Assembly: GCF_000514775.1 (NCBI RefSeq)
Contig: NZ_AZWO01000013.1
Location: 200 to 64,199 of the forward strand
DNA: 64,000 nucleotides
Direction of reading: 5' to 3'
Source of the DNA: Salinispora pacifica CNR114
GTDB taxonomy: Bacteria; Actinomycetota; Actinomycetes; Mycobacteriales; Micromonosporaceae
The stretch's first letter is position 1; each line of letters begins with the position of its first letter. A program made the translations under genes and the position numbers. Under the pieces are notes generated by a model. The model made no database searches and was not told the origin of the DNA. It was given only the letters and a program-made list of their open reading frames with translations. Shown one piece after another: positions 1-64,000 of the stretch.

Positions 1-251
1 CCGGGCCGAGGCTCGTCAACGAGGCCCTCCAACCGGCGCGCGAGGAACCGGCTACGCCACTTGCCCACCATGTCGCGCGACACCCCAAGCCGCTGCGCGA
101 CGTGCGTGTTCACCAGGTCATCGGCGCACAACAACACGATCTTCGACCGCAACGCCAACGCCTGCGACGACTTACCCCGCCGCGCCCACCGGGTCAGACA
201 CGCACGCTCGTCATCAGTCAGTTCCACCACACCACGCGGACGACCAGCCAT
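1..251 (-). pseudogene. IS630-family transposase, N-terminal part, cut by window edge
   Basis: Reading the minus strand from the ATG at 251 gives a protein beginning MAGRPRGVVELTDDER, followed by a helix-turn-helix region (HVAQRLGVSRDMVGKWRSRF) and ending at the edge in the DEPRP linker typical of IS630-type transposases. The DDE catalytic domain would lie outside the window, so it cannot be said whether the gene is intact. The probable element end lies near a TA dinucleotide at 296-297, fitting the TA target of this family; the exact terminus is inferred. The protein would bind its own element ends and catalyse cut-and-paste transposition. Confidence 0.75.
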
Positions 252-445
252 ACCGACAGCCTACTATCTGCCGGCGAATTAACGACTCAGGACACTAGTG
301 AGTCGGGCAGCCCCTGACGTCGCCGGCGCCCGGTCTGTCCGCAACCGGAAGCGCCTTGCTGGCATCCACACTAAGATCAAGAAGTATCGACACCCGGCCG
401 TGGGAGCTCTGGACGATCAGCTCCACGGTTTGATCACATAGTCGG

Positions 446-1156
446 ATGAACAACGGTGGGAAGCGCGTAGCGGTCGTTACGGGAGCCAACCGAGGACTCG
501 GCTACGCGATCGCGCGGCGACTGGCCGAGCAGGGCTTACATGCGGTGCTGACGGCCCGAAGTGAACAGGCTGCCGAACAGGCTGCGGCGAAGCTTCGTGA
601 GGACGGGCTGTCGGTTTCGTCGCACCAACTCGACGTGACCGACCCGGCGAGCGTCGTCCGGGTGATGGCAGATACTGGAGTCACTTATGGTCGGCTGGAC
701 GTGCTGGTAAACAATGCCGCCATAGCCATCGACCGAGGCCAGCAAGCAAGTGCGGCAGACATGGAGAAGGTTCGCGCAACCATTGATGCCAACCTGATGG
801 GAGCCTGGCGTTGCTGCACAGCCGCCATCCCCGAAATGCGCAAACTCGGGTATGGCCGCATCGTAAACGTCACTACCCATATGAGCACCTTTGGGCAGAT
901 GAATTCTGGCAGCGTGGCCTACCGAATCTCCAAAACCGGGCTGAACGCCTTGACCTGCATCCTGGCCGCGGAGCTGCGAACGGCGAACATCCTGGTGAAC
1001 GCCGCCTCACCAGGCAAGGTTGCCACCCGAATGGCCTACGGGAAGGCAGAGCAGACTCCGAACGAGGCTGCCGACACCTTCGCTTGGCTGGCGACGCTGC
1101 CAGACGGCGGTCCCACCGGGCAGTTGTTCTACCGACGGGAGCCGCTTCAATGGTGA
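446..1156 (+). CDS. Short-chain dehydrogenase/reductase (carbonyl-reductase-like)
   Basis: A 236-residue classical SDR that should use NADP(H). The nucleotide-binding motif TGANRGLG is at residues 12-19, NNAA at 89-92 and the catalytic YRISK at 159-163. The usual catalytic serine position in the NVSS motif reads NVTT (141-144), so a threonine may take its role. The TGANRGLG form resembles carbonyl reductases, but the substrate cannot be told. The gene stands alone next to an IS630 fragment, is visibly less GC-rich than its neighbours and has a TTA leucine codon at 536-538, all compatible with recent acquisition. ATG start at 446; no strong ribosome site is obvious. Confidence 0.85.
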   Translation: MNNGGKRVAVVTGANRGLGYAIARRLAEQGLHAVLTARSEQAAEQAAAKLREDGLSVSSHQLDVTDPASVVRVMADTGVTYGRLDVLVNNAAIAIDRGQQASAADMEKVRATIDANLMGAWRCCTAAIPEMRKLGYGRIVNVTTHMSTFGQMNSGSVAYRISKTGLNALTCILAAELRTANILVNAASPGKVATRMAYGKAEQTPNEAADTFAWLATLPDGGPTGQLFYRREPLQW

Positions 1157-1168
1157 CCGTCGATAGGG

Positions 1169-2131
1169 TTAGCGACGCAGGGACGGTGCAGTACTCGTCC
1201 CGGATCGAACCGCAGGCAAAGCTCCTTCCGCAGGCTGTGGGGGGAGGCGACGGGCGGCGCGGACGGCATCGACGGTGAAGACGGCGAGCGCGAGCCAGAC
1301 CAGGGCGAAGCCCGCCAGGCGAGCGGGAGGCATGGGCTCGCGGAAGATGATGACGCCGCAGCCAAATTGGAGAATCGGGGCGAGATACTGAAGCATCCCG
1401 AGGCTGGTGAACGGCAGCCGGTTGGCCGCACCAGCAAACATCAGCAGGGGAATCGCGGTTGCCGCTCCGGCTGAAACCAACAGGGCGGTGTGTCCCGCCG
1501 ACACCGCCCCGAACGCGGCCCCGCCGGTGCCAACCAGCCACGCCAGGTACGCAAGCGCGGGTAGGGCGAGGACCGCCGACTCCACGAAGAGCCCCTCGGC
1601 GGCGGGTAGGCCGAGGCGCTTCTTGACCAGTCCGTACCCGGCGAAAGTGAACGAGAGGACCAGCGCCAGGTACGGTGGGCGACCGTAGTCGACGGTCAGC
1701 ACCACGACCGCCGCCCCGCCCACGCCCAGTGCCGCCCACTGCGCGGGGCGCAGCCGCTCCCGCAGTACGAAGACTCCGAGTAGCACCACGACGAGCGGGT
1801 TGACGAAGTATCCGAGGGAGGTCTCCACCACCCGCTCGGAGTTGACCCCGTAGATGTAGGTGCCCCAGTTGAGGGCGACCAGTGCGGCGGCGACGCCGAG
1901 CGCGGCCAGGGCCCGCGGTCTGCGCAGCAGCGCTCGCAGGAAGCTGCGGTTGCGCATCGCTGCCAGCACCAGCGCGACGAAGACCACGGACCAGACGATC
2001 CTGTGCGCCAGGATCTCCAGCGGGTCCGCCGGCCGCAGCAGTCTCATGTAGAGCGGGAAGAAGCCCCAGAGCGCGTACGCGCCGATGCCGTACAGGTAGC
2101 CGAGCTTGTCGGTAGCGGTAAGGAACGGCAC
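1169..2131 (-). CDS. rarD: RarD-type EamA-family permease
   Basis: A 320-residue integral membrane protein with about ten hydrophobic segments, the two-times-five helix layout of the EamA/DMT superfamily. The N-terminal segment (GIGAYALWGFFPLYMRLL) and the NWGTYIYGVNSERVVETSLG region, about residues 88-107, are characteristic of RarD. Family members are predicted drug/metabolite exporters; RarD was named from chloramphenicol-related phenotypes but its substrate is not established. It lies three bases downstream of nuoH on the same strand, so it may be read through from the nuo genes. The gene ends close to the stop of the convergent SDR. Confidence 0.85.
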   Translation of the reverse strand: MPFLTATDKLGYLYGIGAYALWGFFPLYMRLLRPADPLEILAHRIVWSVVFVALVLAAMRNRSFLRALLRRPRALAALGVAAALVALNWGTYIYGVNSERVVETSLGYFVNPLVVVLLGVFVLRERLRPAQWAALGVGGAAVVVLTVDYGRPPYLALVLSFTFAGYGLVKKRLGLPAAEGLFVESAVLALPALAYLAWLVGTGGAAFGAVSAGHTALLVSAGAATAIPLLMFAGAANRLPFTSLGMLQYLAPILQFGCGVIIFREPMPPARLAGFALVWLALAVFTVDAVRAARRLPPQPAEGALPAVRSGTSTAPSLRR

Positions 2132-2134
2132 GCG

Positions 2135-3097
2135 CTACAGGGCGATGCGGACGGTGACGGTCAGGACGAGCTGGGCCAGCGACACGGGGACCAGCACCAG
2201 CCAACAGAGCCGTTGGAGCTGATCGGCACGCAGGCGTGGGTAGCTGACCCGGAACCAAATAATCACGAAGCTGACCGCGCCGACCTTGAGTAGGGTCCAG
2301 AGCCAGCCGAGCTGCGCGTCGGCGAACGGCCCCTGCCAGCCGCCGAGGAACAGCACGGTGGTGAGCGCGGCGATCACCACGACCCCCACGTACTCGGCGA
2401 GCAGGAAGAACGCGAAGCGCAGGCCGGTGTACTCGGTCAGGTAGCCGAACACCAGCTCCGAGTCGGCGATGGGCATGTCGAACGGCGGCCGCCGGATCTC
2501 GGCGAGCCCCGCCACGAAGAAGACGATCATCGCGGGGGCCTGCCAGATCAGCCACCAGGGCTGCCACGCCTCGACGATGCCCGGCAGGCTCAGGGTGCCG
2601 GCCGCCATCGCCACCGACGCGGCGGCGAGCACGAACGGCAACTCGTAGCCGAGCAGTTGGGCCGCGGCGCGCAGACCGCCGAGGAGGCTGTACTTGTTGG
2701 CGGAGGCCCACGCCGACATCAGCACGGCGACCACACCGACCCCGACCACGGCGAGTACGAAGAAGAGCCCGATGTCCAGCGGTTGCCCGACCAGGTCACC
2801 CGGCCCGAGTGGGATCACCAGCAGCACCAGCAGGTAAGGCACCAGGGCCACCACCGGGGCGAGCCGGAACACCGGGCGGTCCGCCCCGTTGGGGGTGATC
2901 TCTTCCTTCTGGACGAACTTCACGCCGTCCGCGATCAGTTGCGCCCAGCCGTGGAAGGCGCCGGCGTACATCGGGCCCAGCCGGCCCTGCATGTGCGCCA
3001 TGATCTTGTGCTCAGCCTGGCCGACCAGCAGCGGCAGGGTGAGGAAGGCGACCAGCACCGCGCCGACCCGGAGCAGCAACTCCACCCAGAGCGGCAT
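2135..3097 (-). CDS. nuoH: NADH-quinone oxidoreductase subunit H (NuoH-like)
   Basis: A 320-residue membrane protein with about eight transmembrane helices. In complex I this subunit joins the hydrophilic arm to the membrane arm and forms much of the quinone pocket. Recognisable parts are the first helix with EHKIMAHMQGRLGP, the loop LIADGVKFVQKEE and the conserved AEIRRPPFDMPIADSELVFG stretch facing the quinone site. The ATG at 3097 was chosen because it overlaps the nuoC stop as TGATG, a sign of translational coupling; an upstream in-frame extension only reads through nuoC. Only nuoB, nuoC and nuoH are present here, so this is a partial second set, not a complete complex I operon. Confidence 0.9.
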   Translation of the reverse strand: MPLWVELLLRVGAVLVAFLTLPLLVGQAEHKIMAHMQGRLGPMYAGAFHGWAQLIADGVKFVQKEEITPNGADRPVFRLAPVVALVPYLLVLLVIPLGPGDLVGQPLDIGLFFVLAVVGVGVVAVLMSAWASANKYSLLGGLRAAAQLLGYELPFVLAAASVAMAAGTLSLPGIVEAWQPWWLIWQAPAMIVFFVAGLAEIRRPPFDMPIADSELVFGYLTEYTGLRFAFFLLAEYVGVVVIAALTTVLFLGGWQGPFADAQLGWLWTLLKVGAVSFVIIWFRVSYPRLRADQLQRLCWLVLVPVSLAQLVLTVTVRIAL

Positions 3098-3702
3098 CAG
3101 ACCGTCCCCCCGTTCTCGGGGGGAGTCGGCGCCGGGCCCCACTCCCCCGGCGCCGGCACGCCCGGCGGGCGCATCGGCCGGCGACCGCCACCGGCCTTGG
3201 ACTCGCCCGGCTCCTTCGCCCCCGGCCAGGGTTTGGCCACCCGGGAGGCGAGGACGAACTCCTTACGCAGCGGATGCCCCTCGAACTCCGGGGGCAGCAG
3301 CAGCGGCTTGAGGTCGACGTGGTTGACGAAGTCAATGCCGAACATTTCGTGTGTCTCGCGCTCGTGCCAGGCCGCACCCGGGTAGATGTCGACCACCGAG
3401 GCGACCTCTGGCGCCGTGCGGGGCAGCCGGGTACGCAGCAGCAGCCCATGCCGACGCGTACTGGACCACAGGTGCACCACCACGTCGAACCCGGCGGCCA
3501 ACTCGTCCACCGCGGAGAGCCAGTCGAAGAAGTCACAGGCTAGTTCAGCGTCGTCCCGGGCCGCGCGCAGCGCGTCGGTCCAGCTCTCCGCGGGCACGTC
3601 AACGGTGGCACGGGCGTACGCCTGACCGCCGGAGACCGAGGTGGTGACCTCAACCGGGGCGAGCAACGCGGCCATCCGCTGGCCTACCTCGTCCAGAGTC
3701 AT
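3097..3702 (-). CDS. nuoC: NADH-quinone oxidoreductase subunit C (NuoC-like)
   Basis: A 201-residue homologue of the 30-kDa peripheral subunit of complex I, which packs between NuoB and NuoD. The signature region reads HERETHEMFGIDF followed by the FEGHPLRKEFVL stretch, matching the family motif ERE-x-D/E-MFGI with FEGHPLRKDF. It is not fused to NuoD. The C-terminus is a Pro/Gly-rich tail not seen in short NuoC proteins. ATG at 3702 chosen because alignable sequence begins there (MTLDEVGQRMAALL); the stop overlaps the nuoH start. The gene upstream on this strand is nuoB, but a divergent dehydrogenase gene separates them. Confidence 0.9.
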   Translation of the reverse strand: MTLDEVGQRMAALLAPVEVTTSVSGGQAYARATVDVPAESWTDALRAARDDAELACDFFDWLSAVDELAAGFDVVVHLWSSTRRHGLLLRTRLPRTAPEVASVVDIYPGAAWHERETHEMFGIDFVNHVDLKPLLLPPEFEGHPLRKEFVLASRVAKPWPGAKEPGESKAGGGRRPMRPPGVPAPGEWGPAPTPPENGGTV

Positions 3703-3878
3703 GCCGCCGATCCTATGACCGCTGGGGTCGGTGTGCGTTGCCCAGCGGGGGCCATTCTCCACCGCGTGGGTGGGCGGCCGGTGGCTCGACCGGGGCTCCG
3801 CCGGCCGGTGGGGCTCGACCGGGGGTCCGCGGTGGCAATCGGCGCCAGCGCCCGCCGCCCTCGGCGAAGATTGGGATC

Positions 3879-4925
3879 GTGCGCGCGGTGACGGTCTCTC
3901 CCCAGGTCCCCGGCTCGCTCCGCCTGGTCGAGGAGTGGCCCGAGCCGGCCGGCGCGGAGGGCGCGATCCTGGTCGAGGCGCTGGCGGTGGGGATCTGCGG
4001 CACCGATCAGGAGATCATCGCCGGCCAGTACGGCGAGGCGCCCCCCGACCAGGAGCGGCTGGTTATCGGGCACGAGTCGCTGGGCCGGGTGCTGGCGGAC
4101 CCGACCGGCACCCTGCGCCGCGGGGACCTGGTGGCCGCGGTCGTACGGCATCCCGACCCGGTGCCCTGCCGGAACTGCGCCGTGGACGAGTGGGACATGT
4201 GCCGCAACGGGTTATACACCGAGCACGGCATCAAAGGGCTTCCCGGCTTCGCGCGGGACCGGTGGCGGGTGCAGCCGCGCTTCGCCGTGCCGCTCGATGC
4301 CGCCCTCGCCCAGGTGGGGGTGCTGCTGGAACCAGCCAGCGTGGTCGCCAAGGCGTGGGAGCAGATCGAGCGGGTCGGCCACCGTGCCCGGTGGGACCCA
4401 CGGAACGTCCTGGTCACCGGAGCCGGGCCGATCGGCCTGCTCGCCGCGCTGTTCGCCACCCAACGTGGACTGAGCGTGCACGTACTGGACCGAAACACGA
4501 CAGGACCGAAGCCGGACCTGGTCCGGGCGCTCGGCGCCAAGTACCACACCGGGTCGGTCAACGAGGTGGACCTCCAGCCGGATGTGCTGGTGGAGTGCAC
4601 CGGCAACCCGACGGTGGTACTGGACTCGATGTGCAAGGTCGGCCCGACCGGCATCGTCTGCCTGACCGGCGTGTCCAGCGGTGGTCGGACCATCGACTTC
4701 GACGCCGGGGCGCTGAACCGCACGCTCGTGTTGGAGAACAACGTGGTCATCGGGTCGGTCAACGCCAACCGCCGGCACTGGAAACAGGCCGCGGCGACGC
4801 TGGCCCAGGCCGACCACTCGTGGCTGGACTCCCTGATCACCCACCGGATACCGATGTCCGACTTCAGGGCCGCGTACGAGGTCGGCGCAGGGAAGATCAA
4901 GGTGGTCCTGGACCTCACCGCCTGA
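3879..4925 (+). CDS. Zinc-type medium-chain dehydrogenase (glucose/sorbitol dehydrogenase-like)
   Basis: A 348-residue MDR enzyme. The catalytic zinc-site motifs GICGTD and GHE (in VIGHESLGRV) are present, then a structural-zinc-type loop with three cysteines visible (PCRNCAVDEWDMC), and the Rossmann motif TGAGPIGLLAALFA. Together with the loop sequence YTEHGIKGLPGF this is closest to archaeal and actinobacterial glucose 1-dehydrogenases; the actual sugar or polyol is unknown. The GTG at 3879 is preferred because the upstream in-frame sequence is low-complexity Pro/Gly/Arg. The gene lies on the strand opposite nuoB and nuoC, between them, and carries a TTA codon at 4212-4214, which makes translation potentially dependent on the bldA-type leucyl tRNA. 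Confidence 0.85.
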   Translation: MRAVTVSPQVPGSLRLVEEWPEPAGAEGAILVEALAVGICGTDQEIIAGQYGEAPPDQERLVIGHESLGRVLADPTGTLRRGDLVAAVVRHPDPVPCRNCAVDEWDMCRNGLYTEHGIKGLPGFARDRWRVQPRFAVPLDAALAQVGVLLEPASVVAKAWEQIERVGHRARWDPRNVLVTGAGPIGLLAALFATQRGLSVHVLDRNTTGPKPDLVRALGAKYHTGSVNEVDLQPDVLVECTGNPTVVLDSMCKVGPTGIVCLTGVSSGGRTIDFDAGALNRTLVLENNVVIGSVNANRRHWKQAAATLAQADHSWLDSLITHRIPMSDFRAAYEVGAGKIKVVLDLTA

Positions 4926-4986
4926 ACTGGGGACGCCCCAGCAGGGAGCGGGTCAGCAGGGAGCGGGAGGACGGCTCGGAACGGGC

Positions 4987-5553
4987 TCAGGACGGGTCGG
5001 GCGGGCGGACCGGCGGGGCGGTCAGCGACTCGGCGGAGCGGGGGGCGGGGGCGTCGGCCGGTGCGGCGAGGGCGTCCGGGCGGGGGACCCCGCCGACGCC
5101 GGCCTCCTCGGCGGCGATCTTCTCCTGCAGCCGCAGGATGCCGTGCAGCAGCGCCTCCGGCCGGGGCGGGCAGCCCGGGACGTACACGTCGACCGGGATG
5201 AGCTGGTCAACACCCTTGGTCACCGAGTACGAGTCCCAGTACGGCCCGCCGCAGTTCGAGCAGGCGCCGAAGGAGATCACATACTTCGGCTCCGGCATCT
5301 GGTCGTAGAGCCGCTTGATGGCGGGGGCCATCTTGTCGGTGACCGTGCCCGACACCACCATGAGGTCGGCCTGCCGGGGACCGTGCGCGAACGGGATCAC
5401 CCCGAGGCGCATGAAGTCGTGCCGGCTCATGCTGGTGGCGATGAACTCGATGGCGCAGCAGGCGAGGCCGAAGTTGAAGACCCAGAGCGAGTAGCGCCGG
5501 CCCCAGTTCAGCACGAATCGGATCGGCTCGCCCAGCACAGCCGGCACCTGCAC
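4987..5553 (-). CDS. nuoB: NADH-quinone oxidoreductase subunit B (NuoB-like)
   Basis: A 188-residue NuoB homologue. It should carry the N2 [4Fe-4S] cluster next to the quinone site: the adjacent cysteines 32 and 33 ([10 protein letters not shown]), Cys98 in the GACSNCGG segment and Cys128 in VPGCPPRPE match the four cluster ligands. The core ends at about residue 145, after which a 40-residue Ala/Pro-rich tail follows. ATG start at 5553, with the protein beginning at the expected family position. Normally nuoB and nuoC are adjacent in actinobacterial complex I operons; here about 1.3 kb of divergent coding sequence separates them. Confidence 0.92.
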
Positions 5554-5645
5554 CTCGGGCCTCCCTCATCCGTTCCCGGTACGACAGTCAACCACAGCGC
5601 CCGCGGCGGCGCCCGGCGCAACCGGGCCGGCGTCGACACCCGGTT

Positions 5646-5669
5646 GCGCCAGCAGCCGGCTGCTGGCGC
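5646..5669. terminator. GC-rich hairpin downstream of the PLP lyase
   Basis: A perfect 24-base palindrome (GCGCCAGCAGCC and its complement) lies just beyond the stop of the minus-strand PLP lyase and upstream of nuoB. It has no U-tract, as is usual for actinobacterial terminators. Position suggests it ends the transporter-lyase transcript. Confidence 0.5.
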
Positions 5670-5687
5670 TCGGGGGCGTCCCCGCCG

Positions 5688-7190
5688 TCAGTCGTGGGAC
5701 CAGGTCGGTCGTTGCAGCAGGCCGACGAACTCCATGAGCAGGCGCTCCTGCAACGCCGCCGGCACCGCTTCGAGCAGGGTGTTCACCACGGCCATCCGGT
5801 CGGGCACCGGCTCAGCCGACCCGGCGTCCGCCGTCTCGCCCAGGCCGAGACCGAGCCCGCCGGCCAGGCCGGCGACCAGGTCCGGGGTCAGCCCTTCCGG
5901 GGTCAGTGATCGGGCGAGGGCGAGCAGTTCCGCCGGAAGCGTGACCGGCCCGGCCGCCCGGGTCGCCGCGACGGCGTCGGCCAGGTCAACACCGAACTTC
6001 GCCACCGCCGGTGCCACCGACGCGGTCACCGTCAGATGCACGGTGCGCGGCAGGCCGGCGTAGGCGAGCTGCGGTTGGGTGTGCCAACCCCGCGCGGCCA
6101 ACTCGTCCACCAGCACGAAGAGGTCCAGCTCCGGATCGGTCGCGGTGAAGCAGATCACGGTCGACTCGGGCTCGGCCACGAGCCGCAGCCCGCCCGCAGC
6201 CCGGACGACGTCGGCCAGCTCCCGCACCGCGTCCCGGGTCGCCGCCGCCAGCCGTAGGTAGCCGTCCTCGCCCAGGTGCCGCAGGGTCGCGTAGGCGGCG
6301 GCGATCGGCCCGCCGGAGCGGGTGGAGGCGATCACCGGGTTGATCATCGTGTAGCCGGGCCAGTCGGCGTGCACGAAGTACTGCGGCTTGCGCAGCTCCG
6401 GGTCCCGGTGCAGCAGGATCGACACGCCCTTCGGGGCGTACGCGTACTTGTGCAGGTCGACCGAGATCGAGGTGACCCCGGGTACGGCGAAGTCGAACGC
6501 CGGCACCGGTTCGCCGAGGCGGCGGAGCCAGGGCAGGGCCCAGCCACCGAAGCAGGCGTCCACGTGGCAGCGCACCCCGGCGTCGGCGGCGACCGCCGCG
6601 ATCTCGGTGACCGGGTCGATGACCCCGTGGGCGTATCCCGGGGCGGAGGCGACGACCAGCACGGTTTCGGGGCGGATCGCGGCGGCGATGGCGGCCGGGT
6701 CGGGACGCAGGGTCTCCGCCGACACCGGCACCATGTCCACGGCCACCCGCAGGTAGTGGCCGGCTTTGGCGAACGCGGCGTGGGCGGTGACCGGCATCAC
6801 GATCCGCGGTTCGGTGATCTCGGGGTGGGCGTCCCGGGCCGCCTTCACCGCCAGGATCAGCGATTCGGTGCCCCCGCCGGTGACCGAGCCCACCACGTCC
6901 GGCGCAGCGGTGCCGGGCCCGCCCCCGAGTAGCTGGGCGGCGGCACCGACCAACGCGTTCTCCATCGCGAGCAGGGACGGGAAGGCGGTCGGGTCGAGCC
7001 CGTTGACGTGGGCGCTCTCCGCGTGCGCGGCGGCGGTCAGCTCATCCAGCCCGGGAACCGCCGGGTCGTAGACGTACGCGAACAGCCGCCCGCCGTGGGT
7101 GGGCCGGTCCCCGCTGCGCAGTGCCCGGATTCCGGCCAGCACGCGCTCCGCCGGGAGTCCGTGGGCGGGCAGCCCCGCTTCGTCGATCAT
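5688..7190 (-). CDS. PLP-dependent decarboxylase / sphingosine-1-phosphate lyase-like enzyme
   Basis: A 500-residue fold-type I PLP enzyme of the group II decarboxylase/S1P-lyase branch. The PLP lysine is in SVDLHKYAYAPKG, the cofactor-binding Asp in HVDACFGGWALPW, and the phosphate-binding region in GSVTGGGTESLILAVKAA. This form (HKYAYAPKG, GGTES) matches sphingosine-phosphate-lyase relatives better than glutamate or tyrosine decarboxylases. The substrate in an actinomycete lacking obvious sphingolipid genes is unclear. The C-terminal 80 residues are an Ala/Leu-rich extension. The ATG overlaps the stop of the upstream transporter by four bases (ATGA), so the two are translationally coupled and likely act on the same compound. 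Confidence 0.85.
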   Translation of the reverse strand: MIDEAGLPAHGLPAERVLAGIRALRSGDRPTHGGRLFAYVYDPAVPGLDELTAAAHAESAHVNGLDPTAFPSLLAMENALVGAAAQLLGGGPGTAAPDVVGSVTGGGTESLILAVKAARDAHPEITEPRIVMPVTAHAAFAKAGHYLRVAVDMVPVSAETLRPDPAAIAAAIRPETVLVVASAPGYAHGVIDPVTEIAAVAADAGVRCHVDACFGGWALPWLRRLGEPVPAFDFAVPGVTSISVDLHKYAYAPKGVSILLHRDPELRKPQYFVHADWPGYTMINPVIASTRSGGPIAAAYATLRHLGEDGYLRLAAATRDAVRELADVVRAAGGLRLVAEPESTVICFTATDPELDLFVLVDELAARGWHTQPQLAYAGLPRTVHLTVTASVAPAVAKFGVDLADAVAATRAAGPVTLPAELLALARSLTPEGLTPDLVAGLAGGLGLGLGETADAGSAEPVPDRMAVVNTLLEAVPAALQERLLMEFVGLLQRPTWSHD

Positions 7191-8680
7191 TCAGTGGTGC
7201 CCTTTCCGTGGGTGTCGGCGACCGTGGTCACCGCCGAAGGTCCGGATTCGCGAGAAGGTAGCTCCTCCGTGACGACATCGAGATCAGCGGGGGTGAGGGA
7301 GTAGGGGCGCAGCAGCAGGGTGGCGGCACCGACCATGATGGCGGGGAGGACGGTGAAGCCGAGGAGGATGCCGAGCCGGGCGGAATCCGGCTGGGTCGCG
7401 GCGGCTCCGGTGTCCGACGGGAGGTAGCCGGAGAGCTGGAGCACCAGCCCGAAGATGCCCGGCCCCAGCGCCAACCCGAAGGTCTCCCCGGCGGTCCACA
7501 CCCCGGTGAAGACGCCCGCCTGCCGCCGGCCGGTGCGGGCCTCGTCGTAGGCGATGCAGTCGGGCAACATGGCGAGGGCGAAGACCTGCTGGCCGGCGTA
7601 CCCGACGCCGACCAACGCGACCAGCAGGTAGATCCCGACGGCGGGGAGCACCTCGGCGGTGACCAGGGCCAGCGCACCGGCGGCGAAGAGAAGCGCGGCG
7701 GTGACCAGCCCGGTGCGCTTGCCGAACCGCTGCCCGACCCGGCTCCACAGCGGCATGACCAACAGCGCCGGCCCGACGAAGCAGGCGAACAGGACGGTGG
7801 GCCCGCTCTCCGGGTTGCGCAGGATCTGGGTGGCGAAGTAGTTCACCCCGGCCAGGATCGTCGCCACCCCGGCGGACTGGATCACGAAGCAGACCAGGAG
7901 CACCCGGAACGGCCGGTTACGGCCGGCGGTCGCGAGTTGGACCCGCAACGACGGCTCGCTCTCCTGCACGATGCCGACCGGCGCGGACCGGGTGCCCACG
8001 AACGCCCCGACCGCGCCCAGCAGGATCAGGCCGGCGACGAAGAGCCCCATCCAGCGGTGCCCGGCGATACCGCCGCCGCCCGCGTCCCGCACCAGCGGCG
8101 CCACCGCGCCGGAGACCAGGATGGCCAGCGCCAGCACCGCGATCCGCCAGGTCATCAACCGGGTGCGCTCGGTGTAGCCGGTGGTCAGCTCGGCCGGCAT
8201 CGCCACGTACGGAACCTGGAAGAAGGCGAACGCGGTCGCGGTGGCTAGGAAGGCCAACGCCACGTAGCCGCCGGCCGCCGCCCCGGCGCCGAACGGCGCT
8301 GCGAAGATCGCGGCGAAGCAGCCGGCGAGCGCGATCCCGGCGCCGAGGAGGTACGGGCGGCGGGCCCCCCACCGGGAGCGGGTGCGGTCGGAGATCCGGC
8401 CGGCGACCGGGTTGACCAGCACGTCCCACGCCTTCGGCAGCAGCACGAGCAGGGCGGCGATTCCCGCCGTCACGCCCAGCGTGTCGGTCAGGTAGGGCAG
8501 CAGCAGCAGCCCGGGCACGGTGCCGAAGGCCCCGGTGGCCAGCGACCCGGTGGCGTAGCCCAGGTGCACCCGGCGGGGCAGCGCCTCACCGCCGGGGAGA
8601 CCGGCAGGGTGGCCGGCCGGCGCCGGGCGGGCGGTGGAGCCAGCAGCAGGTGGACCGGTTCCAGCCGGCGGCGCGTCCAT
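7187..8680 (-). CDS. GPH-family MFS transporter (MelB-like)
   Basis: A 497-residue membrane protein with about twelve transmembrane segments. The N-terminal part with LLLLPYLTDTLG and the loop DVLVNPVAGRISDRTRSRWG are typical of the glycoside-pentoside-hexuronide:cation symporters, in which the Asp of helix II binds the coupling cation. The solute could be a sugar or, given the coupled PLP lyase immediately downstream (4-base overlap), an amino- or phospho-compound. The first ~35 residues are Pro/Ala-rich and the real start may lie a little downstream of the ATG at 8680. Confidence 0.85.
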   Translation of the reverse strand: MDAPPAGTGPPAAGSTARPAPAGHPAGLPGGEALPRRVHLGYATGSLATGAFGTVPGLLLLPYLTDTLGVTAGIAALLVLLPKAWDVLVNPVAGRISDRTRSRWGARRPYLLGAGIALAGCFAAIFAAPFGAGAAAGGYVALAFLATATAFAFFQVPYVAMPAELTTGYTERTRLMTWRIAVLALAILVSGAVAPLVRDAGGGGIAGHRWMGLFVAGLILLGAVGAFVGTRSAPVGIVQESEPSLRVQLATAGRNRPFRVLLVCFVIQSAGVATILAGVNYFATQILRNPESGPTVLFACFVGPALLVMPLWSRVGQRFGKRTGLVTAALLFAAGALALVTAEVLPAVGIYLLVALVGVGYAGQQVFALAMLPDCIAYDEARTGRRQAGVFTGVWTAGETFGLALGPGIFGLVLQLSGYLPSDTGAAATQPDSARLGILLGFTVLPAIMVGAATLLLRPYSLTPADLDVVTEELPSRESGPSAVTTVADTHGKGTTE

Positions 8681-8722
8681 GGCGCCGAATATTACTCACA
8701 AGTATGGCGACGGTCACATCCC

Positions 8723-9028
8723 CTACTCCGGCGACCAGCCCGCCGCCCGCAGGTCAACCCGGTCGCCGCGCAGCGGTGTCCCCTCGGCGAGCAGCCGGGC
8801 TCGGGCCGAGAGCTCATGCCCGGGCGGTAGCCGGCCGGCCGAGTTCACCACGCGATGCCAGGGCACACCCCCACCGTGGCGCGCCAGGATCGACCCGACC
8901 AGCCGGGGCGACGCCCGCCCCGAACGTTCGGCGAGCGCGTCGGCCACCGCCCCGTACGACATCGCCCGGCCGGGCGGGATGCGCTCGACCAGTTCCAGCA
9001 CCGCCTCGACGTACTCCTCGGGTTCCAC
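8723..9028 (-). CDS. Alkyltransferase-like protein (ATL, MGMT-related, Cys replaced by Trp)
   Basis: A 101-residue protein matching only the DNA-binding domain of O6-alkylguanine-DNA alkyltransferases, including IPPGRAMSYGAVADAL (helix-turn-helix) and the arginine-finger/active-site region. The active motif PCHRVV reads PWHRVV here, so it cannot accept an alkyl group. ATL proteins bind O6-alkylguanine and hand the lesion to nucleotide excision repair. The GTG at 9028 gives the normal ATL length; the longer upstream reading frame is out of family. The gene is divergent from proB with about 60 bases between starts. Confidence 0.85.
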   Translation of the reverse strand: MEPEEYVEAVLELVERIPPGRAMSYGAVADALAERSGRASPRLVGSILARHGGGVPWHRVVNSAGRLPPGHELSARARLLAEGTPLRGDRVDLRAAGWSPE

Positions 9029-9089
9029 GAAGCGCCACGATATGGGAACCCGGCCGGGGGTTGACCGACCGACATCGCAGAATGGGCGG

Positions 9090-10199
9090 GTGCGTGACAA
9101 GGTGACGGCGGCTCGGCGGGTGGTCGTCAAGATCGGTTCTTCCTCGTTGACCACGGCCGTCGGCGGCCTGGATGACGGGCGGGTGGACGCGCTCGTGGAC
9201 ACCCTCGGCGCGCTCGCCGCCGAGGGCCGGGAGGTCGTGCTGGTCTCCTCCGGTGCGATCGCCGCGGGGCTGGCCCCACTGGGGCTGACCCGCCGTCCCC
9301 GGGACCTGGCCACCCAGCAGGCCGCCGCCAGCGTCGGCCAGGGGCTGCTGATCCGCCGGTACGCCGCCGCCTTCGCCCGGCACCGGCGCACCGTCGGTCA
9401 GGTCCTGCTCACCGTGGACGACCTGACCCGACGGGCGCACTACCGCAACGCGTACCGGACCCTGCGCAAGCTACTCGACCTGGGCGCGGTGCCGATCGTC
9501 AACGAGAACGACACGGTCGCCACCGAGGAGATCCGGTTCGGCGACAACGATCGGCTCGCCGCCCTGGTGGCTGCTCTGGTCGACGCCGATCTGCTCCTGC
9601 TGCTCTCGGATGTGGACGCGCTCTGGACCGGGGATCCGGCCCGCCCCGGATCGACCCGGATCGCCGAGGTCCACGACGAGGGGGACCTGTCCGGGGTGGC
9701 GATCGGCGGCGCCGGCCGGGCCGGGGTCGGCACCGGAGGCATGGTGACCAAGGTGGAGGCAGCCCGGATCGCCACCGGCTTCGGCATCCCGGTGGTCCTG
9801 ACCTCCGCCGACCAGGCGGCCGCGGCGCTGGACGGCAAACCGGTCGGCACGCTCTTCCACCCCGGGCAACGCCGGCCGGCCGCCCGGCTGTTCTGGCTGG
9901 CGCACGCCACCGCACCGCGCGGCCGGCTGCAGTTGGACCCGGGCGCGGTCGCGGCCGTCGTGAACCGACGCAAGTCGCTGCTACCCGCGGGGATCACCGC
10001 GGTACGGGGGGCTTTCACCGCGGGCGATCCGGTTGACCTGGTTGACGCCGACGGGGTGCCGGTGGCCCGCGGGCTGGTCAACTACGACGCGGTGGAGTTG
10101 CCCGGCCTGCTCGGACGCTCCACCGCTGAGCTTGCCACGGCCCTCGGCCCCGGCTACGAACGGGAGGTCGTCCACTGCGACGACCTGGTGCTGTTGTAA
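9090..10199 (+). CDS. proB: Glutamate 5-kinase
   Basis: A 369-residue enzyme that phosphorylates glutamate at the gamma-carboxyl, the first step of proline synthesis in the cytoplasm. The amino-acid kinase domain begins with [12 protein letters not shown], has [12 protein letters not shown] and the substrate loop [10 protein letters not shown], and is followed by a C-terminal PUA domain (about residues 275-355), which in this family contributes to regulation. The GTG at 9090 gives the family length; the long in-frame upstream extension is the antisense of the ATL gene. proA follows 61 bases downstream on the same strand. Confidence 0.95.
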
Positions 10200-10205
10200 G
10201 GCTGG

Positions 10206-10230
10206 GTGCCGGCCAAGGCCGGCCCGGCAC
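10206..10230 (+). terminator. Hairpin in the proB-proA spacer
   Basis: Between proB and proA the sequence GTGCCGGCC, a two-base loop, and an imperfect complement (GGCCGGCCCGGCAC) can form a short GC hairpin without a U-tract. It could partly reduce readthrough into proA or protect the upstream message. Purely structural inference. Confidence 0.35.
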
Positions 10231-10260
10231 GAGTCCGTCCCCAGATCCCAAGGAGTGCAG

Positions 10261-11502
10261 ATGAGCGTGGTCGAGCAGGCACGACGAGCCCGGACGGCCG
10301 CGGCCGAGTTGGCCGTCGCCACCCGGGCTGGCAAGGATGCCGCGCTGCACGCGATGGCCGACGCGCTGGTGGCGCGGACCGCCGAGATCCTGGCCGCCAA
10401 CAACGCGGACCTCACCGCCGGACGTGCCGGCGGGCTGAGCACGGCCAGCTTGGACCGGCTCGCCCTCGACCCGCCGCGGGTGGCCGGCATCGCCGACGCG
10501 CTCCGCCAGATGGCCGCGCTCCCCGACCCGGTCGGCGAGGTGGTCCGGGGTTCGACCCTCCCCAACGGCCTACAGCTGCGGCAGCTTCGGGTGCCGTTCG
10601 GGGTGGTGGGGATCGTCTACGAGGCGCGACCGAACGTCACCGTCGACGCGGCCGGCATCTGTCTGAAATCCGGCAACGCGGTGCTGCTGCGGGGCTCCTC
10701 CTCGGCGGCCCGGTCGAACGCCGCGCTGGTCTCGGTGCTGCGGGACGCGGTTGCCGACACCGGCCTGCCAGCGGACTCGGTGCAGCTTCTCGACGCCACG
10801 ACGCACGAGTCGGTGAAGGAGCTGATGCGCGCCCGGGGCCTGGTTGACGTCCTGATCCCGCGCGGCGGTGCGGCGCTGATCCGCACCGTTGTCGAGGAGT
10901 CAACCGTCCCGGTGATCGAGACCGGGGTGGGCAACTGTCACGTCTACGTTGATGCCGCCGCGGACGTGGCAAAGGCCGTCTCGATCGCCCTGAACTCGAA
11001 GACCCAGCGCCTCTCCACCTGCAACACGGCCGAGTCGCTGCTGGTGCACACCGCGGTCGCGGACGCCTTTCTGCCCCCGGCGCTGGCCGCGTTCGCCGCG
11101 GCCGGGGTGACCGTACACGGCTGCCCGCAGGTCGCTCGGTACTCGACCGCGGTGCTACCGGCCACCGACGAGGACTACGCCACCGAGTACCTGTCGGCGG
11201 ATATCTCGGTCGCCGTCGTCGAGTCGCTGGACGCGGCGGTCGCCCACGTCCAGCGGTACGGGACCGGCCACACCGAGGCGATCGTGACCGACTCCCAGTC
11301 GGCCGCCCGCGATTTCGTGGCCCGGGTTGACGCGGCGGCGGTGATGGTGAACGCCTCCACCCGGTTCACCGACGGCGGTGAGTTCGGCTTCGGTGCCGAG
11401 ATCGGCATCTCCACCCAGAAGCTGCACGCCCGCGGGCCGATGGGGTTGCCGGAGCTGACCAGCACGAAGTACGTGGTCACCGGCGACGGTCAGCTCCGCT
11501 GA
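10261..11502 (+). CDS. proA: Gamma-glutamyl phosphate reductase
   Basis: A 413-residue NADPH-dependent enzyme of the aldehyde dehydrogenase superfamily that turns gamma-glutamyl phosphate into glutamate semialdehyde in proline synthesis. The catalytic cysteine lies in [12 protein letters not shown] (about residue 258), and [20 protein letters not shown] and [11 protein letters not shown] are family signatures. The ATG at 10261 follows an AAGGAG ribosome site; the upstream in-frame extension was rejected because it reads through proB. Forms a likely operon with proB. Confidence 0.96.
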
Positions 11503-11506
11503 CCGT

Positions 11507-11525
11507 CGCCGGCCCGAGGCCGGTG
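11507..11525. terminator. Hairpin between convergent proA and QW-repeat gene
   Basis: An eight-base stem (CGCCGGCC paired with GGCCGGTG, loop CGA) follows the proA stop by four bases and lies between convergent genes, so it could serve both strands. One G-U pair in the stem. Confidence 0.5.
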
Positions 11526-11578
11526 TCCCGGCGGCGAAATCTGAACGGGGCAGCACCGAGGGCGCCCGAGCTGAGCGG

Positions 11579-12409
11579 TCAACGGCAGGCGCGGATCGCG
11601 GTCAACGTCGCGTGGACGTCGAACTGGTGCCCGTCCGCACTCTCCCAGCCCCCGTCGCTGCGCTGGGTCTCGGCGAGCCGGTGGCGGGCGCGCACCAGGA
11701 CCCAGTCCTGTGGGTCCACACCGACCCGGCGCAGCGTCGCGGCCAGCCAGGCGACGTTGGTCGGGTTCATGTCGCCGATCCGCTCGGCGAGCGCCACCTG
11801 GATCCGGGCGGACTCCTGGTACATCTCCTGCCGGAACAGCACCGCCGCACTCAGCCACCCGGCGGCGAGGAACGATGGCCAGATCCCGTCCGGGTTCAGG
11901 CGGGCCACGAGGGAGAGCGCGGCGCCGTGCACGACGCCCGCGTACGCCCCACCGACCCGAGCGTCCAACGGCCCGGCCGCCCGAGCGTCCAGGCCGGCGA
12001 CGCTGAGCCAGAACGCCGCGCTCGCCGTCAGGTAGAAACCCGCCTCCGGGTCCCCCGGTCGGGCCCACTCGGGGGCGGTGTCGGCCAACGCGGCGTCCTC
12101 TTCCCAGCCCCCCTCCGGTAGTTGGCGCGCGGCGAGCCAGTCCAGCGCCCGCCGGGCCGCCGGCCGGCCGAGGGCACCGAGGTCGTCAAGCTCGCCGAGG
12201 CGAAAACAGGTCGCGTCAACGGAGGCGTTCTCCCCCTCGACGTATGCCGGCCAGCCGCCCGCCGGCAGTTGCCCGGCCTCGGCGACGGCGAGCACCTCCT
12301 CGGCGGGCGACGCACCCGTGCGCATTCGGGCAAGCCGGGCACGCTCCACCACGTCTCCCCGCGCCACCACGTAGCCGATCGCGGCCTCGATATCCACCAC
12401 GGCGGTCAC
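11579..12409 (-). CDS. Prenyltransferase/squalene-cyclase-like alpha-toroid protein of unknown function
   Basis: A 276-residue protein with repeated QW-like motifs (LPAGGWPAY near residue 50, LPEGGWEED near 105, RSDGGWESADG near 255), the hallmark of alpha/alpha-toroid proteins such as squalene-hopene cyclases and prenyltransferases. It is far shorter than a true triterpene cyclase (about 600 residues) and I see no DXDD catalytic motif, so terpene cyclisation is not supported; it more likely forms a half-toroid with a binding or unknown role. The GTG at 12409 was chosen because the preceding in-frame residues are Arg-rich junk. It neighbours moeZ on the same strand, 123 bases downstream of nothing obvious. 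Confidence 0.65.
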   Translation of the reverse strand: MTAVVDIEAAIGYVVARGDVVERARLARMRTGASPAEEVLAVAEAGQLPAGGWPAYVEGENASVDATCFRLGELDDLGALGRPAARRALDWLAARQLPEGGWEEDAALADTAPEWARPGDPEAGFYLTASAAFWLSVAGLDARAAGPLDARVGGAYAGVVHGAALSLVARLNPDGIWPSFLAAGWLSAAVLFRQEMYQESARIQVALAERIGDMNPTNVAWLAATLRRVGVDPQDWVLVRARHRLAETQRSDGGWESADGHQFDVHATLTAIRACR

Positions 12410-12532
12410 GCTACCTGGGCAGACGCGACGCGGCTCCAGGGCTTCGGCCACCCGTTGCCCCGCCCTCCGCCGCCCGGTGCTCACCGCAACGTCGAGCACC
12501 GGGCGTTCCCACCCGGGCCACCTCCGGCCCGA

Positions 12533-13714
12533 TCAGTACGCGGGCAACGACGGATCCACCTGCTTGATCCAGGAGAGGACTCCCCCCTGGAGGTGCACCG
12601 CGTCCCGGAAGCCAGCGGATTTCAGCGCGGCGAGCGCCTCCGCGGACCGGACGCCAGACTTGCAGTGCAGCACGATCTGCCGGTCCTGCGGGAGCTTGAC
12701 CAGCGCCTGCCCGGAGATGATCTCCCCCTTGGGGATCAGCGTGGAGCCCGGAATCCGGACGATCTCGAACTCGGCCGGCTCCCGCACATCAACCAGGAAG
12801 AGCTCCTTGCCGGCGTCCTGCCACGCCTTCAGCTCGGCCGCGGTGATCGTCGCGTCCGCCGCGGCCTCCTGCGCCTCGACCGACACCGCACCGCAGAAGT
12901 CCTCGTAGTCGGCCAGTAGGTCGGTGACCGTGGGATTCTCGCCGCAGAGCGCGCAGTTTGGGTCCTTCCAGACCTTGATCTTGCGGTAACTCATCTCCAG
13001 GGCGTCGTAGACCATGAGTCGACCGACCAACGGCTCACCGACACCGGCGAGGAGCTTGATCGCCTCGTTCACCTGAATCGAGCCGATCGACGCGCAGAGC
13101 ACGCCGAGCACGCCGCCCTCCGCGCAGGAGGGCACCATGCCGGGCGGGGGCGGCTCCGGGTAGAGGCAGCGGTAGCAGGGGCCGTGCTCGGCCCAGAACA
13201 CCGATGCCTGCCCGTCGAACCGGTAGATGGACCCCCACACGTACGGCTTGCCGAGCAGCACCGCCGCGTCGTTGACCAGGTACCGGGTGGCGAAGTTGTC
13301 GGTGCCGTCCACGATCAGGTCGTACTGGGCGAAGATCTCCCGAACGTTGTCCCGGTCCAACGCGGTGTTGTGGATCTTCACCTCGACCAGTGGGTTGATC
13401 TCACGGATGCTGGCGGAGGCGGACTCGGCCTTGGCCCGGCCGACATCGGAGACGCCGTGGATGATCTGACGTTGGAGGTTGGATTCGTCAACGGTGTCGA
13501 AGTCGACGATGCCGAGCGTGCCCACGCCGGCAGCGGCGAGGTACATCAGCGCCGGAGAACCGAGACCACCGGCACCCACACAGAGCACCCGTGCGTTCTT
13601 CAACCGCTTCTGCCCCTCGACCCCGACGTCCGGGATGATCAGGTGGCGCGAGTAGCGACGGATCTCGTCAACGGTTAGCTCGGCGGCGGGCTCGACGAGC
13701 GGGGGCAGCGACAC
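12533..13714 (-). CDS. moeZ: Adenylyltransferase/sulfurtransferase MoeZ
   Basis: A 393-residue fusion of an E1-like MoeB domain (residues ~1-270) and a C-terminal rhodanese domain (~290-393). The MoeB part has the ATP-binding loop VGAGGLGSPALMYLA and two zinc CxxC pairs (CYRC and CALC). The rhodanese active-site loop is HCKSGVRSAE with Cys351. Such proteins adenylate and then sulfurate the C-terminal glycine of small ubiquitin-like sulfur carriers used for molybdopterin, thiamine, cysteine or thiotemplate products; in actinomycetes one MoeZ often serves several pathways. The GTG at 13714 follows an AAGGGGAG ribosome site; no sulfur-carrier gene is adjacent. Confidence 0.93.
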   Translation of the reverse strand: MSLPPLVEPAAELTVDEIRRYSRHLIIPDVGVEGQKRLKNARVLCVGAGGLGSPALMYLAAAGVGTLGIVDFDTVDESNLQRQIIHGVSDVGRAKAESASASIREINPLVEVKIHNTALDRDNVREIFAQYDLIVDGTDNFATRYLVNDAAVLLGKPYVWGSIYRFDGQASVFWAEHGPCYRCLYPEPPPPGMVPSCAEGGVLGVLCASIGSIQVNEAIKLLAGVGEPLVGRLMVYDALEMSYRKIKVWKDPNCALCGENPTVTDLLADYEDFCGAVSVEAQEAAADATITAAELKAWQDAGKELFLVDVREPAEFEIVRIPGSTLIPKGEIISGQALVKLPQDRQIVLHCKSGVRSAEALAALKSAGFRDAVHLQGGVLSWIKQVDPSLPAY

Positions 13715-13860
13715 GGTGAACTCCCCTTGGGTCGGCAGTGGCGAACCGCGCCATTGTCGCTCGCCGGGCCGGCCGGTGGCCATGAGCGGGGACACGTCGC
13801 CCGAACTGCGGGAACGGGAATAATCCGCCGGCCCGGGGACCGGCCGGCGGAGTGGGTGCG

Positions 13861-16014
13861 CTATCCGGCGTTCCCGGTGTCGGCGAGCAACGCTTCGAGG
13901 CGACGATTCACCGCGGCCAGGGTGGCCCGTACGACCGCTTGCCGGGGGTCGCCGGCGACCAGCGCGGAGCCGGCGAGCTGCTCGACCCAACCTTCGCAGA
14001 CCAGCAACACCACGACCGTCGCGACCTCGCAGTTGCCCAGCGGCACCAAGGTGGCGTGCTCGACGAAGCAGCGCCCTCGGTCCGGCTGTGGCCCCGGCGC
14101 ACGCAGCAGCTGGTCCACCGCGGCGGCGGCGGCCGCCGCGCTGAGCCGCAGCATGTAGCCGTCCACCGCCGGCCCGGTCGCGTAGCCGGTGGCGGGTGAC
14201 CCGGCGGTGAGCAGGCGGACCTCGACGGTCGCGTCGAGGCCGAAGGTGCTCACCTGCACGTGGTCGAGCACCACCCGAGGTCCGGGCCGACCACCCGTGT
14301 CGAGCGGGCGGGACGGGGCGAGCTCGGTCGCGCCGACCTGCCCCCCGCCGTACGACGTCTCGGCTGTCGCCGGGCCGTCGGCGGCCCCGCTGACCGGGGT
14401 GGCCGGCCGGTCCACGGTGGCGGGCCGGACCCGTTGCGGTCCGCCGGAGTGCCATCGGCGGCGCGGCGGTTCCGACCGGGCCGCATCCCGGCGCTCGTTC
14501 CGCGACGGCAGGCCAGCCCGTGCCGCCGGCCGGTCGTGGGTGGGCCCGTCCGGCTGCTGGTGGGCGGACGACACCACGTCGGCGGGCCCCTCGGGCATAT
14601 TCTGCGGGGCGGCGGCGAGACCCATTCGTTCCTGGAGGAGCCGGGCGACGTGCCGACTCACCTCGGCCGGGTCGGCACCGTCGGCGAGCTCCAATCGAAG
14701 GCTGTGTGCGCCGGACTTGGTACGGCGCAACGCAGCGTCACGGACACCGGCCACCTCACGGACCGCACCGAGAATGACGTCCACGTCGAAGACCTCTGGA
14801 CGTTCGCGCAGCCCAACGGGCTCGTCGGCGCGGCGGAGGTGGGTGGCGATCCGGGCGAGTTCCGGGGTCTGGGTGGGCGCCTCGGCAGCTGTCAGCTCCG
14901 ACCCAACCGGCACATCCGGCTCAGCAGGGACACGCTGCGGCAACATCGCGGACGCCGCCGGCGGTCGGTCGACGTCGGCCAACGGCGCCGGCTCGGCCGG
15001 CTGCGCCGCGCCCCAGGGCGCGGGGGCCTCCGGCGGCTGGTGCGCCGGCTCGGTGGTGGACTGATGCTTCGGCCGGCTCCCGGAGCGATGACCCGGCTCG
15101 GCCCGGACCGGCTCGTAGGCCCGCTGCGGCTCGGCCGCCCAGGCAGGACGCTGAGTGCTCGGTTGGCGATCCTCGTCCGCCTCGGTCGCGTCCGGGTCCG
15201 GACGAAGTCGGCGCCCGGAGGACCCCCGCTGCTCCCCCGCCGCGTCCCGCGGAGTCCCACCCTGGAACCGCCGGCCGGCCGGCTCCGATTCGTCCCACCC
15301 GTCCGGTTCCGCCCGAGCCCGGCGCCCCAGTGGCTCCGGTTCGTCCCATCCGTCCGGTTCCGCCCGAGCCCGGCGCCCCAGTGGCTCCAGTTCGTCCCAT
15401 CCATCCGATTCCGCCCGAGCCCAGTGGCCGGGCGGCGGCGACTCGGTGCCAGGCTGTACGGGCCACCCGGCCCCCGAGATCGGGCCGGACCGGCCCTCCG
15501 GCAGCGGTGTGGGCTGGTCGACCACCGGCCAGGGGCCGGACTCGGCGGACGGGTCTGGCCGGTCGTCCCGGCCAACCTCGGATGACCGGCCTCCGGCCAG
15601 CGCGGGCGGCGGCTCAGTCGCGGGCACGGGCACCGTCGACCGACCTCCGCCCGCTTCCTGGGCTGGCACGCCGAAACGACCCGGCGGCGCGCTAACCGGA
15701 CCGGGCCGGCTGGCCGGCAGCTCCGGCTCGGGGTGTCGATATGGGTGACCATTGGTCCGGTATCCGGTGCGGTGCGGCCAGGAACCGGCCTCGGCCGCGC
15801 CGGGCAGCGGAGCTGGCAGGTCGCCATGACGCGGAGAGGAGTCGGCCCAACCAGCAGGCGAGGCAGACCGGCGCCGGGGTGTGGTCGAATCCAGCGCCCA
15901 GCCTCCGGTGGGGGGAACCCACGGACCGTCAGAACGGGAGTGCGCCGGCTGTGGACCGGTCTCGTCACCGTGCTCTCCCGGGGTGGCGGCACCGGGTTGC
16001 TCTGCATCACTCAC
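13861..16014 (-). CDS. Large proline-rich disordered protein with conserved C-terminal domain, function unknown
   Basis: A 717-residue protein whose first ~420 residues are Pro/Arg/Glu-rich and probably unstructured, including three tandem 17-residue repeats (WDELEPLGRRARAEPDG type). Two better-ordered parts follow: about residues 440-515 (starting ELARIATHLRRADEP, with DVILGAVREVAGVRDAAL, suggesting a small ferredoxin-like or ACT-type fold) and the last ~125 residues (RVVLDHVQVSTFGLDATVEVRLL to VNRRLEALLADTG), rich in beta strands and small residues. I do not recognise either as a named family. No signal peptide or membrane helix. The GTG at 16014 has an AAGGAG ribosome site. Divergent from the TetR gene, 145 bases between starts. 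Confidence 0.7.
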   Translation of the reverse strand: MSDAEQPGAATPGEHGDETGPQPAHSRSDGPWVPPTGGWALDSTTPRRRSASPAGWADSSPRHGDLPAPLPGAAEAGSWPHRTGYRTNGHPYRHPEPELPASRPGPVSAPPGRFGVPAQEAGGGRSTVPVPATEPPPALAGGRSSEVGRDDRPDPSAESGPWPVVDQPTPLPEGRSGPISGAGWPVQPGTESPPPGHWARAESDGWDELEPLGRRARAEPDGWDEPEPLGRRARAEPDGWDESEPAGRRFQGGTPRDAAGEQRGSSGRRLRPDPDATEADEDRQPSTQRPAWAAEPQRAYEPVRAEPGHRSGSRPKHQSTTEPAHQPPEAPAPWGAAQPAEPAPLADVDRPPAASAMLPQRVPAEPDVPVGSELTAAEAPTQTPELARIATHLRRADEPVGLRERPEVFDVDVILGAVREVAGVRDAALRRTKSGAHSLRLELADGADPAEVSRHVARLLQERMGLAAAPQNMPEGPADVVSSAHQQPDGPTHDRPAARAGLPSRNERRDAARSEPPRRRWHSGGPQRVRPATVDRPATPVSGAADGPATAETSYGGGQVGATELAPSRPLDTGGRPGPRVVLDHVQVSTFGLDATVEVRLLTAGSPATGYATGPAVDGYMLRLSAAAAAAAVDQLLRAPGPQPDRGRCFVEHATLVPLGNCEVATVVVLLVCEGWVEQLAGSALVAGDPRQAVVRATLAAVNRRLEALLADTGNAG
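15270..15420 (-). repeat. 51-bp tandem repeat, about three copies, in-frame
   Basis: Three nearly identical 51-bp units (17 codons) inside the disordered protein gene; successive copies of GTGGCTCC start at 15330 and 15381. Differences among copies are few, so the array is a candidate for copy-number variation among strains. Confidence 0.85.
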
Positions 16015-16159
16015 CGCGCGCTCCTTGGTCGCCCCCGCTGAGGCTACCGTGTGGTGACAGTGGCGATAAGTTACGGCGGCGGGCCAATTCCGGGACAGGC
16101 GGTAATCCTTGACCGGTTCGGGTGATATGCCAGCTCGTATGAAGAACTCGGAGGCTCCC

Positions 16160-16798
16160 ATGACCGCTGTGGGGAACGGCACCCAGACCGCCGGCCGGCC
16201 CACCCGCCTGCCCCGTTCCGCCCGCCGTAGGCAGCTGCTCGCTGCGGCGCAGGAGGTGTTCGTCGCACAGGGCTACCACGCAGCCGCGATGGACGACATC
16301 GCCGAACGCGCAGGGGTCTCCAAGCCGGTGCTGTACCAGCACTTCCCCGGCAAGATGGAGCTCTACCTGGCGCTACTTGACACCCACTGCGACACGTTCG
16401 TGGCCAAGGTGCAGGAAGCGATGCGCGGGACGCTCGACAACAAGGAGCGGGTGAGCGCCTCGGTCCGCGCGTACTTCGACTTCGTTGACCACGAGAGCGA
16501 GGCGTTCCGCCTGGTCTTCGAGTCCGACCTGCGCAACGACCCCGCGGTACGCCAGCGGGTCGAACGGGTCGAGCAGGGCTGCATCGCGGCGATCACCGAC
16601 ACGATCATCTCGGATACCGGTGTAAGCCGGGCCCGCGCCGAGTTGCTCGCGTCCGGCCTGGTCGGGGCGGCCGAGACGGCGGCACAGTTCTGGCTGGCCA
16701 GCGGGCGGCAGGTGGCCAAGGCGGAGGCGGAGGCGTTGGTCGCCGCGCTCTCCTGGCGAGGCATCGCGAGCTTTCCACTGCAAGGTGAGTCAGCCTGA
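16160..16798 (+). CDS. TetR-family transcriptional regulator
   Basis: A 212-residue one-component regulator. The N-terminal helix-turn-helix spans about residues 25-70, with AAMDDIAERAGVSKPVLYQH as the DNA-reading part, and an all-helical ligand domain follows. The ATG at 16160 is preferred over upstream in-frame TTG (16109) and ATG codons because a GGAGG ribosome site lies at 16150-16154. It sits upstream of, and on the same strand as, the DUF3107 gene, the usual neighbour in actinobacteria. Ligand and targets are unknown. Confidence 0.9.
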   Translation: MTAVGNGTQTAGRPTRLPRSARRRQLLAAAQEVFVAQGYHAAAMDDIAERAGVSKPVLYQHFPGKMELYLALLDTHCDTFVAKVQEAMRGTLDNKERVSASVRAYFDFVDHESEAFRLVFESDLRNDPAVRQRVERVEQGCIAAITDTIISDTGVSRARAELLASGLVGAAETAAQFWLASGRQVAKAEAEALVAALSWRGIASFPLQGESA

Positions 16799-16862
16799 CC
16801 GCCGCCGCCGTGATCGGATAGCCTTCGCAAGGCGGCATTCTCGCCCCAGTGGAGGAGGCACA

Positions 16863-17090
16863 GTGGAGGTCAAGATCGGCGTGCAGTACGCGCCGCGCGA
16901 GCTGGTTCTGGAGAGCGCACAGTCGCCGGCCGAGATCGAGCGGATCGTGACCGACGCCATCGCCGGCGACGGCGGCACCCTCTCCCTCACCGACGAGAAG
17001 GGGCGACGGGTCATCGTCCCGGTCGACAAGGTCGCCTACGTCGAGATCGCCGAGGCGTCCGCCCGGGCAGTCGGGTTCACCGTTCGCTGA
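16863..17090 (+). CDS. DUF3107 family protein
   Basis: A 75-residue protein (VEVKIGVQYAPRELVLES to VGFTVR) that matches the small actinobacterial DUF3107 family throughout: VDKVAYVEIAE near residue 60 is the most conserved segment. Function unknown; it is an acidic, soluble alpha/beta protein found next to the TetR gene in many actinobacteria. The GTG at 16863 follows a GGAGG at 16852-16856. A strong hairpin lies ten bases after its stop. Confidence 0.85.
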   Translation: MEVKIGVQYAPRELVLESAQSPAEIERIVTDAIAGDGGTLSLTDEKGRRVIVPVDKVAYVEIAEASARAVGFTVR

Positions 17091-17100
17091 CCAGAGCCCT

Positions 17101-17132
17101 GCCACGGCAGGTGCCGAGGCACTTGCCGTGGC
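17101..17132 (+). terminator. Strong hairpin after the DUF3107 gene
   Basis: A 15-base stem (17101-17115 with 17118-17132, starting GCCACGGCAGGTGCC) with a single G-U pair and a tiny loop, ten bases after the stop codon. Likely ends the TetR-DUF3107 transcript. No U-tract. Confidence 0.7.
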
Positions 17133-17711
17133 GTACGTGTGCCCGGCCGGCGGCACGCGATGCCATACATCGCGCGCAGGGCGCTGGATAGCGGCGAGCC
17201 AGCCCCGGGAAACCCCCGATCCGCCCGGGGCCAGCGGGACGACTGGTGCCGCCTCGCCCAACCGTGGCCACCCTCGGCCGTGACCACCCCCACAGTCGTG
17301 ACCATCCGGCAGTCGTGGCTACCCGGCAGTCGTGGCTACCCGGCAAGGGGCCTCGATCCACCCGAAGGCCGCTCGGTGCACGGCGGGCCGGCCACCTGCT
17401 GCTCGACGTCGGCTCGCCCCGGCCTTTCCCGGCTCCACCTGCCGGAATCTAAACAGCGCCGGGGAGGTTCAGGTAGAATAGAACAGTTGCCGTGGGCACC
17501 GACCGACGTTCGATCTCGATCTGGTCCAACAATCGATCTGGTCCAACGATCGATTAGTTCCCGTTTCGATCTGGTCGCAGCCGGCCCGCGGCGCGCGTGC
17601 GGCCCGGTCCGGCTCGGCGATTTCGCCACCCGACCGTGTGGCCCGCGCCACACCGTCCGCGCCTCGAGGACTCAACGGGGCGCACCCACGAGAGGGCACC
17701 CCCGAATCGAG
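17133..17711 (+). promoter_or_regulatory. Long leader region of the DEAD-box helicase gene
   Basis: About 580 bases without a convincing gene. It contains two back-to-back copies of CGGCAGTCGTGGCTACC around 17308-17342, a consensus-like -10 hexamer TAGAAT at 17474-17479 with no clear -35, and three copies of TCGATCTGGTC starting at 17516, 17533 and 17566. If the hexamer is used, the helicase mRNA has a leader of about 225 bases. Cold-inducible DEAD-box helicases in other bacteria have long leaders of this kind, but regulation here is inference. Confidence 0.4.
17516..17576 (+). repeat. Three direct repeats TCGATCTGGTC in the helicase leader
   Basis: Copies start at 17516, 17533 and 17566; the first two extend to TCGATCTGGTCCAAC. 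The spacing of 17 and 33 bases is not a helical multiple, so an RNA role is as likely as a protein-binding site. Confidence 0.7.
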
Positions 17712-19400
17712 ATGAGCGAACTCACCCACAACCTCATGGACGGCACCGAACTCGCCGCCACCGCACCGGTACGCCCGGAAGCGCCCACCTTCGCCGAGTT
17801 GGGCGCCCGGCAAGAGACCGTTGACGCGCTGAAGGCCGCCGGGATCACCCGGGCCTTCGCCATCCAGGAGTACGCGCTGCCGATCGCGCTGCGCGGCGTC
17901 GACCTGATCGGCCAGGCCCCGACCGGCACCGGCAAGACCCTCGGCTTCGGCGTGCCGCTGCTGGAGCGGGTCTTCGCGCCCGCCGAGGGCGGCGACGGCA
18001 CCCCACAGGCGCTGGTCGTCGTACCCACCCGCGAGCTGGGCATCCAGGTCGCCAAGGACCTCAAGGCCGCGGGCAGTACCCGTGGTGTCCGGGTGCTGCC
18101 GATCTACGGCGGGGTGGCGTACGAACCGCAGATCGAGGCGCTCCGCACGGGTGTGGAGATCCTGGTCGGCACCCCCGGCCGCCTGCTCGACCTGGCCAAG
18201 CAGAAGCAGCTGCAGCTGGACCGGGTCCGCGCGCTCGTCCTGGACGAGGCCGACCGGATGCTGGACCTGGGCTTCCTCGACGATGTCGAGAAGATCCTGG
18301 CGATGCTGCCGGAAGAGCGGCAGACGATGCTCTTCTCGGCCACGATGCCGGACCCGATCGTCGCACTGTCCCGGCGCTTCCTGCGCCGACCGATGACGAT
18401 TCACGCCGGGCACACCGCCGAGACCGGCCCTTCACCGCAGACCCAACAGCTGGCCTACCGCACCCACTCCCTCAACAAGATCGAGATTGTGGCGCGGATC
18501 CTCCAGGCCAAGGGGCGCGGGCTGACCATGATCTTCACCCGGACCAAGCGTGCGGCCGACCGGGTCGCGGCGGATCTGGACTTCCGTGGCTTCGCCGTGG
18601 CTGCCGTCCATGGCGACCTCGGCCAGGGCGCCCGAGAGCGGGCACTGCGCGCCTTCCGCACCGGCAAGATCGACACCCTGGTCGCCACCGACGTGGCCGC
18701 CCGGGGCATTGATGTCAGCGGCGTTACGCACGTCCTCAACTACGACTGCCCGGAAGACCAGGACACGTACACCCACCGGATCGGCCGGACCGGCCGGGCG
18801 GGGGCGAGCGGCGTCGCGGTGACCTTCGTCGACTGGGACGACATGCCCCGCTGGCGAATCATCGACAAGACCCTCGGCCTGGAGATGCCGGAGCCGCCAG
18901 AGACCTACCACACCTCCCCGCATCTCTACGCCGAGCTGGACATCTCCCCAGAGGTCACCGGCACTCTGCCCACCGGCGCGCGAACCCGGGCCGGGCTCTC
19001 CGCCGAGGCCGAGGAGGACCTCGGCGGACGGTCCCGCCGCGGCGACGGTCGCGGAACCCGCCGGGGCACCGGCCGGGATCGCCGCCGGGGCCGCGGCGGC
19101 GACGCCGGTGCTGGCGCTGGTACCACCACCGAGCCGGGCGAGGCCGCGGAGCGCACCCCCCGCCGGCGGCGCCGCCGCCGGGACGGCGAGGTGGTCACCC
19201 CGGGCGAGCCCGCGGTGCCGGCCGCCGAGACCAGCGAAGCGGCCACCGCCGACTCGTCGGGCAGTGCGGCGCCGAAGCCACGACGTCGTCGGCGGCGCCG
19301 CGGCGGTGGCTCCGACACCAGCACGGCGGCCAAGACCAACACCGGCACGGCGGCCAAGACAACCAACACCGGCACGGTGGTCGAGCCAACCGCCGACTGA
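17712..19400 (+). CDS. DEAD-box ATP-dependent RNA helicase
   Basis: A 562-residue RNA helicase. The Q motif is at about 35-50, motif I APTGTGKT near 70, motif II VLDEADRMLDLGF near 178, motif III SATMPD near 210, and motif VI HRIGRTGRAG near 356, all intact. The last ~150 residues form an Arg/Gly-rich, basic, disordered tail (RRGDGRGTRRGTGRDRRRGRGG and several RRRRRR runs) that should bind RNA non-specifically, as in CsdA/DeaD- or RhlE-type proteins. It probably unwinds structured RNA during ribosome assembly or mRNA decay. The ATG at 17712 starts the conserved protein; the upstream frame is leader sequence. Monocistronic, ended by a hairpin. Confidence 0.92.
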   Translation: MSELTHNLMDGTELAATAPVRPEAPTFAELGARQETVDALKAAGITRAFAIQEYALPIALRGVDLIGQAPTGTGKTLGFGVPLLERVFAPAEGGDGTPQALVVVPTRELGIQVAKDLKAAGSTRGVRVLPIYGGVAYEPQIEALRTGVEILVGTPGRLLDLAKQKQLQLDRVRALVLDEADRMLDLGFLDDVEKILAMLPEERQTMLFSATMPDPIVALSRRFLRRPMTIHAGHTAETGPSPQTQQLAYRTHSLNKIEIVARILQAKGRGLTMIFTRTKRAADRVAADLDFRGFAVAAVHGDLGQGARERALRAFRTGKIDTLVATDVAARGIDVSGVTHVLNYDCPEDQDTYTHRIGRTGRAGASGVAVTFVDWDDMPRWRIIDKTLGLEMPEPPETYHTSPHLYAELDISPEVTGTLPTGARTRAGLSAEAEEDLGGRSRRGDGRGTRRGTGRDRRRGRGGDAGAGAGTTTEPGEAAERTPRRRRRRRDGEVVTPGEPAVPAAETSEAATADSSGSAAPKPRRRRRRRGGGSDTSTAAKTNTGTAAKTTNTGTVVEPTAD

Positions 19401-19418
19401 GCATGCCGCGCCACTGCC

Positions 19419-19450
19419 GACGTCCCTCGCTGACACCAGCGGGGGACGTC
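19419..19450 (+). terminator. Hairpin after the DEAD-box helicase gene
   Basis: A 14-base stem, GACGTCCCTCGCTG with its complement (one U-G pair) and an ACAC loop, 19 bases after the stop codon. Confidence 0.7.
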
Positions 19451-19501
19451 GCGCGCTCAGCCAACTGAGCGCCCACCCCGCCCACCCCGGAGGATGACAC
19501 C

Positions 19502-20704
19502 ATGCCGGAACCCCTGCCCGCCGCGCTCGCCGAAGTGCGGACCCTGCTGCTCGGCGCCGGGCTCAACCGGGCGGTGGCCGCCGGGCATCGCCGGGGGCTT
19601 CGCCCGTCGGTACACCGTGCGGAGCTACGGCCGGTCACCCTCAGGTCCGGACCCCGCCTGCAGGTCATCACCGCGAACGGGAGTGCGCCCCTTACCCGCA
19701 ACCTCGCCCGAGGCGCGGAAGCGGAGGCGGCGGTGGACGCGTTGCTGGCCGAACCCTTCGGCAACTGGCACGTCGAAACCGCAACGACGACCCTGCAGCT
19801 CCGAGTCACAAAGTCCGGTGCGGCACAGGTTCACCGCACGGCGGCCCCGCCGGTAGCCGAGCCGGTCGGGCACGACCGGACGAAGGCCCACCTACTCGAT
19901 CCCGGTGACCCGATCTTCACCGTGATCGGTGGGTCGGCGGCCAAGCGGCGGCAGGTGGACGCCTTTCTGCGCGCGCTCGCCGCGACGCTCCCGGACGGGC
20001 TCCGCGGCCCACTGCGCGTCGCCGATCTGGGCTGCGGAAACGCCTACCTGACCTTCGCCGCGTACCGCTGGTTGACCCAACAGGGCATCGATGTCCACCT
20101 GGTCGGCGTGGACATCCGCGAGGACCAGCGCCAACGCAACACCGAGCTGGCCCGGCGGCTGGGTTGGGCCGATCAGGTGCGTTTCGTGGCGGGAACGATC
20201 ACCGACGCGGCCGTTGGGCCCAACCCCGATCTGGTGCTGGCCCTGCACGCCTGCGACACCGCCACCGACGAGGCGCTCGCGCGGGCGGTGCGGTGGGGGT
20301 CCCGCTGGGTGCTCGCGGCTCCCTGTTGCCATCACGACCTCGCCGCCCAGCTTCGCTCCGATCCCACTCCACCCCCGTACGAGCTGTTGACCCGGCAGGG
20401 CATCCTCCGCGAGCGCTTCGCCGACGTGCTCACCGACGCGGTCCGGGCCGGGCTGTTACGGCTGCACGGCTACCGGGCCGAGGTGGTCGAGTTCGTCGAC
20501 TCCCGCCACACGCCGCGCAACCTACTCATCCGAGCCCGCCACACCGGGGCGCCCCCGACTGGTGAGCACTGGTCGCAGTACCGGAACCTGGTCGACGGTT
20601 GGCGGGTCACGCCGCGGCTGGCGACCCTGCTCGGCGAGCCGGCTGGCGCGACGGCAACCAGTACGACCAGCCGCCAGGTACGCACCACCGACCCGACCGG
20701 CTGA
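19502..20704 (+). CDS. SAM-dependent methyltransferase (Methyltransf_32-like)
   Basis: A 400-residue protein with a class I methyltransferase domain at about residues 155-290. The SAM-binding glycine motif is VADLGCGNAYLTFAA, the acidic strand-2 end is VGVDIRE, and LALHACDTATDEAL with the following APCCHHD are typical of the PF13679 family, which includes METTL25-like and yeast Rrp8-distant proteins. An N-terminal domain of about 120 residues precedes it. The substrate is unknown; a nucleic-acid or protein target is plausible. It contains a TTA codon at 20456-20458. The ATG at 19502 follows a GGAGG site. Confidence 0.8.
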   Translation: MPEPLPAALAEVRTLLLGAGLNRAVAAGHRRGLRPSVHRAELRPVTLRSGPRLQVITANGSAPLTRNLARGAEAEAAVDALLAEPFGNWHVETATTTLQLRVTKSGAAQVHRTAAPPVAEPVGHDRTKAHLLDPGDPIFTVIGGSAAKRRQVDAFLRALAATLPDGLRGPLRVADLGCGNAYLTFAAYRWLTQQGIDVHLVGVDIREDQRQRNTELARRLGWADQVRFVAGTITDAAVGPNPDLVLALHACDTATDEALARAVRWGSRWVLAAPCCHHDLAAQLRSDPTPPPYELLTRQGILRERFADVLTDAVRAGLLRLHGYRAEVVEFVDSRHTPRNLLIRARHTGAPPTGEHWSQYRNLVDGWRVTPRLATLLGEPAGATATSTTSRQVRTTDPTG

Positions 20705-20828
20705 CTTCATCCACAGTGGCCGGTCCCCAACCGCGGCCGCCGTACTACCCTCGAACCACGCACCGTCGAGTGTCGATTCTCGATGACGCGAAGGCCGCAC
20801 CAGGCCGAGGGAAGGAAGATCAGCTGGG

Positions 20829-21242
20829 ATGGTTTCGGGAAAGGGAACCGCACAGGTAGCATTCGCCCACTTCGTCCGGCGCGCCATCGACAATGCCCGC
20901 GCCGAGCGCGGCTGGACGGTGACCGACCTGGCAACCCAGACCGGGATCGGCCGTTCCACCGTCTTCCGCTGGCTCGCCGGTGACTGGCACGACTACCCCG
21001 AGTTGGCCAAGGTGCAGGGCTTCTGCGTCGCGCTCGGCCTACCCGTCGCCGCCGCCTTCCGCGCTCTCGGCCTGCCGGAGGCCGGCCCCACGCCTCGGTG
21101 CGACAACGACGGCCCCCTCGAGGCGGATATCCGGGCGATCCTTGAGCGCCTCGCCGACCCGGCGGTGTCGGTCGAGGAGAAACACCACATCCGGGACCTG
21201 CTTCGCTACCTGGCCCAGCGGCCGATCCACCAACCGGACTGA
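20829..21242 (+). CDS. XRE-type helix-turn-helix regulator
   Basis: A 137-residue protein. Residues ~12-80 form a Cro/CI-type helix-turn-helix (WTVTDLATQTGIGRSTVFRWLAGD), followed by an acidic helical segment (EADIRAILERLADPAVSVEEKHHIRDLLRYLAQR), probably for dimerisation. Similar short regulators are common in Micromonosporaceae and Streptomyces, with unknown targets. The ATG at 20829 is close behind an AGGGAAGG ribosome site. Its stop lies four bases from the convergent recQ-type gene. Confidence 0.85.
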   Translation: MVSGKGTAQVAFAHFVRRAIDNARAERGWTVTDLATQTGIGRSTVFRWLAGDWHDYPELAKVQGFCVALGLPVAAAFRALGLPEAGPTPRCDNDGPLEADIRAILERLADPAVSVEEKHHIRDLLRYLAQRPIHQPD

Positions 21243-21246
21243 GCTG

Positions 21247-23403
21247 TCAACCGGCGACCGCCAGGGCGAGCGGAAGCACCTCGGGCGCTCCCGCCCGACG
21301 CAGCTCCCGGGCCACCATCGTCATGGTCCACCCCGAGTCGACGAAATCGTCAACGAGCAGCACCGGCCCGGCCAGTCCGGCCAGGGCACCGGTCAGCTCC
21401 GACGACAGGGTCACCGAGTCGTACAGGGCGCGTACCCGTTGGGCGCTGTTGCCGCGTGCGCCGCCCCCGGCAGCCACCGCGACGGTGCCGAGCAGTGGCA
21501 TTCGCCCCACCGCGGCGATCCGCCCGGCGAGCGAGGCGACCAGTCGCGTGTGACGGGAGCCGACCGCGACCACCCCGACGGGGCGACGCGGCCAGGGGTC
21601 GGTCCCATGCGCCCATTCCCGGAGCACCTCCACCACGGCGGCGACCACGTCGTCGGGCGCCTCCACGTCGGCCGTGTCCGGCCCGACGAGTTCGCGCAAC
21701 CGCCCGCCCCAGCCGAGGTCGGTCAGGCGCCCGACGGCCCGACCTGGCAGCGCCTGCTCCGGGAGGGCGATCCGCCCCCGGAGCGGGACATCCACCGCGG
21801 CCAAGCCGGTCGGCCAGAGCTTTTTGGGGGCGATCCCGACACCGGAGCGACCGAGGAAGGCCTCGGCCACCCGTAGGGTGTCCTCGGACAGCTCCGCGGC
21901 GAAGGTCGGTGCGGCACATCGATCGCATCGCCCACAGTCGGTTGCCCCCGCGTCGTCCAGGCACTCCCGCAGATAGCGAAGACGGCAGCCGGCAGTGGTC
22001 GCGTACTCCCGCATCGCCGCCTGCTCGGCGGTGCGGGCCGCGGCGACCCGACGCAACCGGGCCTCGTCGTAGGTCCAGGGTTCGCCGGTGGCGATCCAGC
22101 CACCGCGTACCCGGCGGACCGCACCGTCAACGTCCAGAACCTTGAGCATCAGCTCCAACCGGGTACGACGCAGGTCCACGATCGGCTCAAGCGCCGGCGT
22201 GGAGCGGGGACGGTCGGTGGACAGGGCGGCCAACACCGACCGCACCTGATCCTCTGGCGGGAAGGCCAGCGCGGCGAAGTATCGCCAGATCGCGGCGTCC
22301 TCGGCACCACCGGGCAGCAGCAGCACCTCGGCGTGGGCGACGGCGCGGCCGGCCCGGCCGACCTGCTGGTAGTACGCGATCGGCGACGGTGGCGCGCCGA
22401 GGTGTACCACGAACCCGAGGTCGGGCTTGTCGAAACCCATACCGAGCGCGCTCGTTGCCACCAGCGCCTTGATCTTGTTGTCGAGAAGATCCTGCTCGGC
22501 GGCGCGGCGATCCGCGTCGTCGGCCTGGCCGGTGTACGAGGCCACGGAGTAGCCCCGGGACCGGAGGAACTCGGCGGTCTCCGCCGCCGCGGCCACCGTC
22601 AGCGTGTAGATGATGCCAGAGCCGGGGAGTTCATCCAGGTGGTCGGCGAGCCAGGCCAGCCGGTGCGCCGGGCCGGGCAGGTCAACCACACCGAGTCGCA
22701 GTGACTCCCGGTCCAGGCTGCCCCGCAGCACCAGGGTCTCGGGCTGCGCATCGGGCCCAGACGCCGCACCGGGCCGGGACGCCGCACCGAGCTGCTCGGC
22801 GACATCCTGGGTGACCCGGGCGTTGGCGGTTGCCGTGGTGGCGAGCACCGGCGTACCGGCCGGCAGGTTACCGAGGAACGTACGCAGCCGGCGATAGTCG
22901 GGGCGGAAGTCGTGCCCCCAGTCGGAGACACAGTGTGCCTCGTCCACCACGAGCAGCCCGGTGGTGGCGGCCAGCTTCGGCAGTACGGCGTCCCGGAAGT
23001 CCGGGTTATTCAGCCGTTCCGGACTGATCAGGAGCACGTCCACCGCCCCCGCGTGGATCTCCCCGGTGATCTCGTCCCACTCGTCGAGGTTCGCGGAGTT
23101 GATGGTCCGGGCTCGGATCCCGGCCCGGGCGGCCGCGTCGACCTGGTTGCGCATCAACGCCAGCAACGGGGAGACGATCACCGTCGGTCCGTGCTCGCCG
23201 GCCGTCCGCAGCAACGCGGTGGCGACGAAGTAGACCGCCGACTTACCCCAACCGGTGCGCTGGACGCAGAGCACCCGCCGTCGGTCTACCACCAGCGCCT
23301 CAATCGCCCGCCACTGGTCCTCACGGAGCCGGGCGTGCGCTCCGGCCAACCGCTGCAGGACTGCCTCAGCCTGCTCGCGTACCGCCGTTCGATCCTGGCT
23401 CAT
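21247..23403 (-). CDS. RecQ-type DNA helicase fused to a phosphoribosyltransferase-like domain
   Basis: A 718-residue superfamily 2 helicase. Motif I reads QRTGWGKSAVYF, motif II VDEAHCVSDWGHDFRP and motif III ATTATAN; residues ~20-370 make the two RecA-like domains. A RecQ zinc-binding part follows near residues 475-500 (cysteines in CRLRYLREC and CGRCDRC). No HRDC domain is seen. The last ~120 residues instead resemble a PRTase fold, with the PRPP-loop-like motif VLLVDDFVDSGWTMT. It should unwind recombination or stalled-fork DNA; the PRTase-like part could bind nucleotides or PRPP. ATG at 23403, divergent from a lipoprotein gene. Confidence 0.88.
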   Translation of the reverse strand: MSQDRTAVREQAEAVLQRLAGAHARLREDQWRAIEALVVDRRRVLCVQRTGWGKSAVYFVATALLRTAGEHGPTVIVSPLLALMRNQVDAAARAGIRARTINSANLDEWDEITGEIHAGAVDVLLISPERLNNPDFRDAVLPKLAATTGLLVVDEAHCVSDWGHDFRPDYRRLRTFLGNLPAGTPVLATTATANARVTQDVAEQLGAASRPGAASGPDAQPETLVLRGSLDRESLRLGVVDLPGPAHRLAWLADHLDELPGSGIIYTLTVAAAAETAEFLRSRGYSVASYTGQADDADRRAAEQDLLDNKIKALVATSALGMGFDKPDLGFVVHLGAPPSPIAYYQQVGRAGRAVAHAEVLLLPGGAEDAAIWRYFAALAFPPEDQVRSVLAALSTDRPRSTPALEPIVDLRRTRLELMLKVLDVDGAVRRVRGGWIATGEPWTYDEARLRRVAAARTAEQAAMREYATTAGCRLRYLRECLDDAGATDCGRCDRCAAPTFAAELSEDTLRVAEAFLGRSGVGIAPKKLWPTGLAAVDVPLRGRIALPEQALPGRAVGRLTDLGWGGRLRELVGPDTADVEAPDDVVAAVVEVLREWAHGTDPWPRRPVGVVAVGSRHTRLVASLAGRIAAVGRMPLLGTVAVAAGGGARGNSAQRVRALYDSVTLSSELTGALAGLAGPVLLVDDFVDSGWTMTMVARELRRAGAPEVLPLALAVAG

Positions 23404-23507
23404 CCGGCATTTCTACCAGTGCCCCCCGCGCTGGCCGGCGGCCGTCGGCCTACCCGGCTATGTGAGGATCGACTGTGGCAGTCCCCTCAGCTGGAGAGGC
23501 AGCACGC

Positions 23508-24359
23508 ATGACGCGGCGAACCTGCGCCACCCCCCTGGCCCGGCGGGTCACCGTCGGCTCAGCCACCGTCCTGGCCGCCGGTGTTCTGCTGACCGGGTGC
23601 GGATTGGTTAGTAGCGAGCCGCCACCGCCCCCCACCCCGAAGGACGCCCTGCTCGCTGCGGTGCCGGGCGAGAAGACACCGGCGTTCCGCTTCTCCGGCG
23701 TAGACGCCGTCGGCAGGCGGATCACCGGGGCCGTCGACCCGACCGGCAAGGGGATGGAACTGAACATCGCCCCGGCCGACGCCGAGGCCGAGAACGAAGC
23801 CGAGGCCGAGAACGAAGCCGAGTCCGAGTCCGAGAACGAGGCCGATTTCAGCCTGGCGATGTCCTTCCGGGTGGTTGACCAACGCTCCTGGTTGAGGGTG
23901 CACTTCGAGGACGCGGCCGAGCTGAACGAACTACTTGAGTTGCCGCGCCAGTGGATGGAGCTTGACCAGAGCAAGCTCTCGAACCCGCAGGTGTATGACG
24001 GCGCCGACATCGGCAACGCCGGCGTGATCATACGGGCGGCCGATGCGGTACAGCAGCAGGCCGATGGCGCGTACACCGGCACGGTCGACCTGACCGCTGG
24101 GCCGGAGATCGCCGAAGCGGTGGCTGAGGTGGATGTCGCCGCGTTGGGCGAACAGGCCACATCGATCCCGTTCACCGCGGTGGTCGGAAGCGACGGACAC
24201 CTCGACACGCTGACGATGGAAATCCCCGCCGTTGACGAGCAGCCGGCCGCCGAGTTCCTGGTGCGGTACTACGACTACGGCAACGCCCCGGCGATCGCTT
24301 CCCCCACTGGCGACGCGACGCCGGCGCCGGATGTGGCGTACGAGATCCTGGGCGAGTGA
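23508..24359 (+). CDS. LppX/LprAFG-like lipoprotein
   Basis: A 283-residue secreted lipoprotein. The signal peptide (RR near the start, hydrophobic stretch VGSATVLAAGVLLTGC) ends in the lipobox LTGC, with the lipid-bearing cysteine at about residue 31. The remaining sequence (KDALLAAVPGEKTPAFRFSG start, long beta-rich body) resembles the LppX/LprAFG fold, which binds lipids between membrane and cell wall in mycobacteria; the match is a pattern judgement. An acidic insert of AEAENE repeats sits at about residues 93-112. The ATG at 23508 gives a normal signal peptide. Confidence 0.7.
   Translation: MTRRTCATPLARRVTVGSATVLAAGVLLTGCGLVSSEPPPPPTPKDALLAAVPGEKTPAFRFSGVDAVGRRITGAVDPTGKGMELNIAPADAEAENEAEAENEAESESENEADFSLAMSFRVVDQRSWLRVHFEDAAELNELLELPRQWMELDQSKLSNPQVYDGADIGNAGVIIRAADAVQQQADGAYTGTVDLTAGPEIAEAVAEVDVAALGEQATSIPFTAVVGSDGHLDTLTMEIPAVDEQPAAEFLVRYYDYGNAPAIASPTGDATPAPDVAYEILGE
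23781..23844 (+). repeat. 18-bp tandem repeat encoding AEAENE
   Basis: Two exact 18-base units (GCCGAGGCCGAGAACGAA) at 23781-23798 and 23799-23816 plus a degenerate third, in frame within the lipoprotein gene, giving a flexible acidic loop. Confidence 0.8.
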
Positions 24360-24386
24360 GCGGACGGCGGCGAGGGTCCGCCGCCG

Positions 24387-25133
24387 TCACCGGCCCAGGA
24401 CCGACCCGCCGTTGACGCCGAGGACCTGCCCGGTGACGTAGCCGGCGGACGGGCCGGCGAGGTAGCGGACCGCCGCGGCGATGTCGTCCGGGGTGCCGGC
24501 GCGCCCCACCAGCGTGTCCGCAACCCGCCGGGCGTGCCCCTCGGGGGTCATCCGGCCACCGAAGAACTCGGTGTCCGCGACGTACCCGGGGCTGACCACG
24601 TTGACGGTGATCTGCTCCGGCCCGAGCCGCACCGCCAAGTCGTACGCCCAGCCGTGCAGGGCGGCCTTCGCCGCCGAGTACGGCCCACCTCCGCCCCGCT
24701 GCGCCGCGATCGAGCTGACCAGAATCACCCGGCCACCGGGGCGGCGCAACGCTGGCCGCAGCGCCTCGGTGAGCAGGACGGCGGTGAGAACGTTCGCCTC
24801 GAGATTGGCCCGCCACTGCTCGGCGATCCCGACCAGCGTTTCGGCCTCCCCACCGAGGTAGCCCCCGGCGTTGTTGACGACCGCGTCCACCGCTCGGCCT
24901 TCGACCGCCTCGACCACCCGGGGAACTTGCTGCGGGTCGGTCAGGTCCGCCACCACCGCCCGCACCGCACCGGGTCGGGCGAGATCCCAGGAGAGTCGAG
25001 CCGTGGTGGCCCGCAGCGTCTCCTCCCGCCGGCCCACGACGAGCACGTCGAAACCGTCCACGGCGAGCGCCTCCGCGGTGGCCGCGCCGATTCCGGTGCC
25101 GCCGCCACTGACCACGGCCAGCCGCTCGCCCAT
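24387..25133 (-). CDS. Short-chain dehydrogenase/reductase
   Basis: A 248-residue classical SDR: cofactor motif SGGGTGIG at about 9-16 (Thr of the usual TGxxxGxG replaced by Ser), NNAG near 87, catalytic Ser in VILVSSIAAQ and the YSAAK motif near 152-156. The C-terminal GYVTGQVLGVNGG is the standard family ending. Substrate unknown. The ATG at 25133 is chosen because it begins directly before the first beta strand; an upstream in-frame ATG would add a Gly-rich extension. The gene is divergent from ktrB. Confidence 0.88.
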   Translation of the reverse strand: MGERLAVVSGGGTGIGAATAEALAVDGFDVLVVGRREETLRATTARLSWDLARPGAVRAVVADLTDPQQVPRVVEAVEGRAVDAVVNNAGGYLGGEAETLVGIAEQWRANLEANVLTAVLLTEALRPALRRPGGRVILVSSIAAQRGGGGPYSAAKAALHGWAYDLAVRLGPEQITVNVVSPGYVADTEFFGGRMTPEGHARRVADTLVGRAGTPDDIAAAVRYLAGPSAGYVTGQVLGVNGGSVLGR

Positions 25134-25313
25134 GCGCCATCCCCCTCCGAAGCCACCGTCGCTCAGGAGGTTAGCGGGGTACGCACCACGCCCGGGGGCC
25201 GCCGCCCACAGGTTGACCTGAACGCTCACAGAAAGTCGGCTTCTCGTCGCAGGTTGGCCTTCCTGACTGCCGTTTCCACCCCACTATCGACGGCGAAAAG
25301 TGAAGATTGTCGG

Positions 25314-26648
25314 GTGCAATGGCTGTTGCGGCGTCCCGTTCGGCTGGTGCCGATCGGGTTCGGCGCCACGGTCCTCATCGGCACCCTCACGCTGATGCTG
25401 CCGTGGGCGACCGGCCAGCAGCGGCACACGCCATTCGTCACCGCGCTCTTCACCTCGGCCTCCGCGGTCTCGGTGACCGGCCTGGCCGTGGTGGACACGC
25501 CGAACTACTGGAACGACTTCGGCCTGGCGGTGATCACCATCCTCACCCAGATCGGCGGCCTCGGCATCGTGACCGGCGCCACCCTGGTCGTCCTGGTGGT
25601 ATCCCACCGCCTCGGGCTGCGTAACCGGCTACTCGTGCAGGCCGAGACCGCCCAGTTCGGCCTCGGCGATGTCCGCCGGCTGCTGTTTCGGATCGCCGCC
25701 ATCTCACTGACCGTCGAAGCGATCATCACCGTCATCCTGACCCTGCGCCTGTGGGGTCGGTACGACTACCCCTTCGGCGAGGCGCTCTGGGTCGGCCTCT
25801 TCCACGCCGTACAGGCCTTCAACAACGGCGGCTTCACCCTCTACAGCGACGGGCTGATCGGGCTCTCCGGCGACGCCTGGCTCGTCCTGCCGATGGCGTT
25901 CGGGGCGCTGCTCGGCGGGCTCGGCTTCCCGGCCCTGTTCGAGGCCGTCCGTGGTCGGCGGCGCCCGGCGCACTGGTCGATCTCCACCAAGCTCACCATC
26001 TGGGGCGGCGTGACCCTGCTGGTCGTTGGCTTCCTCGCCCTCCTGGCCGCCGAATGGTCCAACCCATTCACGCTGGGCATCTACCCGTGGCCGGAGAAGC
26101 TCCTCGCCGCGTTCGCCCAGAACGCGTTCTTTCGTACCGGCGGCTTCAACGTGATCAACATCGAGGCGCTCGGCGAGGAGGCCATCCCGGCGATCATCGC
26201 ATTGATGTTCATTGGCGGCGGGAGCGCCAGCACCGCCGGCGGCATCAAGGTCAGCACCTTCTTCCTCCTCGCCTTCGTGATCTGGGCCGAACTGCGGGGT
26301 GAGCCGGATGTCACCATCCGCCACCGCCGGGTCGCCACGGCCAGCCAGCGGCAGGCGGTCACGGTTGCGTTGCTTGGCGTGGCCATCGTGGTCGTCGGCA
26401 CGGTGACGTTGATCCTGCTGACCGAGGGGACGCCCCACCACGTGGCGCTCTTCGAGGTGACCTCGGCCTTCAGCACGGCGGGCCTCTCCCTGGGTATCGC
26501 CCCCGACCTGCCCGACAGTGGACAATATGTACTTATTGTCCTTATGTTTATCGGCCGGGTCGGGCCACTGACCCTGGGGTCGGCACTCGCGCTGAACACC
26601 CGACGACGGCTGTACCGCTACCCGGAGGAGCAACCCATTGTCGGCTAG
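25314..26648 (+). CDS. ktrB: Potassium uptake protein KtrB/TrkH family
   Basis: A 444-residue membrane protein made of four M1-P-M2 units. The four selectivity loops are visible: SAVSVTGLAV, AFNNGGFT, FFRTGGFN and SAFSTAGLSLG, each with the key glycine. It forms the ion-conducting subunit of a Ktr/Trk system. The GTG at 25314 (VQWLLRRPVRLVPIGF) starts at the first helix; no ATG suits. The C-terminus overlaps the ktrA start by eleven bases. Codons at 26520-26550, in the last P-loop-to-helix region, are unusually AT-rich (see findings). Confidence 0.92.
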   Translation: MQWLLRRPVRLVPIGFGATVLIGTLTLMLPWATGQQRHTPFVTALFTSASAVSVTGLAVVDTPNYWNDFGLAVITILTQIGGLGIVTGATLVVLVVSHRLGLRNRLLVQAETAQFGLGDVRRLLFRIAAISLTVEAIITVILTLRLWGRYDYPFGEALWVGLFHAVQAFNNGGFTLYSDGLIGLSGDAWLVLPMAFGALLGGLGFPALFEAVRGRRRPAHWSISTKLTIWGGVTLLVVGFLALLAAEWSNPFTLGIYPWPEKLLAAFAQNAFFRTGGFNVINIEALGEEAIPAIIALMFIGGGSASTAGGIKVSTFFLLAFVIWAELRGEPDVTIRHRRVATASQRQAVTVALLGVAIVVVGTVTLILLTEGTPHHVALFEVTSAFSTAGLSLGIAPDLPDSGQYVLIVLMFIGRVGPLTLGSALALNTRRRLYRYPEEQPIVG

Positions 26649-27306
26649 GGCAGACAAACACAGCGGGGTCATCGTGGTGGGGCTCGGACGCTTCGGCTCC
26701 CAGGTCGCCGACACGCTCGTGCAACTCGACCATCCGGTCCTCGCCATCGACCATGATGCGGAGCGGGTGCAGCGGTGGGCCAACCGAATCGACCGGGTGG
26801 CACAGGCCGATGCCACCGAAGAGGGGGCCCTGCGACAGCTCGGCGCGGAGGACCTCGAACGCGCCGTGGTATCCATCGGCGCCTCGATGGAGGCGAGCAT
26901 CCTGTCCGTCCTAGCCCTCGTCGACCTGGGGATACCGCAGATCTGGGCGCGGGCCCGCTCGCCGGAGCACGCGAAGATCCTCACCTCGGTCGGTGCGCAC
27001 CACGTGATCTTCCCCGAGGCGGAGGCCGGCGAACGGCTGGCCCATCTCATCGTCAGCCGGATGCTGGACTTCATGGAGTTCGGCGACGACTTCGCGATCG
27101 CCAAGGTCCGCACCCCGGAGAGCCTCACCGGCCGCCGGCTGCACGAGCTGAACCCGGAGGACCGCCACGGAGTACGGGTGGTAGCGGCGAAACCGGCCGG
27201 GAAACGGTTCCAGGCGGCCACCGACGAGACCGTACTGGCCGCTGGCAGCATGCTGATCGTGGAGGGCAGCATCGAGCAGGTGCAGGCGTTCGCCGCGCTC
27301 AGCTGA
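26638..27306 (+). CDS. ktrA: Potassium channel regulatory subunit KtrA/TrkA (RCK domains)
   Basis: A 222-residue cytoplasmic protein with an N-terminal RCK Rossmann domain (VVGLGRFGSQVA, GxGxxG near residues 15-20; acidic IDHD near 38) and a C-terminal TrkA-C domain beginning near 140 (AIAKVRTPESLTGRRLHEL). It gates KtrB in response to nucleotides (ATP/ADP or NAD(H)). The start is a TTG at 26638 with GGAGGAG eight bases upstream, and the gene overlaps ktrB, so the two are translationally coupled. Confidence 0.92.
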   Translation: MSARADKHSGVIVVGLGRFGSQVADTLVQLDHPVLAIDHDAERVQRWANRIDRVAQADATEEGALRQLGAEDLERAVVSIGASMEASILSVLALVDLGIPQIWARARSPEHAKILTSVGAHHVIFPEAEAGERLAHLIVSRMLDFMEFGDDFAIAKVRTPESLTGRRLHELNPEDRHGVRVVAAKPAGKRFQAATDETVLAAGSMLIVEGSIEQVQAFAALS

Positions 27307-27335
27307 CCGCGGCGAGACCGGCCAGCCGGCGGGGA

Positions 27336-28889
27336 TCACGCGGTCGCGAGTAGCTGGTCCACCGGGGCGTAGTCGTCGGTCAACACCAAGGCGTCGCCGA
27401 CGAACTCCTGCAGCGCCGCGCCGTCCAACACGACCGCGCCCGGGTCAACCTCGTTCAGCCGCTCCCGGACCGCGGCCAGCGGCAACGGCGCGTCCGAGGC
27501 GACAATGACGAAGTTGGAGCCCTGCTCACCGGCGAGCGCGGCCGGCGGAGCGATCAGGGCCACCTGCCGGAACTCGGCCGCGACGGTGGCGACCTCACTG
27601 CGGATGAAGCGCAGGGGCGGATAGTCGATGACGTTCTGCACGTACCCGCCGCCGGGACGAATCACCCGACGGACCTCGGCGGCCATCTCCCGGGTGGTGA
27701 GGTGCCACGGCACCACCAGATGCCCGAACGCGTCCCCCACCACCAGATCCTGGCTCTCCGCCGCCTCCGCCGCGACCAACATCCGGGCGTCCCCCACCTC
27801 CGCGCGCAGCTCCGGCCCCTGCCGTACGCCGAGCTTCTCCTCGCCCAGCTCGACCAGCCCGCCGTCAATCTCGAAAACCACGTTCTCGGTGCCCGGACGG
27901 GTGGCGGTCAGATACCGCGGCACGGTGAAACCACCTCCGCCCAGGTGCAGCGCGTCCAGCCGACGACCCGTCGGGGCGATGACATCGGCGACCGCCCCGA
28001 TCCACCGGGTGTATGCGAACTCCAGGTGGGTCGGGTCGGCCAGGTCCACGTACGAGTGCCGGGCCGAGTTGAGCAGCAGCGTGCGCCCGCTCGCCCGGCC
28101 CGGGTCGGTCTCGACGCGGGCGCAGTGGTAGGCCGTCTCGATGTCACACGGGTTCGGGGCGACCGTGGTCAGACCGGCGCCGAGCAGGCCGAGCACCGCC
28201 AGGCTGGCCGACACCCGGGCCGGGCCGGTCAGCTGCTCGCCCGCCGTCCGCCGGAGCCACCCGCCGAGGATCACCCCGCTCAGTCCCAGGGAGACCGCCA
28301 GGCCGAGCAGGATCACCGTGCTGGGCAGTGCGGCCACCAACACGAAGCCGGTGACCAGGGTGGCGGTGACCGCACCCAGGGTGCCGATCGAGGAGAGCCG
28401 GCCGACGACCTGGCCGGTACGGCGCAGGTCGGACAGCTGGAGTTTGACCACCATCGGGGTGACCGCCGACAGCAGCATCGCCGGCACGAAGACAGCCAGC
28501 GCGACGAGCAGCAGGATCGCGGAGGCCGCCCCGCCCCGCAGCACCTCCCCGGCGTACCGGACCGCCGGCAGGGTCACCGCGGTGGCGATACCGGCCAGCA
28601 CCAGCGCCGGGGCCAGCAGGGTACGCGGGTCCCGGCGGTCCGCCAGCCACCCGCCGGCCCACGCCCCGTACGCGATCGCGGCCAACGCGATGCCGATCAC
28701 CGAGCTGGTCACCTGGAGGGTCACCCCGACGTACGGACCGACCAGGCGCAACGCGGCCGTCTCCAGCACCAGAACCGCGCCGCTGGAGAAGAAGACCAGA
28801 AACGCGGCCAGCCCCTTGGGCAGGGCTGGACCAGTCGCCGACCCGGGTCGGGCCGACCGGACGGGAGTCTGGGACGAGGCAGAGTTCAC
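27336..28889 (-). CDS. Membrane-embedded spermidine-synthase-like protein
   Basis: A 517-residue fusion: about seven transmembrane helices (residues ~25-240) followed by a Rossmann domain of the spermidine/spermine synthase family (HLGGGGFTVPRYL near 316, VVFEIDGGLVELGEEKL near 340, VVGDAFGHLVVPWHLTT near 385). Such long fused forms are common in actinobacteria, and their aminopropyl-transfer activity is unproven; the substrate may be a polyamine or another methylthioadenosine-type reaction. GTG start at 28889. Neighbours (ktrA, and a secreted protein) do not suggest a pathway. Confidence 0.85.
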   Translation of the reverse strand: MNSASSQTPVRSARPGSATGPALPKGLAAFLVFFSSGAVLVLETAALRLVGPYVGVTLQVTSSVIGIALAAIAYGAWAGGWLADRRDPRTLLAPALVLAGIATAVTLPAVRYAGEVLRGGAASAILLLVALAVFVPAMLLSAVTPMVVKLQLSDLRRTGQVVGRLSSIGTLGAVTATLVTGFVLVAALPSTVILLGLAVSLGLSGVILGGWLRRTAGEQLTGPARVSASLAVLGLLGAGLTTVAPNPCDIETAYHCARVETDPGRASGRTLLLNSARHSYVDLADPTHLEFAYTRWIGAVADVIAPTGRRLDALHLGGGGFTVPRYLTATRPGTENVVFEIDGGLVELGEEKLGVRQGPELRAEVGDARMLVAAEAAESQDLVVGDAFGHLVVPWHLTTREMAAEVRRVIRPGGGYVQNVIDYPPLRFIRSEVATVAAEFRQVALIAPPAALAGEQGSNFVIVASDAPLPLAAVRERLNEVDPGAVVLDGAALQEFVGDALVLTDDYAPVDQLLATA

Positions 28890-28925
28890 CCGCGCGATAG
28901 TACGCAGCGAGACTGGCCGGCCGAG

Positions 28926-29936
28926 TCAGTACATCGAAACATGAACGTGATTGGTGTGATCAGCGGCGGGGCTCCCGCCGCCGCTATATGCTCGCCAACC
29001 GGTATTAGGCATCCATATTTGTCGATACCAGATGACGTACATCACGCCGAGTCGGCTCGCGTTGTTCTTCAGGTAGGTTGCCAGCTGGTCACCGTACGCC
29101 TTGTCGCCGCCGGTCGCCGTGACGTCCTCGAACCCACCAGGGGCGGCGGAGAAGTCACAGGCCTTCCCCTTCGGGTGCTCGCCACTGCCACCGCTGCGGT
29201 AACAGGAGACGTGCCGTTTGAAACCGTTCGCCTGCGACTGCTTGAGCATGTGCAGGGTGCGCGGAGAGATACAGCCTGAGGTGGTCGGATCGTTGACCGA
29301 GCAGGACTCCGACGGCCAGGAGCCGTCCGAGTTTCGGGGCGCCGACGCGGCACTGGCCGAACCGCCACCGAACCCGGAGCCGCCACCCGAGCTGACCGCG
29401 GCAAGCGCCGCCTCCGCCTTCTTCTTGTTCTTGGCCAAGACGTCGAGCTGCTTCTCCTGCTCGCGGATCTCGGAGTCAATCGCGATCTTGGCGTTCTCCG
29501 CCGTCTCCCGGACCTCGGTCAGCTCGCGCACCCGACGGCCGTCCCGCCGGGCCATCACGTCCAGATTCATCGCCCGATTCAGGAACTCGTCGGGCGACGC
29601 GCTCTCCAACAATGTCGCCATCGGGCCGATTCGACCCAACCGGTACGACTGCGCGGCCACCTCGCCCACCTGGGCGGTCAGGTCCGTCAGCCGCACCTCG
29701 ACCGCCTCCAGCTCCGTGGTCAGCTCCTTCTGCCGACGCTTGGAGTTCTTCAGCTCGGCGGTGGCGTCGATATGCGCTTTGGCGGCGGCCGTCAGCGCAG
29801 CTCGCAACTTCTCGCTGCCGCCCTCATTGGGTTCGGCCTGAGCCGGCACGGCGCCGAGGAGCACCGCCACCGCCACCGCCGCCGCCACGAGGACAGTCAG
29901 CGGACGGGAACCCTCGCGGGGCAGAACTATGCGCAC
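28926..29936 (-). CDS. Secreted coiled-coil protein with VldE-type C-terminal domain
   Basis: A 336-residue exported protein. The signal peptide (VRIVLPREGSRPLTVLVAAA...AQA) ends near residue 35. A coiled coil follows (~40-185, rich in Glu/Lys/Arg heptads), then a Gly/Ser linker and a C-terminal domain of about 125 residues containing GEHPKGKACDF and HTNHVHV, a metal-site-like pair seen in ARB_07466/VldE domains and in M15-type peptidoglycan enzymes. This architecture resembles the N-terminal coiled coils of NlpC/P60 regulators, so a cell-wall role at septation or spore germination is plausible but inferred. The GTG at 29936 gives the normal signal peptide. Confidence 0.8.
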   Translation of the reverse strand: MRIVLPREGSRPLTVLVAAAVAVAVLLGAVPAQAEPNEGGSEKLRAALTAAAKAHIDATAELKNSKRRQKELTTELEAVEVRLTDLTAQVGEVAAQSYRLGRIGPMATLLESASPDEFLNRAMNLDVMARRDGRRVRELTEVRETAENAKIAIDSEIREQEKQLDVLAKNKKKAEAALAAVSSGGGSGFGGGSASAASAPRNSDGSWPSESCSVNDPTTSGCISPRTLHMLKQSQANGFKRHVSCYRSGGSGEHPKGKACDFSAAPGGFEDVTATGGDKAYGDQLATYLKNNASRLGVMYVIWYRQIWMPNTGWRAYSGGGSPAADHTNHVHVSMY

Positions 29937-30130
29937 GGTGGATCCTTCCCGGCTGCCGTCAGCCCCCACGACCCGCTGGTCGGCGGTCCCACCGGCGCCG
30001 CACGGCGGCCAGCGGGCGGAGACCGTCGGCCACAATACCGGACCGAGCGCGGCTGTGAGGACCCCTCAAAATCGGCTGGTGCGATGCGGGCTGACGCTGG
30101 GTAGCGCATGTCATCACACACCGATCGGAG

Positions 30131-30159
30131 CGTGACGGCGGGTAGCGCACACCGTCACG
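30131..30159 (-). terminator. Hairpin at the end of the inositol-phosphatase-like gene
   Basis: CGTGACGG and CCGTCACG form an eight-base stem spaced by thirteen bases, overlapping the stop of the minus-strand phosphatase gene. A second copy of the loop motif GGTAGCGCA lies 40 bases away at about 30100. Confidence 0.4.
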
Positions 30160-30967
30160 ATCCGCCGAAGAACGCCTCCTGGACCGCCGCCCAGACCCGC
30201 TCATCCGCCGCGACGAGCAGGCCCTGCCCCTCGACCCCGGGGTGGTAATCAGCTCCGTCGAAGCGCCGGGCGACCCCACCGGCGGCCCGGACCAGATGGG
30301 TGCCGGGTACGTGGTCCCAGGGCAGGGTGTGCCCGTAGAGCACGAACTGCTGCACCCCGAGGAGCAGATCCAGATACTCCCGCCCGGCGCAGTGCTGGCC
30401 GGGCAGGAGCTCGCCCAACCGGGCACCGGCCGCCTCCACCCGCGGACGCAGGGCCGCCGGCAGGTAGCGAGACATCGCCGCACCCCGTAGCCGGCCCAGG
30501 TCAGCCGGCGCTCCGGCCGTACGCACCGCACGGCCGTTCACGTACGCCCCCGCTCCGGGGCGGGTGGCAGCGAGTGTGCCGACCAACGGGTCGAACACCC
30601 ACGCGGCGCTCGGTTCCCCGTCGATCAGCAGGGCCACCATCAACACGAACGGCGGGCGACCGGCAGCGAAGTTACTGGTGCCGTCGATCGGGTCCACCAG
30701 CCACACCGGACCAGCCCGGTCCAGGTGCCGTAGCAGCTCCGGGTCCTCGGCGACGGCCTCCTCACCGACCACCACCGAGTCGGGCCGCAGCCGGCGCAGC
30801 CCCGCCGAGATCAGCTCCTCCGCCCGCCGGTCGGCGACGGTAACGAGGTCACCGGGGGCCTTCTCCTCGATATCGGCTTCGTCCAGCCGGCGGAACAGCG
30901 GCAGCACAACCTGGTCGGCCGCCGTACGCAGGAGCGTGCCGACCTCGTCGAACAGGTTCTCAGTCAC
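30155..30967 (-). CDS. Inositol monophosphatase family protein
   Basis: A 270-residue lithium-sensitive-type phosphatase. Metal-binding motifs are in order: DLVTVADRRAEE (~45-56), GEEAVAE (~78), WLVDPIDGTSNF (~98-109) and LPWDHVPGTHLVRAAGG (~218-234). The family dephosphorylates inositol phosphate, histidinol phosphate, fructose-1,6-bisphosphate or PAP; which one cannot be told here. The GTG at 30967 is preferred because the upstream frame is the antisense of the next gene's 3' region and low complexity. Ends at a hairpin. Confidence 0.88.
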   Translation of the reverse strand: MTENLFDEVGTLLRTAADQVVLPLFRRLDEADIEEKAPGDLVTVADRRAEELISAGLRRLRPDSVVVGEEAVAEDPELLRHLDRAGPVWLVDPIDGTSNFAAGRPPFVLMVALLIDGEPSAAWVFDPLVGTLAATRPGAGAYVNGRAVRTAGAPADLGRLRGAAMSRYLPAALRPRVEAAGARLGELLPGQHCAGREYLDLLLGVQQFVLYGHTLPWDHVPGTHLVRAAGGVARRFDGADYHPGVEGQGLLVAADERVWAAVQEAFFGGS

Positions 30968-31160
30968 GGGACGGACGTCGCTTCTCGACCGCCTCCCGGG
31001 CCACCCTTCCTCATGTCCCCGTTCTACCGCCTCCCAGTGCGCGCCGGGCTCATCCGGGAAATCCACGTTGACCGACGGCGGCAGCCGGGCCGGGAGCACC
31101 GGCGCCTTTCCTGCCGTGGTCGAGGGGTTCGGCCGGACGGACCGAACCGCCAAGTCGCTG

Positions 31161-32006
31161 TCACTCGCGATAGTAAAAGTCAGCGGCCTCAACGGAACGT
31201 GCGGGCGCGTTGATCTCCAACGGCTCCCCATGATCACTCATCGTGGTGGTCGTCGTCACCTTCGGGCCGTCGCCGGGGGTCAGCTCCACCTCGATCGAGG
31301 TAACCCAGCCCTGGTCGTCAGTGGTGATCGTGAAGGGCGACGGGGGCATGGCGATCGAGACGATGCTCGGGGCACCCACGGGGAGGAACGACTTGATGCC
31401 TCTGCCACTGGGCTCGAACCGGCCGGTGTAGGTGTGGGTGCCGGTGCGCTGCGCCGAGACGATCGACGAGGTGAACGCCGTCATTCCGGTCGGGTCGGCC
31501 CAGTCGAAGCCCACGAATAGATCGTCCGGCTCCACCCGCTTCAGATCGACGTGCACCCACTCCTCGTCGTCGGACGGCCGCTGGTAACTGTCGGTGCCAA
31601 CGACGACCCGGCTCCCCGCCGACGGGTACTTTCCGCCGGTGACCGAGATCGTGGCCCGGAAGCGCTGCTGCTCCAGGTCGAGGGCACCGCTGCCCTCCAC
31701 GCTTCGCCCTTCGGGCAGGCTGCCGCGCACCGCGTACCGGTGGGCAACCCCCTGAGACCGCTCCAGCGCCGCGACCAACTCACCGCGGACATCCGGTGTT
31801 GGAGACGGAGCGACGGTTTCCGCCGGGGCCGGACTCTCGGTCCGCGTGGGCTCCGTCGCCCGAGTGCAACCGGCAGCAAGGAGCAGGCCACCGGTCAGAC
31901 CCACGGTAACGGCCGGGGCGGTTGTCAGAAGCGTGAGCAGTGCGGCGCTGACCTCGCTGCTCGCAGCGGCGTACGCGGCGGCGAGACAGACGGCCGGCAC
32001 GCCCAC
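31161..32006 (-). CDS. LppX-like lipoprotein, start uncertain or N-terminus damaged
   Basis: The body (PDVRGELVAALERSQGVAHRYAVRGSLPEG onward, with SSIVSAQRTGTHTYTGRF and ITTDDQGWVTSIEVEL) looks like an LppX/LprAFG-type lipoprotein, and a lipobox LLLAAGC is present. However, no start codon gives a normal signal peptide: GTG codons at 32006 and 32000 lead to a very long hydrophobic N-terminus lacking basic residues, and the first ATG (32096) lies inside a hairpin that ends the neighbouring gene. A frameshift in the signal region or an unusual start is likely. Related in fold to the lipoprotein at 23508. Confidence 0.55.
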   Translation of the reverse strand: MGVPAVCLAAAYAAASSEVSAALLTLLTTAPAVTVGLTGGLLLAAGCTRATEPTRTESPAPAETVAPSPTPDVRGELVAALERSQGVAHRYAVRGSLPEGRSVEGSGALDLEQQRFRATISVTGGKYPSAGSRVVVGTDSYQRPSDDEEWVHVDLKRVEPDDLFVGFDWADPTGMTAFTSSIVSAQRTGTHTYTGRFEPSGRGIKSFLPVGAPSIVSIAMPPSPFTITTDDQGWVTSIEVELTPGDGPKVTTTTTMSDHGEPLEINAPARSVEAADFYYRE

Positions 32007-32079
32007 GGATGGGCGCTGGTGTGCCCGAGGCCGGTGTTCGTAGCCGTGCCCGCCCACGGCACATGACCCCGGATACGGC

Positions 32080-32114
32080 TGTTGGCCGGCACCCATGTCG
32101 GGTGCCGGCCAACA
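32080..32114. terminator. Strong hairpin after the small lysozyme-like gene
   Basis: A perfect 15-base stem, TGTTGGCCGGCACCC with its complement, and a five-base loop. It lies 45 bases past the stop of the minus-strand lysozyme-like gene and is well placed to end that transcript. Confidence 0.75.
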
Positions 32115-32158
32115 GCTTCTTTCCCCCTTAAGGGTTAGGTCTGATGGTGGTGCCGGGG

Positions 32159-32743
32159 TCAGCTGGTCCAGTGTTCGGCGACCAGCTCAGCGGCCTGGGT
32201 TTCCCACTGGGCGTAGTGGAACGGGTACGCCGACACCTGGACGGTCTGGGCGGCCTCGGTCAGGGGCATGTCCTGCCAGCTGTCGACCTGCTTGAGCCCG
32301 TTGAGGAAGGCGGTGGTGGAGTATTCGGGGTCGGTGATCTGTTCCACGGTGCCCCAGCCAGACGACGGGCGCTGCTGGAATAGGCCCTGCGAGTCGTGGT
32401 CGTTCCGCGCACCCAGGTGACCCAGGTTCTCCAGCTTCGACTCCTGCAGGCTGGTGGCGATGGCGACGACGGCGGCGCGTTCGTCCATGCCGGCCTTCTT
32501 GGTGGCCTCGATGATGGCCTTCACGTTGGCGGTCTGCTCGTCGCCCAGGTCGATGCGCGACTGCTTGCCCTGGGTGCCGTGCGGGATCAGCGTGTCCATG
32601 TCCGGCTTCGCGACCTGCACCGCCGCTGCGGCGGCCGGGGTGGCGGTGGTGTCGGTGAGGGTGGCCAGGGGGCCGGCGACGACACCGGTGGACAGGGCCA
32701 GACCAGCGATACCAAGGACGCTACGACGCAGAATCGTGTTCAT
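32159..32743 (-). CDS. Small secreted lysozyme-like (transglycosylase-type) protein
   Basis: A 194-residue exported protein: signal peptide of about 30-40 residues (MNTILRRSVLGIAGLALSTG...), a short linker and a ~130-residue domain (TANVKAIIEATKKAGMDERAAVVAIATSLQESKLENL and SQGLFQQRPSSGWGT). The glutamate in LQESKL and the GLFQQRPS segment recall transglycosylase/lysozyme folds seen in actinobacterial secreted proteins and resuscitation factors. Peptidoglycan is the probable substrate; activity is inferred. ATG start with GGAG ten bases upstream. Confidence 0.75.
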   Translation of the reverse strand: MNTILRRSVLGIAGLALSTGVVAGPLATLTDTTATPAAAAAVQVAKPDMDTLIPHGTQGKQSRIDLGDEQTANVKAIIEATKKAGMDERAAVVAIATSLQESKLENLGHLGARNDHDSQGLFQQRPSSGWGTVEQITDPEYSTTAFLNGLKQVDSWQDMPLTEAAQTVQVSAYPFHYAQWETQAAELVAEHWTS

Positions 32744-33202
32744 GAGGTGTGCTCCATTCGGGAGTCGACGCCCACGCCCGAAAAGGGGGGTTCAGGGTGG
32801 GTGCGAGCACCGTCGGGCGCTCAACAGAACAAGAAGAAGATCCTCAGACGACCGCGGCCCTGCGGGGCTCTCGGTGCCGGGTCCATGTGTAACGACCGGC
32901 GGGCCGCCAACATTCCGGGGCTCACGCACCGGCGACACCCGCCACGGGCGGGGCGCCTCCTCGGTCGTACGCAGGGTGTAACGCCCCGACGCCGGCCGAG
33001 ATTCCGCCACCACCATGACCCCAACAACACCCCAAACAGGCATCAACCAGACACTGATGACGTCGAGGGCGGCCCGCGGCGAAGTGAGGAAGGCAGGGTC
33101 GTCGAACGGCAGATGCCAGCCGAGGAGCTGGTGCTCGCCGGTCAGCCGTTGCAGGGTCCGACTAGATGCAGTACGTGGCCGCGCCGCCATTACCATCGCA
33201 AG
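32744..33202. other. Intergenic region between divergent lysozyme-like and epoxide hydrolase genes
   Basis: About 460 bases without a supportable gene. On the minus strand two copies of CGTTACAC sit about 90 bases apart (near 32892 and 32981), and a CCGAGGAGG run follows one of them. I see no match to known riboswitches. It probably carries promoters for both flanking genes and a leader of the secreted-protein mRNA. Confidence 0.4.
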
Positions 33203-34327
33203 GTGCACACTGAGCCATACGCCGTCGCAGTGCCGGAGGCGGTTCTGGACGATCTCCGAGAGCGCATCCGACGCACCCGTTGGCCGGACCCGGCGCCCGG
33301 GGAGCCTTGGGGCCAGGGCGCCGACCTGGATTACCTGCGCGGCCTGCTGGCCTACTGGGCGGACGGTTTCGATTGGCGGGCACGGGAGCGGCAGCTCAAC
33401 CGATACGAGCACCGCGTGGCCGAGGTGGAGGGCGTACGCATCCACTTCGTCCACCACCGCGGTGCCGGCGGTGGGGTACCGCTGGTCCTCACCCACGGCT
33501 GGCCCAGCATGTTCGTGGAGCTGCTCCCGTTGGTGGACCGCCTCGGCGGCGAACAGTTCGACCTGGTCGTGCCGTCCCTTCCGGGTTACGCCTTCTCGCA
33601 GCGTCCTCCGCGCACGGGCGTTGACCGGGCGTTCGTCGCCCGCCTGTGGCACCGGCTCATGCAGGGCCTGGGGTACAAGCGGTACGGCGCGCATGGTGGC
33701 GACTTCGGCGCCGGGGTCGCCACCCAGATGGCGCTGTCACAGCCCGATCGGATGATCGGCATCCATCTCAGCACGCCGGAGATCTGGCCGTACACCGGGC
33801 CGGACACGCCGCCGCTGTCGGTCGAGGAGCAGGCGTACGTCGACCACGTCGCGCGTTGGGACGAGACTGAGCGCGGCTACAGCGCCGTGCAGTCCACCCG
33901 GCCGCAAACCTTGGGGTACGGGCTGAACGACTCTCCCGCCGGGCTCGCGGCGTGGGTGCTGGACAAGTGGCGCTCGTGGTCGGACAGCGGCGGCGACCTT
34001 GACGCCCGGTTCGGCCGCGACGCCCTCCTGACGATGCTGACCATTTGGTGGGCTTCCAGGTCGATCACTTCATCGATGCGGGACTACTACGACAACCGCT
34101 GGTACGGCACGCCGATCGGGCCGGCGGACGTCGTCCGGGTACCGACCGCGATGGCGGTTTTCGCCAACGAGTTCGTGCCTGAAGGTGAACCGCCACGCTC
34201 TTGGTACGAGCGGCTCTATCAGATCCAGCGCTGGACGGTCTTCCCGCGCGGCGGCCATTTCGCTGCGGCCGAAGAGCCGGACTTGCTGGCCGGCGACATC
34301 ACCGACTTCTTCGCCGACCTGCGATAG
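33203..34327 (+). CDS. Epoxide hydrolase family protein (EHN/alpha-beta hydrolase)
   Basis: A 374-residue enzyme with an N-terminal EHN domain (~1-95) that caps the alpha/beta hydrolase core. HGWPS is the oxyanion motif, HGGDFGAGVATQM contains the nucleophile Asp, and RGGHFAAAEEP near the C-terminus contains the catalytic His. It should hydrolyse epoxides to diols through an ester intermediate; natural substrate unknown, possibly a xenobiotic or secondary metabolite. The GTG at 33203 was chosen because the upstream frame is not conserved. The gene opens a small accessory region. Confidence 0.88.
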   Translation: MHTEPYAVAVPEAVLDDLRERIRRTRWPDPAPGEPWGQGADLDYLRGLLAYWADGFDWRARERQLNRYEHRVAEVEGVRIHFVHHRGAGGGVPLVLTHGWPSMFVELLPLVDRLGGEQFDLVVPSLPGYAFSQRPPRTGVDRAFVARLWHRLMQGLGYKRYGAHGGDFGAGVATQMALSQPDRMIGIHLSTPEIWPYTGPDTPPLSVEEQAYVDHVARWDETERGYSAVQSTRPQTLGYGLNDSPAGLAAWVLDKWRSWSDSGGDLDARFGRDALLTMLTIWWASRSITSSMRDYYDNRWYGTPIGPADVVRVPTAMAVFANEFVPEGEPPRSWYERLYQIQRWTVFPRGGHFAAAEEPDLLAGDITDFFADLR

Positions 34328-34329
34328 GC

Positions 34330-34590
34330 ATGGCAGGCACGGCGGAACAACGTAACCACGATGGTCGGGCAATACCTCCCAGCCGAGACGGCGTGGTCGA
34401 GCACTTCGTACTGGGTGATGTCTGCGTGGCACTGGACTTCAGCGGTCACGTGCAGGTCATCGCGGACAACCGCGTGAGCCTGACGGCAAGCTCAGAGCGA
34501 GCCGAAGCTGACCCGGCGCGACGTAGGGCCCGGTCCGGGCGACACGCTCCGCCACAACCGGCGCCACCTCGAACATCGCCGCCACTCTGA
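34330..34590 (+). CDS. Small hypothetical protein, doubtful
   Basis: An open frame of 86 codons with an ATG two bases after the epoxide hydrolase stop. It starts MAGTAEQRNHDG and contains FVLGDVCVALDFSGHVQVIAD, which looks protein-like in its first half (a beta-rich small domain); the second half (ARRRARSGRHAPPQPAPPRTSPPL) does not. It overlaps the eroded upstream end of the phosphotransferase-like gene. It may be a remnant. Confidence 0.25.
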   Translation: MAGTAEQRNHDGRAIPPSRDGVVEHFVLGDVCVALDFSGHVQVIADNRVSLTASSERAEADPARRRARSGRHAPPQPAPPRTSPPL

Positions 34591-35492
34591 GCACCGACTG
34601 CGGACCCGTGTTCTGCAAGGCCATTCGGACCGCTCACCCCATGTCCCGGATGCATCGCATGGAAGCGCGTGTCAATCCATGGCTCCCGGACACGGCACCG
34701 CGACTACGGTGGGTCGTCGAATCCGAGGGCTGGCTGGCCCTCGGATTCGACCACGTGGAGGGCCGGCACCCGGACCTGACGCCCGGCTCGGACGACCTGC
34801 CGGCTATCGCCGATGCTCTGACCGGGCTGTCCCAGGGGCTGACGCCCTGCCCGCCAGTTCGCGTCCAGCCCGCCACCGTCCGATGGCGGAACAGGATCGC
34901 CCCGGACCTTATCGACGGTCAGACCCTGTGCCACACCGATGTCACGCCGCTGAATTTCCTTGTCGGTCCGGGCGTGGTACGTCTCGTTGACTGGTCCATG
35001 CCCATTAGGGGTGCCGCGTGGATCGATGCGGCTTTGATGATCGTCCGACTCATCCGGGCGGGCCACACGCCAGCGCAAGCCGAGTCCTGGGCAGATCGGA
35101 TCCCACCCTGGAAACAGGCATCCCCAGAGGCAGTCGGGGTCTTCGTGTCCGCCCTCGCGGCCCTGTGGGAGCAACGTCTACGTGAATACCCAGTCCCCCA
35201 CCGAAGGCAACTGGCGGAGGCCGCCCAAGCCTGGGCGGCCTCCGCATCCACTATGAGGCCCCTGGCAGAGGCTTGGGCATGGCCTTCTGCATGGCCACTC
35301 TTTGATGGTGATGAATTCGGCATCTGTCAGCACGTGCACAGCGGTCGTCGCATCGGGGCTGTGGGTCTGCTGGTGTCTCGGCGCCGGCGACCGCAAAGCC
35401 ATCACCGCGTCAGGCGCCAGCACGATCGATGCCGTGCTGGCCGACATAGGCCCCCGGTGTCGCGAACCGAGGGGCTTAGACGTTTGCGTTAG
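34527..35492 (+). pseudogene. Decayed aminoglycoside-phosphotransferase-like gene
   Basis: The frame encodes most of a phosphotransferase (kinase-fold) family protein: CGPVFCKAIRTAHPMSRMHRME and GWLALGFDHVEGRHPDLTPGS match the N-lobe, and HTDVTPLNFLVGPGVVRLVDW carries the catalytic HxD...N and DW motifs. The N-terminal beginning is lost: in-frame stops lie just upstream (TAG at 34524-34526 and a TGA before it). The usual stop also seems missing, because the frame runs on for about 75 Arg-rich residues after the expected end near the hairpin at 35214. An intact start cannot be assigned, so function is doubtful. Confidence 0.6.
35214..35245 (+). terminator. Perfect hairpin near the expected end of the phosphotransferase-like gene
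   Basis: A 14-base perfect stem (GCGGAGGCCGCCCA with its complement) around AGCC lies where intact homologues of the preceding gene would end, inside the run-on reading frame. It may be the old terminator. Confidence 0.5.
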
Positions 35493-35560
35493 CGCTGTTG
35501 GCACTCCACGAACGACTGCCGCCAGGCAGCGTGCCCTTGCACGGGTGCGCCAAGACTCCG

Positions 35561-36115
35561 TTAGGCGTCCTCAGTCTTGAGCTTGCCGTTTACGTAGGGC
35601 TGGGCTGGCCGCTCGAAGCAGGCCCCCGACACTCGCGAGGAAATCGTGCGGACATGGCGGAATCCCTGCTTGCGGTAGTAGTCGTGTAGCCGCGTATTGG
35701 TTGTCCAGGCGTCCAATCGTAGCCACGTCAGGCCGGCGTCATAGGCCCGACCTCCTGCCCAGTCCAGCATTTCGCCGCCCAGGTGGCTACCCGAGTGGAT
35801 CAGCGGAATCATCATCTTCGCGGCATACAGCGCGTCGGCGGGGTCGTCCTCCGGGTACCACAGCGCCTCGGGGTTCCGATCCGGCTTCCATAGGCCGTCT
35901 ACGTCCACGTACGCGGTCAGGGTAATCGTGGCCACGGGAGTGTCACCCTCCCAGACCACCCATGTCTGTCCAGCTGAAACGGTCGATGCCACAGCGGACC
36001 GTGGTAGGGGGATCGACCACTGCTCCTCACCTCGTCCGGCAAGCCATGCCACGCGTTCGCGTCGCCAGCTCATGATGGCGTCGACATCGCTCAGCCGGGC
36101 AGGAGTAATGATCAT
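35561..36115 (-). CDS. GNAT-family N-acetyltransferase
   Basis: A 184-residue single-domain acetyltransferase (residues ~5-165). The acetyl-CoA-binding region shows the pattern around LGGEMLDWAGGRAYDAGLTWLRLDAWTTNTRLHDYYRKQGF, a common GNAT form in which the last part (YYRKQGFRHVRT) closes the CoA site. Substrate unknown. Its ATG overlaps the GntR gene's stop by four bases (ATGA), so it is co-translated with the regulator and probably under its control. Confidence 0.85.
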   Translation of the reverse strand: MIITPARLSDVDAIMSWRRERVAWLAGRGEEQWSIPLPRSAVASTVSAGQTWVVWEGDTPVATITLTAYVDVDGLWKPDRNPEALWYPEDDPADALYAAKMMIPLIHSGSHLGGEMLDWAGGRAYDAGLTWLRLDAWTTNTRLHDYYRKQGFRHVRTISSRVSGACFERPAQPYVNGKLKTEDA

Positions 36116-36909
36116 TCGTGTGCTTCTTCCGGTCGGAAGCGCGCGATGATATCGGCGTCGCCGTGAGTACTGACGATCCGGTTTCGGTCGCCGGCAAACG
36201 GGGTGATGGACACACGGATTGGCCGGTCAGCGGTGTATCCAGTGCGGATGTAGTGCAGCACCGGCGTGCCAGGTTGTAGCCGTAGCAGCGTGGCCTCCTC
36301 CGGCGTGGGCATCCGCGCGGCGTACTCGTCGTAGTAGGCCACCTGCGGGTATCCGCGCTCGGACAACAGCCTGGTGGTGCCCTGCGGGATGTCCCGGGGC
36401 GACAGCAACTCCGGAACCGCCTCGACCAAGTCCATCGGGTAGTAGGTGTCCTGCACCGAGGATGGCTCGCCGTTGACGTAACGGACGCATCGGCGCAGCG
36501 CTGCGGCGGACTCGGATTCCACCTGGAGACGCCTGGCCAGGTCCGGCGGCAGAACCTCGATGGTCAGCCGGAACTCCTGTGCCGCCTCGTATCCCTGCTG
36601 CTTCACCTCCGAGCGCCACGCGTCCGTCTCGGCCCATGGGCTGGGCATCTCCGCGCGGTGCGCGTGGAAGATCAGCGTAACCTTCTCGCGGACCCGCATA
36701 CCGCCAGTGCGTCCCGGCAGCCGCTCGATCAGCCCCTCATTGACGAGCAGTGCGGTGGCGTCACGGACCGTGTTGCGCGAAACGCCGTACTGCTCCTGAA
36801 GTCGGGCCTCGGTCGGGAGCCATGCGCCCACCTCAAGATCTCCGGAGACGATGCGCGCTCGGAAGTCGTCTGCGATCTGACGGTACTTGGGTTTCGCCAC
36901 GCTCCCCAC
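36112..36909 (-). CDS. GntR/HutC-type transcriptional regulator (UTRA domain)
   Basis: A 265-residue regulator: winged helix-turn-helix at ~8-75 (KYRQIADDFRARIVSGDLEVG, LPTEARLQEQYGVSRNTVRDA) and a UTRA ligand-binding domain at ~95-255 with YVNGEPSSVQDTYYPMDL and PGTPVLHYIRTGYTADRPI. HutC-family members sense small metabolites such as sugars, amino acids or nucleotides. Co-transcribed with the GNAT gene and divergent from four small genes. A TTGGT-ACCAA inverted repeat lies just upstream of its ATG, suggesting self-repression. Confidence 0.9.
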   Translation of the reverse strand: MGSVAKPKYRQIADDFRARIVSGDLEVGAWLPTEARLQEQYGVSRNTVRDATALLVNEGLIERLPGRTGGMRVREKVTLIFHAHRAEMPSPWAETDAWRSEVKQQGYEAAQEFRLTIEVLPPDLARRLQVESESAAALRRCVRYVNGEPSSVQDTYYPMDLVEAVPELLSPRDIPQGTTRLLSERGYPQVAYYDEYAARMPTPEEATLLRLQPGTPVLHYIRTGYTADRPIRVSITPFAGDRNRIVSTHGDADIIARFRPEEAHE

Positions 36910-36918
36910 CCTCCTGGT

Positions 36919-36932
36919 TTGGTCCCAACCAA
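36919..36932. promoter_or_regulatory. Putative GntR operator 1, near the gntR start
   Basis: Inverted repeat TTGGT-CCCA-ACCAA, ten bases upstream of the gntR ATG. It shares its half-sites with the repeat at 36983-37001, and both lie in the divergent promoter region of a GntR-family gene, so autoregulation is likely. Confidence 0.55.
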
Positions 36933-36982
36933 TTTAACCGGATGAGCCGGACGGGCTTGACTGTGCTCCAGCGTGCTGAAAT

Positions 36983-37001
36983 CGTTGGTATGAAACCAAC
37001 G
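36983..37001. promoter_or_regulatory. Putative GntR operator 2, near the small-gene operon start
   Basis: Perfect inverted repeat CGTTGGT-ATGAA-ACCAACG, about 15 bases upstream of the first small gene. Same half-sites (TTGGT and ACCAA) as the site at 36919, in the mirror position relative to the other divergent gene. Confidence 0.65.
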
Positions 37002-37015
37002 TTACGGGTTGTCGG

Positions 37016-37282
37016 GTGATCGTCACCGAGGGAGCGGGCATGGACGGTGAGGGTAGGCAGGCCACGCCGGCCAACCTCCAAGCGGGAGAACTCTCCCGGG
37101 AGATGGAAGGCGTTAACCGCGTACTCGCCAACACCGCTGTACTGCTGGCTGGTCTTGACCAGGCCGACAGCGCGCGGGATCTGAGAAATCTGACGTACTC
37201 CCCGTTGCGCACCGCAGTCGAGCAGGCTGTTGATTCGGCCGCTCGCGTGACGGAGTTCTTGCGGGCGCAAGCCCGGATGTAG
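37016..37282 (+). CDS. Small hypothetical protein, first gene of divergent small-gene run
   Basis: An 88-codon frame from a GTG (80 residues from the ATG at 37040). The predicted protein is helical and acidic (GELSREMEGVNRVLANTAVLLAGLDQADSARDL, then a second helix LRTAVEQAVDSAARVTEFLRAQ). No family recognised. It begins right behind the GntR-type inverted repeat at 36983-37001. Confidence 0.55.
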   Translation: MIVTEGAGMDGEGRQATPANLQAGELSREMEGVNRVLANTAVLLAGLDQADSARDLRNLTYSPLRTAVEQAVDSAARVTEFLRAQARM

Positions 37283-37411
37283 ACCGGGCTCAGGTTATTC
37301 CACCCCTCCGCGAAGCGACAGCCCTACGCCCATCAGTCCGGATGCGCTGTGGGACCGCCCACTTCATTGGAACTGGAGGGGTAGTCCCTCCAACACCATC
37401 AAGGAGACCCA

Positions 37412-37624
37412 ATGCGAATTCGCTGGTTCCGCCGTCGAAGGGGTAACCCGCCAGCACTGGCGCGCTGCGCTAGCAAATCTCACAGCCCTGCGTTGACGCA
37501 GCGTGCTAGGCCGGTCAATCTGCCGGCGTGGATGACCCAACCCACCGTCGCCAACCCCCAGGTAGGCCGCGTCGGCTGGCTTACCCCGGCGCAGCAGTGG
37601 CGAGCCAACGGAGGCCGCTGGTGA
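37412..37624 (+). CDS. Small basic hypothetical protein
   Basis: A 70-residue basic protein (MRIRWFRRRRGNPPAL start, ending WLTPAQQWRANGGRW). A clean AAGGAG ribosome site eight bases before the ATG supports translation. The C-terminal LTPAQQWRANGG motif is reminiscent of small proteins that accompany GntR-type regulators in other actinomycetes, but no function is known. Confidence 0.6.
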   Translation: MRIRWFRRRRGNPPALARCASKSHSPALTQRARPVNLPAWMTQPTVANPQVGRVGWLTPAQQWRANGGRW

Positions 37625-37678
37625 TCGCGCACCAGCCGCCCGTCCGAAGCGCCGACAGGCGAGACTGAGGGGACGTCG

Positions 37679-37831
37679 ATGGTTGTCGCTGCTATTGCCG
37701 TCGTCGTTGGGCTCGCCGTTGGCGTGGTCCTGGGCCTGGTGACCAAGAGCCGTTCGGGCAGTTGGTGCCCCCGGTGTGGTGACCTCAAGCGCTGCCTACG
37801 TGACCACCACGCGGGCGGGAGCCGGCCGTGA
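37679..37831 (+). CDS. 50-residue membrane protein with zinc-ribbon-like tail
   Basis: Too short for most gene callers. The ATG at 37679 follows a GAGGGG site. Residues ~2-20 are a single hydrophobic helix (MVVAAIAVVVGLAVGVVLGL), and the tail WCPRCGDLKRCLRDHH has CxxC and two histidines, so a metal-binding cytoplasmic or extracellular knob is plausible. Its stop overlaps the next gene's GTG start (GTGA), a sign of translational coupling. Confidence 0.6.
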   Translation: MVVAAIAVVVGLAVGVVLGLVTKSRSGSWCPRCGDLKRCLRDHHAGGSRP

Positions 37832-38361
37832 TCCGCGCACACGACCCGATGCGCCCGCTGTGGCGGTGCCGGGCCTGCGGCGCCGACTGGCCCTGCCAGC
37901 CCGCGCGGCTCGCGTTGTTGGCTGAGTATCGCGGCAGGAGGTCAGCGCTGCTGGCCCACCAGGGCAAGCTCCTGGCCGAGGCAGCTGATCAGCTATCCCG
38001 GCTCAACGGCACCAGGCCGGACCTCAGGGAGAGGTTTGTCGACTGGTGCTGGCGGGCGGAACCCGACCACCCCACAACCAGCGCCTTCGAGCCGGGAGAC
38101 CTGGACCTGGACCTGGTGTTTCGCGGAATCGAAATGATCATCCGTAGCCACTGGGGAGGCCGGACCTGCCCCCGGTGCGCGAACAAGGGTTGCCCGCATC
38201 TCGACTGGGCCGACGGCTGGCTGGCCCGACTACGACGATCACCGCACGGCAATCAGGCAGAGCACCCCGGGCAGCGTTCCGTCACTACTTCCAGCGGAAG
38301 TGCACGAATAGCCGGCCGAAGTTCTTCGAGTCCTTCTCCACCCGATGGTAGAGCGCCTTGA
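37828..38361 (+). CDS. Conserved hypothetical zinc-ribbon protein
   Basis: A 177-codon frame from a GTG overlapping the preceding small gene. The start WRCRACGADWPCQPARLALLAEY contains CxxC plus a further Cys, and a second cluster is at CPRCANKGCPHLDWADGWL near residue 125. The core ends around residue 135; the Ser/Arg-rich remainder overlaps the convergent Smr gene. This type of protein is recurrent next to GntR genes in Micromonosporaceae, function unknown. Confidence 0.6.
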   Translation: MIRAHDPMRPLWRCRACGADWPCQPARLALLAEYRGRRSALLAHQGKLLAEAADQLSRLNGTRPDLRERFVDWCWRAEPDHPTTSAFEPGDLDLDLVFRGIEMIIRSHWGGRTCPRCANKGCPHLDWADGWLARLRRSPHGNQAEHPGQRSVTTSSGSARIAGRSSSSPSPPDGRAP

Positions 38362-38539
38362 CGTCCTTCTGATCAAGGAACCGGAGCACCCGCTTCTTGA
38401 GCTGGCCGGACCCCTTGCCGGGGATGATCTCCACCAGGGTGGCCTTCTTCGCCACCGCCTCATCGATGATTCCGCGCAGGGCCCGGTCGATGTCGGCACC
38501 CCGGTTGTAGATGTCGTGCAGGTCCAGCTTCAGCTTCAC
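38285..38539 (-). CDS. Smr-domain protein
   Basis: An 84-residue protein containing only an Smr domain (the MutS2-type small endonuclease fold): LKLDLHDIYNRGADIDRAL near the start, VEIIPGKGSGQLKKRVLRFL around residues 36-55 and the C-terminal VHFRWK. Stand-alone Smr proteins nick branched or structured nucleic acids in some bacteria, but the catalytic residues vary and activity is not proven. It ends inside the 3' tail of the convergent small gene. Confidence 0.8.
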   Translation of the reverse strand: MKLKLDLHDIYNRGADIDRALRGIIDEAVAKKATLVEIIPGKGSGQLKKRVLRFLDQKDVKALYHRVEKDSKNFGRLFVHFRWK

Positions 38540-38618
38540 CGCCGGGCCTCCGCCACGTCGACTCCGTTGCCAGCACCATCGTAGGCGGCGGGGCGGGCGA
38601 AGGGCCGCCCGGTAAGGG

Positions 38619-38981
38619 TCAGCGACCGACCCGGGCCTGCACCCGGCGCAACGCCGCCTGATAGTCCGCGTTGCCGTGGTGCATCGCCGCCGCGATCCGC
38701 AGATGCCGCAGCGCGTCGACCGGCCGATTCAGCCGCTCCAGCGTCCGACCCAACACGTGGTGGGCGTAGTGGTCACTCGGGTCCCGATCAACCAGCTCGC
38801 GTAGCTGCTCCTCGGCGCGGCTGAGCTGCGCCGAGGAGAAGTACGCCCGGGCCAGCAGTTGACGCACGGCGGTGTTGCCGGGCTCGGCCGCGAGGATGGG
38901 TTCGAGCAGCCGAGCCGCTTCGGACGGGTCCCCAGCTTCGAAGCACCGGGTCGCCCGTCGATACTCGGCCAGCAGATCCAT
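38619..38981 (-). CDS. TPR-repeat protein
   Basis: A 120-residue tetratricopeptide protein of about three repeats (MDLLAEYRRATRCFEAGDPSEAARLLEPILAAEPGNTAV, AYFSSAQLSRAEEQLRELVDRDP, HYAHHVLGRTLERLNRPVDALRHLRIA). A protein-protein adaptor of unknown partner. The ATG at 38981 has a strong GAGGGGG site; the long upstream frame is rejected. Confidence 0.85.
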   Translation of the reverse strand: MDLLAEYRRATRCFEAGDPSEAARLLEPILAAEPGNTAVRQLLARAYFSSAQLSRAEEQLRELVDRDPSDHYAHHVLGRTLERLNRPVDALRHLRIAAAMHHGNADYQAALRRVQARVGR

Positions 38982-39201
38982 CCGACCCACCCCCTCACCT
39001 GTCGTGTCGGCACCCTGCCACCACCACCGGCACCACCGCCACGGTGGGCACACCATCCAGACGGAGCCTGCCGGCCTACCGGTTGAGGATAGGTTCACCG
39101 ACCGAGGGCGGGAACCCGAAGCGATCCACGGCCGGTCTCCGCCGGACGAGACAGGGGCATACCGGGGCGATTTCCGGGTAACGGGCCGCCGGAGGTGGGC
39201 C

Positions 39202-39927
39202 ATGGTCGCGCTGACAGTGAACCCGCCCTCAGCCCAACGGCTGCGGGCGGTTGACGAATTCCTCGCCGAGGCCTGGACAGACCAGGCGCGGCACGACAGC
39301 CGGCTGCGCGATCTTGCTGTCGAGGTGGAATTCGACCGGGGCGTAGCCCACCTGACCGGAGAGGTCGCGGAGCCGGAGGACCTACGTCTGGTGCGGGATC
39401 GGGTCGGCCGGCTCGCCGGGGTCCTGGCCATCTGGGCCCGGGTCCGGGTCGGCGGCCGAGATCCGGTCGTGGTGGACCTGGGCTGCGGGGGGACCAAACA
39501 GTGGCCGGACAACCTGGGCCTGGACATCTACCCCGCGGTCGGGGTCGATGCGGTAGCCGACCTGTCGCGCACCCTGCCCCTGGCCGACAACTCGGTGGAC
39601 GTCTTCTTCGCCGTCCACATCCTGGAGCACCTGATCGACTTTTTGCCGTTGGTGGACGAGGCGCACCGGGTGCTCCGACCCGGTGGCGTCCTGCACGTGA
39701 TGAGCCCCTGGTGGGGACATGTCAACGCGGTCGCCGACCCCACCCACGTACGGCTGCTCGACATCCAGACCATCAAGGGCATCTGCTTCCAACGCCCGCC
39801 GGACGCTCCGCGCTGGTACCCCCTGCACGCCGGCTGTGACGGGGCCAGCATCTTCGCCGACCTGACCCTCCTACCGCCCGATGGGCCCGCCCCCACCCCA
39901 GCCCACCTGGCCCGCTTCTTCGCCTGA
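39202..39927 (+). CDS. BON-domain/SAM-methyltransferase fusion protein
   Basis: A 241-residue protein. Residues ~10-85 look like a BON domain (HDSRLRDLAVEVEFDRGVAHLTGEV, VRDRVGRLAGVLAIWARV), usually a periplasmic or membrane-associated lipid-binding fold. Residues ~95-235 form a methyltransferase of the class I type (VVDLGCGGTKQWPDNLGLDI, HILEHLIDFLPLVDEAHRVLRPGG). The glycine motif and LRPGG are intact. No signal peptide is seen, so the domain combination is unusual. The ATG at 39202 has a GGAGGTGG site. Confidence 0.75.
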   Translation: MVALTVNPPSAQRLRAVDEFLAEAWTDQARHDSRLRDLAVEVEFDRGVAHLTGEVAEPEDLRLVRDRVGRLAGVLAIWARVRVGGRDPVVVDLGCGGTKQWPDNLGLDIYPAVGVDAVADLSRTLPLADNSVDVFFAVHILEHLIDFLPLVDEAHRVLRPGGVLHVMSPWWGHVNAVADPTHVRLLDIQTIKGICFQRPPDAPRWYPLHAGCDGASIFADLTLLPPDGPAPTPAHLARFFA

Positions 39928-39929
39928 GC

Positions 39930-42683
39930 TCAGTCGGGCTCGGGACCGACCCGGGTGGGATCGGGCGCACTCGGGGCGCGAAGTGGCCGCTCCAAGGGGC
40001 TGGTCAGCGCGGATGGGGCGACTCCAGCGGCGAAACGGGTCGAATCAGCGGCCAGGTCCGGGTGTTCGACGCCGAGGGCAACCGCCGCCGCCTCTCGAAG
40101 GCCCAACCCTGCGCCCTCACCGTACGTCCGGTCGAAGCTGACATCGCCGAGCGCCGCGCGCACCTGCGCCTGCCACCGCGCAAGGTACTCGCCGTTGATG
40201 CCCGGCACCGCGCCCAGGGCGGCCCCCCGCGCCTGGGCCGCGCCGAAGAGACGGGCGGCGGTCAACGGATCGCCCCCCGCGGCACAACGCACCGCGATCG
40301 CCTGCATCGTGTCACAGGCACGGCGGTGGAAACCGTGCGCCATCCGGGACCGCAGCGACGCCAACAGGTGCTCGTGCGCGGCGATCAGGTCACCCCGAGC
40401 GAGCGCCACCAGGCCAAGCAGCATGTCCACCGTCCGGCGGCCCCGTTCCACCGGGCGTCCCGCCTCGACCGGGCGGGCCGCGCCGAGCAGCTCCGCCGCC
40501 TCGTCCAAGGCACCCCGACGCCACAGCAACTCCGCCAGGCTGAGGACGGCGAAGAGGGCGTCGTCCACCACCTCCTGCCGCTGGGCCCAGTCAATGACCT
40601 CCCGGCACACCTGTTCCGCCTCGGCGAACTGCCCCAGGTCAACCAGGGGAGCCGCCCGGCTGGCCAGCACCCGGGCCAGCAGTCCGGCATCGCCGGCCCG
40701 GCGGGCCACCGTCTCCGCCTGCTCCGACAGGCGCAGCTCCGCGCCGAAGTCGCCGTCCGCCCCCGCATGCAGCGAATGCGCGTGACGCGCCGCCGCCAGC
40801 TCCACGTCCGGGATGCGCTCACCGGTCTCGACGCTCCGGTCATACAGCCGGGACAACCAGAGCCGGCCCTTCCCGGCCAGGCCCCGCTCCCGCCACCACT
40901 GGTCCATCCCGACGACGAGCGCGAGCCCCGCCCGGGCGCTACCGCCCGTCGCGCACCAACGAAGCGCGGCTCGCAACTCCCCGGCGAGCGGGTCGAACGC
41001 GTGCAGCGAGAGCGTTACCGGCCGGCCGTCCGGCCCCAAGCCCAACCGCTGTAACGCGTGTGCGGACCAGGCCACGTGTCGATTCCGCGCCGCCGGCTCC
41101 TCACCCGCCGCCACCAACCGGCCGGCCGCGTAGGCGCGGATCGGGTCGAGCATCCGATAGGTGCTACCACCGATCTCCGGCTCGGCCAACACCATCGACT
41201 TCTCCACCAGCACCGACAGCGGATCGAGCTGGTCGCCGTCCAACAGCCACTCCACCGCTGCCAGATCCACCGGCCCGGCGAACACCGCCAGCCAGCGCAG
41301 CAGCCGGGCCGCCCCCGGGTCCAGCTGCTGGTACGACCAGCGGAGGTTCGCCCGCATGCTGTAATGCCGCACGGCAAGCCCGGTCTCGGAATCACCCCGG
41401 CCGGCGTCGAGGGCGCCCAGAACGTCGTCGAGACGGTCGGCGAGCTGCCCGACCGAGAGCACCCGCAGCCGGGCAGCGGCCAGTTCGATGGCGAGCGGCA
41501 GGCCATCCAATCGCCGTACGACCCGGCGTAGGTCCACCCACTCCGCCGGGTCGGGCCGCCGGCCGCCCCGTGCCGCCGTGGCGCGATCGAGCAGCAGGGC
41601 AACCGCGTCGCTCTCCGCTCCGGCCACCGGTGGGTCGACCGAGAGTGGAGGAATTCGCCACACCACCTCGCCGGGAAGTCCGAACGACTCCCGGCTGGTC
41701 GCGAGCACCCGCACCCCCACCCCACCGGCGAGCAGCTGGGAGATCACCTGGGCGGACGCCGACAACTGGGCGTCCCCGGTGTCCAGCAGCATCAGCATCC
41801 GGCGGGCAGCGGCGTACTCCACCAGGGTGTCCACCATCGAGCGGCCCGGTTCCGGACGGAGGCCGAGCCCGGCAGCGACCGCGTACGCCACCAGCCCCGG
41901 CTCTGCCACCGTGGCGAGATCAACGAACCAGACACCGTCCGGATGGGACTCGACCAGGTCGGCGGCGAGCTCCACCGCCAGCCGGGTCTTGCCGGATCCC
42001 CCCGCGCCGACCACCGTGACCAGGCGGTAGCTCTCCACCAACCGGCGCAGTTCGGCCCACTCGGCCTGCCGACCAACGAACGAGGTAACCGGGGTAGGCA
42101 GGTTGTGCGCCGCCGCGTCCGCGGTGCGTGGACGCGGGAACTGCTGCTCCAGATCGGCGGCGGTCAGCTGGAAGAGGCGTTCCCGGTCGTCGAAGCCACG
42201 CAGTCGGTGCAGGCCCAGGTCGAGTAGGGAGGCGCCGCCGGGCAACGGGTGGGCGTGCCGCGCGGTCGCCGCGGAGCAGAGCACTTGTCCACCGTGCGCA
42301 GCGGCGGCGATCCGAGCGGCCCGGTGCACCTCTGCGCTCACGTACTCGCCGTCACGGGGCTCCGCCCACCCGGTGTGCAGCCCCATCCGCACCCGCGGGG
42401 TGGCGTCCGGGGTTGGCCAGTCGTAGCTGGTCAGGGCACGTTGGGCGGCCAGGCAGGCGGTCAGCGCGGCGGACGCGTCGGCAAAGGCCAGGAAGAACGA
42501 GTCACCCTCGGTGAGCAGCTCCGCCCCCTTGGTGGCGACGATGGTCCGGCGCAGTAGGCGCCGGTGTTCCCGCAGCACTGGCCGGTAGTCCGGCCCGAGC
42601 AGTTGGGCCAGCCGGGTGGAGCCCTCAATGTCGGTGAAGACGAAGGTCACCCACCCGGTCGGGAGGTGGATCCGTGGCGACAT
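39930..42683 (-). CDS. Class III adenylate/guanylate cyclase-NTPase fusion regulator
   Basis: A 917-residue multidomain protein. The N-terminal cyclase domain (~5-180) has FVFTDIEGSTRL with the first metal Asp and GDSFFLAF with the second. An ATPase domain (~215-560) follows with Walker A VVGAGGSGKTRLAVELA and a Walker B region LMLLDTGDAQL; the common LDNCEH form is altered but the key Asp remains. The rest is an alpha-helical, TPR-like sensor region. Such proteins are thought to be nucleotide-controlled transcriptional or signalling regulators; no C-terminal DNA-binding domain is visible. The ATG at 42683 follows GGAGG. Confidence 0.8.
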   Translation of the reverse strand: MSPRIHLPTGWVTFVFTDIEGSTRLAQLLGPDYRPVLREHRRLLRRTIVATKGAELLTEGDSFFLAFADASAALTACLAAQRALTSYDWPTPDATPRVRMGLHTGWAEPRDGEYVSAEVHRAARIAAAAHGGQVLCSAATARHAHPLPGGASLLDLGLHRLRGFDDRERLFQLTAADLEQQFPRPRTADAAAHNLPTPVTSFVGRQAEWAELRRLVESYRLVTVVGAGGSGKTRLAVELAADLVESHPDGVWFVDLATVAEPGLVAYAVAAGLGLRPEPGRSMVDTLVEYAAARRMLMLLDTGDAQLSASAQVISQLLAGGVGVRVLATSRESFGLPGEVVWRIPPLSVDPPVAGAESDAVALLLDRATAARGGRRPDPAEWVDLRRVVRRLDGLPLAIELAAARLRVLSVGQLADRLDDVLGALDAGRGDSETGLAVRHYSMRANLRWSYQQLDPGAARLLRWLAVFAGPVDLAAVEWLLDGDQLDPLSVLVEKSMVLAEPEIGGSTYRMLDPIRAYAAGRLVAAGEEPAARNRHVAWSAHALQRLGLGPDGRPVTLSLHAFDPLAGELRAALRWCATGGSARAGLALVVGMDQWWRERGLAGKGRLWLSRLYDRSVETGERIPDVELAAARHAHSLHAGADGDFGAELRLSEQAETVARRAGDAGLLARVLASRAAPLVDLGQFAEAEQVCREVIDWAQRQEVVDDALFAVLSLAELLWRRGALDEAAELLGAARPVEAGRPVERGRRTVDMLLGLVALARGDLIAAHEHLLASLRSRMAHGFHRRACDTMQAIAVRCAAGGDPLTAARLFGAAQARGAALGAVPGINGEYLARWQAQVRAALGDVSFDRTYGEGAGLGLREAAAVALGVEHPDLAADSTRFAAGVAPSALTSPLERPLRAPSAPDPTRVGPEPD

Positions 42684-42833
42684 GCGTGGAACCTCCGCCC
42701 AGGACGTCTGGTTCATGCTGCCTGAATCCAGTCCGTCACATATCGCGAGAATGACGGCCCGGTTCTGCTCCAAAGTGCCACTCCGCGCCGGCGTCGGCAA
42801 GCGCGGGTGAGACGTTGACGAATCGAAACCGGT

Positions 42834-43046
42834 TTAGCAGCCGCAGCCCCCGCCGCAGCAGCCCCCACCTGCGCTGGGAGCGTTACCGCCAGATCCGCTA
42901 CGGCCAATTGTCGCGACGGTGGAAAGGAGTTTGACCGTCTCGTCGTGCCCCTGCGGGCAGCGGGCCGGCTCAGCGGCCCGGGCCATCGGCCGATTGACCT
43001 CGAAGGTGCCGCCGCAGACGCGGCAACGGAACTCGTATCGGGGCAT
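42834..43046 (-). CDS. FmdB-family zinc-ribbon protein
   Basis: A 70-residue FmdB-type protein: MPRYEFRCRVCGGTFEVN with CxxC and a second pair at CPQGH, forming a zinc ribbon, then a Gly/Cys-rich tail (GGGCCGGGCGC). The family is linked to formamidase regulation by name only; role here unknown. Its ATG lies 38 bases from the divergent transglycosylase start. Confidence 0.8.
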   Translation of the reverse strand: MPRYEFRCRVCGGTFEVNRPMARAAEPARCPQGHDETVKLLSTVATIGRSGSGGNAPSAGGGCCGGGCGC

Positions 43047-43084
43047 GCTTGCAGCCTACGACCGCTCCGGACGACCAACCGAAC

Positions 43085-44410
43085 ATGGGTAATACTCGAC
43101 TGGTGGTGGACGGCGAGGAGAACCAGACCCTCCGGCCCCTGCGCCCGGCCATACCGGGTGGGGGAGCGCAGAGTGGATCCGGCGTGGCCGCCGGTCGACG
43201 GCCCGGGCCGGTGCCCCGGCCGCGCCGACCGTGGCGGCAACCGCAGACGGACCCAGACGCAGAGCCGACGCGGGTCGACCCCACCGGTACGGCGACAGAT
43301 TCCAACGCACCCTCCCACCCCGACGCTGACCCGGCCAACAAGAACAAGCCGTCAAGTCCCACCAGCGCTGGCCCCGCCGACGAGGACAAGCCGTCAAGTC
43401 CCACCAAGGCTGACCCCGCCAACGAGGACAAGCCGTCAAGTCCCACCAAGGCTGACCCCGCCAACGAGAAAGAGCCGTCAAGACCCACCGAGCCGGCGGA
43501 GCCGACGCGGCCCGCGAGCGCCCGGCGCCGCCGGGTCCCCTTCGCACACGCCCTCCGGGTCTCACCCACCCGATTGGCGGTCGGCGCAGCACGATCGATC
43601 CACCGCTGGTCACGCCGCCCCAGCGGCCAGCTCACCCTCCCTGGCGGCTTCCTGCTGCTCCTGGTCGCGGCGACCGTGGCGGCCGGCGCCCTGCTGTTGC
43701 CCGCCGTGGTGCGCCCCGGCCAGGACGACGCTGGCGCCATCGCCGGCGCGACGCAGTCCGCGCCGGACGGACTGTCATCCGCCGGCGCCCCGCCCCCCTC
43801 CGACGCCACGTTGACCGCCCCACCCCCCAACCTCGGCCGTCCCGCCGACACGCTCACGAGTTGGGCAGCCCAGACCGGCGCGAAGGTCGGCATCGCACCG
43901 GTCGCGTTACAGGCCTACGGCTACGCCGAACTGGTCCTCGCCCAGACCAACCCCAGCTGCGGCCTGCGCTGGACCACGCTCGCCGCGATCGGGCACGTCG
44001 AGTCGGCGCACGGGCAGGCCAACAACGCCCGGCTCGGCACGGATGGGCGGGCGGCCCCGGAGATCATCGGCCTGCCACTGGACGGGCAGGGCGGACGGAT
44101 GCTGATCCGCGACACCGACCGCGGCGCGCTGGACCAGGACACCACCTACGACCGGGCGATCGGGCCGATGCAGTTCATTCCGACCACCTGGGAGGAGATC
44201 GGGGCCGACGCGGACAACGACGGCCGTAAGGACCCACACGACATCGACGACGCCGCCATGGCCGCCGCCAACTACCTGTGCAAGGGCGGCCGGAACCTGA
44301 CCACCGGCACCGACTGGTGGAACGCCATCCTGTCGTACAACAACGTGCGGCAGTACGCCCAGGACGTCTTCGACAAGGCCAACCAGTACGGGCAGGCAAG
44401 CCGGGGCTGA
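43085..44410 (+). CDS. Membrane-anchored lytic transglycosylase
   Basis: A 441-residue protein (ATG at 43085; a TTG start at 43049 would collide with the fmdB promoter). It has a disordered, repeat-rich cytoplasmic part (~1-185 with three 14-residue KPSSPT-type repeats), one membrane helix (~188-208) and an extracellular MltB-type transglycosylase domain in the last ~230 residues (AAIGHVESAHG with the catalytic Glu, AIGPMQFIPTTWEEIGADADNDGRKDPHDIDDA, AAANYLCKGG, ILSYNN). It should cleave peptidoglycan during growth or spore wall remodelling. Confidence 0.85.
   Translation: MGNTRLVVDGEENQTLRPLRPAIPGGGAQSGSGVAAGRRPGPVPRPRRPWRQPQTDPDAEPTRVDPTGTATDSNAPSHPDADPANKNKPSSPTSAGPADEDKPSSPTKADPANEDKPSSPTKADPANEKEPSRPTEPAEPTRPASARRRRVPFAHALRVSPTRLAVGAARSIHRWSRRPSGQLTLPGGFLLLLVAATVAAGALLLPAVVRPGQDDAGAIAGATQSAPDGLSSAGAPPPSDATLTAPPPNLGRPADTLTSWAAQTGAKVGIAPVALQAYGYAELVLAQTNPSCGLRWTTLAAIGHVESAHGQANNARLGTDGRAAPEIIGLPLDGQGGRMLIRDTDRGALDQDTTYDRAIGPMQFIPTTWEEIGADADNDGRKDPHDIDDAAMAAANYLCKGGRNLTTGTDWWNAILSYNNVRQYAQDVFDKANQYGQASRG
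43346..43471 (+). repeat. 42-bp tandem repeat, three copies, in-frame
   Basis: Three 42-base units starting AAGCCGTCAAGTCCCACC encode KPSSPTKADPANED-type repeats in the intracellular part of the transglycosylase; the second and third are nearly identical and a fourth partial unit follows. Confidence 0.85.
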
Positions 44411-44478
44411 CGTGATCATCCACGTTTCCGGGGACTCCCCTACTTCCCCCGAGCAGCGGTAGGCGGCAAGCTAGACGG

Positions 44479-45498
44479 GTGATGATGCGCGAATGTGATC
44501 TTAAGGCCGCGTCGTCCGCCGAGATGGTGTCCCTGCTGGACACGTTGAACGCGGTCCTCGCCGCCGATCTGCCGCAGGACCCGCCCTGGCAGGGGAGCTT
44601 CCTGCGGGAGTATCTGACCGAGATGATGCCGGGCGAACGACGAATCGCCTGGGTGGCCGAGGCCGACCCGGTCGGGCCCGGCGGGGTGGCCATACCGGGG
44701 ATGGTCAACGTGCTCCTGCTCGGCAGCATCGGCGTGCTTGAGGTGCTGGTGCACCCGTCGGCGCGCCGCAGCGGTCTCGGCCGCGAGCTGGTCCTGGCCG
44801 CTGCCCGCCGGGTCTACCAGGAGGGGTTTCAGACGATCGGCGTGGAGGTGGTCGGCGATACCCCGGCCGTCGCCTTCTTCCAGGCGCTCGGCTTCACCCG
44901 AGAGTTCGTCGAAACCCGCAGCGTGCTCCACCTGGCCGGAGTGGACTGGGCGGAGCTGGGCAGGACCGCCGACGGCGTCAGCTCGGGGTACGACATCCAG
45001 TTCCACCCCGGCGGGCTGCCCGACCAGCTCATCGACGCGTACGCGCGGGCCAAGGCGGAGGCGCGCGACGTCGAGGAGGGCGAGCTCCGCCCCAGCTCAT
45101 ACGACCCACAGCGGCTCCGGGACAGCCTCGACTGCCTGCACCGACGGGGGATGACCCCGTACATCGTCCTCGCGCTGCACAAGCAGACCGGGGAGGTAGC
45201 CGGGCTGACCGAGGTGGTGGTGCCGGCGCAGCATCCGACCCGGGCCGACCAGTACGACACGATCGTCGTACCGGCGCACCGCGGGCACGACATCGACCGG
45301 GCGATGAAGGCCCGGATGCTGTTGGAGCTACGCTCGGCCGAGCCGATGCTCACCGAGGTGCAGACCTGGAACGCGCAGGACAACGAGGCGATGCTGAAGG
45401 TCAACGCCGAGCTGGGCTACCGCCCTGACCGGGAGTGGTACGAGTACAGCGTTGACGTTGCCGAGTTGGTGCACCGACGCGACGCCACGCGCCAATAA
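44479..45498 (+). CDS. Tandem GNAT acetyltransferase (MshD-like architecture)
   Basis: A 339-residue protein with two GNAT domains: an N-terminal one (~5-150, acetyl-CoA loop LVHPSARRSGLGRELVLAAARRVYQ) and a C-terminal one (~190-330). This double arrangement resembles mycothiol synthase MshD, but the gene is not next to msh genes and the second domain's motif VPAHRGHDIDRAMKARML differs, so the substrate is open. GTG at 44479 or ATG at 44482. Confidence 0.75.
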   Translation: MMMRECDLKAASSAEMVSLLDTLNAVLAADLPQDPPWQGSFLREYLTEMMPGERRIAWVAEADPVGPGGVAIPGMVNVLLLGSIGVLEVLVHPSARRSGLGRELVLAAARRVYQEGFQTIGVEVVGDTPAVAFFQALGFTREFVETRSVLHLAGVDWAELGRTADGVSSGYDIQFHPGGLPDQLIDAYARAKAEARDVEEGELRPSSYDPQRLRDSLDCLHRRGMTPYIVLALHKQTGEVAGLTEVVVPAQHPTRADQYDTIVVPAHRGHDIDRAMKARMLLELRSAEPMLTEVQTWNAQDNEAMLKVNAELGYRPDREWYEYSVDVAELVHRRDATRQ

Positions 45499-45586
45499 TT
45501 CACCATCGGGCCCTTCAGAGGATAGAGCGAGGTAGGGCGCACCCTCTAACCTTCGCTCGTTCCCATCCACCCACCGTGGAGGCTCC

Positions 45587-48500
45587 ATGCGCCCGCGTCG
45601 GGCACTCGCCGTCTTCGCCACCGTCACCGCTACCGCGAGCCTCGCGGCCGTCGGGGTCACGCCCCAGGCCGCCAGCGCCGCCCCAACCGACCTGTTCATC
45701 TCCGAGTACGTCGAAGGCTCGTCCAACAACAAGGCGATCGAGCTCTTCAACGGCACCGGCGCCCCGGTCGACCTCGCCACCGGCGGCTACCAACTGCTGC
45801 TCTACTTCAACGGCTCCACCACGCCGAGCACCATCGCCCTGACCGGCACGGTTGCGGCGGGAGACGTCTTCGTCTTCGCCCACTCATCGGCGAACGCGGC
45901 GATCCTCGCCCAGGCCGACCAGGTCACCGGTGCCGGACTCTTCAACGGCGACGACGCGGTCGTGCTGCGCCGCGACGGCACCGTGCTCGACGCGATCGGC
46001 CAGGTGGGCGTTGATCCGGGCAGCGGGTGGGGCACCGGCCTGACCAGCACCGCCAACCACACCCTCCGCCGGCTGAGCAGCATCGCCTCGGGTGACACCG
46101 ACCCCGGTGACAGCTTCGACCCGGCCACCGAGTGGGCCGGCTTCGACACCGACACGGTGGACGGGCTCGGCGCGCACCACCTCGGCGACGGTCCGGTAGA
46201 CATCCCCGCCACCGTCAGCTGCGGCGATCCCCTGGTCACGCCGGCGGGCACCGCGGCGTCCCGGGAGGTCACCGCGACCGACCCGGACGATGAGATCGTC
46301 GACCTGGCGGTCACGTCAGTCTCCCCGACGCCGGCCACCGGCGCGATCAGCCGGACGGAGTTCACCCCGGCCGGAGCGGTCGGTGGCACCGCCCGGGCCA
46401 CCGTCAGCGCGAGCGCCGACCTGGCCGCCGGGGCGTACTCGGTGGTCCTGACGGCGACCGACACCGACGGCACCACCGCGACCTGCACCCTGCCGGTGCA
46501 GGCCACCCGGGAGCTGACGGTCGGCGAGGTGCAGGGCCCGACCACCGACGCCGAGGAGGGTGGCACCGACCGCTCGCCGCTCGCGCCGGCCAGCGGCAAC
46601 GGTGCCAGCAGCGTGCGGTACGACGTCCGCGGAGTGGTCACCCAGCGCACCCTCGCCCGCGACTCCGCCGGCCAGGACCAGCACGGGTTCTTCCTCCAGA
46701 GCCGCGCCGACGCGACCGACGGCGACCCCGCCAGCTCCGACGGCATCTTTGTCTTCATGGGCTCGAACACGTCGCTCATCGGCGGTTACGTGCCGACCGT
46801 CGGCGACGAGGTGGTGCTCCACGCCCGGGTCTCCGAGTACTACCACATGACGCAGCTCTCCAGCGCCTCGCTGGTCCGGCGGATCTCCACCGGGCTGGAC
46901 GTGGACCAGGTGGTCGCGGTGACCGACGCGGTACCCCCGGCCGACCTGGCCGACGCGGAGCGCTTCTGGGAGCGGCACGAGGGGGCCCGGCTGCGGGTTC
47001 GCGCGGACAGTCAGACCGTGAGCGGGCGCACCGTCTTCGCCTCCAGCGCCGACGCCGAGACCTGGCTGGTCGACCGGGATGACCCGCTCCTGGACCGGAG
47101 CGACCCGGACACCCGCCGGGTGTTCCGCGACGCCCATCCGCTGGACAACGACCCCACCGAGATCTTCGATGACGGCAACGGCCAGCGGATCATGCTGGGC
47201 AGCCTGGGCGTCAAGGCCGCCAGCGGCGACAACACCACACTGCTCCCACCGGCACGCACCTTCGACACGCTGACCGCCGACGCGGTGGGCGGCCTCTACT
47301 ACTCGTTCCAGAAGTACGGCGTCCAGGTCGAGTCCGCGGCTTTCGCGGCCGGCACCGACCCGGCGACGAACCACCCGCCGCAGCCGGCCCAGCGGTCAAC
47401 GGAGTACGCGGTCGCCGCGTACAACGTGGAGAACCTCTACGACTTCCGCGACGACCCCTTCGACGGCTGCGACTTCGCCGGGAACGACGGCTGCACCGGC
47501 GTACGACCGCCGTTCGACTACGTGCCGGGCAGCGAGCAGGCGTACCGGGACCAACTCGCCGCGCTCGCCGACCAGATCACCAACGACCTGCACTCCCCCG
47601 ACCTGATCCTGGTCCAGGAGACCGAGGACCAGGACATCTGCGTGGTTGACGGCGGCACGCTGGTCTGCGGTAACACCGACGACGCCGACGGCGCTCCGGA
47701 CTCGCTCCAGGAGCTCGCGCTGACCATCGCCGACAACGGAGGCCCGGCCTACGCGGCGGCCTACGACCGCAGCGGCGCCGACGCCCGGGGCATCACCTCG
47801 GCCTTCCTCTACCGCACCGACCGGGTCGCGCTGGCCGAGGCGACCGCCGACGATCCACTACTCGGCGCCACCCCGACCGTCCAGTACCGCGCGCCCGGGC
47901 TGCCGTCCAACGCCGATGTGCAGAATCCCAAGGCACTCAACGCGGTCCTGCCGCCCGACGTGGACACCAGCACCGGCAAGGACGGCGACAACGTCTTCAC
48001 CCGTGCGCCGCAGCTCGGCCGGTTCACCATCGAGGCCGCCCCCGGTTCGGGAGAACGGCTGACGCTCTGGGCAGCCAGCAACCACTACTCGTCCGGCCCC
48101 GACCGCCGGGTGGGGCAGCGCCGGGAGCAGGCGGCGTACGGCGCGGCGATCGTCTCCGCGGTCACGGCGGCGGACCCGGACGCCCGAGTGGTGTTCGGCG
48201 GGGACCTGAACGTCTTTCCCCGTCCCGACGATCCGATCGCGACGGCCGCGGACCCGACCCCGTCGGACCAGCTCGCTCCCCTGTACGAGGCGGGGCTGCG
48301 CAACCTCTGGGATGATCTGCTCGCCGACGCGCCGTCGTCCGCCTACTCGTACAGCTTCGCCGGCCAGGCCCAGACGCTGGACCACCTCTTCGTCACCGCG
48401 GCGCTCCACGCTGATCTGGTGCAGATGCGGGCCGCGCACATCAACGCCGACTGGCCGGCGGATTACGCGGGGGACGGCTCGCGCGGCGCCAGCGACCACG

Positions 48501-48862
48501 ATCCGCAGGTGGCCCGGTTCCGGTCCCGCCCGACGCTGACCGTCGCCGACGCCTCGGTGGTCGAGGGCGATCGGGGCCGCAGCGAGCTGACCTTCACCGT
48601 CACCGTCTCGCGTCCCCTCTCCGAGCCGACCCTGCTCTGCGCCCTGACCCTGGGTCGAAGCGCCCGGCCGGGCGTTGACTACCGGTCGTACGCCGGTTGC
48701 CAGACGCTGCCGGCGGGTCAGACAACGCTGACCTTCCCGGTGTCGGTGCACGGCGACCGGAAGCGAGAGACCGACGAGAGGTTGACTCTGCTGGTGGTGG
48801 GGGGCCCTGGGCTCCGGATCGCCGATCCGTTCGGCACCGGGACCATCGTCAACGACGACTGA
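45587..48862 (+). CDS. Large secreted nuclease (ExeM/NucH-like, LTD plus endonuclease domain)
   Basis: A 1091-residue exported protein. Signal peptide ~1-31 (ending AASA), an N-terminal lamin-tail (LTD) domain (~34-190, LFISEYVEGSSNNKAIELFNG), a middle region with an OB-like and low-complexity part, and an exonuclease/endonuclease/phosphatase domain (~600-985, AAYNVENLYDF; ILVQETEDQD; FGGDLNVFPRPDD; SDHDPQVARF) whose catalytic Glu, Asp and His motifs are intact. A Calx-beta domain closes the protein. Such enzymes degrade extracellular DNA, freeing phosphate or nucleosides. GGAGG lies seven bases before the ATG. Confidence 0.88.
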   Translation: MRPRRALAVFATVTATASLAAVGVTPQAASAAPTDLFISEYVEGSSNNKAIELFNGTGAPVDLATGGYQLLLYFNGSTTPSTIALTGTVAAGDVFVFAHSSANAAILAQADQVTGAGLFNGDDAVVLRRDGTVLDAIGQVGVDPGSGWGTGLTSTANHTLRRLSSIASGDTDPGDSFDPATEWAGFDTDTVDGLGAHHLGDGPVDIPATVSCGDPLVTPAGTAASREVTATDPDDEIVDLAVTSVSPTPATGAISRTEFTPAGAVGGTARATVSASADLAAGAYSVVLTATDTDGTTATCTLPVQATRELTVGEVQGPTTDAEEGGTDRSPLAPASGNGASSVRYDVRGVVTQRTLARDSAGQDQHGFFLQSRADATDGDPASSDGIFVFMGSNTSLIGGYVPTVGDEVVLHARVSEYYHMTQLSSASLVRRISTGLDVDQVVAVTDAVPPADLADAERFWERHEGARLRVRADSQTVSGRTVFASSADAETWLVDRDDPLLDRSDPDTRRVFRDAHPLDNDPTEIFDDGNGQRIMLGSLGVKAASGDNTTLLPPARTFDTLTADAVGGLYYSFQKYGVQVESAAFAAGTDPATNHPPQPAQRSTEYAVAAYNVENLYDFRDDPFDGCDFAGNDGCTGVRPPFDYVPGSEQAYRDQLAALADQITNDLHSPDLILVQETEDQDICVVDGGTLVCGNTDDADGAPDSLQELALTIADNGGPAYAAAYDRSGADARGITSAFLYRTDRVALAEATADDPLLGATPTVQYRAPGLPSNADVQNPKALNAVLPPDVDTSTGKDGDNVFTRAPQLGRFTIEAAPGSGERLTLWAASNHYSSGPDRRVGQRREQAAYGAAIVSAVTAADPDARVVFGGDLNVFPRPDDPIATAADPTPSDQLAPLYEAGLRNLWDDLLADAPSSAYSYSFAGQAQTLDHLFVTAALHADLVQMRAAHINADWPADYAGDGSRGASDHDPQVARFRSRPTLTVADASVVEGDRGRSELTFTVTVSRPLSEPTLLCALTLGRSARPGVDYRSYAGCQTLPAGQTTLTFPVSVHGDRKRETDERLTLLVVGGPGLRIADPFGTGTIVNDD

Positions 48863-48962
48863 CCACCACTGACATCGCCGCCGGCGACCTCGGCCGCCAC
48901 CGACGTCGCCGCCGGCGACCGGCCGACTTGAAGAAGTCCGCACCGGCGGCCTTGGAAGCGGC

Positions 48963-49003
48963 ACGGCCCGCCGGCCCGGTACTCGACCGGGCCGGCGGGC
49001 CGT
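48963..49003. terminator. Strong bidirectional terminator between nuclease and hemB
   Basis: A perfect 18-base stem (ACGGCCCGCCGGCCCGGT and its complement) with a five-base loop between convergent genes; both strands could use it. Confidence 0.85.
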
Positions 49004-49055
49004 TGCGGTGCTGCGGACCCGGCTGCCGGCGGCGGGCCGGCCGGGCGCGGCGGCG

Positions 49056-50039
49056 TCAGTAGCGCTGGCGCAGCAGCTGCGCGGCCTCGACCGCCCAGTA
49101 GGTGAGGATGAGCTGCGCTCCGGCGCGACGGATCGAGGTGAGCGTCTCCAGCATCGTCTGCTCGCGGTCGATCCAGCCGTTCGCGGCAGCCGCCTCGACC
49201 ATCGCGTACTCGCCGGAGACCTGGTAGGCGGCGACCGGCACGTCAACGGCGGCCCGGACCGCGGCGACCACGTCGAGGTACGGCAGCGCCGGCTTGACCA
49301 TCACCATGTCGGCGCCCTCGGCCACGTCCAGCGCCACCTCGCGCAGGGACTCCCGCAGGTTCGCCGGATCCTGCTGGTAGGTCCGACGGTCGCCGTCCAG
49401 CGTCGACTCCACCGCGTCCCGGAACGGGCCGAAGAACGCGGACGCGTACTTCGCCGTGTAGGCGAGGATGGCCACGTCCTGGTGGCCGGCGGCGTCCAAC
49501 GCCCGCCGGACCACGCCGACCTGACCGTCCATCATTCCGGACGGCCCGACCACGTGCACCCCGGCCTGCGCCTGCGCCACCGCCATCTCGGCGTACGCGG
49601 CGAGGGTGGCGTCGTTCGCCACCGACCCGTCGGACGCCAACACACCGCAGTGGCCGTGCGAGGTGAACTCGTCCAGGCAGAGGTCGCTCATCACCACGGT
49701 GGCGTCGCCCACCTCGGAGACGACGTCCCGGATGGCGGCGTTCAGGATGCCGTTCGGGTTGGCCCCACCGGAGCCAAGCTCGTCCCGGTCAGCCGGCACC
49801 CCGAAGAGCATGATCCCGCCAACTCCGGCCTGGACCGCCGCGACCGCGGCCTTGCGCAGCGACTCCCGGGAGTGCTGGAGCACCCCCGGCAGGGACGGCA
49901 CGGACCGGGGCTCGGTCAGCCCCTCCTTGACGAACAACGGTACGACCAACTCGGCCGGGTCGACGCGGGTCTCGGCGACCAGCCGCCGCAGGGCCGGGCT
50001 GCGACGCAGCCGCCGGGGTCGATGCTCGGGATATGGCAC
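49056..50039 (-). CDS. hemB: Porphobilinogen synthase (delta-aminolevulinate dehydratase)
   Basis: A 327-residue enzyme that condenses two 5-aminolevulinates to porphobilinogen. The two Schiff-base lysines lie in [11 protein letters not shown] and [12 protein letters not shown], and [15 protein letters not shown] is a metal-site-like loop of the family (Mg or K type in actinobacteria). Last gene of the rex-hem operon; it starts at a GTG (50039) 14 bases after hemD. Together with hemA, hemC and hemD it carries glutamyl-tRNA to uroporphyrinogen III, the precursor of haem and other tetrapyrroles. Confidence 0.95.
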
Positions 50040-50052
50040 GGGTCCTCCAGGG

Positions 50053-51633
50053 TCAGCGGAACCGGAGGGCGGTCGGCCCCTGCACCTTCGAGCCGCGCCG
50101 CTGCTTCGCCGGCATCGCGGCGAGCTTCTCGCGCAGCTCGACGGCGTAGCCGGCCAGCGCCTCCACCAGGTCGGGGACCGAGGCGTGCGGTGGCTGCACG
50201 TCAACCCGAAGGCCGAACTCGGTGGCGGTCTCCGCCGTCTTGGGCCCAATAACCGCAACAACGGTGCGCGCGTGCGGCTTCCCGGCGATGCCGACCAGAT
50301 TCCGGACCGTGGACGACGAGGTGAAGAGCACCGCGTCGAACCCACCCGACTTGATCGCGTCGCGGATCTCGGCCGGCGGCGGAGCCGCCCGAACCGTCCG
50401 GTAGGCGGTCACGTCGTCAACCTCCCAGCCGCGCTCGGTGAGCCCGGCGGCGAGCGTCTCGGTGGCGATGTCGGCGCGCGGCAGCAGCACCCGACCAACC
50501 GGGTCGAGTACCTCGTCGTGCGGCGAGAACTCGGCCAGCAGCCCCTCCGAGGACTGCTCCCCGGCGGGGATCAGCTCCGGCCGGATCCCGAAGGCGCGCA
50601 CCGCGTCGGCGGTCGCGTCGCCGATGCAGGCGATCTTCACGCCGCCGAAGTGCCGGGCGTCGAGGCCGTGCTCGGCGAACTTCTCCCAGACCGCCCGGAC
50701 CGCGTTCACCGACGTGAAGATCACCCAGGCGTACCGGCCGTCGACCAGTCCCTTGACCGCCCGCTCCATCTGCGCGGGGGTACGCGGCGGCTCGACCGCG
50801 ATGGTCGGCACCTCGCAGGGGATCGCGCCGTACGCGCGCAGTCGGGCGCTCATCACCCCCGCCTGCTCCTTAGTCCGTGGGACGAGCACCTTCCAGCCGT
50901 ACAGCGGGCGGTTCTCCCACCAGCTGAGCTTGTCCCGCTGGCCGACGCCCTCGCCGAGGGTGAGCACCACCCGGCCGGTGAACCCGAGCGCCGCCGCGAC
51001 GAAGGAGTCCACCGTTGACGTGGTCGTGTACTGGGTCTCGCCGGTGCCATCGCCGGTCACACCGACCACGGTCGCGTCGTCGACTCCGGCGGCGAGCAAC
51101 CCATCCCGGATCGCGGCGAGATCCCCGGCGTCCACCGCGAGGGCCAACGGTCCCCGGGTGACGGCGGCGGCCAGCGCCTCGAAGTCGAGCGTGGTGACGT
51201 CCTCGACGTCGGCCGCCGTCCGGACCCCGGGCAGCGGCACACCCGCATAGGTCGCCACTCCCTCAGCCTGGCCGACGCCCGGGACCACCTCGAACTGGCC
51301 GGCGGTCCGGGCGACCGCCTGCACCTCTCGGACCACCGCCTCGTGTCCGAACGGGTCACCGGCGACCAGGTGCACCGCGTTCAGCCCGGAGCGGGCCGCC
51401 GAGATCAGAGCCTTCGCCACGTCGCCCGATCCGCCCTCGGCCAGGGTTAGCTGAGCCTCCTGCTTCGCCTGCGCCCGGACGACATCGAGCAACGCCTCAG
51501 GGACTCCCCGGTCGTATACCACCTGGTCGGCGCTGACCAGGGCGTCGTATCCCCGGCGGGTCAGCAGGCCCGGATCGCCGGGACCGGCCCCGACGAACGC
51601 GATGCGGCCTACGGGCTTACGGGTGCGGGTCAT
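50053..51633 (-). CDS. hemD: Uroporphyrinogen-III synthase fused to a SAM-methyltransferase domain (HemD/CobA type)
   Basis: A 526-residue fusion. The N-terminal ~245 residues resemble SUMT/CobA methyltransferases ([35 protein letters not shown] retains the GDP motif of the SAM site, while the usual following arginines and GG are changed). The C-terminal ~265 residues are uroporphyrinogen-III synthase ([48 protein letters not shown]). The second domain cyclises hydroxymethylbilane; the first may methylate uroporphyrinogen for sirohaem/cobalamin, or may be degenerate. Overlaps hemC by four bases. Confidence 0.9.
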
Positions 51634-52601
51634 ACTGTGCTCCCAAATTGCTGGGTCCCCGGGCCAAGGTTCCGTTGCTGGCCGAGGATCGAGTCGGCGC
51701 CGAGGTCGAGCAGATCGGTGGCGAGGGCCTTACCGATCTCCACCGCGTCGGCGGGCGTTCCGGTGCGGGACAGCCGGAGGTCACGAGTGCCGTCCGGACT
51801 GATCACCGCCCCGCGCAGGTAGATCTCTTCACCGACGTCGCCTTCGGCGAGTTCGGCGTAGGCGGCGACCGGGGCACTGCACCCGGCCTCCAGGGTGGCG
51901 AGCAGCGCCCGCTCCGCGACGACCGTGGCGCGGGACGGTGCGTGGTCGAGTACCGTGAGCAGCTCGACCAGAGCCGAATCGTCGGACCGGCACTCCACCG
52001 CCAGCGCGCCCTGGGCGGGAGCGGGCAGCATCAGCATCGGGTCGAGCGTCTCGGTGATCGTGTCGGTGCGATCCAGGCGGGCCAGCCCGGCCCGCGCCAG
52101 GACCACCGCGTCCAGGTCGGCCTCCGGCCCGAGCACGCGCGCCAGCCGGGTACCGACGTTACCCCGGATCGGCTGGACCTCAAGCTGAAGCCCGAGCGCG
52201 TGCAGCTGGGCGATGCGACGCAGCGCACCGGTGCCGACCCGGGCGCCGGGCGGCAGCTCGGCGAGGGTACGACCGCCGGTGGCCACCAGCGCGTCCCGCG
52301 GGTCCTGCCGGGCCGGGACGGCGGCGACGTACAGGCCGGGGGCCGCCGCGGTCGGCAGGTCCTTGTACGAGTGCACTGCGAAGTCGATGGTGCCCGCGGC
52401 GAGGGCGTCCCGCAGCGCGGAGACGAACACGCCGACACCGAGCCGGTGCACCGGGGCCGCGGAGCGGTCACCGGTGGTCACCACCTCGACCAGCTCCACC
52501 GGGGTGCCGGTGGCCGCGGTGAGGGCCGCCGCGACCTGCCCGGACTGGGCCATGGCCAGGGCGCTGCCCCGAGTACCGAGGCGTAGGGGGACCTTCATCA
52601 C
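51630..52601 (-). CDS. hemC: Hydroxymethylbilane synthase (porphobilinogen deaminase)
   Basis: A 323-residue enzyme joining four porphobilinogens into hydroxymethylbilane. The cofactor-anchoring cysteine is in LEAGCSAPVAAYAE, and RLGTRGSALAMAQSG, GDRSAAPVHRLG (substrate arginine) and YKDLPTAAAPGLYVAAVPAR are hallmark segments. Overlaps hemA and hemD by ATGA-type four-base junctions, so the three are translationally coupled. Confidence 0.95.
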   Translation of the reverse strand: MMKVPLRLGTRGSALAMAQSGQVAAALTAATGTPVELVEVVTTGDRSAAPVHRLGVGVFVSALRDALAAGTIDFAVHSYKDLPTAAAPGLYVAAVPARQDPRDALVATGGRTLAELPPGARVGTGALRRIAQLHALGLQLEVQPIRGNVGTRLARVLGPEADLDAVVLARAGLARLDRTDTITETLDPMLMLPAPAQGALAVECRSDDSALVELLTVLDHAPSRATVVAERALLATLEAGCSAPVAAYAELAEGDVGEEIYLRGAVISPDGTRDLRLSRTGTPADAVEIGKALATDLLDLGADSILGQQRNLGPGTQQFGSTV

Positions 52602-53965
52602 TCACCTCCGGTGGGGAGCGGCTCGGCGTCACCGCCGATTTGGGGGTCAACGTCGGGCGCCATCACGTCGGGCACGGTGCCGACCGGGGAGGTCTGCGAC
52701 ACCTCCAGGTCGAAGAGCTCGCGCAGCAGCGCCGCGTACTGGTCGCCGCCGGGCTCGGCAGCGAGCTGGCGGACCCGTACGGTCGGCTGGTGCAGCAGCC
52801 GCTGGACGACCCGGTGCACCGTCCGGGCGACCTCGGCCCGCTGGTTGTCGGTCAGGTCCGGACAACGCTGGGCGAGCCGGCCCAACTCGGCCGTGACCAC
52901 GTCGTCAGCACGGCCCCGCAGGGCGGCCACGGTCGGCGCGACGTCGGCTCCCCGCAGCCAGGTGAGGAAGGCGTTGACCTCGGCGGCGACGATCTGCTCC
53001 GCCGCGGCGACGTCGGCGGCGACGGGGCCGTCGGCGACCAGTGCCGCCATCCGGTCGATGTCGATCACCTGGACGCCGGGCAGGTCGGCCACGCCCGGCT
53101 CGACGTCCCGCGGGACAGCCAGGTCCAGCAGGACCAGCGGCCCCCGGGATGGATCCCGACCAGCGAGTGCCGCAGTCACCACCGCGCGGGTGAGGACCGC
53201 CTCGGGGGCGGCCGTGGCAGCCACTACGATATCCACTGTGGAAATCGTCTCGGTGAGGTCGGCGATCGGAACGGCGATCGCGCCGTACGACCCGGCCAGC
53301 CGGGCGGCTCGGTCGGCGCCCCGGTTGGTCACGGTGACCGGACCGGCACCCGACCGAGTGAGGGTGGCCACGCCCAGCGAGCCCATCGCTCCCGCCCCCA
53401 CGACCAGCGCGGGACGGCCGGCTAGGTCACTGTCGAGCAGCTCGGTGGCGAGGCCGAGCGCGGCCGTGACGACGCTCTGCCCGGCCCGGTCGATGCCGGT
53501 CTCGGAGTGGGCCCGCTTCCCCACCCGGAGCGCCTGCTGCATCAGCTCGTGCAGCAGGCGGCCAACGGTGTCGGCCTCAGCTGCCCGGTGGTACGCGTCG
53601 CGGAGCTGGCCGAGGATCTGGGCCTCGCCCACAACCATGGAGTCCAGCCCGGTGACGACCCGGAAGACGTGGTTGACCGCCGCGACGTCGAAGTGCACGT
53701 ACAGGTGGTCGGCGAGGGCCGCCGGCTGGCAGCCGGTCGACTCGGCCAGGACGGCGCAGATGTCACCCAGGCCGCCGTGGAACCCGGATACGACGGCGTA
53801 TACCTCCACCCGGTTACAGGTGGAGACGAGCACCGCCTCACTCACGTACGGCTGCGCCGCCAGGTGGGTCAGGACACGGGGGAGGTCGGCGGGGGCGACC
53901 GCGAGTCGCTCCAGGGCGGCGACCGGGGCGGTGCGGTAAGACGCGCCGACGACGAGCAGTTTCAC
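52598..53965 (-). CDS. hemA: Glutamyl-tRNA reductase
   Basis: A 455-residue enzyme reducing glutamyl-tRNA to glutamate-1-semialdehyde, the first committed step of the C5 haem route. Recognised from VGASYRTAPVAALERL, the catalytic cysteine in LVSTCNRVEVYA (near residue 50) and the NADPH-binding VVGAGAMGSLGVATL region. A long C-terminal dimerisation helix (RTVHRVVQRLLHQPTVRVRQLA) follows. Its start overlaps the rex stop by four bases. Confidence 0.95.
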   Translation of the reverse strand: MKLLVVGASYRTAPVAALERLAVAPADLPRVLTHLAAQPYVSEAVLVSTCNRVEVYAVVSGFHGGLGDICAVLAESTGCQPAALADHLYVHFDVAAVNHVFRVVTGLDSMVVGEAQILGQLRDAYHRAAEADTVGRLLHELMQQALRVGKRAHSETGIDRAGQSVVTAALGLATELLDSDLAGRPALVVGAGAMGSLGVATLTRSGAGPVTVTNRGADRAARLAGSYGAIAVPIADLTETISTVDIVVAATAAPEAVLTRAVVTAALAGRDPSRGPLVLLDLAVPRDVEPGVADLPGVQVIDIDRMAALVADGPVAADVAAAEQIVAAEVNAFLTWLRGADVAPTVAALRGRADDVVTAELGRLAQRCPDLTDNQRAEVARTVHRVVQRLLHQPTVRVRQLAAEPGGDQYAALLRELFDLEVSQTSPVGTVPDVMAPDVDPQIGGDAEPLPTGGE

Positions 53966-54732
53966 GTGCCGATCGCCTCCTGGGGGTTGGTGGCGGCGAG
54001 GTTACCCGGCAATGGGGGGAGGGCGGCCTCGCCGGCGGCGGGGAGTGCGGTCTGGGATGCCTTGCGGTGCTCGTGGAAGGACAGGATCTGCAGCTCGATG
54101 GCGAGGTCGACCTTACGGACGTCAACCCCGTCCGGCACCGTAAGCACGCAGGGCGCGAAGTTCAGGATGCTGGTCACTCCGCCGGCGACCAGGCGGTCGG
54201 CGACCCGCTGCGCGGCGGCGGCCGGGGTGGCGATCACGCCGATCGCGATCGACTCCTCGGTGGCGACCCGGGACAGCTCGTCCACATGTTGGACGACCAG
54301 ACCGTTGATCTCCTCACCGACCCGGACGGGGTCGGCGTCAAAGAGCGCGGCGATGCGGAAGCCACGGGTGGCGAAACCGTCGTAGCCAGCGAGGGCATGA
54401 CCGAGATTACCCACCCCGACCAGGGCGACCGACCGGCGCTGAGTAAGCCCCAGAACGTACTCGATCTGATCGATCAGCAGGGCTACGTCGTAGCCGACAC
54501 CCCGGGTGCCGTAGGAACCAAGGTGCGACAGATCCTTGCGGAGCTTAGCGGAGTTTACTCCCGCGGCCGTGGCCAACCATTCGCTGGAAACTGTCTCGTG
54601 ACCGTTTTCAGCCAGGTTATGCAGGGCGCGGAGGTACTCGGGAAGTCGGGCGACGGTCGCCTCCGGCAGGTCCGGCAACGCCGGCACGGCGACCGGGCGT
54701 TCGGGCGCGCCGGGCGGACGGTGCTGACTCAT
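53962..54732 (-). CDS. rex: Redox-sensing transcriptional repressor Rex
   Basis: A 256-residue repressor that senses NADH/NAD+. The N-terminal winged helix (~25-90, SEWLATAAGVNSAKLRKDLSHLG) binds DNA and the Rossmann domain (VALVGVGNLGHALAGY near 105) binds NAD(H); a C-terminal Ala/Pro-rich tail (about 30 residues) is extra. Gene is first of the operon rex-hemA-hemC-hemD-hemB, as in Streptomyces. A Rex-operator-like site lies 117 bases upstream. ATG at 54732 fits the conserved protein; a longer frame has no support. Confidence 0.95.
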   Translation of the reverse strand: MSQHRPPGAPERPVAVPALPDLPEATVARLPEYLRALHNLAENGHETVSSEWLATAAGVNSAKLRKDLSHLGSYGTRGVGYDVALLIDQIEYVLGLTQRRSVALVGVGNLGHALAGYDGFATRGFRIAALFDADPVRVGEEINGLVVQHVDELSRVATEESIAIGVIATPAAAAQRVADRLVAGGVTSILNFAPCVLTVPDGVDVRKVDLAIELQILSFHEHRKASQTALPAAGEAALPPLPGNLAATNPQEAIGT

Positions 54733-55127
54733 GAAACTCCGTGCAGTGGGATCCTGGGCCAACTCCGCCGGGCCGGGTCGGGACTCCCGCTGGCCACCGA
54801 GGAGACCGGCTGTGCTAGCGGGGCGGGTCGGAACTACAGAGTAAGCGCTTGTGAAGACACGCACAAATCGCGATCTTGGTCGCCCACGACGCGACTCCAC
54901 CCGTCCCCCCCGTTCCACAAGATCAATGTCTCGACTCCGCCCACGCCGTCCGGCGATTATTACTCAATTACGACTTCTCTGACCAATCACACGGGGGCGC
55001 GTCGCCCCCACTTCCCGACCGGCGTGATAGCACCGCGCGCTCTCCCCAGGGTGGTAGCGCCAGCACCTCCAGAATTTCGGCGGCGGGCAGGATGGGTGGC
55101 TTCGGTCTAACTGCCTAGCCTCGGGGG
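54733..55127. other. Regulatory gap between rex and the histidine kinase gene
   Basis: About 395 bases between divergent genes. Besides the Rex site it holds a less GC-rich stretch around 54955-55000 (e.g. GGCGATTATTACTC) likely to be part of the promoter for the two-component genes. I see no gene in it. Confidence 0.5.
54849..54866. promoter_or_regulatory. Putative Rex operator (ROP)
   Basis: TTGTGAA-GACA-CGCACAA at 54849-54866, an 18-base near-palindrome. The known consensus is TTGTGAA-N4-TTCACAA; the left half is exact and the right half differs at two of seven positions. It lies upstream of rex, where Streptomyces has its autoregulatory site. Binding would repress the operon when NADH is low. 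Confidence 0.65.
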
Positions 55128-56444
55128 ATGACCGCTGCACGCGTGGCCGCCACCCCCACCTCCAGCCCGCCGCGCACCCTGCTCCGCCAGCTCCTGCGCG
55201 ACTCCGGCTACGTCCTCTCCGGCCTGCCCCTCGCCCTGGTCGGCATCGTGCTGGCCGCCACCGGGATCTCCCTCAGCCTCGGCCTGCTGGTGACCACGCT
55301 GGGCCTGCCGATCCTGACCGGAACGCTCTACGCCGTCCGCGTCCTGGCCGACCTCGAACGACTCTGGCTGCCCTCGGTGCTGAGCATGCCCCGGATCCGC
55401 CCGGTCTACCGGAGCCCCGATCCGAATGCCGGCTTCTGGGGCCGGGCCCTGGCGCCGGTACGCGATCCGCAGTCCTGGCTCGACCTGCTCCACGCGTTCA
55501 GCAAGCTGCTGGTGGCGGCTCCCGCCTTCGCCATCCTGGTCAGTTGGTGGTCCGTGGCGCTCGCCGGCGTCTGCTACCCGATATATGACCGGTATCTGCC
55601 GCACGGCCCGGACAGCACTTCCCTCAGTGAGCTCCTCGGGATGGGTGACGGTGCCGGCGCCCGGATCTTCCTGTACACCGCCATCGGTCTCTTCGCCCTG
55701 CTCACCCTGCCGCTGGTGGCCCGCGCGTGCGCGCGGACCGAGGGTGGCCTGGCCCGCGCCCTACTCACCGGCGTGGCCGAGCTACGAAACCGGATCACCA
55801 CCCTCGAAGAACAAAAACGCGCGTTCGCCTCCGCCGAGGCGCACGCGCTGCGCAAGCTGGAGCGCGACATCCACGACGGGCCACAGCAACGGCTGGTCCG
55901 ACTCGCGATGGATCTCAGCCGGGCCCGCGAGCAGCTCTCCAACAATCCGGTAGCGGCCGGGCACACCCTCGACGAGGCGGTTGACCAGACCCGGGAGACC
56001 CTCACCGAGCTGCGTGCGCTGTCCCGGGGCATCGCACCGCCCATCCTGGTTGACCGTGGGCTACCGAGCGCCCTCGCGGCGCTGGCCGGACGCGGGCTGA
56101 TCCCGATCGAGCTACAGGTTGACGCCGGGCTCGGCGAGCCCGGCGGCCGGCTCGACCCGGCCGTGGAGAGCACCGCGTACTTCGTGGTCGCCGAGGCGCT
56201 CACCAACGTCGCCAAGCACAGCCGGGCCACCGAGTGCCGGGTACTCGTGGAACGGGCCGGACGGCGACTTCGGGTGGGCATCGACGACGACGGCCAGGGC
56301 GGCGCACACCTGGCCAAGGGGCACGGACTGGTCGGCATCGCGGATCGGGTCCGGGCCGCCGGCGGGCAACTCCACGTGACCAGCCCCGCCGGCGGCCCCA
56401 CCGAGATCCGCGCCGAACTCCCCGCGACGACCGGAAAGTGGTAG
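55128..56444 (+). CDS. Two-component sensor histidine kinase (HisKA_3 type)
   Basis: A 438-residue membrane sensor. The N-terminal ~210 residues have four or so hydrophobic segments with a short extracellular loop. The dimerisation/phosphoacceptor region is RKLERDIHDGPQQRLVRLAMDLSRA (the His of DIHDG is phosphorylated), and the ATPase domain shows FVVAEALTNVAKHS and GIDDDGQGGAHLAKGHGLVGIADRVR. It pairs with the response regulator ten bases downstream. Ligand unknown; the rex/hem neighbourhood makes a redox or envelope signal possible but unproven. Confidence 0.9.
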   Translation: MTAARVAATPTSSPPRTLLRQLLRDSGYVLSGLPLALVGIVLAATGISLSLGLLVTTLGLPILTGTLYAVRVLADLERLWLPSVLSMPRIRPVYRSPDPNAGFWGRALAPVRDPQSWLDLLHAFSKLLVAAPAFAILVSWWSVALAGVCYPIYDRYLPHGPDSTSLSELLGMGDGAGARIFLYTAIGLFALLTLPLVARACARTEGGLARALLTGVAELRNRITTLEEQKRAFASAEAHALRKLERDIHDGPQQRLVRLAMDLSRAREQLSNNPVAAGHTLDEAVDQTRETLTELRALSRGIAPPILVDRGLPSALAALAGRGLIPIELQVDAGLGEPGGRLDPAVESTAYFVVAEALTNVAKHSRATECRVLVERAGRRLRVGIDDDGQGGAHLAKGHGLVGIADRVRAAGGQLHVTSPAGGPTEIRAELPATTGKW

Positions 56445-56454
56445 GAACGCAGCC

Positions 56455-57096
56455 ATGCGGATCGTGATCGCTGATGACGCCGTCCTGCTCCGAGAAGGGC
56501 TGATCCGACTCCTCACCGAACGCGGCCATCAGGTGGCGGCCGCCGTCGGTGACGGCGATGCCCTGGTGCAGGCGGTGGTCACCCACCGCCCCGACGTGTC
56601 GATCGTTGACGTACGAATGCCGCCGTCGCACACCGACGAAGGGCTCCGAGCCGCCGTGCAGGCACGTGCTCTGGTGCCGGCGACGCCGATCCTGGTGCTC
56701 TCCCAGTACGTCGAGGTCTCCTACGCCGACGACCTGCTGGCCACCGGGGCCGGGGTCGGCTACCTACTCAAGGACCGGGTGGCCGCGATCGGCGAGTTCC
56801 TCGACGCGCTGGACCGGGTCGCCGCCGGGGGCACCGTCCTCGACCCCGAGGTGATCACCCAGCTCTTCGCCCGCCGCCGCCGCGACGATCCGCTGCGGGA
56901 CCTGACCCCGCGCGAACGTGAGGTACTGGGTTTGATGGCCGAGGGCCACTCCAACACCGCGATCGCCCGCACGCTGGTGGTGACCGACGGCGCGGTCGAG
57001 AAGCACGTCCGCAACATCTTCACCAAGCTCGACCTCCCGCCGGACGTCGAGCAGCACCGCCGGGTCCGCGCTGTCCTGGCCTACCTCCGCGGCTGA
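56455..57096 (+). CDS. NarL/LuxR-type response regulator
   Basis: A 213-residue regulator. Receiver domain ~1-125 with acidic residues VIADDA and phospho-acceptor Asp in VSIVDVRMPP; DNA-binding LuxR domain ~145-205 with LTPREREVLGLMAEGHSNTAIARTLV and VEKHVRNIFTKL. It follows the kinase by ten bases and forms a standard NarL-type pair. Target genes unknown. Confidence 0.92.
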   Translation: MRIVIADDAVLLREGLIRLLTERGHQVAAAVGDGDALVQAVVTHRPDVSIVDVRMPPSHTDEGLRAAVQARALVPATPILVLSQYVEVSYADDLLATGAGVGYLLKDRVAAIGEFLDALDRVAAGGTVLDPEVITQLFARRRRDDPLRDLTPREREVLGLMAEGHSNTAIARTLVVTDGAVEKHVRNIFTKLDLPPDVEQHRRVRAVLAYLRG

Positions 57097-57109
57097 GGCG
57101 AGCGCATGA

Positions 57110-57757
57110 TCAATGCAGGTGGGCCAGCGCGACCGCCTCGGTGAGGGTCTCCGCGACCGGATGGCCGGAGGCCCGCAGCCGGGCGGGGTCGGTGAGGCCC
57201 CCGGCGTAGAGGACCGCGCGGCCCCCGACCGATCGGGCCGCTTCGGCGTCGTCGAGCGAGTCGCCGATCAGCACCACATCCCGGCCGTCCTGCCCCAGCT
57301 CGGCCAGGTGCCGGGTCAGTGACTCGGCCTTCCGGTCCCCACCGACCTCGGTCCGGAGCCCGTCGACCCGCAGGAAGTGCTTGGTCAGCCCGTAGGTCTG
57401 CACGGTCGGCACCAGAGCCTCGTGGAACCACATGGACAGCAACGACTGGCTTCCGGGCCAGGACGAAATCGCGTCCACCGCGTCATGCGCCAGCGCGCAG
57501 GTGGTCAGCCCGTCCAGGTACGCCTCGTGGAAGATCTTGTCCAGCTGGCCGAACGCCGCCTCGTCCACGGCCTGCCCGAGCACCTCGGCGTAGTAGTCCG
57601 CGATCGGTCGGCGAAACCGAACCCGATGCTCGTCGGCGGTCACCGCCGGCCCACCGACGCTGGCGAAGGCGACATTGGTCGAGGCCACGATCAGGTCCAG
57701 ATCGTTGAGCAGGGTTCCGTTCCAGTCCCAGACCAGGTGCGGGTGCGCAGAACTCAT
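57110..57757 (-). CDS. HAD-superfamily hydrolase
   Basis: A 215-residue phosphatase-like protein. Motif I reads WDWNGTLLND, where the second Asp of the usual DxD is Asn, the pattern of phosphoglycolate-phosphatase-like HAD members; VVLIGDSLDDAEAAR is the third/fourth motif. The cap domain is helical (~15-85). Substrate unknown. On the minus strand, convergent with the response regulator gene. Confidence 0.85.
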   Translation of the reverse strand: MSSAHPHLVWDWNGTLLNDLDLIVASTNVAFASVGGPAVTADEHRVRFRRPIADYYAEVLGQAVDEAAFGQLDKIFHEAYLDGLTTCALAHDAVDAISSWPGSQSLLSMWFHEALVPTVQTYGLTKHFLRVDGLRTEVGGDRKAESLTRHLAELGQDGRDVVLIGDSLDDAEAARSVGGRAVLYAGGLTDPARLRASGHPVAETLTEAVALAHLH

Positions 57758-57779
57758 CGCCGCACCCTACCTGGCAGCC

Positions 57780-58031
57780 TCAGAGCTGAGGAGTGGTCAG
57801 ATCGCGGAGCAACCGCTCCTCCTCGACCCGCCAGTAGCCGTGCTCCTTGCCGTCGAGCAGCACCACCGGCAGCCGGTCCCCGTACTCGCGCTCCAGCTCC
57901 ACATCGTCGGTGACGTCCTTCTCCACCCACCGGTCGTTGGTGACCGACACCACCCGTTCCAGCGCCGCCTTCGCGTCTTCGCAGAGGTGGCAACCAGGCC
58001 GGGTGAGCAGGGTGAGGCGGGGTTCACGCAT
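57780..58031 (-). CDS. Glutaredoxin-like DUF836 protein
   Basis: An 83-residue thioredoxin-fold protein with the CxxC active site in LTRPGCHLCEDAKAALE and PVVLLDGKEHGYW. It may act in thiol-disulfide exchange. The ATG at 58031 has GAGGAG nearby. It lies upstream of the HAD gene on the same strand, 22 bases away, so they may be co-transcribed. Confidence 0.85.
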   Translation of the reverse strand: MREPRLTLLTRPGCHLCEDAKAALERVVSVTNDRWVEKDVTDDVELEREYGDRLPVVLLDGKEHGYWRVEEERLLRDLTTPQL

Positions 58032-58346
58032 CGGTCTCCTCCGTGGGGACGGCCCCGGCCCGACGACCGGAGCAGGGTCTTGCGGCGCGTACGCGTGGAC
58101 AGTTTCGCCGTTGGCGAGATGCGGCACACCCAGTACCGCCCTGCGCCACACCTCGGTGACCGGCGAGCACCAGCTTCACCTCGCGCGGGAAGCGTTCACA
58201 CCGACGCCGGCCACCTCCTGCCCAGCCGTCGAGTTTGGCACAGCGGGCAACGACCGCCCGCACCGGCGCCGAGAGAGCACACGGGGGTCTACCGGCGGCG
58301 CGCCGGGCATCGGGACCTCCCTCGGCCCGTCCTACCCATGGGACTT

Positions 58347-58387
58347 AACCGTCACGTACCGCGAGATCAACCGTCACCTGCCGTGAG
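58347..58387 (+). repeat. Pair of 19-base direct repeats
   Basis: AACCGTCACGTACCGCGAG (58347-58365) and AACCGTCACCTGCCGTGAG (58369-58387), spaced 22 bases start to start, about two helical turns; a possible double operator for the flanking genes. Confidence 0.6.
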
Positions 58388-58617
58388 ACCCAGTGGCACC
58401 CTCCACCTGCCACCACGGGCGACCGCTGCCGCCATCTCGTCCCCTCCGGCCAGCCGGCACCCACCTTGCCGCGATCATCCACACCCCGACCCACCTGGGC
58501 GTCTCCTCCAAACACCGGGGAATCCGAAAGTCAACCGCACACGACGGACAACTGGTCCGGCAGCAGTGCGACACGACCGGAAATACTTTGGCCCTGTGTA
58601 ACGGACTTGCCACGCGC

Positions 58618-58658
58618 GGGTGACGTTGACCCTTATCATCACTCGGGTCAGCTCACCC
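58618..58658 (+). promoter_or_regulatory. Nested inverted repeat upstream of the sigma-factor leader
   Basis: GGGTGA-CG-TTGACCC, a twelve-base loop, then GGGTCAG-C-TCACCC; the arms pair almost perfectly (one G-U pair and one small bulge). The loop contains a TATCAT hexamer. It could be an operator (for instance for BldD-like or another developmental repressor) or an RNA hairpin, depending on where transcription starts. Confidence 0.55.
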
Positions 58659-58701
58659 CGTTTTCCGTGAGTCGACAACCCCTCAGCCCGAGGAGGCCCC
58701 C

Positions 58702-58836
58702 GTGCCCGACAGCGCATTGGACCAGCACCTCAAGGGGAGCTGCCACGCACCGGCAACCCCCCCAGCCACACCATGCGTGCCCGACCGACCCCACCTCACC
58801 GGGGACCCGGGCCGCGGGACGGAGGTGCCCCGATGA
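58702..58836 (+). CDS. Leader ORF of 44 codons, coupled to the sigma-factor gene
   Basis: Too small for routine calling. A GTG at 58702 follows a GAGGAGG site, and 44 codons later the TGA stop overlaps the ATG of the sigma gene (ATGA at 58833-58836). The peptide (VPDSALDQHLKGSCHAPATP...) has no recognised motif. The overlap and the strong ribosome site make translational coupling likely; a regulatory role is inferred. Confidence 0.55.
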   Translation: MPDSALDQHLKGSCHAPATPPATPCVPDRPHLTGDPGRGTEVPR

Positions 58837-59768
58837 CGACGTTCGGCTACGCGCAGCGGCCAATCGGCCTGGGTGACCCGCCCGCCCGATCCGCGACGAA
58901 TGAACGGCTGACACCCCGCGGGCCCCGGGATGACGGCCGGCTCGCCGCCCGGAGCGACAACGGGGTACGCAGCCGTCCGCATCCCAACGAAACCCCCGCC
59001 CGGAGCGGGCCGCCGGGCGCGAACGCCAAACCGATCGAGGCCCGGGTGGCCTCGCCAGCCCGGCCGGCCATGCCCGTACAGGGCCGCCGGAGCGCCGACC
59101 CACCCGCCAGCGCCGACTCCGCCGGCACCGACACGGCGGTGCTCCCCGCGCTGCCCGCCAGCACACCCGCCACCGGCTTTCCGAGCCGTCCCGACCCGTC
59201 CGACCCGGCCACCGAGATCTGGGCCCTGGTCGAGCGCGCACAGGCCGGGGAGGCCGAAGCCTTCGGCCTGATCTACGACCGGTACGTGGACACCGTCTTC
59301 CGGTTCGTCTACTTCCGGGTCGGTAACCGCCAGCTGGCGGAGGACCTCACCTCCGACACCTTCCTCCGGGCGCTGAAGCGAATCGGTAGCTTCACCTGGC
59401 AGGGCCGAGACCTCGGGGCCTGGCTGGTGACGATCGCCCGCAACCTGGTGGCGGACCACTTCAAGTCCGGCCGTTACCGGCTCGAGGTAACCACCGGCGA
59501 CGTCCTCGACGCCGAACGCGAAGACCGGGGGCCGGAAGGCAGCCCGGAGGCGGCCGTGGTCGAGCACATCACCAACGTCACCCTGCTCGGCGCGGTCAAG
59601 CAGCTCAACCCGGAGCAGCAGGAGTGCATTGTGCTCCGCTTCCTCCAAGGCTTCTCGGTGGCGGAGACGGCGCGGGCCATGGGCAAGAACGAGGGCGCGA
59701 TCAAGGCCCTGCAGTACCGGGCGGTTCGCGCCCTCGCCCGACTACTCCCGGACGGCTTCCGGGCATAA
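58833..59768 (+). CDS. bldN: BldN-like ECF sigma factor with a long N-terminal extension
   Basis: A 311-residue ECF sigma factor. Region 2 (~145-190, DRYVDTVFRFVYFRV; NRQLAEDLTSDTFLRALKRIGSF) and region 4 (~260-308, LNPEQQECIVLRFLQGFSVAETARAMGKNEGAIKALQYRAVRALARLL) are intact. About 125 disordered residues come before region 2, similar to pro-BldN of Streptomyces, which is processed. Context agrees: the next gene encodes an RsbN-like anti-sigma factor and the rex-hem operon lies nearby, as in Streptomyces. If so, it controls aerial growth and sporulation genes. The ATG overlaps the stop of the leader ORF. Confidence 0.85.
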   Translation: MTTFGYAQRPIGLGDPPARSATNERLTPRGPRDDGRLAARSDNGVRSRPHPNETPARSGPPGANAKPIEARVASPARPAMPVQGRRSADPPASADSAGTDTAVLPALPASTPATGFPSRPDPSDPATEIWALVERAQAGEAEAFGLIYDRYVDTVFRFVYFRVGNRQLAEDLTSDTFLRALKRIGSFTWQGRDLGAWLVTIARNLVADHFKSGRYRLEVTTGDVLDAEREDRGPEGSPEAAVVEHITNVTLLGAVKQLNPEQQECIVLRFLQGFSVAETARAMGKNEGAIKALQYRAVRALARLLPDGFRA

Positions 59769-60032
59769 CCACGCTGGCGGCGGCGGTGACGCCCAGGCAG
59801 GTCGAGCTCCGATGACATCAATCACTTTCCGGGCTTTTTCTCCACCACTGGCCCCGTAACCCCGACCCGGCGCGGCGCGTTCATCCGGGTGCGACCGATG
59901 CAGTCCCGGCGTCCCCCGGGTTCTCGGTTCCGGCCCCACCGCCGGCCCCGAGCCTCCCGCGACGCCCACCGTCCTCGGTCGTCGGTGACGATCGCGGCCA
60001 ACCGGCCGCGCCCAGCGAGGGAGGTGCCAGCG

Positions 60033-60917
60033 GTGAACAGCGACCTCTTTATCTCCCGTCGGCGCGCCAGGCGTTTCGCGCAACTACTCGACGAAGCGAA
60101 CGGCGGCCGACGACACCACGTCCGATCTCGGGTTGACGAAAAGCTCACCGACCTCGTCGCGGTCGGGCACCAAGTTGGTGACGCTGCCCCGACGGTCGAG
60201 GTCAGTGCCGAGTTCCGGACCGGCCTACGGGCGATGCTGCTGGCCACCGCCGAACGCGAGGGCCTCGGCCGACCCGCCCCGGCGGCCACCACCGACCAGA
60301 CCGAAAAACGCCCGGCGCCACACCGCTCCCCCCTGCTCCCCGCCGTTACCGCGCGGCGAGCCCGGGCCCGCGGTGCGATCCTGATCGGCATCGCGACCGG
60401 CGCCGTCGCCGTCTCCGGCATCTCCGCGGCCAGTGAGAACGCGGTACCGGGCGACGCGCTGTACGGGATGAAGCGGTCGACCGAGCGTGCGCAGCTCGCG
60501 TTGACCGGCTCGGACCACAGCCGGGGGCAGCTCTTCCTGGACTTCGCGCGGACCCGCCTGAGCGAGGCGGCCCAACTGCGCGACGACCGGGCCGGTTACA
60601 GCGGGGTCCTGGACGATATGGACGCCGACACCCGCCAGGGCGTACGCCTGCTCACCACCGCCGCGGTGCAGGCCTCCGACCGGACAGCACTGGACGTGGT
60701 TGACGCCTTCGTCGCCGCGCAGCGTACGGCGGTCAGCGAGCTTGTGGGCGACCGGCCCCGCGCCGACCGTGACCGCACCGAGCACTCACTCGCGCTCCTC
60801 GGAGACGCCCTTGAGCGCTCGGGCGCGCTGCGCGCCGCCATCGACTGTGGCCTGCCCGCGCCGAACGGCAGCGACACGCTCGGTCCCACGCCGGCGAGCT
60901 GCCCCGCCAACCGCTGA
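60033..60917 (+). CDS. rsbN: RsbN-like membrane-bound anti-sigma factor (DUF5667 type)
   Basis: A 294-residue protein. The N-terminal ~100 residues are cytoplasmic (NSDLFISRRRARRFAQLLDEA), one transmembrane helix spans about residues 115-135 (GAILIGIATGAVAVSGISAASE), and the extracellular part (~140-285, GDALYGMKRSTERAQLALTGSD) resembles DUF5667. This is the organisation of RsbN, which holds BldN inactive at the membrane. The GTG at 60033 follows GGGAGG. It lies about 265 bases after the sigma gene, likely co-transcribed. Confidence 0.8.
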   Translation: MNSDLFISRRRARRFAQLLDEANGGRRHHVRSRVDEKLTDLVAVGHQVGDAAPTVEVSAEFRTGLRAMLLATAEREGLGRPAPAATTDQTEKRPAPHRSPLLPAVTARRARARGAILIGIATGAVAVSGISAASENAVPGDALYGMKRSTERAQLALTGSDHSRGQLFLDFARTRLSEAAQLRDDRAGYSGVLDDMDADTRQGVRLLTTAAVQASDRTALDVVDAFVAAQRTAVSELVGDRPRADRDRTEHSLALLGDALERSGALRAAIDCGLPAPNGSDTLGPTPASCPANR

Positions 60918-61082
60918 CGCCGGCCGAGGCGGGCCGACCCCACTCCATCCACGGAGCCAACGACCGGCGACGGGCCACGGCACACCTGGGTCGATTGCCT
61001 CGTTGCGGGCCCGCCCCGGTGCGCCACCCGGCTACCCTCGCCAGGTGGCGCACAATGCGCCGGTCGTCCGGAGGGGGAGCGC

Positions 61083-61955
61083 GTGGCCAGCCGAAAGGTG
61101 CCGGTGAGCACCGACACCCGCAGTCCCCTCCCCGCGGAGAGTTCGGCCGCCGGTGCACCGACCCCGCCGCCGGATCGGGCCGCGGCTGCCTTCTTCGACG
61201 TGGACAACACCTTGATGCAAGGAGCATCGATCTACTGGTTCGCCCGCGGACTCGCCGCGCGCAACTACGTCACCACCAGCGACCTACTCCGCTTCGCCTG
61301 GCAGCAGCTGCGGTTCCGGGTACTCGCCACCGAGCATGTCGGCGACATGTCGCAGGTCAAGGAGGCCGCGCTCGCGTTCGTCGAGGGCTGGCAGGTGGAG
61401 GAGGTGGAGCGCCTCGCCGAGGAGATCTTCGACGAGCTGATGGCGCCCCGGATCTGGGCCGGCGCGCGGCGGCTCGCTCAGGACCACCTCGACGCCGGGC
61501 AACGGGTTTGGCTGGTCAGCGCCGCGCCGGTGGAGATCGGCCGGGTGATCGCCGCCCGGCTGGGGCTCACCGGTGCCATCGGAACGGTGGCCGAGGTGGT
61601 TGACGGCGCCTACACGGGACGGCTGGTCGGCGACCTGATGCACGGGCCCGCGAAGGCGGAGGCGGTGACCCGGCTCGCCGCGGCGGAAGGGCTGGAACTC
61701 TCCCGCTGCACCGCCTACAGCGACTCCGCCAACGATCTGCCGATGCTCGCCGCGACCGGCCGAGGGGTCGCCGTCAACCCGGATTCCGCGCTGCTGCGGG
61801 AGGCCCGCCGACGCGGATGGGAGGTACGGGACTTCCGTACCGGGCGCCGGGCGGTCAAGATCGCCGTCCCGTCCACCGCCGCCGTCGGGCTGGTCGCCGG
61901 AGCGGTCACCGCGGGGCTGGCGCGGCACCGCCGCCGCTCGTCCGTCCGGACGTGA
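61083..61955 (+). CDS. HAD-IB family phosphatase with C-terminal membrane segment
   Basis: A 290-residue HAD protein: motif I AAFFDVDNTLMQGAS (~36-50), motif II LVSAAP (~142), and the aspartate-rich YSDSANDLPMLAATGRGVAV (~216-235). It resembles phosphoserine-phosphatase-like HAD-IB enzymes, often associated with sporulation or lipid phosphate metabolism. A C-terminal hydrophobic stretch (TAAVGLVAGAVTAGLARHRRR) suggests a membrane anchor. GTG at 61083 with GGAGGGGG six bases upstream. Confidence 0.85.
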   Translation: MASRKVPVSTDTRSPLPAESSAAGAPTPPPDRAAAAFFDVDNTLMQGASIYWFARGLAARNYVTTSDLLRFAWQQLRFRVLATEHVGDMSQVKEAALAFVEGWQVEEVERLAEEIFDELMAPRIWAGARRLAQDHLDAGQRVWLVSAAPVEIGRVIAARLGLTGAIGTVAEVVDGAYTGRLVGDLMHGPAKAEAVTRLAAAEGLELSRCTAYSDSANDLPMLAATGRGVAVNPDSALLREARRRGWEVRDFRTGRRAVKIAVPSTAAVGLVAGAVTAGLARHRRRSSVRT

Positions 61956-61984
61956 GCTCCCCCGCCAACGCGCTCCCGTCGCCG

Positions 61985-63262
61985 TCACCGGGCGGTTGAG
62001 TCGGCCGGAACCAGGGTTGGCGTCGGGTCGTTGGTGTGGGCGAGGTGGCCGAACTGACGCCACAGCCCCCCGACGAGCAGCGCCGAGCCGACGAAGGCGA
62101 ACCAGAATGGACCGGTCATCCCGAGCAGGGTGACCAGCGGGCCGCCGAGCGCCGCGCCGACCACCAGCCCGCCGAACCCACTCATGGTGTAGATGCTGCT
62201 GACCCGACCCTGGAAATAGATCGGAACCGCCCGCTGCCGAATGGTCAGGGCGGTGGCGCCCCAGGCGAACGCGTGCGCCCCGAAAACGAAGAGGATGCCC
62301 GAGGCGACCCAGGGCGAGGTGGTGACGGCGAGACCGAGGTGGGTGAGGGTTTCGATGATCAGCCCGGCCCGCATGACGCCCCCGAGGCTCACCCGGCGGG
62401 TGAGCCAGCCGTACCCGACGGTGGCGAGCAGCCCGCCGGCCGCCATCGCCGTATTGATCAGGCCGAAGCCGACGGCGCCGAGGCCGAGCCGCGCCTCGGC
62501 GTAGAGCACCAGGATGGACCAGGCGGCGCCGTAGGTGATGTTGAAGAACAGGGCGGTCAGGCAGAGCGTCCGAACGGCCGGATGACGGACCGCCAAGCGG
62601 AACCCCGCCCCGATGTCACTGCGCAGATCACGGGGCTGGCCCGCCGATTCCCGCTCCCGCGGCGGCAGCGACACCCGGGACACCAACAGCAGTCCGGCCG
62701 CGAGGAAAACCGTGTTGGTGGCGAAGGGCCAGGACCGACCGGCCGCGAAGAGGACGGCCCCGAGCGCCGGGCCGGCCAGTTTGTTCAGCGTGATGACACC
62801 GGCCAGGACGCGGGCGTTGGCGATCGCCAGGTCCTCCCGACGCACCAGCATCGGCGTCAGCGTCCCGGTCGTGTTGTCCACGAACACCTCGGCGGCGGCG
62901 AGCAGCGCCAGCGTCAGCAGCACCACCGGCACCGATACCCGGTCGGTCACCAACGCCCCGACCAACACGCCCAGCGCGCCGACCCGGACCGCGTTCGCCA
63001 CCAGCACGATCCGCCGCCGGTCGAGACGATCGGAGAGCACGCCGGCCCAGAGGCCGAACACCAGCTGCGGCGCCCAACGCAGCAGGGCCGCCAGCGCGAC
63101 CAGGAACGGGTTGGTGGTCAACGACGCCACCAGCAGCGGCCCGGCCGCCACCGCGATCCCGTCGCTCAGGTTCGTCGCCCACGACGAGGCCAGCAACCAA
63201 CGGAACCCACTGCCCAACCGAGCTGGCGCGACCGCCTCGACGACTCTCCGCACAACGAGCAC
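61985..63262 (-). CDS. MFS transporter (MFS_3/EntS-like)
   Basis: A 425-residue membrane protein with about twelve helices. The loop AGVLSDRLDRRRIVLVAN and the pattern of the first half (SGFRWLLASSWATNLSDGIAVAAGPLLVASLT) fit the MFS_3 group of exporters. Substrate unknown; possibly a siderophore or lipid-related compound. GTG at 63262 gives a plausible N-terminus; the longer frame begins in antisense sequence. Confidence 0.85.
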   Translation of the reverse strand: MLVVRRVVEAVAPARLGSGFRWLLASSWATNLSDGIAVAAGPLLVASLTTNPFLVALAALLRWAPQLVFGLWAGVLSDRLDRRRIVLVANAVRVGALGVLVGALVTDRVSVPVVLLTLALLAAAEVFVDNTTGTLTPMLVRREDLAIANARVLAGVITLNKLAGPALGAVLFAAGRSWPFATNTVFLAAGLLLVSRVSLPPRERESAGQPRDLRSDIGAGFRLAVRHPAVRTLCLTALFFNITYGAAWSILVLYAEARLGLGAVGFGLINTAMAAGGLLATVGYGWLTRRVSLGGVMRAGLIIETLTHLGLAVTTSPWVASGILFVFGAHAFAWGATALTIRQRAVPIYFQGRVSSIYTMSGFGGLVVGAALGGPLVTLLGMTGPFWFAFVGSALLVGGLWRQFGHLAHTNDPTPTLVPADSTAR

Positions 63263-63332
63263 CGTACGAGGGCACCGGTCGATCGCAACCGCATTTGCCC
63301 CCGCCCCGGGCTCGCCGCCGGTGGCGCCCCGG

Positions 63333-64000
63333 TCAGGGGCCGAACGGGTCCGGCCGCTGCTCCAGCAGCCGGTGCAGGGTCTGCTGAATGGTCTCCCGCA
63401 CCTGGTCAGCGAGGTTGAACACGACCAGCGGGTCATCGGCCGAGTCGGTCAGGTGCTCGGTGATGATCGGCGGGCAGAACTCGATCAGCCATTTACTCGG
63501 CAGCGGCACCATGCCCAGCGGGCCGAGCCAGGGGAAGGTCGGCGTGACGGGGAAGTACGGCAGCTTCAGCAGTCGGGCGAGGGGCTTAACATCGGCGAGC
63601 ATCGGGTAGGTCTCCTCGCCCCCGACTATCGCCACCGGCACGATCGGGGTTCCCGTACGCAACGCCGCGGAGACGAAGCCGCCCCGACCGAATCGTTGTA
63701 GCTTGTAGCGCTCCGCGTACAGCTTGCCGACGCCCTTGAAGCCCTCGGGGAAGACGCCGACTAACTCACCGGAGTCGAGCAGCCGCTCGGCGTCCGGGTT
63801 GCAGGCGACCGTGCCGCCGCCCTTGCGGGCGACCGCCGACACCACCGGAACCCGGAAGACGAGGTCCGCGCCGAGCAGGCGGAGAAACCGGTGCTGCGGG
63901 TGCTGGTCGTGGATCATCGCCGAGAGGATCAGCGCGTCCAGGGCCACCGTGCCGGAGTGGTTGCCCACCACGAGGCCGGCTCCCGCGTCGGGCACATGCT
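63333..64000 (-). CDS. Acyltransferase of the LPLAT family, cut by window edge
   Basis: The gene starts beyond the right edge. The visible 220 residues contain the acyltransferase motif VGNHSGTVALDALIL (an HX6D spacing as in MGAT-like LPLATs), GVFPEGFKGVGK (phosphate/substrate-binding region) and IVPVAIVGGEETYPML. It should transfer an acyl group to a glycerol- or lipid-type acceptor. It lies upstream of the MFS gene on the same strand, 70 bases apart. Confidence 0.85.
   Translation of the reverse strand, partial: HVPDAGAGLVVGNHSGTVALDALILSAMIHDQHPQHRFLRLLGADLVFRVPVVSAVARKGGGTVACNPDAERLLDSGELVGVFPEGFKGVGKLYAERYKLQRFGRGGFVSAALRTGTPIVPVAIVGGEETYPMLADVKPLARLLKLPYFPVTPTFPWLGPLGMVPLPSKWLIEFCPPIITEHLTDSADDPLVVFNLADQVRETIQQTLHRLLEQRPDPFGP

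Follow-up and report, generated by a model that had tools for sequence, protein, structure and literature searches.

The locus at positions 35,561 to 38,361 of the window, a 64,000-nucleotide stretch of Salinispora pacifica CNR114 DNA, raises the question of which of its six genes belong together and what would control them. A sequence-only reading had proposed a single module in which a GntR-GNAT operon faces four small genes.

Gene content of the locus

All six open reading frames were confirmed in the window. A GNAT-like acetyltransferase gene (35561..36115, minus strand, 184 aa) overlaps by ATGA the gene for a HutC-type GntR repressor with a UTRA ligand domain (36112..36900, minus strand). 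The four small genes lie on the opposite strand. HEL (37040..37282) encodes a two-helix protein of 80 aa, and P70 (37412..37624) a basic 70-aa protein with an MRxRWF start and the conserved C-terminus GRVGWLTPAQQWRANGGRW. TM50 (37679..37831) has one hydrophobic segment followed by WCPRCG and overlaps ZR (37828..38361) by GTGA. ZR carries an N-terminal WRCxxCGxxWPC domain and a C-terminal CPRC..GCPHLDWA knuckle, and is conserved to ∼38262.

These frames and both couplings agree with the sequence-only reading, whose range of 36112-38361 left out the GNAT gene. Two starts were revised. GntR probably begins at GTG 36900, three codons downstream of GTG 36909, where the relatives' proteins begin, and HEL probably begins at ATG 37040 rather than GTG 37016, the start being the same in L157, the nearest relative, and about ten residues later in eight others. 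None of HEL, P70, TM50 and ZR matched a Pfam or NCBIfam profile above its curated cut-off and their best PHROGs match had an E value of only 0.018, which bears out the view that they belong to no named family. The window contains no tRNA that would bound an island.

The GntR regulator and its operator-like sites

The regulator matched the Pfam GntR profile at 62.5 bits (cut-off 27) and UTRA at 69.3 bits (cut-off 23.8), and in the PDB it matched YvoA (2e-13). By these domains, a GntR wHTH and UTRA, it is assigned to the HutC subfamily. It also matched PHROG 10724 at 3.3e-42; a phage source is not supported, only 9 of 50,697 phage records holding a relative, all of them below 60% identity.

The two inverted repeats described earlier are present and conserved, namely the palindrome GTTGGTATGAAACCAAC at 36984..37000 and TTTGGTCCCAACCAAT at 36918..36933 (site G), which adjoins the GntR start. 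Both are operator-like. Between them, TTGACT at 36957..36962 (plus strand) is the probable -35-like box of the HEL promoter; a generic sigma-70 scan gave no promoter at this box. Taken alone, the palindrome is not rarer than chance, as TTGGT-N5-ACCAA with ≤1 mismatch was found once in 64 kb against 0.48 expected. It stands above chance because it is conserved: across 20 distinct loci of the cassette promoter, TTGAC is kept in all 20, and in 19 the palindrome follows it at a distance of exactly 22 nt, four of these having a substitute sequence. No other match to GTTGGTATGAAACCAAC was found in the window's own genome at up to 2 mismatches, and one was found at 3. Site G is looser, with the pattern CCAACCAAT or CTAACCAAT in 15 of the 20 loci (CCAACCAAT alone in 11) and missing from five.

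The GntR-GNAT-HEL cassette

HEL was modelled with AlphaFold2 as a helical hairpin (pLDDT 84.6). Comparison with PDB folds returned 256 matches, none with E ≤ 0.001, and a helical hairpin carries little information. In a search of 300 family genomes, in which each genome contributed only its 8 to 20 best first-look candidates for scoring and absences are not proof, all 17 strong HEL matches (E ≤ 1e-18, window included) face a divergent GntR-GNAT pair; seven weak HEL-like matches have no GntR-GNAT within 1.5 kb. In this sample the linkage of HEL, GntR and GNAT is strict, and gene content and the promoter and operator layout are conserved. Over 35563-37275 the window DNA shares 80% identity with a locus of Micromonospora antibiotica (L157/L227). 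GntR/UTRA, the GNAT-like gene and the facing HEL form a conserved cassette, and to this extent the proposal of a recurring regulatory module holds.

The GNAT-like protein is 82-86% identical to four relatives. Its Pfam GNAT matches were all sub-threshold (best 18.4 bits, cut-off 27), PHROG 1249 (acetyltransferase) was matched at 1.8e-6, and GNATs in the PDB reached E 8e-4 at best, with no strong match to a solved enzyme. Its structure model, built from five near-identical sequences, which are too few, was unreliable (pLDDT 43). HEL is absent from 9 of 26 GNAT loci, some with a damaged GntR; the cassette is thus also subject to decay, or works without HEL.

A toxin-antitoxin-like pair, in which the GNAT would be the toxin and GntR or HEL the antitoxin, addiction would keep the pair and the zinc-ribbon genes would be bystanders, is very improbable. 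The 4-nt overlap and the small helical partner would fit it, as would the patchy distribution (25 of 300 family genomes, best candidates per genome scored) and the occurrence on a Micromonospora plasmid: of 61 plasmid records with a GNAT relative, a single one has a close relative, in a GntR-GNAT-HEL cassette on an M. zamorensis plasmid. An excerpt of Makarova 2009 (PMC2701414) classes pairs of GNAT with Xre or RHH, and of Xre with DUF397, as toxin-antitoxin-like and considers resistance likelier for the GNAT pairs. In Streptomyces, however, excerpts of two papers have XRE-DUF397 pairs working as regulators (PMC10364602, PMC10294661). The GNAT also occurs without GntR or HEL in four loci: the gene is intact in L251 and in L254, incomplete in L260 and broken in L266. 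These loci count less against an addiction pair because L251, L254 and L266 have an adjacent DUF397 gene, a possible other partner. The GntR carries a UTRA ligand domain, which is not a known feature of antitoxins.

Somewhat less improbable, and compatible with the reading preferred below, is a drug or amine detoxification operon in which GntR would sense a toxic amine or antibiotic, the GNAT would acetylate it and an APH-like kinase would phosphorylate it. Such a kinase faces GntR-GNAT in L164/L258 (one locus). A window frame at 34527..35489 (plus strand), probably a remnant and outside the unit, is similar to the L164 kinase (1.2e-36) but has no Pfam match, and kinase similarity is seen in few loci only. 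By Pfam, L231 has a PLP decarboxylase and an enzyme of the histone-deacetylase fold beside the module, and the M. zamorensis plasmid is annotated with both and with an APC permease. Enzymes of this kind at two loci also bear on the conjecture of the sequence-only reading that the effector may be a modified (acetylated) molecule. Against this, the enzyme neighbours differ between loci, and the GNAT has no strong counterpart among solved enzymes.

The P70-TM50-ZR family

P70-TM50-ZR is a multicopy family separate from the cassette and mostly facing XRE-DUF5753/DUF397 regulators. The window's own genome contains 11 strong P70 places and 18 ZR places. A WhiJ-type XRE-DUF5753 regulator faces 8 of the 11 P70 copies and 12 of the 17 other ZR places. 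It is also present at 18 of 20 loci in other genomes (best matches, not a random sample), the other two ending at contig edges. The window locus has no DUF5753 match within 5 kb and no DUF397 gene. A single unit of all six genes was rejected, as P70-TM50-ZR occurs many times without GntR, GNAT or HEL. The recurrence check suggested by the sequence-only reading therefore divided its claim: HEL and zinc-knuckle genes do recur with GntR-GNAT, whereas P70-TM50-ZR is scattered without GntR, so that this half fails and the four small genes do not form one unit.

The ZR frame is present as called, but its last ∼33 codons (after ∼38262) run antisense into a conserved Smr gene (38285-38539), and the two closest own-genome ZR copies match it only to residues 143-145. 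Twenty P70 leaders were folded and scored against a crude two-base block shuffle: many with G+C-rich stems gave z from -1.4 to -3.0, the window leader gave -1.7, and for others z was around 0 or above.

Probable exchange of controllers

Over 37498-38250 the window DNA is 89-94% identical to the XRE-paired copies L081, L082, L100, L102, L103 and L104. In the window, GntR-HEL occupies the place usually held by a WhiJ-type XRE-DUF5753 regulator. Genome G083 has P70-TM50-ZR-Smr at the same site (92%) on a contig that ends upstream of P70, and a search of that genome gave no HEL match.

Exchanges are seen at other loci. L155 and L160 carry another GntR-UTRA in place of HEL and the beginning of GntR; pieces of the earlier GntR persist, and the GNAT, TM and XRE-TPR genes are kept. 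The foreign GntR of L155 is 27% identical to that of the window. None of the old sites was found in the upstream stretch of either locus, and that of L160 has the inverted repeat AAGTTAG-N4-CTAACTT. Behind XRE-DUF5753-DUF397, L254 has a GNAT with 79% identity to that of the window and L266 a broken copy, and in L251 a GNAT with 83% identity to that of the window is upstream of DUF397. Homologous GNAT genes and homologous ZR/P70 genes are thus found under different regulators. A GntR cassette where a known control pair usually stands suggests that these bacteria exchange controllers of such operons as ready-made units; the direction of the swap in the window is conjectural.

Genes behind HEL

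Of 19 visible loci, 15 have zinc-knuckle peptide genes behind HEL, against 0 of 64 control stretches. The count comes from a regex tally that misses members found by profile searches; its patterns had been taken from sequences known beforehand, so that the control favours the tally. The cargo after HEL varies. RiPP maturases were found in three loci, with the HEL cassette upstream of AmcB/AmcA in L230 and of ATP-grasp maturase clusters in L228 and L235. The own-genome P70-ZR copy L091 directly precedes a graspetide-type cluster. AmcB and the L235 ATP-grasp maturase, the only RiPP enzymes sought, have no relative in the window.

It is rather unlikely that GntR-GNAT-HEL and P70-TM50-ZR are chance neighbours, joined by a recombination hot spot and not co-regulated, with P70-TM50-ZR either an orphan that has a promoter of its own or a remnant in decay. 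The succession of HEL and P70 is seen in the window only, the left flank is a patchwork whose kinase fragment and one further fragment correspond to two parts of L103 that lie apart, and L166 (G042) retains only deleted P70/ZR remnants at the same site. Pointing the same way are the antisense ZR tail and a 45-nt stretch around the P70 start that resembles the XRE-paired copy L098 (89%). On the other side, HEL to ZR are open frames on the same strand, and a simple scan of the 129-nt gap between HEL and P70, where a promoter or a break might lie, gave neither a promoter nor a terminator-like site. Gaps of ∼70-120 nt follow HEL at no fewer than seven further loci (L226, L229, L230, L233, L234, L237, L238), though others range from an overlap (L123) to 723 nt (L235). 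HEL followed by a TM peptide and ZR also recurs in other genera, with GntR-GNAT in L234 and without it in L239. Co-transcription of hel-p70-tm50-zr would fit this arrangement.

Proposed function

The reading that we prefer, with slightly better than even confidence, is an exchangeable, self-regulated and ligand-gated GntR/UTRA-GNAT-HEL repressor cassette placed before a small-protein operon that is otherwise under WhiJ/BldB-type control. A GntR dimer would bind the two palindromes at both promoters and repress gntR-gnat and hel-p70-tm50-zr until its UTRA domain bound a small molecule, for which an amine or amino acid is plausible, and GntR was released. Acetylation of that ligand or a relative by the GNAT would reset the switch. 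The part that DUF397/BldB plays for WhiJ may here fall to HEL, as a small partner protein. From the operon would come small zinc-knuckle and membrane peptides, elsewhere ahead of cargo such as RiPP clusters.

More tentatively, and at less than even confidence, Micromonosporaceae may control one plug-in small-protein operon family, which leads into variable cargo including RiPP clusters, through either of two cassettes, WhiJ/DUF397 (XRE) and GntR/HEL/GNAT, that are unrelated but interchangeable. HEL would then be the functional counterpart of DUF397/BldB, the GntR branch would sense a small amine-type ligand removed by the GNAT, and the window would have been caught soon after an exchange.

Pairs of the WhiJ/BldB type have multiplied widely in actinobacteria, and what they do biochemically is poorly understood. 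If the proposal is correct, the ligand and defined operators of the GntR cassette would give a handle on the function of the small-protein operons. The genes could also mark RiPP clusters in genomes, as clusters of this type lie downstream of three HEL cassettes and of one own-genome P70-ZR copy.

Comparison with known systems

The titles and abstract openings listed in literature searches contained no description of a GntR-GNAT-HEL cassette or of P70/ZR. The regulator shares the GntR wHTH and UTRA domains with YvoA/NagR and DasR, but it has GNAT-like, HEL and small zinc-knuckle proteins as partners where those have genes of sugar or histidine catabolism. The putative toxin-antitoxin pairs Xre-GNAT and Xre-DUF397, as given in part of PMC2701414, are likewise small mobile pairs of an HTH protein with GNAT or DUF397, whereas the window has GntR/UTRA in place of Xre, and HEL in addition; the same text counts 20 copies of DUF397-HTH, an expansion, in Salinispora tropica. 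Actinobacterial graspetide and AmcA/AmcB clusters resemble the wider family in having the HEL cassette upstream (L230, L228, L235), unlike the window, which lacks relatives of those ATP-grasp maturases and of AmcB. DUF397/DUF5753 genes are placed beside graspetide groups 11 and 13 in an excerpt of PMC13097080.

WhiJ/AbaA/BldB clusters of Streptomyces (XRE-DUF5753 with DUF397), such as iosA-whiJ9-bldB9, also combine an HTH regulator with a small partner, have small variable target genes alongside and occur in many copies per genome, according to an excerpt of PMC10294661. WhiJ9 is described there as binding direct repeats, whereas the candidate sites in the window are inverted repeats; the window regulator is also GntR/UTRA with an overlapping GNAT-like gene, and HEL has no DUF397 match. 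The P70-TM50-ZR operon that the window cassette precedes is nevertheless homologous to operons facing WhiJ-type XRE-DUF5753 regulators.

Composition of the locus

The sequence-only reading had treated six genes as one regulatory module. The grouping was real and exceeded chance, but it was composite, with the regulator half and the small-gene half forming separate pieces. The regulator half, comprising GntR (36112-36900, minus strand), the overlapping GNAT (35561-36115, minus strand) and the predicted two-helix protein HEL (37040-37282, plus strand), is a conserved cassette for which no description was found in the literature searched. The small-gene half, P70 (37412-37624), TM50 (37679-37831) and ZR (37828-38361) on the plus strand, belongs to a lineage-specific family whose usual partner is a regulator of a known type.

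All previously named ORFs were present in the window of this genome (G000; 5.87 Mb, 99 contigs). The GntR and UTRA domains were supported by Pfam; GNAT gave sub-threshold Pfam matches only. HEL, P70, TM50 and ZR did lack a named family: no Pfam or NCBIfam match reached its cut-off, and PHROG matches were weak. HEL was modelled by structure prediction as a helical hairpin, a shape that might suit protein contacts and, tentatively, a partner role.

Conservation of GntR-GNAT-HEL

A single-sequence search with HEL gave matches in 6/101 genus genomes. In the family and phylum searches with HEL and GNAT, scoring was limited to the top 8 to 20 preliminary candidates of each genome. HEL profile A2, built from 10 sequences, gave 24 matches in 300 family genomes. 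The expected recurrence was borne out: all 17 matches at E ≤ 1e-18, window included, had GntR and GNAT on the opposite strand, and no GntR and GNAT lay within 1.5 kb of the 7 weaker ones (E 1e-4 to 1e-7). Counting three extra loci (L121, L122, L154), 20 distinct HEL-GntR-GNAT loci were obtained.

A GNAT profile (E ≤ 1e-40) located 26 loci in 25/300 family genomes, and HEL was missing from 9 of these. GntR was present at three (L249, L258, L259), damaged at two (L263, L267) and absent at L251, L254, L260 (partial) and L266 (broken). Window GNAT was 82-86% identical to four relatives. More distant GNATs occurred in 6/396 phylum-sample genomes besides the window, each with an adjacent GntR (6/6); HEL was not found within 1.5 kb of them.

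HEL-GntR intergenic regions were alignable across all 20 loci. TTGAC was present in every one, followed after exactly 22 nt by a palindrome in 19; the variant at the exception, L123, escaped the search pattern. The palindrome was of type GTTGGTATGAATCCAAC in 15 loci, two beginning ATTGG, and of type GGTAATTACC in L234, L236, L237 and L238, from one genus. CCAACCAAT/CTAACCAAT preceded GntR in 15/20 loci. The window palindrome is unremarkable by itself (1 found, 0.48 expected), so the case for an operator-like site comes from conservation across loci. A simple sigma-70 scan of the region found no promoter.

Regulators of P70-TM50-ZR

ZR occurred at 18 places in its own genome and matched in 101/101 genus genomes, chiefly to the N-terminal domain. 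P70 had 11 strong own-genome copies, and in the phylum sample was found in 3/396 genomes (G000, one genus-mate and one weak match). A single unit of P70-TM50-ZR with GntR, as first proposed, was not supported. A divergent XRE-DUF5753 regulator stood instead at 12/17 other own-genome ZR places, with DUF397 adjoining at 10, and at 8/11 P70 copies; neighbour Pfam names were checked on one representative each. Both XRE-DUF5753 and DUF397 were present in 18/20 loci fetched from other genomes, a non-random set of best matches plus a few more, and the remaining 2 stop at contig edges. Own-genome exceptions carried two short GntRs (L085), an XRE-TPR relative (L089), a TPR-like ORF judged by eye (L084), neither DUF5753 nor DUF397 (L090, L091) or, in the window, GntR-HEL.

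The P70 C-terminus was strikingly conserved (GRVGWLTPAQQWRANGGRW). A G+C-rich stem-loop was observed in the P70 leader of many XRE-paired copies (L083, L093, L095, L097, L098, L110-L112, L114, L116), its stems varying by paired changes as judged by eye, e.g. GGGCCGCCCC/GGGGCGGCCC and GGGTCGCCCC/GGGGCGACCC.

Junction of the two pieces

By BLAST, window 35563-37275 was 80% identical to the Micromonospora antibiotica locus, 37387-37431 resembled the XRE-paired own-genome copy L098 (89%), and 37498-38250 was 89-94% identical to XRE-paired copies. P70-TM50-ZR-Smr lay at the same place in genome G083 (92%), where the contig stops inside P70 and the HEL search gave no match. The region around the conserved Smr gene (38285-38539) was compared in 18 other genomes. 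G042 retained deleted P70/ZR remnants at the equivalent site, and in G012 Smr is flanked on its opposite side by a ZR-like stretch (L176:3104-3187). The remaining regions did not match P70-ZR at the DNA level. The simplest history would be that P70-TM50-ZR was resident first and GntR-GNAT-HEL came later in front of it.

ZR was longer in the window and G083 than in the closest own-genome copies, the extra length apparently being run-on at the insertion point. Its 3' end (38262-38361) is an open frame antisense to Smr.

An APH-like kinase frame occupies 34527-35489. Two stretches there matched separated parts around another P70-TM50-ZR locus in G042 (L103) by BLAST, pointing to recombination among loci of this kind.

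Exchanges and cargo

A different GntR-UTRA occupies the place of HEL and the GntR start at two loci, L155 (M. rubida) and L160 (M. sonchi); old-GntR remnants were left, and GNAT and TM/XRE-TPR were retained. L254 has XRE-DUF5753, DUF397, then a GNAT 79% identical to that of the window, and L266 has the same arrangement with GNAT broken. In L251, GNAT (83% identical) lies between a preceding TPR protein and a following DUF397. L233 carries DUF397 behind HEL. At L239 the opposing regulator belongs to the NsdA family (84.5 bits against a cut-off of 75), and the genes facing it encode a short HEL-like protein, a TM peptide, ZR and S93.

Cargo was visible in 19/20 HEL loci, L119 ending at a contig edge. 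Using patterns derived from sequences already seen (TM-WCxxCG, the ZR N-domain or CxxC..C..WA), a zinc-knuckle small protein was found behind HEL in 15/19, not in L228, L231, L232 or L235, and in 0/64 controls, which were stretches no longer than 4 kb drawn from the window and from the other flank of these loci. Cargo included a TM peptide with XRE-TPR (L121, L122, L123, L154) or S79/S93/S68 with GPP34 (L120, L226, L227, L229), a GPP34 relative also occurring in L232.

At L230:4443-8073 the HEL operon is followed by five small genes, AmcB (530.7 bits, cut-off 425), AmcA (59.1, cut-off 40) and a pentapeptide-repeat protein with sub-threshold Qnr-type matches only; one small gene is a ZR homologue and another has a CxxC..GCPQLDWA knuckle. 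ATP-grasp maturases exceeded the cut-off of 350 in L228 (382.7) and L235 (362.1), the L235 methyltransferase falling under its own (302 vs 380). Directly after P70-ZR on contig C53 of the window's own genome (L091:2471-5500) lie a small ORF and relatives of an ATP-grasp peptide maturase (5.6e-83) and a methyltransferase (7.5e-71), a candidate graspetide cluster.

A PLP decarboxylase and a histone-deacetylase-fold enzyme adjoin GntR-GNAT-HEL in Micromonospora (L231:4556-9760). Annotated genes of both kinds, with an annotated APC permease, lie beside it on an M. zamorensis plasmid (L268:8706-15077). These neighbours hint at amine metabolism.

Comparison with known systems

Expanded DUF397-HTH pairs are described in Salinispora tropica (PMC2701414), and DUF397/DUF5753 genes may adjoin graspetide groups 11 and 13 (PMC13097080). 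By analogy, GntR and HEL would constitute a ligand-gated alternative to the WhiJ/DUF397 pair.
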